37,329 nucleotides of DNA, from the NCBI GenBank assembly GCA_017479885.1, contig JAFVBR010000031.1, forward strand, positions 1 through 37,329, in the 5' to 3' direction. Below, one piece after another: positions 1 through 37,329 of the stretch. Under the pieces are notes generated by a model. It searched no databases. It saw nothing but the letters and a program-made list of their open reading frames with translations, and was not told where the DNA came from. Source of the stretch: Paludibacteraceae bacterium (GTDB taxonomy: Bacteria; Bacteroidota; Bacteroidia; Bacteroidales; Paludibacteraceae). The number at the start of each line of letters is the position of its first letter. Position 1 is the stretch's first letter. Made by a program: the position numbers and the translations under genes.

Positions 1-1
1 G

Positions 2-1192
2 ATTCATCTGGATGAGGTGGAGCGCGTCTATAATGCGTTAGGCATTGTTTACTTCTCGCTCGGCGAATATGAGAAGATGGAGCAGGCTTTTGAAAAAGCC
101 ATCGCCAACGCCTCGGATTCGGTGTTTATTGTCAATGTGGTTCGCCGTAATTATGCGGATCTATTGGGTGAGATAGGTCAGACAGACCGCGCTATCCAAA
201 TGCTCGAAGAACTGACCGGGCAATACCGTCAAGCCGGTAACTGGCTGCTGGTGGAGAGCCTGTGTTCGCTGTCGCGTCTGTGGCTCGACAAAGGTGACAA
301 ACAGCGCGCGGAGCGATGTATGCGCGAAGCGGAAGAGTTATTTAAAGGATATAAAGCGGAAGGTCAGGAGTATGACCCTGCCACCGAAGCGGCGATGTTA
401 GCGCATAGGCAGGTCTTGGATTATGCCCGAAAGGGAACGTACCGTATTTTTCCGTTGACGCAGTTCCATAATCGTTGGTCGGAGAAGGATTATGTGCGTT
501 ACCGCATCGCCGAAGCCAAAGAACGCTCCATGCGTGACTTGCGCGAGCGCAACCTGTATCTGACTATCAGCCGTCAGCGCACAGCGTTTGTGGTAGTCGG
601 GCTTTTAATGGCAGTCCTCGTTCTTTGCGCTTTGTTCCTGTATCTATCCCGCCGCCGCAAACGGCTGCTGATGGAGAAAGAAGAGGAGATTGAGGTGTTG
701 AGGGGCATGATAGAGAGGGCTAAGGCGGATTCTGCAGCGGGTAGAGCCATAACATGTCATAGCTCTACAGGAGAGCAAAATGCGGGCGGGGGCACCCGCG
801 TTCCGAGCGACACTGTACAGCAGTTGATGCTGCGGCAACTCGGTATCATCAAGACGATTGCCGGCACGCCGACAGAGGCGAATCAGCAGTTGCTCAAACA
901 GCTGACCGCCCTTGATGAGAACAAGGCTTCGGCACTCATCGACTGGCAGAGCATTTACCACACGATAGACGGCGCATACAGCGACTTCTACAGCCGTTTG
1001 GTTCGCGAGCATGGCGAGGTGCTGAACGAAAAGGAGATCCAACTCTGCTGTCTGCTGCGTGCAGGCTTTTCGACAAAGGAGATTAACATCCTCACCCGCC
1101 AGAGCATGCAGACTATCTACCAACGCAAGACCCAAGTCCGCCAGAAACTCGGCTTGCCGGAAGGCGAAGATATCGTAGAAAGGTTAGCATAA
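2..1192 (+). CDS. Membrane-anchored TPR protein with C-terminal HTH domain (5' partial)
   Basis: The reading frame is open to the window edge (the codons before position 17 are also sense), so the true start lies upstream. The N-terminal part has TPR-like helical repeats (for example the ALGIVYFSLGEYEKMEQAF segment). A single hydrophobic membrane segment is encoded at about 581-645, followed by a basic stop-transfer stretch (SRRRKR) and a short coiled coil rich in Glu. The last ~55 residues (about 1030-1185) look like a LuxR/GerE-type helix-turn-helix: EKEIQLCCLLRAGFSTKEI followed by the recognition-helix-like QTIYQRKTQVRQKLGL. This TPR-TM-HTH layout is common in Bacteroidetes. It is inferred to be a one-component regulator sensing on the periplasmic side and binding DNA on the cytoplasmic side. 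Ligand and targets are unknown. Domain calls are by eye. Confidence 0.8.
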   Translation: MHLDEVERVYNALGIVYFSLGEYEKMEQAFEKAIANASDSVFIVNVVRRNYADLLGEIGQTDRAIQMLEELTGQYRQAGNWLLVESLCSLSRLWLDKGDKQRAERCMREAEELFKGYKAEGQEYDPATEAAMLAHRQVLDYARKGTYRIFPLTQFHNRWSEKDYVRYRIAEAKERSMRDLRERNLYLTISRQRTAFVVVGLLMAVLVLCALFLYLSRRRKRLLMEKEEEIEVLRGMIERAKADSAAGRAITCHSSTGEQNAGGGTRVPSDTVQQLMLRQLGIIKTIAGTPTEANQQLLKQLTALDENKASALIDWQSIYHTIDGAYSDFYSRLVREHGEVLNEKEIQLCCLLRAGFSTKEINILTRQSMQTIYQRKTQVRQKLGLPEGEDIVERLA

Positions 1193-1253
1193 TCTCATTT
1201 TTTTCCGACAATTACAAGTTTCCCTCCATGTTCACTCGGATTTAAGTATTAAG

Positions 1254-1285
1254 CACCTCAAGCAGACGATTGCCTGCTTGAGGTG
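1254..1285. terminator. Bidirectional hairpin between convergent genes
   Basis: A perfect 12-bp inverted repeat, CACCTCAAGCAG / CTGCTTGAGGTG, with an 8-base loop lies between the convergent regulator (ends 1192) and beta-barrel gene (ends 1328). The flanking T-run on the plus side is short (AGTTT), so termination may be weak or factor-assisted. Position and symmetry suggest it serves both genes. Confidence 0.6.
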
Positions 1286-1327
1286 AGTTTGCCATGCCTC
1301 AGTGGTTATGTCATTAGTTGGTGAATT

Positions 1328-3679
1328 TTATTTCGTGCCACTCAGAATACCGCTTTCGGTATCTTCGTTATTGAGACGCTGCCAACCCTCGCTGTGCTTG
1401 GTTCCAAAGTCCAGATTGATATTGAAATTGAGCATCAGCACTTGGCGGTAGTTCTGCATAACGGCTGTATTGGCTGTTGGAGCAAGTGCAGACAAATCTT
1501 TGGTGACGGTGGTAGAGCCGTGCGGAGAGAAGGGATTAACCATCATAATTCCGAAGCCGAAATGCTCCGAATTATAATTGATACCTAAATCGTGTGTTAA
1601 TTCACCGATAGAGAGTGTCTCGCCCCATAAGTTATGCTGCGCAGTAACCACATCGGCATAGAAACGCCAACCTTTCAGCAAGTAGAAAATACCTGCACGA
1701 GCACCATAATTGACATGCTTGTGCGTGTAGTTATTTCCCAGACTTACCATGTATTTGACAAACGGCGTGACATTGAACATCAGTTTGTTATCAAGCAGTT
1801 TGACCTGCACGCTCGGCGAGACATGCAATTTGTGATAGCCGCGCTGGTTGTCATACATGCGGATGGCATAAGGCGACCCGTTTATGATTTCCTCAAAGGT
1901 CTCTTCCATAATAGGCTTGTGGTCGTAGCTGTAGTTTGCCCAGAGGTTGAGATTGACGTTTGTACCGCTCCCCGCGGACGGGGTGGACTGCCAAGAGAGT
2001 TCCATCTCATTCGACACATACATGACGGATTTCAGGTTGGGGTTGCCTCGCCGCATCTGGTACTTGTCAATCTGCTGCGTAATGTCTGACAGTTGCGACA
2101 AGGACGGTTGATAACCCGACACATAACCCTTATATTTCCAGAACCAACCTTTGCCAAAGTCGTAACTCATAGTCAGTTGTGGGCGTGCAATCCATGTTGA
2201 TTGCCGTTGTCCGCCCTGTGATATATAGGTGTGCATTGCACCAATGCCAACAACATACGAAAACTTATCAACCCGATGCCGCATTTCTGCAAAGGCGTAG
2301 GTTTCAGCAGTGGTCATATTGACGGTAGCATCCACATCGCCAAGATAGGTATTTTCCACCCATTGCTGATAGTGGCGTGCGCCAACGGTAAGCATAATTT
2401 TATCCCATTCCTTTTCATAAATAGCCTCACCAATAAGCGAATACTTATTGCCTTTTACCGACGAAATAACATTAGTCGTGTCGGTGGCAATCGACCCTAA
2501 AAGTGGTGTTTGCGAAAAATGGCGGTCGGTCTTACTACCAATGTAAGTGCCTAACACATCGAAATATAGGCGTTGCTTGTGGGGTAGATTATGTTGATAG
2601 TAAATGTCTAACGAAGGCGACTGCGACCGACTGCTCTCGTGGTCATGAATCTCGAATGAATCAGTTTGTTGTATCAATCGGCTGTCGCGGTCGGTCTGTG
2701 CGTATGGCGTGTAATTCATATTGTCACGCAAACGGATATTTAGGATATTCTTATCGCCGTTCGTCCAATTATAATTCAATGAGATATTTACGGGGTAAGT
2801 TTTGTAGCGTGTCGGGCTTCCTATTTCTTCATTCTCAACCATTCCAGTACTGAAAAGGTAGGTTTCGCTGTTGGTGCGTGTCCAATAGATGTCCGTGGGT
2901 GAATAGGTCGCTACCGCTTGCAGTGAGGACTTGCCAAAGTGCAGTTTACCAACCATGTAGTAACTACCCATGCCAGGGAGTGTCAGTCCGTTACTACCTG
3001 CGAGCATGAGCGAACCACCCGTGTCGCGGTGGCGCACGATATAATCAACGACTGCTGCCGCACCATTGTAGCGCACACCGGGCTGGTCGTGATATTCCAC
3101 GCGGATAATATCTTTCGGGTTGATGGCTTTTACATCTGCCGTGCTTGCCTCTACACCGTTGATGCGCAGTTGCACGCTCTCATCAGAAAGCGTTTTGACG
3201 GAATTGTCTATAGGATTAATCACGATGCGCGGGATTTGCAAATTCTGTAACAGCGAAACGCCATCCGAGGACGCTTGCATTTGTTCTTTGGACGGCAGAA
3301 GGATTTGCCGGTCCACTTTCTGAATAATGGCTTGACTTTCCACGACCACCTCACCTAATTCCGTTGCGCCTTCTTGCATGAGGATGTCGCCGATGTGGGT
3401 ATCGCCGTTCACGGTAAGAGCCATGCGGATGGTTTCATAGCCGATATAGGAAAGTTCCAGAATATAATCGCCATTACTTGCATTAAGAATAAATTTGCCG
3501 TTGTTGTCGGTAGTTGTTCCGGCTATCTGCACCGTGTCCTGCATCAGCAAGACCGTTGCACCAATGACGGCAGACTTGTCGTTTGCGTCTTTGATACGCC
3601 CTGATATTTTGGCATCGTTCGCCGCTGCGGTCATTGCTACGCAGAGCATTGCCGCGAAAAGAAATATTGTGTGTTTCAT
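1328..3679 (-). CDS. Outer-membrane beta-barrel protein, carboxypeptidase-regulatory/TonB receptor-like
   Basis: This 783-residue protein starts with a signal peptide (MKHTIFLFAAMLCVAMTAAA). A carboxypeptidase-regulatory-like beta-sandwich follows at about residues 23-110 (GRIKDANDKSAVIGATVLL, then DNNGKFIL and YIGYETI). Next comes a plug-like region (about 125-220), then a long beta-barrel of alternating aromatic/polar strands such as SLDIYYQHNLPHKQRLYFDV. It resembles the Bacteroidetes outer membrane beta-barrel family related to TonB-dependent receptors. It lacks a recognisable SusD partner, and the TonB box is not obvious. The promoter region at 3715-3753 matches that of the ECF sigma operon at 8.8 kb almost exactly, so the gene is probably a member of that sigma factor's regulon. 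Substrate unknown. Confidence 0.85.
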   Translation of the reverse strand: MKHTIFLFAAMLCVAMTAAANDAKISGRIKDANDKSAVIGATVLLMQDTVQIAGTTTDNNGKFILNASNGDYILELSYIGYETIRMALTVNGDTHIGDILMQEGATELGEVVVESQAIIQKVDRQILLPSKEQMQASSDGVSLLQNLQIPRIVINPIDNSVKTLSDESVQLRINGVEASTADVKAINPKDIIRVEYHDQPGVRYNGAAAVVDYIVRHRDTGGSLMLAGSNGLTLPGMGSYYMVGKLHFGKSSLQAVATYSPTDIYWTRTNSETYLFSTGMVENEEIGSPTRYKTYPVNISLNYNWTNGDKNILNIRLRDNMNYTPYAQTDRDSRLIQQTDSFEIHDHESSRSQSPSLDIYYQHNLPHKQRLYFDVLGTYIGSKTDRHFSQTPLLGSIATDTTNVISSVKGNKYSLIGEAIYEKEWDKIMLTVGARHYQQWVENTYLGDVDATVNMTTAETYAFAEMRHRVDKFSYVVGIGAMHTYISQGGQRQSTWIARPQLTMSYDFGKGWFWKYKGYVSGYQPSLSQLSDITQQIDKYQMRRGNPNLKSVMYVSNEMELSWQSTPSAGSGTNVNLNLWANYSYDHKPIMEETFEEIINGSPYAIRMYDNQRGYHKLHVSPSVQVKLLDNKLMFNVTPFVKYMVSLGNNYTHKHVNYGARAGIFYLLKGWRFYADVVTAQHNLWGETLSIGELTHDLGINYNSEHFGFGIMMVNPFSPHGSTTVTKDLSALAPTANTAVMQNYRQVLMLNFNINLDFGTKHSEGWQRLNNEDTESGILSGTK

Positions 3680-3714
3680 CGTTTTTGTTTTAGATGTTGT
3701 TTGTCAGAGTGCGC

Positions 3715-3753
3715 CTCTATATGTAATACGAACGAAACGGCTTTTTCTTACAA
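3715..3753 (-). promoter_or_regulatory. Predicted ECF sigma promoter of the beta-barrel gene
   Basis: On the minus strand it reads TTGTAAGA (3753-3746), 15 bases, then CGTATTACATATAGAG (3730-3715). The same two blocks with the same 15-base spacing precede the ECF sigma gene at 8843-8805. TGTAAG-N16-CGTA fits the usual -35/-10 layout of ECF sigma promoters. The start codon is at 3679, giving an inferred leader of roughly 35 bases. Confidence 0.75.
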
Positions 3754-3780
3754 AGGTTGGAATAAGTTTTGCACCGCCCG

Positions 3781-3846
3781 ACCACCAAGCGACGACCGAC
3801 ACACCACCGACTCACCACCGAGAGACGACCGAGAGAAGACCTACAG
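3781..3846. repeat. Degenerate 11-bp tandem array
   Basis: Six consecutive 11-base units can be read: ACCACCAAGCG, ACGACCGACAC, ACCACCGACTC, ACCACCGAGAG, ACGACCGAGAG and AAGACCTACAG. The array lies between the two divergent promoters at 3.7 and 3.9 kb. Similar arrays are seen at 7077-7147 (11 bp) and 13081-13140 (10 bp). No coding frame is convincing here. Confidence 0.75.
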
Positions 3847-3875
3847 AAGAAAAATCGCCCAAATCGCATCAAACA

Positions 3876-3908
3876 TTTGCATATGTCGAAAAAAAAGCAG
3901 TACCTTTG
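3876..3908 (+). promoter_or_regulatory. Primary sigma promoter for the ATPase/STAS-like pair
   Basis: TTTG at 3876-3879 and TACCTTTG at 3901-3908, 21 bases apart, match the Bacteroidetes -33/-7 consensus (TTTG and TAnnTTTG). The gene starts at 3929, giving a leader of about 16 bases. A 20-mer, AAAAAAGCAGTACCTTTGCA, covering the -7 box is repeated exactly at 9089-9108. Confidence 0.75.
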
Positions 3909-3928
3909 CAGTCTAAAGTTGCAAGGAT

Positions 3929-4645
3929 ATGCGAGACGACACAGACATATTTTCGTTGGAAAGCACATTGTCGGCATTTTTTGATTGTGTCACCAGCAAT
4001 CAAAACGGGTCTGCATATCCATATTTGGATGCAATGATTTCTATTTTTCGGGGACAGACATCACTCGGAGTTATCTCCTTCGCCTTGGATGATGATTCAA
4101 CAGCCAAAGTCATTGCCGAATTAAAGGAGCATCTGCAACCTTATGTTCCGGACTTACTAAAGTCCCTTAATATGCCACTGACCTATCTGTTGGACGAACT
4201 GATCTGTAATATCCAACAGCACGCCCGAACGGACAAGGGCTATGCATATCTGATGTACAACAAGACTGCAAGAACCATAGAGATTATGATAGCCGATTTT
4301 GGTATAACCATCTATGGTAGTTATGTAGCCGCTCAAAAGCATCTTGATAAATTAGGAGATAGTGATGCCGATGCGCTTAATCTCGCGCAGAACGGCTATT
4401 CCGTGAAGAATCTGCCGGAAACGGAGAACCGAGGCTACGGCATTTCGTCGAACATGAAGATGGTGGTGGATGGTTTGCATGGCGAGTTTGCCGTTTTGTC
4501 AGGAAATGCCTTGTTACTGCAAACGGTCAAAGACCGTAAGATATTGGCTTTACCGTCCGAAATAGATTTCAAGGGCACGATGATCATGGTACGTATTCCC
4601 GCGCAAGTGCCTGATGGCTTTAACCTTTATGATTATATGAGTTGA
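3929..4645 (+). CDS. GHKL (histidine kinase-like) ATPase domain protein
   Basis: This 238-residue protein has no membrane segment. It carries degenerate Bergerat-fold ATPase motifs: an N-box-like LLDELICNIQQHA (about residues 87-99), a D/G1-like IADFGITIYGSY in place of the usual DxGxG, and a G2-like RGYGISSNMKMVVDGLHGEF. A C-terminal FKGTMIMVRIP strand resembles the end of the fold. There is no phosphoacceptor His domain, so it resembles RsbW/SpoIIAB-type regulators rather than a sensor kinase. It overlaps translationally with a STAS-like protein at 4648, which supports a switch module in which the two proteins interact. Whether it binds ATP is uncertain because the G1 box is atypical. The target is unknown. 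Confidence 0.75.
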   Translation: MRDDTDIFSLESTLSAFFDCVTSNQNGSAYPYLDAMISIFRGQTSLGVISFALDDDSTAKVIAELKEHLQPYVPDLLKSLNMPLTYLLDELICNIQQHARTDKGYAYLMYNKTARTIEIMIADFGITIYGSYVAAQKHLDKLGDSDADALNLAQNGYSVKNLPETENRGYGISSNMKMVVDGLHGEFAVLSGNALLLQTVKDRKILALPSEIDFKGTMIMVRIPAQVPDGFNLYDYMS

Positions 4646-4647
4646 GT

Positions 4648-4983
4648 ATGAAACAGATTATCAATATACAAGAACAATATGGCGCGGAACTGCACACGCG
4701 TCAGATGATGGAGCGTTTGGCTGCGACTTTGCAACCGGAAAATGAATATCTGTTGGATATGAGTGGCGTTGAGCAGATTTCACGCTCTGCGGCAGACGAA
4801 CTTTATAACATCACGCATAGCGATATGCATGTGGATTTAATTAATCTGGAGCCGTTTGTGGAGAAGATGCTCTCTGCTGTTATCAAAGGTCGTTTCCTGC
4901 CTCGCCAGCACACGGCAGGCGATATGCCGATTATCCATTGTGCCACCATCGGAAGTGTCCAACGCCAACTGATGGCGAAATAA
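4648..4983 (+). CDS. STAS-like domain protein (DUF4325-type)
   Basis: This small protein (111 residues) resembles DUF4325, a STAS-like family. The core is a strand EYLLDMSGVEQISRSAADEL, matching the pattern of a hydrophobic strand, D-x-x-G-V, then Ser and an ADEL helix. A later segment, HVDLINLEPFVEKMLSAVI, fits the next strand and helix. The ATG at 4648 lies two bases after the previous stop (TGA at 4643-4645), so translation is probably coupled. An overlapping TTG at 4642 is less likely. STAS domains often antagonise or are phosphorylated by GHKL-type partners, so it is inferred to be the partner of the preceding ATPase-fold protein. Confidence 0.75.
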   Translation: MKQIINIQEQYGAELHTRQMMERLAATLQPENEYLLDMSGVEQISRSAADELYNITHSDMHVDLINLEPFVEKMLSAVIKGRFLPRQHTAGDMPIIHCATIGSVQRQLMAK

Positions 4984-4989
4984 ATACTA

Positions 4990-5160
4990 CCATCCCTGCT
5001 CCGGGACGTTAGATGAGGTGAAAAAGTGCCTCGGATGGCACTTCGAATGAAGCGCCCGGGTAGTTCCCACTACGAGGAATAGCGCAAACATAGAACAAAA
5101 TAGCGCGTAGCGACGCGCGATAACATATTTTAATTTAAGCGTTTACGACGCTTGTTGACC
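4990..5160. other. Hairpin-rich non-coding region upstream of the 6S-like RNA
   Basis: No ORF of note is present. Several small stem-loops can be drawn on the plus strand: GTGCC / GGCAC around 5027-5042, GTAGT-TCCC-ACTAC around 5061-5074, GCGCGT-AGCG-ACGCGC around 5103-5118, and AAGCGT / ACGCTT around 5138-5152. A weak -7-like TAATTTAA sits at 5131-5138. The region may be the 5' part of a longer structured transcript running into the hairpin at 5162-5353, or a leftover structured spacer. No known RNA family was recognised. Confidence 0.35.
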
Positions 5161-5161
5161 A

Positions 5162-5353
5162 GTTATTTGGAACGTAGGAACTTTCAAAAACGAGAATCTG
5201 GAAACAAGACAAGTAGATGCTCACGGAGTGTATTAACACCCGCCCATGCCCTTGGACGAAAGTCCTTTGGGCATGTTGGGGTATAATATACACACGGCGA
5301 GTAACTGCATTGTTTATCTGATTCTCAAGGCATTTCCTACGGCCTCAAATAAC
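5162..5353 (+). ncRNA. Candidate structured RNA, 6S-like (or long attenuating leader)
   Basis: A ~190-base segment folds as one long interrupted hairpin. GTTATTTG (5162-5169) pairs with CAAATAAC (5346-5353); CGTAGG with CCTACG; GAGAATC with GATTCTC; GTGTAT with ATACAC; and CCCATGCCC with GGGCATGTTGGG. The tip is GGAC-GAAA-GTCC. A closing stem, a large internal bubble, a distal stem and a ~190-base length resemble 6S RNA. A rho-independent terminator follows directly. Conserved motifs of RNase P RNA, tmRNA and SRP RNA were not found. The strand is chosen from the terminator polarity. Alternatively this is the leader of the transferase gene starting at 5399. Confidence 0.45.
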
Positions 5354-5380
5354 GGATAACATCAGTTATTCGCTTTTTTT
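5353..5380 (+). terminator. Rho-independent terminator 18 bases before the next start codon
   Basis: CGGATAAC (5353-5360), loop ATCA, GTTATTCG (5365-5372) forms an 8-bp stem with one G-T pair, followed by C and seven Ts (5374-5380). It ends the structured RNA. The next start codon is at 5399, so either transcription reads through under some conditions or a promoter overlaps the terminator. Confidence 0.8.
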
Positions 5381-5398
5381 GTTGTATATTTCAAACTC

Positions 5399-7042
5399 AT
5401 GAAAAAGATTTTTAACTACATTCTAAGCAACTACTATGTACTTTTGTATGCCTTAGTATTATTGTTTTTTCCCTTCCTTTTTGCATTCTCAGCAGATAAT
5501 TGGGATACTTCGTACAGGATAACACTTAACTTGTTTTATACGTTTTTCGCATATGTTGTTTTGCTTTTATGCCAAGGAAATTTACGAAAAATCCTTGCCG
5601 TCGCATTTTTGTTGATAGCTTTTGCTCCTAATATTATCGTGCAATCCTTTATATTAATGGGCAATGATGTTATACTGAAAAGCACAGACTTTTGGGTGGT
5701 TTTTAACACGAATCCCTCTGAAGCGACAAACCTATTTGCCACACTCTCCGCCAAAGTATTTATTTGGGGGATTATATATGCGCTATCAGCGTTTTCATCA
5801 TTGCTCTTGCTATTTAAGAAAGGCAAGCAGGAATATCACATTCCACGCTATATACAAATAGTGGCAATTGTAATACTAATAGGACTGAGCGCGATCAATC
5901 CTTTTCGCTCTAAAATTCCCATGATTGACTTCTATAAGAGTTTCTATAAGTATCAGAGTGAAATGAGAGAAGTCGCGGAGTTTTACAAGAACAGGGATGA
6001 TATTACTTTGGATGTCATAAACACGCTACCAGTAGGAAAGAAAACGTTTCTGATTATAATCGGAGAAAGTCAAAACAGAAGCCACATGCAATTATATGGC
6101 TATACTCGTCCGACTAATCCAATGTTAATGGAAATAAAGGACGAACTGACTGCTTACACAGATGTATGTTCTCCTGCAATACAAACTTTAGCCTGCATGA
6201 AACAGATATTGACTTTTACTAATTACGAAAAGCCTGATTTATATAAAAAAGAAGCCAATATCATAGAGTTGTTACATGCCGGCGGATATAAGATATTCTG
6301 GTATGACAATCAAGGAAAAACAGGAAATGGCGCATTTGCAATTGACTCTTACACACCGACCTCCTATCGCACAATGGCGAAACGAAGTGATTTCTATGAA
6401 GATGAAAGAAGTTGTGCCATGGATTCAGTCATCCCCATTGAATTGAGCGAAGCATTAAGTGACACAGCGGAACAAAAGGTGATTTTCCTTCATCTTATAG
6501 GAAATCATTTTGACTACCGACAGCGCTATGATAGTGCTTTCAATAAATTTACCACAAACGAAGGTACAAATAGCCCATTTGCAGAAGAATTAACGCAGCG
6601 TGATTTAGAGATTCTTAACGCATATGACAATGGAACTTTATATAATGATTATATCATTCGCACTTGCATTGAGCAACTTCGTTCGCAAGAAGGTATAAGT
6701 GCAATGTTATATTTTTCTGATCATGGGGAAGAAGTTTATGATTGTATGAAAAATGCAGGACGCTCGTTTGGTGAAGGAATTTCTCCTTCTATGTGTGAAC
6801 CTCCCTTGGTTCTTTGGACTAATGATGCATACAATGCCATTAGCAACTTACATTTGGATTCTTCTATTCCTGTGTGTACAGATGATATTATCTATGGAAT
6901 GATGGACTTGGCAGGGATTCAATACCATTTGTATGATTCCACCAAAAGTATATTTCGTCAATCCTATATACCTAAAGAACGAATGGTTCAAGGACAAACA
7001 TACCAAAGTATAAAAGAAAAGTATTTGACAAAAGAGCAATAA
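5399..7042 (+). CDS. Phosphoethanolamine transferase-like inner-membrane enzyme (EptA/CptA family)
   Basis: This 547-residue protein has about five N-terminal membrane helices (residues ~10-165) and a periplasmic alkaline phosphatase/sulfatase-fold domain. The domain begins near residue 215 with IIIGESQNRSHMQLYGYTRP. S224 occupies the place of the usual Thr nucleophile, and the RSHMQLYGY.R.T.P signature is typical of the CptA-like branch. The metal-binding YFSDHGEE motif is at residues 438-445 (D441, H442). The family moves phosphoethanolamine from phosphatidylethanolamine to lipid A, LPS core or other envelope glycans. In many bacteria this lowers sensitivity to cationic peptides. The exact acceptor cannot be told. 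The leader is unusual: a terminator ends only 18 bases upstream of the start. Its third-codon composition is more AT-rich than its neighbours, a possible sign of transfer. Confidence 0.85.
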   Translation: MKKIFNYILSNYYVLLYALVLLFFPFLFAFSADNWDTSYRITLNLFYTFFAYVVLLLCQGNLRKILAVAFLLIAFAPNIIVQSFILMGNDVILKSTDFWVVFNTNPSEATNLFATLSAKVFIWGIIYALSAFSSLLLLFKKGKQEYHIPRYIQIVAIVILIGLSAINPFRSKIPMIDFYKSFYKYQSEMREVAEFYKNRDDITLDVINTLPVGKKTFLIIIGESQNRSHMQLYGYTRPTNPMLMEIKDELTAYTDVCSPAIQTLACMKQILTFTNYEKPDLYKKEANIIELLHAGGYKIFWYDNQGKTGNGAFAIDSYTPTSYRTMAKRSDFYEDERSCAMDSVIPIELSEALSDTAEQKVIFLHLIGNHFDYRQRYDSAFNKFTTNEGTNSPFAEELTQRDLEILNAYDNGTLYNDYIIRTCIEQLRSQEGISAMLYFSDHGEEVYDCMKNAGRSFGEGISPSMCEPPLVLWTNDAYNAISNLHLDSSIPVCTDDIIYGMMDLAGIQYHLYDSTKSIFRQSYIPKERMVQGQTYQSIKEKYLTKEQ

Positions 7043-7076
7043 GAATTACGAGCGTCATGACCGACCGCGCGCCGCT

Positions 7077-7147
7077 TACGAGCAATCTACGAGACACTTA
7101 CGAGACACCTACGGAACGATAGACCGACGGGATACCGACGAGATACC
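7077..7147. repeat. Degenerate 11-bp tandem array
   Basis: Consecutive 11-base units are TACGAGCAATC, TACGAGACACT, TACGAGACACC and TACGGAACGAT, then after two bases ACCGACGGGAT, ACCGACGAGAT and ACC. An outlying unit, TACGAGCGTCA, is at 7047-7057. It lies just 3' of the transferase gene and is built like the array at 3781-3846, sharing ACCGA cores. Confidence 0.7.
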
Positions 7148-7180
7148 ATGGTTGAATCTTAATAATCGGATATTTTGCTT

Positions 7181-7278
7181 CGTAAAGGGCATAGAGCAAC
7201 CGTTCTACATACTATGGTATGAAGAAATTTGGTGAAAAACTTTGATAGCCGCAGAACGGTCGCTACAAAGCCTTTATG
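7181..7278. repeat. Imperfect 26-bp inverted repeat between convergent genes
   Basis: The arm at 7181-7206 and the reverse complement of 7253-7278 match at 19 of 26 positions, including a perfect ACCGTTCT / AGAACGGT core and AAAGG / CCTTT near the outer ends. The 46-base middle holds a smaller hairpin, CATAC / GTATG (7208-7221). It could act as a shared terminator structure or be a remnant of a MITE-like element. No target duplication was recognised. Confidence 0.5.
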
Positions 7279-7290
7279 GAAAAGAACAGA

Positions 7291-7725
7291 TTATTTGTCT
7301 TTGAGCATTACAACTACCGAACAATCGCCCTCACGAGTATTGCAGATAATAAACTCAGTATCGGAAGACAGGAATATCGCGTCATCGTTACCGTTGGAGT
7401 GAGACTCCATAAGGATTTCGTAGCCTTTCTCGCTCGAAAGTTTCTGAATATCTTTGGAGAGTTGATGCTTCTTGGCTCCTTTAGCGGTAATGATAAGCAT
7501 TCTGTTGAAATTGGCGAACTTCTCAAGACCTGTGCCTTTGGTGTCGATGCTATCAAATACCACCTGCCCTGCTGTAGCCAAAGACAAACCGGCGCTGAAC
7601 ATGGCTTTGTTGATACATACATACTCCACGCCTTCCATCTTGGCGTATTTCTCAAATACTTTATTTTGTGCTTGTGCAGCGATGCCGCAGAGAGCGATGG
7701 CTGCTACTAAAAAAATACGTTTCAT
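7291..7725 (-). CDS. DUF4252 family secreted protein
   Basis: This 144-residue protein has a signal peptide (MKRIFLVAAIALCGIAAQAQ) and a compact domain resembling DUF4252. It shows YVCINKAMFSAG near the N-terminus, the central NRMLIITAKG strand, and a C-terminal DTEFIICNTREGDCSVVVMLKDK pattern. It is the last gene of the ECF sigma operon, 7 bases after the anti-sigma-like gene. Bacteroidetes often place DUF4252 genes next to ECF sigma factors. The family has no known biochemical function. Context suggests an envelope protein made and controlled with the sigma factor. Confidence 0.8.
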   Translation of the reverse strand: MKRIFLVAAIALCGIAAQAQNKVFEKYAKMEGVEYVCINKAMFSAGLSLATAGQVVFDSIDTKGTGLEKFANFNRMLIITAKGAKKHQLSKDIQKLSSEKGYEILMESHSNGNDDAIFLSSDTEFIICNTREGDCSVVVMLKDK

Positions 7726-7732
7726 AAATTTA

Positions 7733-8299
7733 TTATTTTAATAGTTGATATTGGGTTGCTTTCTGAATGGTTTTATTCATTTCGTTTACCTGCTCCATTG
7801 CGATATTGGCAGATTGTAGAAAGGGAGCCGTGGAACGGTTTATGATGTCATTGGCATATAGGATTTCTTGTGCTGCTTCTTCGGCATTAGCACATGTGTC
7901 GCGGAATGGGTTATTCATGCTTTGATACCATCCGATGCTGCCGCCCAGTGCCATCAGAACAGCCACCACAACGGCTGCGCGGTAAAACATCTTCGGAGGT
8001 GTTTTCAGACGGTAGATGATGCCTTTGCGTGGCTCCGACATCGGCATAGGTTGTTGCTCGTTCTCTTGCCCGAGATTATTCACAAAAGCGGTTATTTCTT
8101 CGGCAATGTCAGTCGGCAACTGCACATCTGTTGTCTCTGTCATGGCAAGAAACAGTTTGTAATCCGCTTCCCATTCGGCAGGAATATTGCCAGAACGGAA
8201 GAACTCGGCGAGTTGCCTCTCTTCTGTCGGTGTGGTATGCCCCTCGTAAAAGCGTGCAAGAAGTTCACCTGCTTGTTCTTTGTTCAAAATCTGTTTCAT
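7733..8299 (-). CDS. Probable single-pass membrane anti-sigma factor
   Basis: The protein has 188 residues. The first ~60 are helical and charged (GELLARFYEGHTTPTEERQL), as in cytoplasmic sigma-binding domains of Bacteroidetes anti-sigma proteins. There is no zinc-binding HxxxCxxC motif. A single membrane helix lies at about 106-124 (FYRAAVVVAVLMALGG), followed by a short periplasmic part. Its start codon overlaps the end of the sigma factor gene by four bases (8296-8299), the usual arrangement for a sigma/anti-sigma pair. The anti-sigma role is inferred from position, topology and the N-terminal pattern rather than a firm family match. Confidence 0.7.
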   Translation of the reverse strand: MKQILNKEQAGELLARFYEGHTTPTEERQLAEFFRSGNIPAEWEADYKLFLAMTETTDVQLPTDIAEEITAFVNNLGQENEQQPMPMSEPRKGIIYRLKTPPKMFYRAAVVVAVLMALGGSIGWYQSMNNPFRDTCANAEEAAQEILYANDIINRSTAPFLQSANIAMEQVNEMNKTIQKATQYQLLK

Positions 8300-8787
8300 A
8301 TTTGGTATGTTGCTGTTAATTCTCGTAATTTCTTTCTCGCTCGTGAGAGTAAGGTGTAGATGTTTTCGCGGCTGAAATGGGTCAGTTCTTGTATTTGTTC
8401 TATCTCCAATCCGTCAATGGTGCGAAGCCGCAGTACTAATTGCTGGTCACGGGGCAGTTGCTTTATCAGTTCTATTATTGCGCTGAGGTCACTCGCAGCT
8501 TCGATTCGGTTTTCGGTGTTGTAGTCCAGAAATGTGTCGATAATTTCTTCGTTTGGCTCTGCGTATCGGGCTTTGAGACGGTCAAGGCAGTTGTTCCGCA
8601 CCATCGTCAAAAGAAGGGCAAGTGGCGGTTTGTCTGGCTCAATGCTATCGCGTTTGTTCCAAAGTTCCGCATACACATCCTGCACGCAGTCTCGCGCCTC
8701 GTCACGGTTGCGGAGCAAGTTATATGCCAATGCATACATCTTTCCGCTAAACGGCAGATAGGTCGCTGTGAATTGCTCGTGCGTCAT
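8296..8787 (-). CDS. ECF-type RNA polymerase sigma factor
   Basis: The protein has 163 residues from the ATG at 8787. The frame is open further upstream, but that part runs through the promoter and is not protein-like. A sigma-2 region spans about residues 8-75, with YNLLRNRDEARDCVQDVYAELW as the core recognition/-10 segment. A sigma-4 region spans about 105-160, with LPRDQQLVLRLRTIDGLEIEQI and the HTH FSRENIYTLLSRARKKLREL. It heads an operon with a probable anti-sigma factor and a DUF4252 gene. Its promoter (8805-8843) has the same two blocks as that of the beta-barrel gene at 1.3-3.7 kb, so it probably activates itself and that gene. Confidence 0.9.
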   Translation of the reverse strand: MTHEQFTATYLPFSGKMYALAYNLLRNRDEARDCVQDVYAELWNKRDSIEPDKPPLALLLTMVRNNCLDRLKARYAEPNEEIIDTFLDYNTENRIEAASDLSAIIELIKQLPRDQQLVLRLRTIDGLEIEQIQELTHFSRENIYTLLSRARKKLRELTATYQI

Positions 8788-8804
8788 ACGTTGTCCGGAT
8801 TGTT

Positions 8805-8843
8805 CTCTATATGTAATACGATTATCGTGCCAAAATCTTACAA
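8805..8843 (-). promoter_or_regulatory. Predicted autoregulatory ECF sigma promoter
   Basis: Minus strand: TTGTAAGA (8843-8836), 15 bases, then CGTATTACATATAGAG (8820-8805). Both blocks and the spacing are identical to 3753-3715, while the spacer itself differs, which argues for selection on the two contact sites. The sigma factor start codon is at 8787. Confidence 0.8.
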
Positions 8844-9018
8844 CATTTGCATATTTTTTATAAAAAAAACACTCTTTGACAGAATAAAACCAGCGATACC
8901 TGATTCTTCTAACGTTTCTCAACAAAGAATACTCGGATATTGCAAGTTAAAGAACTGCAAGAAGAAAACATTTGCAGTAGTATAATTCTGACAACGGCTA
9001 TAATTTAATTCCGCCAGT

Positions 9019-9063
9019 AGTTTCAGTTTTGTTTTACTCTACAATCTGTAGAAGTCTGAAACT
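9019..9063. repeat. Nested inverted repeat upstream of the glucosaminidase promoter
   Basis: AGTTTCAG (9019-9026) and CTGAAACT (9056-9063) form a perfect 8-bp dyad that encloses a second dyad, CTACA-ATC-TGTAG. It sits immediately upstream of the -33 box at 9075. It could be an operator or a structure between the divergent genes; no U-tract follows it. The rest of 8845-9018 shows nothing recognisable. Confidence 0.4.
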
Positions 9064-9074
9064 GCTAATTCTAA

Positions 9075-9106
9075 TTTGCATTATTAGGAAAAAAGCAGTA
9101 CCTTTG
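9075..9106 (+). promoter_or_regulatory. Primary sigma promoter of the glucosaminidase-DciA-MutS2 genes
   Basis: TTTG at 9075-9078 and TACCTTTG at 9099-9106 are separated by 20 bases. The start codon is at 9127 (leader ~16 bases). The -7 region shares a 20-base identity with the promoter at 3.9 kb. Confidence 0.75.
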
Positions 9107-9126
9107 CACGAAATTATTGTCAGTAT

Positions 9127-10158
9127 ATGAAAAGAACAGTTACATTTGCCATCTTTTTGATATTCAGTCTTGTCATTTCTGCGCAAGGCACTAATGAATA
9201 TTATATCGCATATATTCAGAAATACTATAAGCAGGCGCAGACCGAGCAAAAGAAGCATGGCATTCCCGCCAGTATCACTCTTGCGCAAGGACTCTTGGAG
9301 TCGGCTGCTGGCAGAAGTGAACTTGCTACACAGGCTAACAACCATTTCGGAGTGAAATGTTCAGGCGGTTGGACAGGTGACACTTTCCTCAAGGATGATG
9401 ACAAGAAAGACGATTGCTTTCGCAAATACAAACATGTGTCGCAGAGTTTCGAGGACCACTCGCAGTTTCTGCTCCGTGACCGATACAAACCTCTCTTCCA
9501 ACTCGATGTAACAGACTACAAAGGTTGGGCTCACGGTCTCAAGCAATGCGGTTATGCCACTGACCCCGGTTATGCAGGCAAACTGATAAAAATCATTGAG
9601 GACTACAATCTTACCCAATATGATGTGGCTCAGGTAAAGAAGGAACAGACTCCAGTAAAGTCGAATATGCAACCTGCCGTGCAGAAATCAAAAACAGATG
9701 CTTCCGCTAAAAATGCAGATGCAGACATTGACCTTGACGAACCGGAAGATGTAGTGGCTGTTGCCTTCAAAACCAAGAAAGGCAAGAAGAACATGTCCGC
9801 TGTCGATCTCGTGCTTGAGCATAAGGTATGTCGCAATAATGGCAGCCGTTATGTGGTTGCTCGTCAGGGGGATACGTTTGCAAGTCTTGCATACGAATAT
9901 AATATATATGAGAAGACGCTCCGCCGATACAACGATATAGTCAATCCTCGCTACGAACTATGTGAGGGCGACAAGGTATATCTCTATCCCAAGCGCAGTC
10001 GTGCCGCCCGCAAGTATGCGAAATATCGTGTGAAACACGGTGAAAACATCTGGCAGATAGCGCAAGACAAAGGTATCAAACTGAAATCTGTCTATCGTCT
10101 CAACGGAATTGAGGAAGGGCAGAATGTAACCGTGAACCAGGAACTTCGGTTGAGATAA
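9127..10158 (+). CDS. Secreted glucosaminidase-domain protein with two LysM repeats
   Basis: This 343-residue protein has a signal peptide (ending VISAQ) and a FlgJ/Mannosyl-glycoprotein endo-beta-N-acetylglucosaminidase-type domain at about 25-165. Its ITLAQGLLESAAGRSELA motif contains the likely catalytic Glu58, followed by NNHFGVKC and the closing YATDPGYAGKLIKIIEDY helix. A Lys/Asp-rich linker (~170-230) leads to two LysM repeats (about 238-285, RYVVARQGDTFASLAYEYNI; about 297-342, YRVKHGENIWQIAQDKGI). It is expected to cut glycan strands of peptidoglycan in the periplasm or at the septum while LysM holds it on the wall. It is the first gene of a likely three-gene unit. Confidence 0.9.
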   Translation: MKRTVTFAIFLIFSLVISAQGTNEYYIAYIQKYYKQAQTEQKKHGIPASITLAQGLLESAAGRSELATQANNHFGVKCSGGWTGDTFLKDDDKKDDCFRKYKHVSQSFEDHSQFLLRDRYKPLFQLDVTDYKGWAHGLKQCGYATDPGYAGKLIKIIEDYNLTQYDVAQVKKEQTPVKSNMQPAVQKSKTDASAKNADADIDLDEPEDVVAVAFKTKKGKKNMSAVDLVLEHKVCRNNGSRYVVARQGDTFASLAYEYNIYEKTLRRYNDIVNPRYELCEGDKVYLYPKRSRAARKYAKYRVKHGENIWQIAQDKGIKLKSVYRLNGIEEGQNVTVNQELRLR

Positions 10159-10167
10159 GTTATAAGC

Positions 10168-10461
10168 ATGAAACGCAAGAATACAGAATCCGTAGGTGCC
10201 GTTGTGGCTCAGGTGCTTCGTGAGATGGGTTTGGAAAAACCATTGCTTGAGCATCGTCTCATCGAGGCATGGCCCTCGCTTATGGGCCCTCTTGTACAGA
10301 AATACACTGGCAAGATTGAAATAAAGAACGGAGTCATGTTGGTGCAGATAACCTCCGCTGCTCTTCGACAGGAGTTGTTTATTGCGCGAAAACAACTTGT
10401 TGAAAAACTGAATAAAGAGATGGGAGCCGAAATAATCACAGACATTCGTCTCCTCGGATAA
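10168..10461 (+). CDS. DUF721 / DciA-like protein
   Basis: This 97-residue protein begins 9 bases after the glucosaminidase gene. The pattern VVAQVLREMGLEKPLLEHRL, AWPSLMGPLVQKYTGKIEIKNGVMLVQITSAALRQEL and a terminal IITDIRL strand is typical of DUF721, the family that includes the replicative-helicase loader DciA. Known DciA proteins load DnaB at the origin. Short Bacteroidetes DUF721 proteins match the N-terminal KH-like domain. A replication role is therefore likely but not shown. The downstream neighbour MutS2 also acts on DNA. Confidence 0.85.
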   Translation: MKRKNTESVGAVVAQVLREMGLEKPLLEHRLIEAWPSLMGPLVQKYTGKIEIKNGVMLVQITSAALRQELFIARKQLVEKLNKEMGAEIITDIRLLG

Positions 10462-10531
10462 AACTTTCAACTTTCCACTTCTCTATACTCTCAACTCTCC
10501 ACTTTCAACCATCAACTTATCAACTATCTAT
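10462..10531. repeat. Low-complexity CAACTTTC-type intergenic repeat
   Basis: The 74-base gap before mutS2 is made almost wholly of variants of AACTTTC, ACTCTC, CCACTT and ATCAACTTATC, with very few Gs on the plus strand. It resembles the degenerate simple-sequence spacers elsewhere in the window. It may affect transcription or translation between the two genes, but no defined motif was found. Confidence 0.55.
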
Positions 10532-10535
10532 TCCC

Positions 10536-13040
10536 GTGATATATCCTTCAGATTTCGAACATAAGATTGATTTCCACCTTATTCGTGAACAACTGCTCTC
10601 TCTGTGCACTTTTCCTATAGGTCGCGAAGAAGTGGAGAAGATGGCATTCGTCAACGATTTTTCCGAGGTGGATGCTTCGCTTCGTCTTTTGCAGGAGATG
10701 GTTAATACTCTTTCCGACAGTTCGCTCAATGTGCCGCGTTGTGAGATGTATGATATGCGGCAGAGTCTGGGCAGGATTCGTGTAGAAGGGCTCTTTCTTG
10801 ACGAGCAGGAGTTGTACCAACTTCGTCGTGCTCTTGATGCTGCGGCTCAGTTTACGGCATTCTTTACTTCGCTTGACAGACAGCGTTTCCCCTTGCTTTC
10901 CGACCTGAGTGTCATTATGCCGGAGTTGACGGAGGCTCCCGAAAGCAGTCTTCCGCAGATTGTTTCTGATATAGACCGTATTATCGACAAGTATGGTCGT
11001 TTGCGCGACAATGCTTCGCCCGAGTTGGCACAGATACGCCGCAGTCTGCTCTCTGCCCAAGGGGCGGCTTCACGTGCATTGGGCAGTGTGCTCAAGAAGG
11101 CTCAGGCAGAAGGGTGGGTTGACCGTGATGTCTCTCCTACCATGCGCGAAGGCAGACTGGTCATTCCTGTGCCTCCGATGAACAAACGCAAAATAGGAGG
11201 CATTGTTCACGATGAGTCAGCTACAGGCAAGACGGTGTATATAGAACCTCAGGAGGTAGTGGAAGCCAACAACCGTATCCGTGAGTTGGAGAGTGAGGAA
11301 AGGCGTGAGAGGATGCGTGTTCTTTTGCAGTTCACTGCTGCTATTCGTCCTTCCTTGCCTGAGATATCTCTCTCGCAGTTGTTTCTCGGCAAAGTGGATT
11401 TTCTGATGGCAAAGGCTCAAATAGCTTTCGGTCAGAAAGCCATTGCCCCGCAACTCTCACAGAGTGTGGGTATCGACTGGCGCGAGGCGCGTCACCCTGT
11501 GCTCGAAGCCAGACTGCTCAAACAGCAGAAGCAGGTTGTACCGCTCTCTATCAAACTGACCCCAGAGAAGCGTATTTTGGTAATATCGGGTCCGAATGCA
11601 GGCGGCAAGAGTGTTTGCCTGAAGACTGTAGCCCTTTTGCAGTATATGCTTCAGTGCGGGCTTCTGGTTCCGTTGCGCGAGGACTCTACAGCATCTGTAT
11701 TCCGCAATATCTTTATTGATATAGGTGACGAGCAGTCTATCGAGGACGACCTCTCTACCTATAGTTCTCATCTTAGGAACATGAAGCATTTCTTGCGTTA
11801 CAGCAATGCCGAGACGCTGATTCTCATCGATGAGATGGGTGGCGGCACTGAACCTCTGACGGGTGGCGCAATAGCAGAAGCAGTGCTTCAGAAACTCAAT
11901 GAGAGCAAAGCAATGGGTGTGGTTACAACCCACTACAGCAACCTCAAGCACTATGCGGAAGATGCCGAAGGTATGGTTAATGGTGCCATGTTGTATGACC
12001 GCGGACAACTGCGTCCTCTGTTCCAATTGTCTATAGGTCAGGCAGGTTCGTCGTTCGCACTTGAGATAGCGCAGCAAACAGGTCTGTCGCAAGATATTAT
12101 TGTGCATGCCAAAGAACTTGCAGGCGAAGAGCATATTGACTATGAGCGTCATTTGCAGGATATTGCCCGAGACAAACGTTATTGGGAGGACAAACGCAAG
12201 CGTGTTCATGAGCGGGAGAAACGTCTTGAAGAGCAGATTGCCGAATATGAACAAAAACTTGCAGGAGCCAAAGACAAACGTAGGGAGATACTTGAGAATG
12301 CCAAACAGGAGGCGGAGGAGTTGCTGCGCAAAAGCAATGCTCTGATAGAGAATGCTATACGTACAATCAAAGAGTCGGCTGCCGACCGTGAGCAGACTCG
12401 TGAAGTCAGGGCGGAACTTGATGATTGGAAACAGAGACTCAACGCTACAAACCTCACCGATAAAAAGAATGTTCCTGTTTCTGATAACAGACGAAAAGCC
12501 AATAACCGTAAGCAAAATAATGTCGTTGCCCAGCCTGCCAATACTGTTCCGAAGCCGGCAATATCAGAAATAACCGTTGGCAGCCGTGTACGCAAGCGCG
12601 GGCAGACTATGGTCGGCGAAGTGCTAACGCTTACCGACAAACAGGCTCTTGTGGCATTCGGAAGCATTCAGTCATATATTCCGCTCAAGCAGTTGGAGTA
12701 TGTAAGTGCACGGCAGGCAAAGCAGCAGACTCGCCGGCAGAGCAAGTTGTTTGTGCCTACCAATGTCAGTGAGAATATAAGAAAGAGGCAGATGCAGTTC
12801 TCCCAAGAGATTGATTTGCGCGGCAAGCGTGCCGATGAGGCTCTGACGGAGATAATCAATTATATAGATGATGCCGTTATGGTAGGTGCTGCAGAAGTGC
12901 GTATTCTTCACGGCACAGGTACAGGTGCTTTGCGTCAGGTGGTGCGCGACTATCTGCAGATGCAGCCGCATGTTCTTTCCTATCATGACGCTCATCCTGA
13001 CCAAGGCGGAGCAGGCATAACCATTGCCGAACTTAAATAA
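10536..13040 (+). CDS. mutS2: Endonuclease MutS2
   Basis: The protein has 834 residues and starts at a GTG (10536), with YPSDFEHKIDFHLIREQLLSL as the usual N-terminal helix. The core MutS ATPase follows: Walker A GPNAGGKS (352-359, K358), Walker B LILIDEMGGGTEP (D432, E433), and a TTHYSNLK switch. A long charged coiled coil (about 510-650) leads to a KOW-like beta segment and a C-terminal Smr domain (about 758-832) with EIDLRGKRADEA and the HGTGTGALR loop. MutS2 proteins lack the mismatch-reading domain. They cut branched DNA, suppress recombination and in some bacteria help rescue collided ribosomes. Length is slightly above the usual ~790 residues, within Bacteroidetes range. Confidence 0.93.
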   Translation: MIYPSDFEHKIDFHLIREQLLSLCTFPIGREEVEKMAFVNDFSEVDASLRLLQEMVNTLSDSSLNVPRCEMYDMRQSLGRIRVEGLFLDEQELYQLRRALDAAAQFTAFFTSLDRQRFPLLSDLSVIMPELTEAPESSLPQIVSDIDRIIDKYGRLRDNASPELAQIRRSLLSAQGAASRALGSVLKKAQAEGWVDRDVSPTMREGRLVIPVPPMNKRKIGGIVHDESATGKTVYIEPQEVVEANNRIRELESEERRERMRVLLQFTAAIRPSLPEISLSQLFLGKVDFLMAKAQIAFGQKAIAPQLSQSVGIDWREARHPVLEARLLKQQKQVVPLSIKLTPEKRILVISGPNAGGKSVCLKTVALLQYMLQCGLLVPLREDSTASVFRNIFIDIGDEQSIEDDLSTYSSHLRNMKHFLRYSNAETLILIDEMGGGTEPLTGGAIAEAVLQKLNESKAMGVVTTHYSNLKHYAEDAEGMVNGAMLYDRGQLRPLFQLSIGQAGSSFALEIAQQTGLSQDIIVHAKELAGEEHIDYERHLQDIARDKRYWEDKRKRVHEREKRLEEQIAEYEQKLAGAKDKRREILENAKQEAEELLRKSNALIENAIRTIKESAADREQTREVRAELDDWKQRLNATNLTDKKNVPVSDNRRKANNRKQNNVVAQPANTVPKPAISEITVGSRVRKRGQTMVGEVLTLTDKQALVAFGSIQSYIPLKQLEYVSARQAKQQTRRQSKLFVPTNVSENIRKRQMQFSQEIDLRGKRADEALTEIINYIDDAVMVGAAEVRILHGTGTGALRQVVRDYLQMQPHVLSYHDAHPDQGGAGITIAELK

Positions 13041-13080
13041 ACAGGTCTCAAACTACAGGAATCTCATGTCTCGTCAATTC

Positions 13081-13140
13081 GTCAAACGACATCAAACGAC
13101 GTCAAACGATATCAAACTACGTCAAACAATGTTAAACTAC
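13081..13140. repeat. 10-bp tandem array (RTCAAACKAY) between convergent genes
   Basis: Six units of exactly 10 bases: GTCAAACGAC, ATCAAACGAC, GTCAAACGAT, ATCAAACTAC, GTCAAACAAT and GTTAAACTAC. The last unit overlaps the stop codon of the TolC gene (13137-13139). A CAAACTAC-like half unit appears at about 13050. No terminator hairpin was seen between mutS2 and the TolC gene, so the array fills the whole convergent spacer. Confidence 0.85.
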
Positions 13141-14453
13141 TTGTAGTCCTCTGCTTTCCTTTGTGCAAGACGCAGCTGCAGTCGTGCATCAGTCAGGTCG
13201 TTCTCTGCCTTCATTAGCACTGTGCGTGCTTCCAGAAGTTCGCTCAGAGGTTCAAGTCCTGCTTCGTAGTTAACTCTTGCCACGCGCAGGTTTTCTGATG
13301 CATTGGTCACCACTTTCTCAGCTATTTCTATTTTCTTTTCGGCAAGCAGCACTTCTTGTTCCGCCTGCAGAGATTGCAATTCCATCTGCTCGTTCAGGTA
13401 TTGCCGGTTGTTCTCGGCCTGTTCGGTTTGCAGATTCTTCTCTTTTATCTTGTGTCCGGTCTCCCACCAGTAGGTTATTGGTACCTGCACCGTGGCAAAC
13501 AGCAATCCGTTGTGTTGGTTCTTGTCCTTGAACAAGCGGTTGTATGCATACGAGCCTCCCACAGTTATGTGGGGAAGGGCCTTCCCAATCTCCATCTTCT
13601 TTCTCAGTTGCTCTGCTTTTACGTTTAGTTCGAGCAGTTCTTTCTCCGGTCGTGGGAGAGCGGAGGAAGAAACGGTGAGGATGCCGGCTGTGTCCACCTG
13701 CAATGAGTCGGAGTAGGGTATTCCGAGTCTTGAGCAGAGTGCTTGTTTGGCAAGGGTGATACCGTTCTCAAGCTGCAGTTGTTGGCTCTCGGTCTCTCCC
13801 CTTTTGAGTTCTATTTTCAGTATGTCATTCTTAGTGGTAAGTCCTGCTTGAATGGCGGTCTGCAGGTTGTTGGTGAGAGTGTCGAGCAGTTCGTTTACAG
13901 ATAGCAATGTCGCCTTCTTCTCCTCCAAACCAACAATCATTAGATATGTCTGCTCGACATCTCTGCGTATGTCTCTGCCGGTAATATCGGCTTGTAGTTT
14001 TGCCGCTTCCACACCAAGCTTTGCAAGGCGGTTGCCGTTTACTATCTGCCCACCCATGAATACCGGTTGAATGGCGGTCGCACCTGCTGTTACTCCGTAT
14101 TGGAAGAACCCCAGCATTTTGTCGAGGTCGGTGCTTGTGGCATACTCGTTGTACACTCGTGTGAGATTGGTTCTTACGTCTTCGTTCTCTATGCCGTTGA
14201 TAATGTCTTTGGCACCAATCTCTATTAGCGGATTAAGAGCATGAAAGGCGAACGCTTGTGCCGATATGTTTGGAAAATATTTGGTTAAAGCCTGATATTT
14301 CACTTGCTGTGCCTTCTGTATCTCGAGGTCTGCATTTTTCATCTGCAGATTGTTTCTTTGTGCCACACTCAGACATGAATCCAGCGTCAGAATTTGCGCA
14401 TCGGCGTAAATGGTGAAAGTTATCAGGAATATGTATAGGTATATTCTTTTCAT
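13137..14453 (-). CDS. TolC-family outer membrane efflux protein
   Basis: This 438-residue protein has a signal peptide (MKRIYLYIFLITFTIYADAQ). It contains two long coiled-coil/beta repeats of the outer membrane efflux protein family: the first contains LSVAQRNNLQMKNADLEIQKA, the second begins around ELNVKAEQLRKKMEIGKALP with VGGSYAYNRLF. The closing helix NYEAGLEPLSELLEARTVLM is a typical TolC feature. It is the last gene of an adaptor-permease-channel operon, 6 bases after the permease gene, and should form the outer membrane exit duct of that pump. Confidence 0.92.
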   Translation of the reverse strand: MKRIYLYIFLITFTIYADAQILTLDSCLSVAQRNNLQMKNADLEIQKAQQVKYQALTKYFPNISAQAFAFHALNPLIEIGAKDIINGIENEDVRTNLTRVYNEYATSTDLDKMLGFFQYGVTAGATAIQPVFMGGQIVNGNRLAKLGVEAAKLQADITGRDIRRDVEQTYLMIVGLEEKKATLLSVNELLDTLTNNLQTAIQAGLTTKNDILKIELKRGETESQQLQLENGITLAKQALCSRLGIPYSDSLQVDTAGILTVSSSALPRPEKELLELNVKAEQLRKKMEIGKALPHITVGGSYAYNRLFKDKNQHNGLLFATVQVPITYWWETGHKIKEKNLQTEQAENNRQYLNEQMELQSLQAEQEVLLAEKKIEIAEKVVTNASENLRVARVNYEAGLEPLSELLEARTVLMKAENDLTDARLQLRLAQRKAEDYK

Positions 14454-14459
14454 AATGTA

Positions 14460-17400
14460 TCACTTGTTGTAACCATATACTTTCCAATATACTACCGGCA
14501 GAACAGTAACTACCAGTGGCAATGTGAATATTGTACCGAAGCAGATGACAACGCCCATCGGCATCCAGAGTCCGGTGTGGGCGATTATCATAGGAATAAC
14601 TCCGAGTGCGGTGGTGGCTGATGTGAGGAAGATGGGTCTCATTCGCCTGAGACCCGCTTTGAAGCCTGCTTCCCTGGCGCTGAGATGTTTGTTTTTTCTC
14701 AGTACTTCAGCATATTCGTACATGATAATTGCATTGCGCACAATTATTCCGATGAGGCTCACCATACCGAGCAGGGCGGTGATGGAGAAGTCGAGGTTGA
14801 AGATATACAGTCCGAGACAGGTGCCGAAGATGCAGAGAATCGACATCGAGAGTGACAGAATGGAAATTTTGACATTTGCAAAGTGGAAGAGCAGCAATGC
14901 AAACATCACGAGCAATGCAGCTACCACCGACCATACCAGTTGGGGAATAACCATGTCATTGATAGCTCCCAGACCGCCGTATTTGATTTTTACTTCTCCG
15001 TTGCTAAAGTTGTTGTGTTGTTTAAGCAACTTGTCAATCTTCTTTGTCACAGCAGGAGCCGATGCTTTTCCTTTGAGGTCGGCGCCAACAGTGACTGTTC
15101 TGATGTTGTTCCTGTGTGGAATGGACGAGTGTCTCCATTGCGGCACGATGTCGGCTACTTGTCTCAGAGGTACCCATACCGACGGGAATGCGGTGGGCAC
15201 CATGAGGTTGCGAACCTGCTCTTGAGATAATGTGTCGTTGCCTGCACTGGTCAATACGACCGGTATGTGGTAGTCGTCCTCCCATACGGTAGTCAGTGTC
15301 TGTCCGGACGTTAGTGCAGACAGATACACCGAGAGCATGGCTTCGGTCACTCCGAGTCGGCTTGCCTCGTCTTGTTTGAGTCTGATTCCTATGGTCTGCG
15401 CTGTCTCATCGTAGTCGGAATGAATCCAGGTGAGTTCGTCTATGTCGTGTAGCAACAGTTTGATAGAGTCTGCCACATGCTCTATCTGGTTGAGGTCTTC
15501 TCCTTCTATACGAATCTCTATCGGGTTGCGCACAGCCTGATAGTCCATTTGCTTGAAACGCACGTATGCGTTGGTGAAATGGTTCTCATATTTAGGCGCA
15601 TATTCTTGCAACACCTGTGCGGTGGCTTTGGTGTTGACAGTGTTGACTATGAACTGTGCATAGTTCTGCTTTGCCATTTGCGGTTGGTAAGTTGCATGAA
15701 AACGCGGAGACGCCTGCCCTACGAAAGATGTCACTGAGAGTATGCGCTTGTCATTCAGCAGAATCTTCGCCATCGAGTCGCTTACTGCAGCCGTCTGTTC
15801 GAGGGTGCTGCCTTCTGTCAGATGTATCTCCACCGCAAACACCTCCCGCTCGGCTTTGGGCATCATCTGCACATTGAGTCGTGTGAATACAAATACGCCG
15901 AGTCCTACCATCAGTATGGCGAAGATAATTGTGAGCCAAGGCACTCTGAAGCAGAATGTGAGCAGTCTTCTATAGCCTCTCTGCAGTGCACTGAAGAAAG
16001 CTTCCTGACCCCGCTCAAACAGTGTAAGGTCTTGTGGTTGGCGTATCTTTACAAATCTGAAACTAAGGAACGGAATAACCCATACGGCATAGAAGATGCT
16101 CGCCGTGAGGGCGAAAGCCACCGCCCACGGAAACAACTGCACGAACTCTCCCAGAGGGCCTGTAATTATCTTCGTCATAGGGAAAAACATGCCCGATATG
16201 GAGCAGGTGGCGATGGTCATTGGTATGAACAACTGCTTGGTACTTACGCTCGCCGAGTACCAGCGCGAATGGCGTTTTTCAATTAGACTGGTGTAGCCGT
16301 CTATTACTATCACTGAGTCGTCAACTATCATTCCAAGCACCACTATCAATGCAGCAAGAGTCACCGTGTTGAGTTCTATGCCCGTCAGATACATCAACCC
16401 CAGACAAACAGCGGTGCATACAGGCACGCTTGTAGATGCTACCAGGGCCGTTTGCAAAGGAAAGAGCATCATCATTACGGCAATCACAATGAGTATGCTT
16501 ATCAGCAGGTCGCCGAGAAACGACATGACAGAATGGTCAACCACTTTGGGTTGGTCGGTGATACGGTGAAACTTGAGGTCCGGAGGAAAGTCGGCTCTCG
16601 CCTCACGGAGAATCTTTTCCACTTCGTCGCCGAATGCCACGATGTTGTTGCCCGGGTACATCTCCATTGAAATGATGATTGACGGTGCGCAAAGCGACTG
16701 CTCGTAGTAGTTTACGTATTTCTTTGCCTTCTGGTAGCCTCGGCGTATATCTGCGATGTCTTTCAATCGTACAGCACTGCCTGTGGCAGGGTCGGAGAGA
16801 ATAATCTGCTCGCCAATCTCATATTCAGTCTGGTAAGGCACCATTACGTGCAGCATTGTCTCACCTGCTTTGCCTGTCGCAGTGCGGAAACCTTGCATGG
16901 CGAGTTGACCGAAGAGCACAGACTGGTTGATGCCGTATGCCGACAACTTCTCCACATCGATGCATACGGTTATTTCTTCCTGTTGCTGACCAAGAATCTT
17001 TATGTTACCCATCTCCGGAATAGTGCGTAGCCGGTCGCTCAGTCTGAGAGCGTATTGCTCAAGTTCCCGGGGATTGCGCTCTTCGCTTTCTACAGCAAGC
17101 AGCATCGACGAGGTCTGACCGAAATCGTCAATGAGAACAATCTGCAGCACTCCTTGAGGCAAGGAGGTCTTCTTGAAGAGGTCGAGTCCGCCCCTGATTT
17201 TGCTCCACACCTCGTCTTTGCGCTCCACTTCTACACGCAGGTCGGCAAAGACATACACGATGCCGTCTTCACTTATTGAATAGGTGGTCTGCTTGTTGAT
17301 TTCCTGATAAGTGAAAAGAAACCGCTCGAGAGGCTTGGTTACCTGTTGTTCCACCTCTTGCGCTGTGGCGCCGGGATACACGGCGGCTATAACTGCCTGA

Positions 17401-17552
17401 CGTATGGTGAACTGAGGAAACTCGTCTTTGTTAAGTTGCGGAAGCGACCAGATACCGAACAGGCACAATGCACCCGCCACGAAGAAGATTATTCCGTGGT
17501 TGCGCATTGCTCCTTGTATGTGGTCTCGTGCCTTCAAATCTTCAATTATCAA
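14460..17552 (-). CDS. RND-family efflux permease (AcrB/MexB-like)
   Basis: The protein has 1030 residues with twelve expected membrane helices in two halves and two large periplasmic loops. It shows the N-terminal signature AAVYPGATAQEVEQQVTKPLE and the proton-relay pair in TM4, LGMIVDDSVIVIDGY (D411, D412). The second-half TM10/11 is LIGIIVRNAIIMYEYAEVLR, with Arg where AcrB has the relay Lys. The Asp pair suggests a proton-driven exporter; the substrate cannot be told. The start is unsettled: 17552 is a TTG lying in a repeat-rich AT spacer, and another TTG (17537) and an ATG (17507, MRNHGIIFF) are possible. Similarity of HIQGAMRNHGIIFF to family N-termini favours a start upstream of the ATG. 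Confidence 0.92.
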   Translation of the reverse strand: MIIEDLKARDHIQGAMRNHGIIFFVAGALCLFGIWSLPQLNKDEFPQFTIRQAVIAAVYPGATAQEVEQQVTKPLERFLFTYQEINKQTTYSISEDGIVYVFADLRVEVERKDEVWSKIRGGLDLFKKTSLPQGVLQIVLIDDFGQTSSMLLAVESEERNPRELEQYALRLSDRLRTIPEMGNIKILGQQQEEITVCIDVEKLSAYGINQSVLFGQLAMQGFRTATGKAGETMLHVMVPYQTEYEIGEQIILSDPATGSAVRLKDIADIRRGYQKAKKYVNYYEQSLCAPSIIISMEMYPGNNIVAFGDEVEKILREARADFPPDLKFHRITDQPKVVDHSVMSFLGDLLISILIVIAVMMMLFPLQTALVASTSVPVCTAVCLGLMYLTGIELNTVTLAALIVVLGMIVDDSVIVIDGYTSLIEKRHSRWYSASVSTKQLFIPMTIATCSISGMFFPMTKIITGPLGEFVQLFPWAVAFALTASIFYAVWVIPFLSFRFVKIRQPQDLTLFERGQEAFFSALQRGYRRLLTFCFRVPWLTIIFAILMVGLGVFVFTRLNVQMMPKAEREVFAVEIHLTEGSTLEQTAAVSDSMAKILLNDKRILSVTSFVGQASPRFHATYQPQMAKQNYAQFIVNTVNTKATAQVLQEYAPKYENHFTNAYVRFKQMDYQAVRNPIEIRIEGEDLNQIEHVADSIKLLLHDIDELTWIHSDYDETAQTIGIRLKQDEASRLGVTEAMLSVYLSALTSGQTLTTVWEDDYHIPVVLTSAGNDTLSQEQVRNLMVPTAFPSVWVPLRQVADIVPQWRHSSIPHRNNIRTVTVGADLKGKASAPAVTKKIDKLLKQHNNFSNGEVKIKYGGLGAINDMVIPQLVWSVVAALLVMFALLLFHFANVKISILSLSMSILCIFGTCLGLYIFNLDFSITALLGMVSLIGIIVRNAIIMYEYAEVLRKNKHLSAREAGFKAGLRRMRPIFLTSATTALGVIPMIIAHTGLWMPMGVVICFGTIFTLPLVVTVLPVVYWKVYGYNK

Positions 17553-17553
17553 A

Positions 17554-17599
17554 TCTTCAAATAGACCGTCAGCCGACGGACGTTCAAATAATCAAATCA
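17554..17599. repeat. 46-bp hairpin element, copy A
   Basis: This copy matches 23344-23389 at 40 of 46 positions. The centre is CCGTC-AGCC-GACGG, a 5-bp stem and 4-base loop. The outer parts are AT-rich (TCTTCAAAT on the left, GTTCAAATAATCAAATC on the right). It lies inside the pump operon between the adaptor and permease genes and abuts the permease start region. Confidence 0.75.
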
Positions 17600-17611
17600 T
17601 AGTTACTCTGC

Positions 17612-18634
17612 TCAAATATCTTTCTCTCTCACTTCAGCTCCTTCGTAAAGTTTCTGATAGCCGCCGGTGATGATGATGTTGCCTTGTTCAATACCGCTGT
17701 CGATCAGTATTCCACCCTTCACGTATGCAGATGAAGTGACACTCCGGCGTATTGCCTTGCCCTCTTTCACCACCCATACGCTGATGCCGTATTGCATTGT
17801 CTGAACACAACTCGCAGGTATAACGTACCCCGTGACTCGCGAACCGAGACACGCCACTTTGCACATCATGCCGGGCATTAGCATGCCGTCTTTGTTCGAT
17901 ATGTAAATCTTGGCATTGTAACTGTGGGTGAGAGGATTGCTCAGCATGTCTTTTTCACCTATGGTGCCGGTCAGCCTCAGGTCGTCAAGTGCGGGTACCG
18001 TTATCTCGGCTTTGTCGCCTGCTCTGATGGCGGCAATCTCTTTCTCGGGTACGGGGAAAACTATCTGTACCCCGTCGGTGTTGATCAGTGTGACTGCAGT
18101 CTGAGCGGGTAGCAGTTGCTGACCGGTTCGCAAATCACATTCTTCTATTATGCCGTTCTGAGGAGCATACAGTTTGCAGTCGTTCACCTGCTGACGTGCG
18201 GCATCGGCTGTAGCCTTCGCCTTCTGCAACTGTGTCTTTATCTCTATCCATTTCACTTCTGCCAGTGCCCCTTGTTCATACACTTGCTTGAGACGCTCGT
18301 AGGCGTCTTGTGCCTGGGCAAGAGTGGCCTCGGCGGTCTGCAAAGCATTGCGGGGCTGGGTGTCGTCAGTGGTAGCCAACAGCTCGCCCTGCCTTACACG
18401 CTGGCCTTTTTTTGCCCTGACAGAGGTTATCTTGCCACCAAGCGGAAAACGCAACTGAAGCGAAGTGCCTTCTTCCACTTTGCCCACGTATGTGTTCATA
18501 TTCACAGCCTCTGCCGAGTCAATTCGCATGGTTTCAACCTCTATTGGTTGACGACCGCTGTCCTTGTCTGTATGCTGGCAGGCGGGCAATAGTACTGCCC
18601 ATAAGATAAGAATGATTGAAAATTTGTGTCTCAT
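17612..18634 (-). CDS. RND efflux periplasmic adaptor (membrane fusion) lipoprotein
   Basis: This 340-residue protein starts at the ATG at 18634, giving a lipoprotein signal MRHKFSIILILWAVLLPAC with the lipidated Cys at 19. The frame extends to 18673, but that extension spoils the signal and overlaps the promoter. Domain order is half barrel-sandwich (GKITSVRAKKGQRVRQGELLA), a short helical hairpin (residues ~85-130, EATLAQAQDAYERLKQ), the returning lipoyl half (LYAPQNGIIEECDLRTGQQL), a beta-barrel, and a membrane-proximal part ending GGYQKLYEGAEV. It would link the RND permease to the TolC channel. It is the first gene of the pump operon. Confidence 0.92.
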   Translation of the reverse strand: MRHKFSIILILWAVLLPACQHTDKDSGRQPIEVETMRIDSAEAVNMNTYVGKVEEGTSLQLRFPLGGKITSVRAKKGQRVRQGELLATTDDTQPRNALQTAEATLAQAQDAYERLKQVYEQGALAEVKWIEIKTQLQKAKATADAARQQVNDCKLYAPQNGIIEECDLRTGQQLLPAQTAVTLINTDGVQIVFPVPEKEIAAIRAGDKAEITVPALDDLRLTGTIGEKDMLSNPLTHSYNAKIYISNKDGMLMPGMMCKVACLGSRVTGYVIPASCVQTMQYGISVWVVKEGKAIRRSVTSSAYVKGGILIDSGIEQGNIIITGGYQKLYEGAEVREKDI

Positions 18635-18642
18635 AATGCCCG

Positions 18643-18650
18643 CAAAGATA
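18643..18650 (-). promoter_or_regulatory. -7 box of the efflux operon, nearly leaderless
   Basis: On the minus strand it reads TATCTTTG (CAAAGATA on the plus strand), a match to TAnnTTTG. A GTTG at 18674-18671 may stand for the -33 TTTG. The adaptor ATG at 18634 is only 8 bases below the box, so the inferred leader is a few bases at most. Confidence 0.6.
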
Positions 18651-18720
18651 GTCATTTTTTTTAACTCATGCAACCGGCCGTGTATTTCTACAATATCTTA
18701 TCATCATGTCTCTATACGGG

Positions 18721-18748
18721 AAAACCACTTGGAGCATGTCGCAAGTGG
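18721..18748 (-). terminator. Terminator of pgi
   Basis: On the minus strand CCACTTG (18748-18742), a 10-base loop, CAAGTGG (18731-18725) and then TTTT. It lies about 60 bases past the pgi stop codon and ahead of the pump promoter. Confidence 0.6.
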
Positions 18749-18810
18749 CTTTCTCAAATACGTTGCAGATAGTTTCTTTATGAAAATATCAACTCAGTTG
18801 GCATTTCAAC

Positions 18811-20142
18811 TCATTTCTGCAGTTTTTGCCGTATGGCTGCACTCTCTGCTTCGTAACCGGGCTTGTCGAGCAAGGCAAACATGTTCTTCTTGTAAGCCTC
18901 CACTCCGGGCTGGTTGAAAGGATTCACACCAAGCAGATACCCGCTTATGCCGCATGCGCGCTCGAAGAAATATATCAGACTGCCGAGATTGTACTCGTTA
19001 AGTCTCTCTATCGTGATTTTCAAATTTGGTACACCGCCGTCCACGTGAGCCAGCATCGTTCCCAGTTCTGCCATCTTGTTAACTTCGTCAACGCGTTTTC
19101 CGGCAAGGAAATTAAGTCCGTCAAGGTTCTCCTCGTCGTATGGGAAAAGCACGGTGTTGTCAGGCTCTGCTACGCTTATCACCGTCTCAAACAAATGTCT
19201 TTCGCCGTCCTGAATGTATTGCCCCATAGAGTGCAGATCGGTCGTGAAATCAACCGAAGCGGGGAAAATGCCCTTGTGCTCCTTGCCTTCCGACTCGCCG
19301 TACAACTGTTTCCACCATTCTGCTATATAATGAAGTTTGGGGTGGAAATTCACGAGCAACTCCGTTCTCTTTCCGCCGGCGTACAACGCGTTACGTACTG
19401 CAGCATACTGCGCTGCGGGGTTCTGCTCGAAAGGAGTGTCAATGCCGCACAACTGCTCCATATCGGCGGCGCCGTCGATCAGCTTCTCAATGTTGAAACC
19501 TGCACAGGCTATGGGGAGCAGACCTACAGGCGACAATACTGAGAATCTGCCACCGATGTTGTCTTCTATCACGAAAGTCTTGTAGCCTTCTTTGTTCGCA
19601 AGCGTACGCAGCGCACCTCGCGACTTGTCGGTAATGCAGACAATAAGCTGCCTTGCAGCCTCTTTGCCCTCCTGCTCTTCAAGTTGGGTCTTGAGCAGAC
19701 GGAAGGCAAGAGCCGGCTCTGTCGTGGTGCCGGACTTTGAGATGCAGATGATGCCGAAGCGCTTGCCGCGCAACAACTCCTGAAGTTCATACAGATAATC
19801 CTCACCGATATTTTGACCGGCATATACAATCTTCGGCTTGTCTGCATTCAGCCATTCAAAAGAGTTGCTCAACGCCTCAATCACTGCTTTTGCTCCCAAA
19901 TACGAGCCACCGATGCCAATGCACACTATCACTTCGCATTCTTTTCGTAACAGGTCGGCAGTTGCTTGTATGTCAGCCAATTGCGGACGAATGTCTTCCG
20001 GCAAGGTCAGCCAACCGAGAAAATCGTTGCCGGCACCTGTACCCTCCACAAGTTTCTTCTGTGACTCTTCTACTTGGGGCATGTAAGCCTTTACGGCTTC
20101 TGCGCTTACAAAACCGTAAGCCTTTTCAATATTCAGTTTCAT
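18811..20142 (-). CDS. pgi: Glucose-6-phosphate isomerase
   Basis: The protein has 443 residues, the short bacterial form. It has the paired SIS folds with [17 protein letters not shown] (about 75-91) and [17 protein letters not shown], which bind the sugar phosphate. The phosphoglucose isomerase signature [14 protein letters not shown] (about 198-211) follows. Later segments [17 protein letters not shown] and [17 protein letters not shown] supply active-site residues, including the family's conserved Glu and Lys. It interconverts glucose-6-phosphate and fructose-6-phosphate in the cytosol. It is a single-gene unit with its own promoter and terminator. Confidence 0.96.
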
Positions 20143-20210
20143 GTTTTATGTTGTTTTTTGATTAATGTCATATCTTGTTGACTTCCGAATCCACGCGAAA
20201 ATACAGCGTG

Positions 20211-20241
20211 CAAAGATACGAAAAAAAAGTGAATATACAAA
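20211..20241 (-). promoter_or_regulatory. Primary sigma promoter of pgi
   Basis: Minus strand: TTTG (20241-20238), 19 bases, then TATCTTTG (20218-20211). The pgi start codon at 20142 leaves a leader of about 64 bases, longer than most in this window. Confidence 0.7.
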
Positions 20242-20376
20242 AAGCAATGAAGAGCATTATATTTTATGTAGAAATGTAGGAATGTAGAGAAGAGTTAGCA
20301 TAGAGTAATAAAGATTTGAAGTTATGTTGTTTCTGCGGAATATTATTTTAGAAAAGAAAAGCGGTCTGCGTTAGTG

Positions 20377-20415
20377 GAATAACGTAAAGTGACAGGTGAA
20401 TAACGTAAAGTGACA
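20377..20415. repeat. Two 18-bp direct repeats, 21-bp period
   Basis: GAATAACGTAAAGTGACA occurs at 20377-20394 and again, without a mismatch, at 20398-20415. The spacing of 21 bases is two helical turns. The pair sits 31 bases upstream of the -7 box at 20446, where an activator would bind. The rest of the 20143-20474 spacer holds only the pgi promoter and AT-rich sequence. Confidence 0.75.
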
Positions 20416-20445
20416 ATGAATTCTGCGTATATGAAAAATTTTTAT

Positions 20446-20453
20446 TAACTTTG
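20446..20453 (+). promoter_or_regulatory. -7 box of the outer-membrane protein/phosphoesterase/ribBA unit
   Basis: TAACTTTG matches TAnnTTTG. No good TTTG stands 19-21 bases upstream (TCTG at 20422-20425), which fits a promoter that needs an activator at the direct repeats. The leader to 20475 is about 17 bases. Confidence 0.6.
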
Positions 20454-20474
20454 CACACTCAAATTGTCATACCG

Positions 20475-21191
20475 ATGAAGTACAAGATTTTGATATGTTT
20501 TATTATTGTTGCATCGTTAGTAGCCAGCGCACAGGAATCCGATAGGGTCGAGTCCCGCCCCGTTGAGTTGCGCGCCTTCGGTGCCTACGCCTACAACTAC
20601 ACTTGGAGCCACTACGGCAATCTTGACTTGTGGGCACGAATCCCGTTAAACAGACATTTCGAGTTGGACGGTGCAGCCGAACTCTCTACAGCCAATGTCT
20701 ATACTTTCTCTCTTGACGCGCGTCCACTGTTCTGCTTGCCTGTCGGTGAGATGTATCTTGATACCCGGTTGCTCTACAAGGCTGTTGCTCGCAACCGTAC
20801 TCACGAGTTCGCCGCCGCTCTCGGCTTGGGATACAGAATGGACTATGTGGATGTCCAGTTGGGAGTATATTCACGATTCCTCATGGATTTCGGTTACCGA
20901 TGGCACTCGGAGGATGAGATAGTAGCCGAACCCTTCGGTTTTCTGTATAGTATAGAAGTCTTTGTCAGACCCCGGACAAGCAACTGGAATCTGAGTCTCC
21001 GTTTCTCCGATACCGACGACTATCAGATTGAGCGCCTGTGGCAACCTCTCTTTATGATAGGAGGACGCTATTCCCCCATTGAACGCCTGAGTGTTCTGCT
21101 TCAGGCGCAATGCAAACCCACCGGAATGTTTCACCTCAATGCTTCTTTCTACGGTGCAGTAGTAAGAGCGGGAATCAGTTACAGATTCTGA
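20475..21191 (+). CDS. Small outer-membrane beta-barrel-like protein
   Basis: This 238-residue protein starts at the ATG at 20475, which gives a clean signal peptide (MKYKILICFIIVASLVASAQ). The earlier in-frame codons fall on the promoter. The rest is a series of amphipathic strands with alternating aromatics (LRAFGAYAYNYTWSHYGNLD, NWNLSLRFSD, YGAVVRAGISYRF). It ends in Phe, the usual last residue of outer membrane barrels. I do not recognise the family. It is followed 12 bases later by a lipoprotein phosphoesterase, which suggests shared regulation. Confidence 0.7.
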   Translation: MKYKILICFIIVASLVASAQESDRVESRPVELRAFGAYAYNYTWSHYGNLDLWARIPLNRHFELDGAAELSTANVYTFSLDARPLFCLPVGEMYLDTRLLYKAVARNRTHEFAAALGLGYRMDYVDVQLGVYSRFLMDFGYRWHSEDEIVAEPFGFLYSIEVFVRPRTSNWNLSLRFSDTDDYQIERLWQPLFMIGGRYSPIERLSVLLQAQCKPTGMFHLNASFYGAVVRAGISYRF

Positions 21192-21203
21192 CATATTTTA
21201 TTG

Positions 21204-22088
21204 ATGAAAATGAAAACTAAAATACTGAAATATACAGCTGTAGCGGTACTCATTCTTTTCTCCGCATGCAATCTGACCCCCAATCTTGATATGGTAGGAA
21301 TGTTCTACGGTCAGTCGCCGCGCAACAATGTCCGTTTCGAGCAGTCGCTCCGCTACAACGAAGAGCACTCCGTTTGCCGCACACTCACTCTCCCTGCTGA
21401 TGAGTACAAGGTCTATGTGGCAACCGATATGCATATCGACTCCACTTGGCATAACACTCTCATGTGGGCAGAGGCAGCAGAGGCTGACGCGGATGCCCCT
21501 TTCGCACTCGTCCTCGGCGATGTAATAAACGCACAAGGCAATTATCCGCATTTTCTCGAGGCGGTAAAGCCTCTTGAGAAACCATGGTTCTGTACTGCCG
21601 GCAATCACGACATCTATTTCGGTCAGTGGAACGACTTTCTTGAGAACGTCGGTTCTTCCACCTACTATTTTGTAGCACAGACGCCTCATGCCCGTGACCT
21701 TTACATCTGTATCGACACCAGCGATGCCACACTCGGTACAAAGCAACTGCGCTGGTTGCGCTCTCTGCTCGAAGAGAAGAGCAAGGAGGGTTATCGGCAT
21801 ATTGTGGTATTTACACATACCCACATGTTCAAGCGCGATGCATCACAGGGGCACACCAGCAACTTCAGTATGGAGGAAACCTACGAATTGACGCAGTTGC
21901 TTGCCGAATACGGAGTCGAATGGTATCTGTCCGGGCACGACCACCATCGCGAAGTTACCGATTTCAAGGGTGTTAAATACATTATCGTCGATACTCTCCA
22001 GGACCCCGAACCCGGAGCGGCATACATGATTGCCACCATCGGCGATGATATGAAATACCAATTCGTTGAGATGGCCGGCAATAAATAA
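21204..22088 (+). CDS. Metallophosphoesterase lipoprotein
   Basis: This ~294-residue protein starts at the ATG at 21204 (a TTG lies one codon upstream). A lipoprotein signal ends in LILFSAC (Cys22). The calcineurin-like metal ligands appear in order: ATDMHID (DxH), VLGDVIN (GD), AGNHDIYF (GNHD), FTHTHMF and LSGHDHH. These bind the two-metal centre of phosphoesterases. Lipidation places it in the envelope, probably acting on an extracytoplasmic phosphoester. The substrate is unknown. It lies between an outer-membrane protein and ribBA, with a 50-base gap to ribBA. Confidence 0.88.
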
Positions 22089-22138
22089 TTCTCCAAAGTA
22101 GCTTGAGACCAACCCCTGACATAAACAAAACATTATAT

Positions 22139-23335
22139 ATGAATACTATAGAAGAAGCAATACACGATTTCCGTGAAGGCAAATTCGTGATAGTAGTTGA
22201 CGATGAAGACCGCGAGAATGAAGGCGATTTCATTATCGCGGCGGAGAAGATTACCCCCGACAAAGTGAATTTCATGCTCAAGCACGGGCGCGGTGTGCTG
22301 TGTGCTCCTCTGCCTGAAGAACGATGCGTCGAACTCGGTCTCACCCGTCAGGTGGAGAACAACACCTCTATGCTTGGCACGCCTTTCACTGTCACCGTTG
22401 ACAAACTCGAAGGCTGCACCACCGGTGTGAGCGCCGCCGACCGTGCTGCCACCATTCTTGCTCTTGCCGACCCGGACAGCACTCCTGCCACTTTCGGCAG
22501 ACCGGGACATATCAACCCCCTCTATGCACGTTCGCGAGGTGTACTCCGCCGTGCCGGTCACACTGAGGCGGCTATCGACCTCTGCCGGCTTGCCGGACTC
22601 ACACCGGCCGCTGCACTTATCGAAATAATGAACGAGGACGGCACGATGGCGCGTCTGCCGCAACTGGAAAAGGTTGCACAGGAGTTTGACCTAAAACTGG
22701 TGTCGATAAAAGACTTGATAGCATATCGTCTGCGCACCGAGTCACTAATTGAAAAAGGCGAAACAGTACATCTCCCCACAGCCTACGGCGACTTTATGCT
22801 CACGCCTTTCCGTCAACTCAGCAACGGACTCGAACATATTGCGCTGGTCAAGGGCACTTGGCTGCCCGACGAACCTGTGCTCTGCCGTGTGCACTCCTCC
22901 TGTATGACAGGCGACATCTTCGGCTCCAAGCGCTGCGAGTGCGGCGAACAACTGCATAAGGCGATGCAAATGATCGAGCAGGAAGGCAAGGGCATCATTG
23001 TCTATATGAATCAGGAGGGTAGGGGCATCGGACTCATGAACAAGATACGTGCTTACAAACTGCAGGAGCAGGGCGAAGATACTGTTGAGGCAAACCTTCA
23101 TCTTGGGTTCGATGCCGATGAGCGCGACTACGGTATAGGCGCTCAGATTTTGCGCACGATGGGCGCACAGAAGTTGCGCCTTATGACCAACAACCCCGTA
23201 AAGCGGATCGGTCTCGAGAGTTACGGAATAGAGATTGTAGAGAATGTGCCGCTTGAGATTACTCCTAACCCTTATAATGAGCGCTATATGCGTACCAAAA
23301 AAGAAAAAATGCACCACAACCTGAAGATGGTATAA
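22139..23335 (+). CDS. ribBA: Bifunctional 3,4-dihydroxy-2-butanone-4-phosphate synthase / GTP cyclohydrolase II
   Basis: This 398-residue protein makes two precursors of riboflavin. The N-terminal RibB half (about 1-200) has the acidic metal/substrate loop [11 protein letters not shown] (21-31), the TGVSAADRA segment and GRPGHINPL. The C-terminal RibA half has the zinc ligands C255, C266 and C268 (SSCMTGD and KRCECGEQL), the [13 protein letters not shown] loop and the final [14 protein letters not shown]. The start at 22139 is preferred because the family starts just before [13 protein letters not shown]. The in-frame extension to 22103 is not family-like. No FMN riboswitch was seen upstream. 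Confidence 0.95.
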
Positions 23336-23343
23336 TCATCTAA

Positions 23344-23389
23344 TCTTCAAATGGTCTGTCAGCCGACGGGCGTTCAAATCATCAAATCT
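23344..23389. repeat. 46-bp hairpin element, copy B
   Basis: This is the second copy of the element at 17554-17599 (40 of 46 identical). In this copy the central stem is CTGTC-AGCC-GACGG, where one C-G pair has become T-G, so pairing is kept. It begins 8 bases after the ribBA stop codon. Confidence 0.75.
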
Positions 23390-23450
23390 TACTTTGGCAC
23401 ACTAATTGCAATACGTTCATTGAAGTTTAACCCGTAAAAATTTATAAGTT

Positions 23451-24884
23451 ATGAAAACACGTATGACTACCCTCATGATGAGTCTGCTTCTGATGATGCT
23501 TTCGGTAGCACGTGCAGACGAAACGGTAACTGTTACCGCAACCAACGGTGACATATCGCAAAACCTTGACCTCAAGGCAGTGGCTACTATTTTTGCCGAG
23601 GCTAAGAACCTCGAGGAGTTTGAACAGAAACTCAACGACCCTGACAACCGTATCTCCAACCTCGATCTCAACGGCGATGGCTACGTTGACTACATACGCG
23701 TCATCGAAACCACTGAAGGTTCCACCCATCTTGTTGTCCTTCAGGCTATTCTCGCCAAAGACATTTTTCAAGATGTTGCCAGTGTGCTTGTTGAGAAAGA
23801 CCCCTCTACGCAAGAGGTGACTGTGCAAATTGTAGGTGACGAGTATGTATATGGCACCAACTATGTTATAGAGCCTGTTTTCATCACGCGTCCTTTGATA
23901 TACGATTGGTTCTGGAATCCTTATTGGACGGTTTGGTATTCACCCTGGTATTGGGATTATTACCCCACCTACTGGCGCTACTACGATTGCTGGCTCGTGC
24001 ATGACTATTGGCATCATATCTACGGATTCCATCACTATCATCCTTATTGCAGCTATCGCTGGTGTAGTTATCCCCATGCCTGCTACTACGACATACGTCG
24101 CACTGTCTGCCGCAGCGACTATGCAGCCGCTCATCCCAACGGAGGATTCAGCAGCAGAAACAGCGGTTTGAGCAATGCCCGTAATCTGCAGAGCAGCCGT
24201 GACATCAACAACACCCGCAGTGCTCTCACTCCTTCCAATACCGGTACTTCGCGTACTTTCGGGAGTCAGAACGTGCGTCAGGCGGCAAGCAACACACGCG
24301 TAAGCGGACAAACGGCTTCGTCGTCCTCCCGCTCCGCAACTGCAGGCGGCAGCCGTTCTGCCACCGCTTCGTCCTCCACCTCGCGTTCGGCAGCAAGTGC
24401 AGACTCTCGCTCCACATCTGCTACCGTAAGCCGCAGTTCCGCAAGCACGGGCAGTTCGCGCGCATCTTCTGCTACCGTAAGCCGCAGTAGTAGCACTTGG
24501 ACAAGAAGCGATGCCTCTGCCAGCCGCAGCAACACCTCTACGGTGACCCGCAGTTCGTCGAGTGTAAGCCGCAGCAGCAGTGCCTCGAGTCCTTCACGCA
24601 CTTCATCTACCATCAGTAGCAGCACCAGCCGCAGCTCGAGTTCCACTCCTTCGCGCAGTTCGTCAAGCTACAGCAGTGGCAGTCGTTCTTCAAGCAGCTA
24701 CGGTTCAAGCAGCCGCTCGTCCTACGGAGGCTCAAGCAGTTATGGCGGCAGCCGCAGTTCAGCAGCGTCTTCGTCCCGCTCCGGCGGAGGATTCTCTTCA
24801 GGTGGCTCAAGCGGAGGTAGCCGCAGCTCAGGAGGCAGCTCAGGAGGCGGTAGCCGTGGCGGAGGCGGCGGAGGAAGACGATAA
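23451..24884 (+). CDS. Secreted low-complexity protein: EF-hand-like loop, Trp/Tyr/His block, Ser/Arg and Gly tail
   Basis: This 477-residue protein is not recognised as a named family. A signal peptide ends at SVARA (residue 22). The first domain (~23-150) has mixed helices and strands and a calcium-type loop DLNGDGYVD (72-80). Residues 151-214 are extraordinarily aromatic: about 29 of 64 are Trp, Tyr or Phe, with seven more His and several Cys. Residues ~222-430 are mostly Ser, Thr, Ala and evenly spaced Arg (SRSSS, SRSAS), and the last ~45 are Gly-rich, ending in RGGGGGGRR. No membrane helix follows the signal. It may be a surface or matrix protein able to self-associate, but that is inference. 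A strong terminator follows. Confidence 0.75.
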   Translation: MKTRMTTLMMSLLLMMLSVARADETVTVTATNGDISQNLDLKAVATIFAEAKNLEEFEQKLNDPDNRISNLDLNGDGYVDYIRVIETTEGSTHLVVLQAILAKDIFQDVASVLVEKDPSTQEVTVQIVGDEYVYGTNYVIEPVFITRPLIYDWFWNPYWTVWYSPWYWDYYPTYWRYYDCWLVHDYWHHIYGFHHYHPYCSYRWCSYPHACYYDIRRTVCRSDYAAAHPNGGFSSRNSGLSNARNLQSSRDINNTRSALTPSNTGTSRTFGSQNVRQAASNTRVSGQTASSSSRSATAGGSRSATASSSTSRSAASADSRSTSATVSRSSASTGSSRASSATVSRSSSTWTRSDASASRSNTSTVTRSSSSVSRSSSASSPSRTSSTISSSTSRSSSSTPSRSSSSYSSGSRSSSSYGSSSRSSYGGSSSYGGSRSSAASSSRSGGGFSSGGSSGGSRSSGGSSGGGSRGGGGGGRR

Positions 24885-24922
24885 CTCCTTACAGTAACTC
24901 CTTCTGATAGAGTAGAAATCAT

Positions 24923-24960
24923 GCAGAGATATGTTTTAGGCATGTCTCTGCTGTTTTTTA
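24923..24960 (+). terminator. Rho-independent terminator
   Basis: GCAGAGATATG (24923-24933), a 7-base loop, CATGTCTCTGC (24941-24951) forms an 11-bp stem with one G-T pair. TGTTTTTTA and a further T-run around 24964 follow. It separates the Ser-rich gene from the SGNH hydrolase promoter. Confidence 0.85.
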
Positions 24961-24972
24961 TGTGTTTTTTTA

Positions 24973-25004
24973 TTTGTGAGATAGAAAAAAGTGTTGTACC
25001 TTTG
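24973..25004 (+). promoter_or_regulatory. Primary sigma promoter of the SGNH hydrolase
   Basis: TTTG (24973-24976), 20 bases, TACCTTTG (24997-25004). The leader to the ATG at 25028 is about 19 bases. Confidence 0.78.
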
Positions 25005-25027
25005 CATTGCTTTTCCGAATATCATTT

Positions 25028-26134
25028 ATGAAAAAAACAATCTTGTTATTCACGTGTTTGTTTGTCCTCCTCTTGCAGGGTTTGCGTGCGGAAGACAAAC
25101 CTGAGTTGCGTTATGAAAACGCTCTCAATTTTCGTATAGTTAACAAAGGTTTCGAGGATACAGAGGGCGATTTTACCCGTCTGCCTGCCTATATGAAAGA
25201 TAGTGTTCGCGAGCAGTTGTGGTGGCTTGCAGGTTGCTCTGCCGGTATCGGTGTCCGCTTTGCAACCGACTCCAAAACCGTCGGTGTCCGCTACAATCTG
25301 CGCTACAACTTCTCTATGATGCACATGGCTATGACCGGTATAAAGGGTACTGACCTCTATCGTATGGACGAGAAGGGTAAGTGGCATTATGTCAACACTG
25401 CCAGGCCTGTCAAAGATTCTGTTCAGCACAAAGTTTATGTTGAGAATATGGACGGCGGGATGCATGAGTATCTCATCTATCTGCCTCTTTACGACGGCAT
25501 CAACTGGTTGGAGATAGGTGTTGACAGCAGTGCCGTTCTTGACAAACCGCATGTTGACAATCCGCGAAGCAACAAGCGTATTGTATGCTATGGAACAAGT
25601 GTGATGCAAGGCGGGTGCGCCACCCGTACCGGTATGACGCAGACCACAATGCTGCAGCGTGACCTGAATGTTGAGGTGGTCAATCTCGGCTTCTCGGGCG
25701 AGGGCAAGCAAGACTATTGCATGGCACGGCTGATGGCCGGTATTGACAACGTTATTTGCTATGTTATTGACCCTGTGCCCAACTGCACCAAAGATATGTG
25801 TGACACACTGACTTACAACTTCGTCAAGATTCTTCGTGACGCTCATCCTGATGTGCCGATAGTGATGGTGGAGGGACTCACTTATCCTTATGCCAAATAC
25901 GACTCTTATTTCTCGGAATATCTGCCTCAAAAGAACGCTGCTTTCCGCAAAAACTACGAGCGTTTGAAAAAGGATAATCCAAAGAATCTGTATTACATGA
26001 CCACTGACGGTATGACAGGATTTGAGGAGGAAGGCACTGTTGACGGCATCCATCTGACAGACATTGGTTTTCGTGCATACACAGAAAAGTTGGAAAAGAT
26101 ACTGAAAAAGGTGCTGAAAAAGCAACTCAAATAA
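25028..26134 (+). CDS. Secreted SGNH/GDSL hydrolase with GxDLY domain
   Basis: This 368-residue protein has a signal peptide (MKKTILLFTCLFVLLLQGLRA). An N-terminal beta domain (about 30-175) includes GTDLYRMDEKGKWHYV, the GxDLY signature often fused to SGNH esterases. The catalytic domain has block I YGTSVMQGG with nucleophile S191, block II GFSG (221-224), a DPVPNC segment in the block III position and the D339-x-x-H342 pair in DGIHLTDIG. These enzymes usually remove acyl groups from glycans in the periplasm or outside the cell. The start at 25028 is set by the signal peptide and promoter. It is probably monocistronic. Confidence 0.9.
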   Translation: MKKTILLFTCLFVLLLQGLRAEDKPELRYENALNFRIVNKGFEDTEGDFTRLPAYMKDSVREQLWWLAGCSAGIGVRFATDSKTVGVRYNLRYNFSMMHMAMTGIKGTDLYRMDEKGKWHYVNTARPVKDSVQHKVYVENMDGGMHEYLIYLPLYDGINWLEIGVDSSAVLDKPHVDNPRSNKRIVCYGTSVMQGGCATRTGMTQTTMLQRDLNVEVVNLGFSGEGKQDYCMARLMAGIDNVICYVIDPVPNCTKDMCDTLTYNFVKILRDAHPDVPIVMVEGLTYPYAKYDSYFSEYLPQKNAAFRKNYERLKKDNPKNLYYMTTDGMTGFEEEGTVDGIHLTDIGFRAYTEKLEKILKKVLKKQLK

Positions 26135-26140
26135 GCACAT

Positions 26141-26175
26141 ACAGGGACGGCATTTATTGTCGCCTCTGTCTTTTA
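26141..26175 (+). terminator. Weak terminator after the SGNH hydrolase
   Basis: ACAGGGACGGC and GTCGCCTCTGT (26141-26151 and 26159-26169) pair over 11 positions with one mismatch and two G-T pairs, followed by CTTTTATAAT. Confidence 0.45.
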
Positions 26176-26195
26176 TAATATAAATACAAGAAAAA

Positions 26196-26236
26196 AACTA
26201 ACCAGCTGGTTAGTTTATCGGCACAGCCGATAAACT
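26196..26236. promoter_or_regulatory. Two overlapping perfect inverted repeats before the TonB receptor gene
   Basis: The first is a gapless 20-base palindrome, AACTAACCAGCTGGTTAGTT (26196-26215), shaped like a dimeric repressor operator (for example TetR-type). The second is AGTTTATCGG (26212-26221), loop CACAG, CCGATAAACT (26227-26236), a perfect 10-bp stem. They share the four bases AGTT, so as RNA they could not both form fully. The second ends 34 bases before the receptor's ATG. No clear TAnnTTTG box was found here. Confidence 0.65.
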
Positions 26237-26270
26237 ATAAAAAAACTACTAACAAACAAAGAATGTTTTT

Positions 26271-28988
26271 ATGAAGAAACTTCTATCTCTGTTTCTTTCG
26301 GCGCTACTGACTATGTCTTTGTATGCGCAGGATTTCAAGGTGTCAGGCACAGTGATCGATTCGGAAACCGGCGAAACGCTTATTGGCGTCAGTGTCATTG
26401 AGAAAGGCACTACCAACGGTGTCGTTACCGATTTCGATGGCAATTTCACTATCAAAGTGAATACCGGTGCTACCATTCAACTCAGTTACGTAGGCTATGC
26501 TACAAAAGAACTGAAGGCGAAAGCCAACCTCGGAGCTGTCAAACTTGAGAGCGAGGCGGTCACTCTTCAGGATGTTACTATCACCGGTCAGATGGCACGC
26601 CAGAGCAAGACTCCTGTAGCAGTCAGTCAGGTTACTGCTCTCGAGATAGAAGAACGTCTCGGCGGCTCTGAGTTCCCCGAGGTGCTGAAGAATACTCCCG
26701 GTGTGCATGCCAACGGCCAGGGCGGCGGTTGGGGTGACTCCGAGATCTGGATGCGAGGATTCGACAATACCAATGTAGCTACCATGATCAACGGTGTGCC
26801 GATGAACGATATGGAGGGGGGTACCGTATATTGGTCCAACTGGCAGGGTCTGGGCGATGTGACAAGCGTTATGCAGACTCAGCGTGGTATGGGTGCCAGC
26901 AAGGTTAGTGCTCCTTCTGTCGGTGGTACTATCAATATCGTAACACGCGGTATCGATGCCAAACGCGGAGGCGTCTTCTCCTATTCTATGGGCAACGACG
27001 GTGCCAACAAACTGCTGTTCTCTGTAAGTACAGGTCTGATGAAAAACGGTTGGGCTATCACGGTCATGGGCGCCAAGTCTTGGGGTGATGGCTATATTCA
27101 AGGTACAGGTTATAGCGGATACAGCTATTTCGCCAATATCTCCAAGCGTATCAACGACAGTCACCAGTTGTCTCTCACCGGTTTCGGTGCTCCTCAGGGG
27201 CACTGGCAGCGTCCCAGCGGAAACAGTGGTGCTCTCACCCTCGCCCAGTGGAACGAGGTAAAGAAGTATATGACCGACGGTATGGACTATCGCCGTTACA
27301 ACCCTGCTTATGGCATTGGCAACAATGGCAAACAGAAAGGTGCCAACTACAATAAATATCACAAACCGCAGATTTCTCTCAACCACGTTTGGCAGATTGA
27401 CTATAAGTCATCGCTCTCCACCAGTCTCTATACAAGTATCGGTCGCGGCTTCGGATATACTGCCGAAGGCAGTCCTTATTCTCCTGACGGACTGACCTAT
27501 TCCGACCTTACACGTGGTGCCTACAACGGTATTCTTACCACCACTTTCCGCAAAGCTGACGGCACTTTCGACTATGGTGCTGTCGAGGATATGAATGCCG
27601 CTTCCGAAACGGGTTCGCATCTTATTCTTGCCGAGAACCGCAACTACCACAACTGGTACGGTCTGGTTTCAACCTACAACAACCGTTTCCTCGATCGCCT
27701 CGAACTGACTGCAGGTCTTGATGTGCGCTACTATCAGGGCATTCACACCGCTGTCATTAGCGACCTCATGAGCGGCGACTATTTCATTGATGCCACGCGT
27801 GCCAACAGCGTAACCGAGAAAAACAATATCAATCGTGCCAATCCCGATTGGACTTATGAGAAACTCAATGTCGGTGATATTGTCTATCGCGACTATACCG
27901 GTCACGTTATGCAGGAGGGTGTGTTTGCCACTCTCGAGTATTCCTACAACCGCCTCTCCGCTTTCATCAACGGTTCGCTTTCTTATACCAACTATTGGCG
28001 TGTTGACCGTTTCTACTATGACAAAGAGCATCAGAAGTCCGAAATCGCCGGTTTCTTCGGAGGTACCATCAAGGGTGGTGTCAACTACGAAATCAACAAT
28101 AATAACAATGTGTTCCTCAATGTGGGCTACATAAGTCGTGCACCTAAGTTCAATGCCGCCTTCATGTCGTCCAACACCAGTCACATGCTCAACAAAGATG
28201 CCAAGAACGAGAAGATTGCTTCTGTCGAGATTGGTTATGGTTTCCACAACGAGTATGTTAACATTATGGCTAATGCCTACTATACACGCTGGATGGACAA
28301 AACCATGTCCAAATACACTACTTTCGACACTCAGGAAACCGGCTACGTCAATATGACAGGCGTCAGTGCACAGCACATGGGTCTTGAGTTTGAGTTTAAG
28401 GCGCGTCCTGCCAAATGGGTGGAGTTGAACGCCATGCTCTCTCTCGGCGACTGGCGCTGGAAAGGCAAAGATATCACCGGTTATATGTACGACGAGCACG
28501 GCAATGCCGTTGACAGCAAAGGTGCTGTAGTGGAGGCAGGTTCCGAAGAGCATGCTTGGGCTAAAATCAACTTGGAGAATGTTCGCGTTGGAGGTCAGGC
28601 TCAGACTACCGCCAACCTCGGTGTTACCTTCAAACCTTTCAAGGGTTTCCGCATCGGAGCCGAATATACGGTTTATGCACGCAACTATTCCTACTATTCT
28701 TTCACGGGTAGCAACCTTACAGTCGGCAAGACCGTCAATGTCGTAGAGCCTTACAAGTGTCCGGTTGGAGGCGATATGGATTTGCGTGCCAGCTATACTT
28801 TCGACATCGGACCTCTGCGTGCCACTCTCGGAGCAAACGTTACCAATCTGCTTGACCAGCACTACATTGAGAAAGCATGGAGTGCTCAGGCTACCTCACA
28901 GGTTGTCACCGAGAACACCAAAGACAATATCTATTTCTTCTACAACAAAGGCCGTCAGTGGAACATTCGTCTTAAACTGGCTTTCTAA
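26271..28988 (+). CDS. TonB-dependent outer membrane receptor with carboxypeptidase-like N-domain
   Basis: This 905-residue protein has a signal peptide (MKKLLSLFLSALLTMSLYAQ). A carboxypeptidase-regulatory-like domain spans about 22-105 (GTVIDSETGETLIGVSVIEK). The plug domain is at about 115-225 (LKNTPGVHANGQGGGWGDSEIWMRGFDNTNVATMINGVPMNDMEGG..., with SVGGTINIVTRG at its end). The rest is a long barrel ending NIRLKLAF. This is a SusC-like architecture, but the next gene is not a SusD. Instead it encodes a lipoprotein with a probable OB-fold domain. The receptor is expected to import, with TonB energy, a ligand presented by the following two proteins. Two overlapping palindromes in its leader suggest tight control. 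Confidence 0.92.
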   Translation: MKKLLSLFLSALLTMSLYAQDFKVSGTVIDSETGETLIGVSVIEKGTTNGVVTDFDGNFTIKVNTGATIQLSYVGYATKELKAKANLGAVKLESEAVTLQDVTITGQMARQSKTPVAVSQVTALEIEERLGGSEFPEVLKNTPGVHANGQGGGWGDSEIWMRGFDNTNVATMINGVPMNDMEGGTVYWSNWQGLGDVTSVMQTQRGMGASKVSAPSVGGTINIVTRGIDAKRGGVFSYSMGNDGANKLLFSVSTGLMKNGWAITVMGAKSWGDGYIQGTGYSGYSYFANISKRINDSHQLSLTGFGAPQGHWQRPSGNSGALTLAQWNEVKKYMTDGMDYRRYNPAYGIGNNGKQKGANYNKYHKPQISLNHVWQIDYKSSLSTSLYTSIGRGFGYTAEGSPYSPDGLTYSDLTRGAYNGILTTTFRKADGTFDYGAVEDMNAASETGSHLILAENRNYHNWYGLVSTYNNRFLDRLELTAGLDVRYYQGIHTAVISDLMSGDYFIDATRANSVTEKNNINRANPDWTYEKLNVGDIVYRDYTGHVMQEGVFATLEYSYNRLSAFINGSLSYTNYWRVDRFYYDKEHQKSEIAGFFGGTIKGGVNYEINNNNNVFLNVGYISRAPKFNAAFMSSNTSHMLNKDAKNEKIASVEIGYGFHNEYVNIMANAYYTRWMDKTMSKYTTFDTQETGYVNMTGVSAQHMGLEFEFKARPAKWVELNAMLSLGDWRWKGKDITGYMYDEHGNAVDSKGAVVEAGSEEHAWAKINLENVRVGGQAQTTANLGVTFKPFKGFRIGAEYTVYARNYSYYSFTGSNLTVGKTVNVVEPYKCPVGGDMDLRASYTFDIGPLRATLGANVTNLLDQHYIEKAWSAQATSQVVTENTKDNIYFFYNKGRQWNIRLKLAF

Positions 28989-29027
28989 GGTAATTTGATG
29001 AATTGAATATTTGAAAATTGTATGATT

Positions 29028-30884
29028 ATGAAAACATCCGAATATATATTTTCCTCAGTTGCGCTTCTGGCGCTGACACTGGTGTCGTGCGAAAACTTCT
29101 TCGACGAGAAGCAACTCGACAATGTTGACTACCGTCCTACAGATGTGCGCACTTCTATGACTTACACCATGACTGCTGACGATGTGGCATCAGTAGGCAA
29201 GCAGTGCACCTACAAAGGTAATGACACTGTACCCTCGGTCTATGAGCAGAAAGCACTCTCGCTTTGTACCGAAACAGACTCTGCTGCCTACATTGAGTGG
29301 AAGAAAATAGCCTCCCTTAAAGCCTTCACCGAAGATGCAAGCCCCGACATCTATCTGCCTATGTTCATGGCAACAAAGTTTCCGTACCTTGATGCCGGCA
29401 CGATTTGCAATGTCACTTACCCCCTCTATGAGGGCAAGTCAACAAGGCAGGAACCGTTCAATTACGCTTCTGCATATACACTCACCGAAGATGACTATCG
29501 TGCTATCTGGGGAGGACGAGGAGCGTCGTATATGACCAAATCATCTGAGGAGAAGATTCCTGACTTCCTCAAGAAGACATTTACCATGGTTAGTGAGGGC
29601 AAAATAATGGTCCTTGATTATCAATATCAAGAGCAGGAGCCTGACACTATCTATCCTGCTTTGAGTTATATCTGCACTGTCGGTGAACTCCTTGAGGCTC
29701 GGGAGAAAGAGGAACATCAGCTCTCTGGTCTCGTAGGCTCTGTCGAGTCAACTACTTATGGCCGTTTCTATCTTGTTGACGGGTCGGATTCTATTTATGT
29801 TTATGGTGTGACAGATGAAGCTGGTAATCGTGTGTGGAAAGACAAAGGCATAAAAAAGGGCGACCAAATAACAATAAAAGGAAATTACACTGAATTTGAT
29901 GGCGAGCCTCAGTTTGCCAATGCTGTTTATATCTCTCACACTTCTGCTCCCTCTCCTGCTCCTCGCAGAGCGCAGACTTATAAAATTGAAAATGGTGTGA
30001 AGAAGGCTGTTTATCAGTTTAAGAATGGTGAATGGGGACTTTATGAAAACGAACAACTCTATGTGTTCGAAATCATTCCGCAGAGTGTTTATGATGCTCT
30101 TGGTAATACCAATATCAACAATGCTGACAAAACTATAGGAGACTACCTTCGTCGCAACTATCCATATGCGCAGGAAAAACAGATATATATGATGGTTTAT
30201 ATGGGGGCTTCCGGTCTAACTGCAGATGAATGGACTTTCGATGGCACTGACTTCGTTATGAACACAGGTTTCGTTTATGATGTAATGTCGTTTGTTCATA
30301 ATCCTGGTGCTTGGGTCGCAAATATATCAACATATTACACTACTCCCTTTGTAGGAGACGGACCTGCCGACTTTACAATGCATACGGTGGCACTTGACGG
30401 ATTGAACTATATCTGGCGTTATCAGGCATCATACGGAATGACGGCTTCGGCATATGTGAGCGGCACCAATCACCCCGTGGAAGGCTGGCTCGTGTCTCCC
30501 AAGATACGTCTCAAGAAGAGCGAGAAACCGGAACTGACATTCTATCATGCAGTAAGATTCGGCAATCCTATTGATAATCTGGAATGGCTGAAAGTGCGTG
30601 TTACCGACAACTATACCGGCGATGTGATCACAACAAAGTGGGAACACTTGGAGTTCCCGGATTCAATACCTGACGGCAGCAACTGGGTGTTCCGCAATGC
30701 CGGCAGATTCGACTTGTCGAAGTACAATGGCGAGACTATAGTTATAGGCTTTGAATATAACACCACTATCGGTGAGGTCCCCTCTGCTCCTACTTGGGAG
30801 ATTCAGGACTTGCTTGTGGCAGAAGAAGACGAGGTTACTGCCTTCATAAAGGCAGGCAACGAGAAAAGAAACATAGTTGACTAA
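29028..30884 (+). CDS. Surface lipoprotein with probable OB-fold and choice-of-anchor J-like domains
   Basis: This ~618-residue protein starts at 29028 (an ATG two codons earlier at 29022 is also possible). The lipoprotein signal ends TLVSC. Residues ~25-200 are not recognised. Residues ~210-310 form a beta-rich unit resembling secreted OB-folds (ELLEAREKEEHQLSGLVGSV, GRFYLVDGSDSIYVYGV, IKKGDQITIKGNYTEFDGEP). The C-terminal ~170 residues resemble a jelly-roll adhesin/choice-of-anchor J domain (VEGWLVSPKIRLKKSEKPEL, FDLSKYNGETIVIGFEYNTT). It lies 39 bases after the TonB receptor gene, in the place a SusD would hold, so it may be the ligand-capturing partner. Domain calls are by pattern only. 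Confidence 0.75.
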   Translation: MKTSEYIFSSVALLALTLVSCENFFDEKQLDNVDYRPTDVRTSMTYTMTADDVASVGKQCTYKGNDTVPSVYEQKALSLCTETDSAAYIEWKKIASLKAFTEDASPDIYLPMFMATKFPYLDAGTICNVTYPLYEGKSTRQEPFNYASAYTLTEDDYRAIWGGRGASYMTKSSEEKIPDFLKKTFTMVSEGKIMVLDYQYQEQEPDTIYPALSYICTVGELLEAREKEEHQLSGLVGSVESTTYGRFYLVDGSDSIYVYGVTDEAGNRVWKDKGIKKGDQITIKGNYTEFDGEPQFANAVYISHTSAPSPAPRRAQTYKIENGVKKAVYQFKNGEWGLYENEQLYVFEIIPQSVYDALGNTNINNADKTIGDYLRRNYPYAQEKQIYMMVYMGASGLTADEWTFDGTDFVMNTGFVYDVMSFVHNPGAWVANISTYYTTPFVGDGPADFTMHTVALDGLNYIWRYQASYGMTASAYVSGTNHPVEGWLVSPKIRLKKSEKPELTFYHAVRFGNPIDNLEWLKVRVTDNYTGDVITTKWEHLEFPDSIPDGSNWVFRNAGRFDLSKYNGETIVIGFEYNTTIGEVPSAPTWEIQDLLVAEEDEVTAFIKAGNEKRNIVD

Positions 30885-30924
30885 ACAATAATAAAAACAA
30901 TTAACTTTTAAAAACATTTCAAGT

Positions 30925-32166
30925 ATGAAAAAGATTTTTCTTTTTTGCGCAGCCCTCATGGCTGCAATGAGCATGAGTGCTCAAGTTACTATGACTTGCG
31001 ACGAGGCTTATAACGCAGCTATAGCCTTGAATGCAGGTGACACACTGACAGACGCAGCTGGTGTCGTGCAAATCGTTGAAGTTACCGCTTATGTTACCAA
31101 TGGTGGTAATGGTACTGTTGATGACAAAAATCAGCAGACATTCTATATTGGAGCCACCAAGGACGAAACAACCAAAACCATTCAGTGCTACAGATGCGGT
31201 ATAACTGCAGGTGAAGCTGCTGTCAACAAAGGTGACAAGGTAAAAGTTACCGGTAAACTTATGCACTATGTTAATAGTAGCGGAACAACTGATGTTGCTG
31301 AACTCGTGTACGCTACTGCTGAAGTGCTTGATCGTGTCACTGTAAAAACAGATACTATCAATGATCTCACTGTTTGCGAGATTATCGAGGAAGGTGAATC
31401 ACTCAATAAAGGTACCTATTCACAAGACTTCTTTGAAATCACAGCTACTGTTGATTCTCTCACTTACACAAGTGAGCCTAATATGCAGCAGACTTTCTTC
31501 TTCAAGTGTGATAACGGCAAGACTCTGCAGGCTTACAATGCCGCAATGCAGGACGGCGTTCTCGCTGCTGTTGGTGATACCGTTAAAGTTCTCGGTAAAA
31601 TAACTAACTATCAGAACAAGCAAATCGAGTTTGAAGAACCCAAAGCTTGGGTCGTTGGTAAGGCAAAGCAGGCAGAAGCACAAAAAGTTTCTGTTTCTGA
31701 AGCAGTTAAGATTGGTCAGAAACTGGCTCAAGGAGCTATAGACCAGAAAAATACCTACGTAGTAGAGGGCTATATTGCTGAGATAGCTGTTGAATATAGC
31801 GAAGAATACAAAAACCTCAGCTTCTATATGACAGATGATGAGAACGGTGAGGAACGCTACTTCGAAGTATTCCGTGGTTCTTACCCGACCAATGAACTCA
31901 AGGTTGGTGACAAAGTGTTTGTTATCGGTCAGCTTCAACACTACTATAAGGCTGCAACATACGAAGAAGATGGTACAACAGTTAAAACGGAAGAGATTGA
32001 CATCGTTGAAATGATTAACGGCAAGGTCTCTCTCACCGATCCTACAACAGCTGTTGAGAATATTGTCTCCAATGCTGTCAAGGCTGTCAAAGTCGTTGAA
32101 AACGGACAAATCTTTATCCTCAAAGACGGTGTTCGCTACAACATCCTCGGCGCACAGGTTAAGTAA
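30925..32166 (+). CDS. Secreted protein of three OB-fold-like repeats with a short sorting-like tail
   Basis: This 413-residue protein has a signal peptide ending MSMSAQ. Three repeat units of ~110-120 residues can be laid out (about 21-130, 131-245 and 247-365). Each runs from a helix, through a strand pattern like VVEVTAYVTN or YVVEGYIAEI, to a QTFYI/LSFYM strand and a KGDKVKVTGKL / VGDTVKVLGKI / VGDKVFVIGQL turn. That GD-x-V-x-V-x-G turn is typical of OB-folds. The tail AVKVVENGQIFILKDGVRYN...GAQVK resembles the short C-terminal signals of secreted Bacteroidales proteins. The same turn occurs in the upstream lipoprotein (KKGDQITIKGN), so the two probably share a ligand or process. A strong terminator follows. 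Confidence 0.75.
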   Translation: MKKIFLFCAALMAAMSMSAQVTMTCDEAYNAAIALNAGDTLTDAAGVVQIVEVTAYVTNGGNGTVDDKNQQTFYIGATKDETTKTIQCYRCGITAGEAAVNKGDKVKVTGKLMHYVNSSGTTDVAELVYATAEVLDRVTVKTDTINDLTVCEIIEEGESLNKGTYSQDFFEITATVDSLTYTSEPNMQQTFFFKCDNGKTLQAYNAAMQDGVLAAVGDTVKVLGKITNYQNKQIEFEEPKAWVVGKAKQAEAQKVSVSEAVKIGQKLAQGAIDQKNTYVVEGYIAEIAVEYSEEYKNLSFYMTDDENGEERYFEVFRGSYPTNELKVGDKVFVIGQLQHYYKAATYEEDGTTVKTEEIDIVEMINGKVSLTDPTTAVENIVSNAVKAVKVVENGQIFILKDGVRYNILGAQVK

Positions 32167-32188
32167 TACAGCATCCGATTTTCAGAAG

Positions 32189-32219
32189 AAGGCGGCAAAA
32201 ATGCTGCCTTTTTCTTTTT
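32189..32219 (+). terminator. Rho-independent terminator of the receptor/OB-fold operon
   Basis: AAGGCGGCA (32189-32197), loop AAAA, TGCTGCCTT (32202-32210), a 9-bp stem with one G-T pair, then TTTCTTTTT. Confidence 0.85.
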
Positions 32220-32246
32220 ATTGTTGTGTGTTTCAAATATTTGTTG

Positions 32247-32254
32247 TACCTTTG
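32247..32254 (+). promoter_or_regulatory. -7 box of rpsA
   Basis: TACCTTTG matches TAnnTTTG. The -33 box is poor (GTTG at 32223-32226). The inferred leader to the ATG at 32385 is about 125 bases, by far the longest in this window. Confidence 0.65.
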
Positions 32255-32270
32255 CACGCTTTTTGGCAAA

Positions 32271-32290
32271 CTGCGTTATTGAGAACGCGG
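32271..32290 (+). promoter_or_regulatory. Hairpin in the rpsA leader
   Basis: CTGCGTT (32271-32277), loop ATTGAG, AACGCGG (32284-32290) forms a 7-bp stem with one G-T pair near the start of the leader. AACCGGTT and a run of CCAA-like units follow at about 32341-32372. S1 in other bacteria represses its own translation through leader structure; whether this one does is unknown. Confidence 0.4.
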
Positions 32291-32384
32291 TCTAACATAA
32301 TGTTTAACCCTTTAATTCTGGTGATTTAGTATTATCGGATAACCAATTAACCGGTTGACCAACTCACCAATCAATTCTACCACA

Positions 32385-34253
32385 ATGGCAGAAAATCTTT
32401 CTCTCCAGAACTTCGACTGGGATGCCTTTGAAGCTGAAGCTCAAGGCAAACAAAACGAAGAATTGATCAATAAGTACGACGAAACCCTCAACGCCATCAA
32501 GACCGGCGAAGTAGTGGAAGGTACAGTTAAGGCTATCAACAAACGTGACGTTGTTGTCAGTGTCGGATACAAGTCCGACGGCGTTGTTCCTGCTGCCGAG
32601 TTCCGCTACAATCCCGAACTCAAGGTCGGCGACAAAGTAGAGGTTTACATCGAGAATCAGGAAGACAAGAACGGACAACTCATCCTCTCTCACAAGCAGG
32701 CTCGTGCTGCTCGCAGCTGGGAGCGTGTCAATGAGGCTCTCAACAACGAGGAGATTGTTCAAGGCTTCATCAAGTGCAAAACCAAAGGCGGCATGATTGT
32801 TGACGTGCTTGGCACAGAGGCATTCCTCCCGGGTTCGCAGATTGATGTTAAGCCTATCCGCGACTACGATGTATTCGTTGGCAAAACAATGGAATTCCGC
32901 ATTGTTAAAATCAATCAGGAATATCGCAATGTTGTCGTATCTCACAAGGCTCTTATCGAGGCTGAACTCGAGGCTCAGAAGCGCGAAATCGTTTCTCGTC
33001 TTGAGAAAGGTCAGGTGCTTGAGGGTACTGTTAAGAACATCACCAACTACGGCGTATTCATCGACCTCGGTGGTGTTGACGGTCTCATTCATATCACAGA
33101 CCTCAGCTGGGGACGCGTTTCCGATCCTCACGAGATTGTACAACTCGACCAGAAACTCAATGTCGTTATCCTCGATTTCGACGAAGAGAAAAAACGTATC
33201 GCTCTCGGCTTGAAGCAGCTCACTCCTCATCCTTGGGATGCTCTGCCCGCAGACCTCAAGGTGGGTGACCATATCAATGGTAAGGTTGTCGTTATCGCTG
33301 ACTACGGAGCATTCGTTGAAGTGGCTCCCGGTGTCGAGGGTCTCATCCACGTTAGTGAGATGTCTTGGAGCCAGCACCTCCGTTCTGCTCACGACTTCCT
33401 CAAAGTCGGACAGGATGTTGAGGCTGTTATCCTTACTCTCGACCGCGATGAGCGCAAGATGTCGCTCGGTCTCAAGCAGCTCAAAGCTGATCCTTGGGAG
33501 AACATCGAGGAAAAATACGCTGTCGGCTCTAAGCACGAAGCCAAAGTTCGCAATTTCACCAACTTCGGTGTGTTTGTTGAACTCGAAGAAGGCGTTGAAG
33601 GTCTTATCCATATCAGCGACCTCAGCTGGACCAAGAAAATCAAACACCCCAATGAGTTTACCCAGATTGGTGCTCAGATGGAGGTCGTTGTCCTTGAAAT
33701 CGACAAAGACAACCGTCGTCTCTCTCTTGGTCACAAGCAGCTCGAAGACAATCCTTGGGATGCTCTCGAGTCAACCTTTGGTGTTGACACCATCCACGAG
33801 GGTACCGTTACCGAACTCACTGACAAGGGTGCTGTCGTTGCTCTGCCTTACGGCGTAGAGGGCTTCTGCACTGCTCGTCATCTTCAGAAAGAAGACAAGT
33901 CAGCTGTCAAGGTTGACGACAAGCTCGAGTTCAAGGTCATTGAGTTCAACAAGGACGCTAAGCGTATTCTCCTCAGCCATCTCCGTACTTGGGAAACTCC
34001 CAAGGAGGAAGAGGCTCCTAAGGCTAAGAAGCAGAAGAAAGAAGCTGCTCCCGCCCAGCCTGCAGTAGAGAAAACTACTCTCGGTGACCTCAGCGTACTC
34101 GCTGACCTCAAGGCTGAAATGGATGCTGCTGCTCTCGAGGCACTCGCTGCTAAAGAGGCAAAGAAAGCTGCTCCCAAGAAAAAGGCTGCCAAGAAGGCTG
34201 ATGAAACTCCTGCCGAAGATGCTCCCGCAGAGGATGCTCCTAAGGCTGAATAA
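32385..34253 (+). CDS. rpsA: 30S ribosomal protein S1
   Basis: This 622-residue protein has six S1 RNA-binding domains. Their openings are VVEGTVKAINKRDVVVSVG, EIVQGFIKCKTKGGMIVDV, VLEGTVKNITNYGVFIDLG, HINGKVVVIADYGAFVEVA, HEAKVRNFTNFGVFVELEE and IHEGTVTELTDKGAVVALP. Domains 3-5 carry the classic GLIHISDLSW-type end. A Lys/Ala/Glu-rich tail (KAKKQKKEAAPAQ..., AAPKKKAAKKADE) closes the protein and is typical of Bacteroidetes S1. The start is at MAENLSLQNFDWDAFE; the in-frame codons before it are spacer. S1 brings mRNA to the small subunit, which matters in a phylum that rarely uses Shine-Dalgarno pairing. It is a single-gene unit with a strong terminator. Confidence 0.96.
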   Translation: MAENLSLQNFDWDAFEAEAQGKQNEELINKYDETLNAIKTGEVVEGTVKAINKRDVVVSVGYKSDGVVPAAEFRYNPELKVGDKVEVYIENQEDKNGQLILSHKQARAARSWERVNEALNNEEIVQGFIKCKTKGGMIVDVLGTEAFLPGSQIDVKPIRDYDVFVGKTMEFRIVKINQEYRNVVVSHKALIEAELEAQKREIVSRLEKGQVLEGTVKNITNYGVFIDLGGVDGLIHITDLSWGRVSDPHEIVQLDQKLNVVILDFDEEKKRIALGLKQLTPHPWDALPADLKVGDHINGKVVVIADYGAFVEVAPGVEGLIHVSEMSWSQHLRSAHDFLKVGQDVEAVILTLDRDERKMSLGLKQLKADPWENIEEKYAVGSKHEAKVRNFTNFGVFVELEEGVEGLIHISDLSWTKKIKHPNEFTQIGAQMEVVVLEIDKDNRRLSLGHKQLEDNPWDALESTFGVDTIHEGTVTELTDKGAVVALPYGVEGFCTARHLQKEDKSAVKVDDKLEFKVIEFNKDAKRILLSHLRTWETPKEEEAPKAKKQKKEAAPAQPAVEKTTLGDLSVLADLKAEMDAAALEALAAKEAKKAAPKKKAAKKADETPAEDAPAEDAPKAE

Positions 34254-34267
34254 TCTGGTCTTGCGAC

Positions 34268-34315
34268 TTTGTAAAAAGAGGGGGATACCGCAAGGTTCTT
34301 CCTCTTTTTTACAAA
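34268..34315 (+). terminator. Strong hairpin terminator of rpsA
   Basis: TTTGTAAAAAGAGG (34268-34281) pairs with CCTCTTTTTTACAAA (34301-34315), 14 bp with one bulged T. The T-run lies in the descending arm. The stem is nearly symmetrical, so it could also stop transcription from the other side. Confidence 0.85.
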
Positions 34316-34351
34316 TCACCCTTTTACCTGTTCACCCCATTCGCCCTCCCT

Positions 34352-34921
34352 ATGACCGAGAAACAGAAAATGCTTGCAGGCGAGCTCTATAATGCTTGCG
34401 ACCCCGACCTTCTTGTCGAACTCAATCACGTCAAGACTCTCTGTCAGCAGTACAACAATCTCCTGCCCACCGATTTCTCTGCCCGCAACTCCATGTTGCA
34501 GCAGATGCTCGGTGCTGCCGATGCTGATACTTTTATCAATCAGCCTTTCTACTGCGACTATGGCAGGCATATTCGCGTCGGCAAACGCTTCTTCGCCAAT
34601 TTCTGTTTTACTGTCCTCGATGAGGCTTTCGTTACCATTGGTGACGATTGTTTCATTGGTCCTAATGTCAGTATTCTCACTGCTTGTCACAGCACCGACC
34701 CCGTTGAGCGCAACACTCGCATGGAGTGGGCTAAGCCTGTCACCATCGGCTGTAATGTCTGGATCGGAGGCTCCGTCACTGTCCTTCCCGGTGTCACCAT
34801 TGGCGACAATTGTACCATTGGTGCCGGCAGTGTGGTCACTCATGATATACCTGCCAATTCCGTTGCGGTAGGCAATCCCGCCCGTGTAATCAAAACCATA
34901 ACCTCTGACACTAACCCGTAA
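34352..34921 (+). CDS. Sugar O-acetyltransferase (maltose/galactoside acetyltransferase type)
   Basis: The protein has 189 residues. The N-terminal Mac domain is MTEKQKMLAGELYNACDPDL, followed by the left-handed beta-helix of hexapeptide repeats (VTIGDDCFIGPNVSILTACH, VTIGCNVWIGGSVTVLPGVTIGDNCTIGAGSVV). The catalytic His of the family lies in TACHSTDP (encoded near 34681-34695). The closing NPARVIKTI is usual for the group. Such enzymes move acetyl groups from acetyl-CoA to sugars. The true acceptor is unknown. No promoter was seen between the rpsA terminator and the start. Confidence 0.9.
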   Translation: MTEKQKMLAGELYNACDPDLLVELNHVKTLCQQYNNLLPTDFSARNSMLQQMLGAADADTFINQPFYCDYGRHIRVGKRFFANFCFTVLDEAFVTIGDDCFIGPNVSILTACHSTDPVERNTRMEWAKPVTIGCNVWIGGSVTVLPGVTIGDNCTIGAGSVVTHDIPANSVAVGNPARVIKTITSDTNP

Positions 34922-34949
34922 TCCTCCGTTGTCTGTCACAGCTTTCTGC

Positions 34950-37115
34950 ATGAAACGTTTCTCTCTCCTCATATTGTTTGTTCTCTCTCTTCTCTCGGCT
35001 TTTTCTGCACCTGTGTCTCTTCAGCGTGCGCAACTTGTTGCCGAGCAGTTTCTTTCACGGTCTGTCTCTGCGGCTTCGCAGTCTGTCAGACTCCCTCGTA
35101 TGTCATCCCGGTCAGTCTCTTCCGACTGTTTCTATATATTTACCTCTTCCGACAGCACTTCTTCTGTCATCGTTGCTGCTGACGATTGTGCTTATCCTGT
35201 ACTCGGTTTCACCGACCGTCCGCTGCCTTCTTTAGACTCCGTACCCGATAATATCCGCGCATGGCTCGATGGCTATCGCCGACAGATTCAATATGCACGC
35301 GACAACAATCTCATGCCCTCACCGCAGGTGCGTGCACGTTGGCGGAGTGTTGAACAAATGGCTGAACCTAAGACTGTTGTCGCTCCTCTTCTCAAAACAC
35401 AGTGGGATCAGGATGCTCCATATAACAAACTTGTGCCGGCCTCTATGCCTACTGGTTGCGTTGCTACTGCTATGGCGCAGATTATGCGTTTCTGGTCTTA
35501 CCCCAAACGTGGAACGGGTAGCCGCAGTTATTCTGCCAATGGCTATTCTCTCTCTGCTGATTTCGAGCATGTAACCTACAACTGGTCTCTTATGCCGGCC
35601 AGACTGACTGGTAGCAGCCCTGATTATCAAAAAACTGCTGTCGCTACAGTTATGTATCATTGTGGTGTGGCTTCTATGATGACTTACAGCCCGTCCGGCA
35701 GTGGCACCTATCTCATTGAAATCGGATCCCAACGCGGAGATGATTGCGCTGAGTATGCATTCAAAAACCATTTTGGCTATAGTTCGCGTATGAAGGGGCG
35801 TTTCCGCGATTATAAAACCCAACGTTCCGGCTATTCCGACGAGGAGTGGACCAACCTTGTCAAGGAGGACCTTGATGCCGGTCGCCCTGTCCTCTATTCG
35901 GGTTATGGAGATTCCTATGATAGTGGTCATGCCTTTGTCTGTGACGGCTATCGCGATGACGACACTTTCCATTTCAACTGGGGATGGAGTGGCTGGTTCG
36001 ATGGATGGTTTGCTCTCAATGCACTCGTCCTCAATGAAGTGGGAACGGGTGGGGGAGACGGCAATTTCAACTACTACCAGCATGCGTTGTTCAATCTTGA
36101 ACCTGACTCAGGGCAAGAAGAGATAATAACTAAAGACATCTACGATTTGCAGATGTATTCCGATCTTTCTATCTCCAACCCTTCAATCAGTAGTCTTACT
36201 CGGCAACCCCTCGGTATCATGGCTCATGTTCGCAATTATGGTGAGAAACCGTTTGCCGGTTCGCTTTTTGCTGTCATTTCAGATAGTATTGGCAATCCTC
36301 TTGATACCATCTGGAAAAACAATGTCGAACTCTCGTCTGCGCAGGATAAGTCCTATTCTGTTTCAGGCTATCCTTCTCTCATGTTGCTTCCTGCCGCCTA
36401 TTCGGTCATGCTTTATAGCCTCGATTCTGAAGGGGTACAGATGCCTGTCGGTGACAAGTATTTTAGCAATCAGGACTTCTTTGAGGTAGCTCTTCCCGAA
36501 TCGGAACTGACGGTTCTCTCCCCATTCATTCTCTCCGATTCGCTCATGTCTGGTGAGGCTGCGCATATTTCTGTCTCTGCAGGTTTCATCTCGCGTACTC
36601 TCTCTTCCTGCCGTGTCCGCCTGGCTCTTCTCTCCCTTTCTCTCAATGAGGTTAAGCAGGTCTTGCTCTCGCAAACTCTCTCTGGTGACAGTTCTTCTGC
36701 CGCTGTCGATTTGACTTTCAGTGGTGTCCTTTCTGTTCCTGCTGGTAGTTATATTTTGGCTTTGCAGTATTCCGATGGTGTCTTGTGGCGCATGGCGGGT
36801 AGTGCAGGTTATTTCAATCCTGTGCTTGTTGTTGTCAATGGAGTAACTTCTTCTGTTGATGCCTTGTCCTCGTCTCTGCGTGTCTATCCTTCCGCTGTCC
36901 GCGATTTCCTCTACGTTGAGATGCCTTCCTCATCTGTTTTCGGCATCACTCTTACCGATATGTTTGGCGGCGTTGTTCTCTCCCGTTCCTTCTCTACTGC
37001 TGCCTCAGGTTTGGTTTCTCTCGATGTGTCTTCTCTTCCTGCCGGCGTCTATTTTCTTTCTGTCTATTCTCCTTTGTCTCCCTTGCCCGCCTCCTATAAG
37101 ATTCTCAAACTCTGA
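34950..37115 (+). CDS. C10 family cysteine peptidase (streptopain-like) with T9SS sorting domain
   Basis: This 721-residue protein starts at 34950 with signal peptide MKRFSLLILFVLSLLSAFSA. A SpeB-type prodomain (~21-140) is followed by the peptidase domain, with catalytic Cys170 in MPTGCVATAMAQIMRFWSYP and His327 in DSGHAFVCDGY, then the FHFNWGWSGWFDGWF segment with conserved Asn and Trp. About 240 residues of beta-rich domains follow. The last ~80 residues (SSLRVYPSAVRDFLYVEM, then LPAGVYFLSVYSPLS and YKILKL) are a typical type A sorting domain for the type IX secretion system. It is therefore expected to be secreted or surface-bound and activated by prodomain removal. The coding strand is unusually rich in TCT/CTC runs. 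It lies 28 bases after the acetyltransferase gene. Confidence 0.93.
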   Translation: MKRFSLLILFVLSLLSAFSAPVSLQRAQLVAEQFLSRSVSAASQSVRLPRMSSRSVSSDCFYIFTSSDSTSSVIVAADDCAYPVLGFTDRPLPSLDSVPDNIRAWLDGYRRQIQYARDNNLMPSPQVRARWRSVEQMAEPKTVVAPLLKTQWDQDAPYNKLVPASMPTGCVATAMAQIMRFWSYPKRGTGSRSYSANGYSLSADFEHVTYNWSLMPARLTGSSPDYQKTAVATVMYHCGVASMMTYSPSGSGTYLIEIGSQRGDDCAEYAFKNHFGYSSRMKGRFRDYKTQRSGYSDEEWTNLVKEDLDAGRPVLYSGYGDSYDSGHAFVCDGYRDDDTFHFNWGWSGWFDGWFALNALVLNEVGTGGGDGNFNYYQHALFNLEPDSGQEEIITKDIYDLQMYSDLSISNPSISSLTRQPLGIMAHVRNYGEKPFAGSLFAVISDSIGNPLDTIWKNNVELSSAQDKSYSVSGYPSLMLLPAAYSVMLYSLDSEGVQMPVGDKYFSNQDFFEVALPESELTVLSPFILSDSLMSGEAAHISVSAGFISRTLSSCRVRLALLSLSLNEVKQVLLSQTLSGDSSSAAVDLTFSGVLSVPAGSYILALQYSDGVLWRMAGSAGYFNPVLVVVNGVTSSVDALSSSLRVYPSAVRDFLYVEMPSSSVFGITLTDMFGGVVLSRSFSTAASGLVSLDVSSLPAGVYFLSVYSPLSPLPASYKILKL

Positions 37116-37239
37116 TGTCGCGTTGTTGTGCTGCTGTCAGTTCTCTCATGAGCGGCTTATCCTCAATGCCCTGCTCACCTTCATCTTCATGCTCATCCTT
37201 GCCAAACCGAAAACCAATACTCCCTTAGCAGAATAGCTC

Positions 37240-37318
37240 CCAATCTGAACAGCTTCCCCTCCAATCTGAACATCTCTCAAATCGGAGAAGCTTCCCACCA
37301 ACCTGAGTGGCTTCCCGG
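37240..37318. repeat. Degenerate ~20-bp tandem repeat at the window end
   Basis: Related units begin at about 37240 (CCAATCTGAACAGCTTCCCC), 37261 (CCAATCTGAACATCTCT), 37278 (CAAATCGGAGAAGCTTCCCA) and 37298 (CCAACCTGAGTGGCTTCCC). The first two are 21 bases apart. No gene is supported in 37116-37329. Confidence 0.6.
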
Positions 37319-37329
37319 ATAAAACAATA

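Follow-up and report, generated by a model that had tools for sequence, protein, structure and literature searches.

A candidate ECF promoter shared by a PG0214-type sigma operon and a beta-barrel gene in a Paludibacteraceae bacterium

Does one promoter sequence join a sigma factor operon and a separate outer-membrane barrel gene into a regulon? The question was raised by two 39-bp sites in a 37,329-nucleotide stretch of DNA from a Paludibacteraceae bacterium (the window; Table 1), one upstream of an ECF sigma gene and the other directly upstream of a beta-barrel gene. From comparison with related genomes, we consider it highly likely that the element is the promoter of this sigma factor, providing feedback on the sigma, anti-sigma and DUF4252 genes, and that its second copy drives the barrel gene.

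Two copies of the element

The two sites agree in their blocks and differ in their spacers. A sequence-only reading of the window had claimed 24 identical block positions and almost entirely different 15-base spacers, and direct comparison bore out both points: there were 0/24 differences in the blocks and 12/15 in the spacers (Fisher p = 1.2e-7), with only 3 of the 15 spacer positions agreeing. A T precedes CGTA in both copies, so 25 positions agree. The sigma start at the ATG at 8787 fits the relatives, unlike the longer TTG open frame, and the -10 C of the sigma-operon element is 33 bp before that ATG. At the barrel gene, 35 bases separate the ATG at 3679 from the upstream element. An A-tract is conserved upstream of the sigma promoters but is absent, by eye, at the barrel promoter of the window, which may be weaker than the sigma promoters.

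Table 1. Features of the window
Feature	Position	Strand	Description
Sigma-operon element, predicted ECF promoter	8805..8843	-	TTGTAAGA-TTTTGGCACGATAAT-CGTATTACATATAGAG; -35 block TTGTAAGA 8843-8836, spacer 8835-8821, -10 and downstream block CGTATTACATATAGAG 8820-8805
Barrel-gene element, second promoter copy	3715..3753	-	TTGTAAGA-AAAAGCCGTTTCGTT-CGTATTACATATAGAG; -35 block 3753-3746, spacer 3745-3731, -10 and downstream block 3730-3715
ECF sigma factor, 163 aa	8296..8787	-	PG0214/GFO_1088 family; NCBIfam NF058625 (145.6 bits, cut-off 130), Sigma70_r2, r4_2
Putative anti-sigma factor, 188 aa	7733..8299	-	Directly behind sigma, kept in relatives
DUF4252 protein, 144 aa	7291..7725	-	PF14060 (28.8 bits, cut-off 23.9); weak match to NF058626 (GFO_1090), below cut-off; signal-peptide-like N-terminus (by eye)
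Intergenic inverted-repeat element	7181..7279	-	Behind DUF4252 (by eye)
Insert gene 3, 547 aa	5399..7042	+	Phosphoethanolamine transferase-like, sulfatase fold; PF00884 over cut-off; matches to CptA/EptA-type NCBIfam models below cut-offs
Insert gene 2, 111 aa	4648..4983	+	STAS-like; PF13466 E 0.0056, below cut-off
Insert gene 1, 238 aa	3929..4645	+	No Pfam or NCBIfam match; presumably GHKL/RsbW-type ATPase-like (DELICNIQQHA and GYGISS motifs, by eye)
Outer-membrane beta-barrel protein, 783 aa	1328..3679	-	PF13715, PF14905; N-terminal carboxypeptidase-regulatory-like domain

Within the window alone, the repeat of the core was not significant. The 15-base core with ≤3 mismatches was found twice, compared to 1.02 expected, and 28 of 100 shuffles had as many matches. 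The case was therefore built genome-wide and across relatives. The exact 15-base core occurred only at these two places in the 2.80-Mb genome (control, 0). The full pattern was rare: all 24 positions with ≤3 mismatches matched three sites in the genome and the reversed pattern none. The third site precedes a degenerate copy of the sigma gene on contig C47. The 15-position core with ≤2 mismatches matched 16 sites, compared to 14 with the reversed control. The four sites with 0-1 mismatch were counted as signal, and with these the regulon in the source genome looks tiny. The 12 sites with two mismatches were at the level of the reversed control, and no targets of a wider regulon are claimed from them.

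The proposed target set, the sigma operon and the barrel gene, was supported for both members and appears too narrow. On contig C47 of the source genome, the same promoter was also found before a second ECF operon (ECF2) and before the sigma remnant. The ECF2 promoter had 0/15 spacer and 5/24 block differences from the sigma promoter; as a site with 2-3 mismatches, it was kept only because 28 consecutive bases, spacer included, equal the sigma promoter.

Conservation with the sigma gene and an ancestral form

The element was conserved and tied to the sigma gene across the genus. Among 178 genus genomes, which are kin and mostly metagenome assemblies, 59 had the sigma gene, 60 had the motif (≤1 mismatch over 20 core positions) and 54 had both (Fisher p = 1e-32, without correction for kinship); the sequence-only reading had called for a check of conservation in relatives that keep the sigma gene. 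At ≤3 mismatches the reversed control also matched (52 matches), so only sites with 0-1 mismatch were counted and 15 sites with 2-3 mismatches were set aside. Five genomes had the sigma gene without the motif: in two the contig begins within sigma, in two it begins behind sigma and only a truncated paralogue was matched, and one has a decayed sigma fragment. Of the six with the motif alone, three have sigma remnants behind it (G081, G102, G124), one has the promoter followed by the barrel gene (G146), and in two the motif is ~60 bp or less from a contig end.

The 20-position core was present at each of 54 sigma starts, a single start being taken from each genome and some belonging to broken or stub sigma genes (48 exact, six with one mismatch), with -35 and -10 elements 16 bp apart before the sigma gene, the arrangement of an ECF autoregulon. 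The core was conserved despite dS >1 for the sigma gene between the window and three relatives tested. In a second lineage (11 loci) with a sigma 65-68% identical, TTGTAAGA-N15-CGTAT was kept at 11/11 loci. A DUF2807 head-GIN gene was found in 2/178 genomes, with the motif ~30 bp before the start in both.

An ancestral form of the promoter was found across the order. In other Bacteroidales, 20/30 PG0214-family sigma genes were preceded by TGTAA(T/C)-N16-CGTC. The pattern TGTAA-N17-CGT[CA] occurred within 120 bp of the sigma start at 20/30 of these genes, compared to a mean of 0.04 in shuffles, and ten other spacings gave one match in all. The other 10 genes did not match the ancestral motif exactly; they include the sole order-level sigma that comes from a different genus within the same taxonomic family. 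Relatives had the window's order of sigma, small membrane protein and DUF4252, and inspection of open frames by eye showed it at most of the 20 order-level loci retrieved as well. Based on the association within the genus and the order-wide promoter, the proposal that the sigma factor activates its own operon, with the anti-sigma and DUF4252 genes, through this element is supported at the level of sequence.

The promoter of the window is not of the order-wide form. It has the same geometry with TGTAAG-N16-CGTA instead, and the order-wide sites indicate that it derives from an old promoter through which the sigma regulated itself. The recognition helix of the window sigma also differs from the order-wide form of the PG0214 family. 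On this comparison, TGTAAG/CGTA (versus TGTAAT/CGTC) is the form of this lineage, whose sigma has an altered recognition helix. The sequence-only reading was thus right about the fit to ECF geometry, but the promoter is not a generic ECF one. It appears to be a natural case in which promoter specificity and recognition helix have both changed, and the comparison offers a searchable promoter for a widespread Bacteroidales sigma family: TGTAAT-N16-CGTC in the order and TGTAAG-N16-CGTATTACATATA in the ruminant-gut lineage. The literature covered, with subscription journals mostly outside it, gave no promoter for PG0214-type sigmas and described no function for the sigma/anti-sigma/DUF4252 family beyond expression data. 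Group-wide surveys of ECF promoters exist and may contain the order-wide motif.

The barrel gene inside and outside the operon

In many relatives the barrel gene is the fourth gene of the sigma operon. It was directly next in 24 of 34 contigs with promoter, sigma, anti-sigma and DUF4252 genes, and a barrel stub was next in two more (G090, G106). The inverted-repeat element behind DUF4252 marks the old junction of DUF4252 and barrel, because relatives have a like element between DUF4252 and the barrel start (by eye). The separation in the window, described earlier as a distant gene, is real and probably derived, a 3.5-kb insert splitting what is one operon in relatives. The barrel gene itself is intact and, with a dN/dS of 0.06-0.08 versus four relatives, under strong purifying selection. 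In support of the link between element and barrel, six full-length barrel paralogues (61-68% identical) had at best 7/20 mismatches in the 400 bp upstream.

Five barrel genes were not directly behind DUF4252, and three of them had the motif (G000, the source genome; G196; G146). Different inserts split off the barrel in the window and in G196, and both barrels have their own promoter copy, with 4/15 spacer differences and 0/24 block differences between the two. G146 has a barrel with its own promoter and no sigma match. Three changes are required to place the barrels that have their own promoter on the tree of barrel sequences; a single clade of all three was rejected (p-AU 0.03), and a clade of the window and G196 barrels was not (p = 0.18). 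These two barrels share a leader sequence (by eye), so recombination of the barrel coding part is possible.

Control of the barrel by the element is not universal in the genomes compared. The split barrels of G149 and G152 had no motif (best match, 8/20 mismatches in 900 bp), the 6-8 kb following DUF4252 in G065 and G072 contained no barrel, and none was found behind DUF4252 in the second lineage at loci reaching far enough. With these exceptions, the suggested co-regulation agrees with the operons of relatives, and the barrel of the window is very probably switched on together with sigma. An outer-membrane barrel protein would then be a concrete output for this sigma family, and the locus a natural example of how copying a promoter can hold a regulon together once its operon has been split.

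A predicted circuit, its alternatives and known systems

In the circuit that we propose, the 188-aa membrane protein would hold the adjoining sigma inactive until an envelope signal frees it, and RNA polymerase with the sigma would start at the 39-bp element. Starts at the first copy would raise sigma, anti-sigma and DUF4252 protein, as feedback, and starts at the second would raise the barrel protein. Here the barrel gene would have been cut off by the kinase/STAS/phosphoethanolamine-transferase insert, and its private promoter copy would keep it in the regulon. The putative anti-sigma has an N-terminal part, one hydrophobic segment at about residues 106-125 (by eye) and a C-terminal part. 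It had no Pfam or NCBIfam match and no credible PDB match by sequence search, and its AlphaFold model, of low confidence (mean pLDDT 49.0), has four helices in residues 7-77. For the barrel, the model had a mean pLDDT of 37.7 and a PDB sequence search gave matches to the N-terminal domain only.

The element might instead be the site of a dimeric transcription factor. Both window copies contain a TGTAA ... TTACA inverted repeat with arms ~21 bp apart, and conservation extends ~12 bases past the -10, whereas a plain ECF promoter needs less conserved sequence there. However, the TTACA arm is altered (TCACA or TTATA) in 4/11 loci of the second lineage, whereas the -35 block and CGTAT are kept in 11/11; it reads ATACA in G027, G065, G099 and G021; and the 20 order-level sites share only TGTAA(T/C)-N16-CGTC, at one spacing. 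We regard such a site as very unlikely. That a different ECF sigma encoded by this genome, for example ECF2, reads the element in addition or instead would fit the promoter copy of ECF2 and the overlap among ECF sigmas of one genome suggested for flavobacteria in the accessible part of PMC9723704. This reading is unlikely, because the motif tracks the PG0214-type sigma across the genus and the box upstream of the ECF2 operon in L181 and L253 is not the same, reading TGTAAC ... TGTATC (by eye).

It is very unlikely that the barrel copy is a non-working remnant left when the operon was duplicated and lost an internal part, even though promoter copies with sigma stubs are common in the genus. The C47 stub of G000 has sigma 1-69 next to DUF4252 35-144, that of G163 has the sigma start fused to barrel 683-783, and G074, G200, G081, G102 and G124 have sigma stubs, all with the promoter kept. 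The barrel copy of the window, in contrast, is perfect at 24/24 positions and close to an intact, selected gene, and the barrel promoter of G196 has changed in its spacer and not in its blocks.

FecI/FecR/FecA systems consist of a sigma, a membrane regulator and an outer-membrane barrel with an extra N-terminal domain. The window system is similar in having a sigma, a membrane protein and a barrel with such an extra domain. Unlike those systems, its membrane protein had no FecR match, its sigma was below the cut-off of TIGR02985 (the Bacteroides FecI-like model), the extra domain of its barrel matched the carboxypeptidase-regulatory-like domain found in TonB receptors, and the combination of FecR domain and receptor signalling domain was not found.

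The window system also resembles PG_0214-PG_0218 of Porphyromonas gingivalis, which comprises sigma, a small putative anti-sigma, DUF4252 and two hypothetical proteins and was up 5.3-10.6 fold in a PG_0686 mutant under peroxide, according to the accessible part of PMC10101095. The likeness lies in the sigma, which is over the PG0214 NCBIfam cut-off, and in the gene order; no barrel gene of the window's kind is named in that part of the source. A second P. gingivalis locus, PG_0985-PG_0987 (sigma, hypothetical, DUF4252), has the same triad by annotation, and its expression changes in the same data sets as that of PG_0214-PG_0218 in the accessible parts of PMC10101095 and PMC10434189. The EcfO/Reo-type dual-membrane sigma/anti-sigma pairs of Bacteroides and Phocaeicola, as described in the available part of PMC9308784, also combine an ECF sigma, an envelope regulon and an outer-membrane barrel, but there the anti-sigma itself carries the barrel at its C-terminal end, whereas the barrel of the window is separate from the 188-aa protein.

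In 12 relatives, a truncated sigma paralogue is the fifth operon gene, 9 bases behind the barrel-terminal TAA; such a gene is missing after the barrel of the source genome, and the literature covered, with subscription journals mostly outside it, described no comparable truncated sigma. A bold reading, which we hold to be less likely than not, is that this paralogue is a built-in mini-sigma, made last by the operon of the sigma itself, and that it would shape or end the response by titrating the anti-sigma or by tying up polymerase. Its first 44 residues are close to sigma and its -10-reading part has diverged. The region of sigma factors that grips RNA polymerase is within those 44 residues. 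Stronger selection on residues 1-44 than on 45-84 was not supported, the dN/dS values being similar (0.17 versus 0.23). The paralogue comprises the first sigma domain only (residues 1 to ~72), behind which lies a tail that is also conserved, DAPIVIVNV...HHYHEG....

The two predicted promoter elements and their genome-wide frequency

The two elements that the sequence-only reading had proposed as one shared promoter were present as it described them. On the minus strand their two conserved blocks, with -35 TGTAAG and -10 CGTA, were the same at 24/24 positions and their spacers at 3/15. The first precedes a gene for a PG0214/GFO_1088-family ECF sigma factor (NF058625, 145.6 bits versus a cut-off of 130), followed by genes for a 188-aa protein with one hydrophobic segment and no database match, a DUF4252 protein and, after 3.5 kb, an outer-membrane beta-barrel protein (PF13715 and PF14905). 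The 3.5 kb holds three genes on the strand opposite the operon (ATPase-like, STAS-like and phosphoethanolamine-transferase-like). The nearest named relatives were metagenome assemblies labeled 'Paludibacteraceae' or 'Bacteroidales', and the sample names of many refer to the ruminant gut.

Within the window alone, a relaxed core was not significant. Across the 2.80-Mb genome, the search that the earlier reading had called for found the exact core at the sigma and barrel elements only. The 24-position pattern with up to three mismatches gave three sites (control, 0), and a shorter core with 0-1 mismatch gave four: the sigma operon, the barrel, and, on another contig (C47), a decayed second sigma gene (residues 1-69 adjoin DUF4252) and a second ECF operon. 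The 12 two-mismatch sites were not used because they bring the total to 16, versus 14 for a reversed control. The promoter of the second ECF operon has a 28-base identical run, spacer included, in common with the window's sigma promoter; similar operons at L181 and L253 carry a different box. On C47 the second ECF operon is followed by the decayed copy of the window's sigma operon.

The ATPase gene of the insert is RsbW-like by eye, and with its STAS-like neighbor could possibly form a partner-switching module. Arrays with an 11-base period flank this kinase/STAS/phosphoethanolamine-transferase insert, between the barrel promoter and DUF4252, and may be a trace of its arrival route. Ahead of two plus-strand genes (3929 and 9127), TACCTTTG boxes resemble the housekeeping -7 element of Bacteroidetes, given as TAnnTTTG in PMC9723704, unlike the minus-strand ECF elements.

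Coordinates of features in the window, its genome and relatives
Feature	Location	Strand	Remark
Promoter element before sigma gene	window 8843-8805	minus	sigma ATG at 8787
Promoter element before barrel gene	window 3753-3715	minus	barrel ATG at 3679
Inverted-repeat element	window 7181-7279		by eye; directly behind DUF4252, then insert
ATPase and STAS-like pair	window 3929-4983		between sigma operon and its barrel
11-base-period arrays	window 3780-3850, 7075-7147
TACCTTTG boxes	window 3901-3908, 9099-9106
Second ECF operon	G000 C47:152707-154675 (L123:6708-8676)		sigma, 103 aa, DUF6249
Motif before DUF2807 (head GIN) gene	L111:6407-6445, L114:8377-8415
Truncated sigma paralogues, first six	L229:8845-9195, L164:11875, L173:11877, L175:10567, L214:3635, L216:3448
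Truncated sigma paralogues, other six	L217:1774, L218:113, L220:359, L221:3508, L222:3275, L223:2708
Promoter before sigma stub	L096:6429, L120:4410, L122:8728, L231:6930, L244:4786, L252:9979, L257:10435		internal operon deletions

The motif and the sigma gene across the genus and order

The motif accompanied the sigma gene in the genus. Sigma matches occurred in 61 of 178 genomes; two (G087 and G133, 26-37% identical) were excluded, leaving 59 at 62% identity or more. The motif, with at most one mismatch of 20, was in 60 genomes, and both were in 54, which bears out the conservation expected in relatives that keep the sigma gene. Eight more genomes had sites only at 2-3 mismatches, a level at which a reversed control gave 52 hits, and were scored as lacking the motif. 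The Fisher p of the association (1e-32) overstates independence because the genomes are kin. In the 11 discordant genomes, sigma without motif reflected a contig beginning within sigma (G018, G192), a contig beginning behind sigma so that the match was a truncated paralogue only (G030, G171), or a decayed sigma fragment with no promoter (G179). Where the motif lacked a sigma match, it preceded sigma remnants (G081, G102, G124) or the barrel (G146), or lay no more than about 60 bp from the end of a contig (G177, G193).

One sigma promoter was taken from each of 54 genomes, including some ahead of broken or stub genes; 48 had no mismatch at the 20 core positions and six had one. For the sigma gene, comparison of the window with G027, G032 and G083 gave a dS of 1.1-1.4. 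Sigma promoters also had a conserved A-tract, 12-16 bases before the -35, which was absent at the window's barrel promoter. Promoters were also retained before sigma stubs left by internal operon deletions. The sigma locus is prone to duplication and decay.

A related promoter was found across the order, where 50/119 genomes had sigma genes above the family cut-off. We compared 30 loci, 29 from other families plus G218 (same family, another genus). TGTAA-N17-CGT[CA] lay within 120 bp of the start of 20 of these sigma genes (TGTAAT 19, TGTAAC 1; CGTC 20/20), versus one hit in all at ten other spacings and an average of 0.04 in shuffles; with one mismatch allowed, 25/30 had it versus 0.65. G218 had no such motif within 120 bp. 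Together with the tracking in the genus, these sites support the proposed autoregulation of the sigma gene. TGTAAG and CGTA take their place in the window's genus and in a second lineage (11 loci, sigma 65-68% identical). The sigma factors of these two groups have residues in common that depart from the order-wide form, including three neighbors in the region-4 recognition helix: RVN order-wide (R 19/20, V 17/20, N 16/20) and YTL in 16/16 compared (11 genus, 5 second lineage). The autoregulatory promoter is thus probably old and the genus form derived. We infer that the helix and promoter changes belong together, a pattern that one event on one branch would equally produce.

Candidate targets and the proposed circuit

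The barrel is predicted from gene order to be an accessory member of the sigma operon. Among 34 contigs on which promoter, sigma, anti-sigma and DUF4252 follow one another along the same strand, 24 had the barrel directly behind DUF4252. Elsewhere there was a stub only (G090, 20 residues; G106, 28 residues), an insert (the window's genome, G149, and G196, with an AAA_14/DUF4143 gene and a short-chain dehydrogenase), or no barrel over 6-8 kb (G065, G072); three contigs (G024, G175, G108) stop too early to show it. The barrel had a perfect private promoter in the window and G196, and a promoter directly before it in G146, which lacks a sigma match. These arrangements favor the barrel as a sigma target, as had been claimed. 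Against this, and the reason that we call it accessory, the barrels of G149 and G152 (1-kb insert) had no motif (at best 8 mismatches of 20 within 900 bp upstream). For six full-length barrel paralogues (61-68% identical), no site within 400 bp upstream came closer than 7 mismatches of 20. The three barrels with their own promoter were nested among operon barrels in the barrel tree, and therefore the split from the operon looks derived. By eye, inverted-repeat elements like the window's occurred between DUF4252 and the barrel in 12 of the gaps inspected (11 genomes), all of them long ones; they could be attenuators or terminators.

A DUF2807 protein gene is a predicted separate, independent target of the same promoter. 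It was found in 2/178 genus genomes, and in both the motif lies about 30 bp before the gene start. The two cases may be one event and count once, given 79% identity between the copies and seemingly homologous upstream regions.

Based on these results, the interpretation of the earlier reading is supported and sharpened. Most likely, an envelope signal would free sigma from the 188-aa membrane protein, a putative anti-sigma by position and topology (its structure model was poor); freed sigma would then transcribe from the element, acting back on the expression of sigma, anti-sigma and DUF4252 and yielding the barrel protein. For P. gingivalis, results given in PMC10101095 include PG_0214-PG_0218 up 5.3-10.6 fold in a PG_0686 mutant under peroxide, and results given in PMC8757827 include PG_0214, PG_0217, PG_0218 and PG_0987 down together in a PG0720 mutant. 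These changes are consistent with one circuit and leave its signal unnamed. Autoregulated ECF operons that have a satellite target are a known kind of system; the lineage-specific variants are the form of the promoter, the changed recognition helix, the barrel with its private promoter, and a truncated sigma.

Truncated sigma genes behind the barrel

A truncated sigma gene follows the barrel in some relatives, and is absent behind the barrel in the window's genome. An open frame of 113-123 codons, starting 9 bases after the TAA at the barrel end, was found at 12 of 33 barrel 3' ends (32 genomes; at three ends less than 300 bp was available downstream). The barrel frame of G030 is itself broken, and the TAA is not its end. 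Sigma region 2 was the sole match in the two frames scanned. All 12 were open over their full length and had a conserved tail (HHYHEG). Overall dN/dS was about 0.21 (tail, 0.14), versus 0.10 for full sigma. Residues 1-44 (dN 0.07, dS 0.29, dN/dS 0.17) were less diverged than residues 45-84 (dN 0.44, dS 1.9, dN/dS 0.23); because the ratios are similar, this contrast may be due to gene conversion with the sigma gene. The repeated 5' end of sigma may be why many assemblies are interrupted within that gene.
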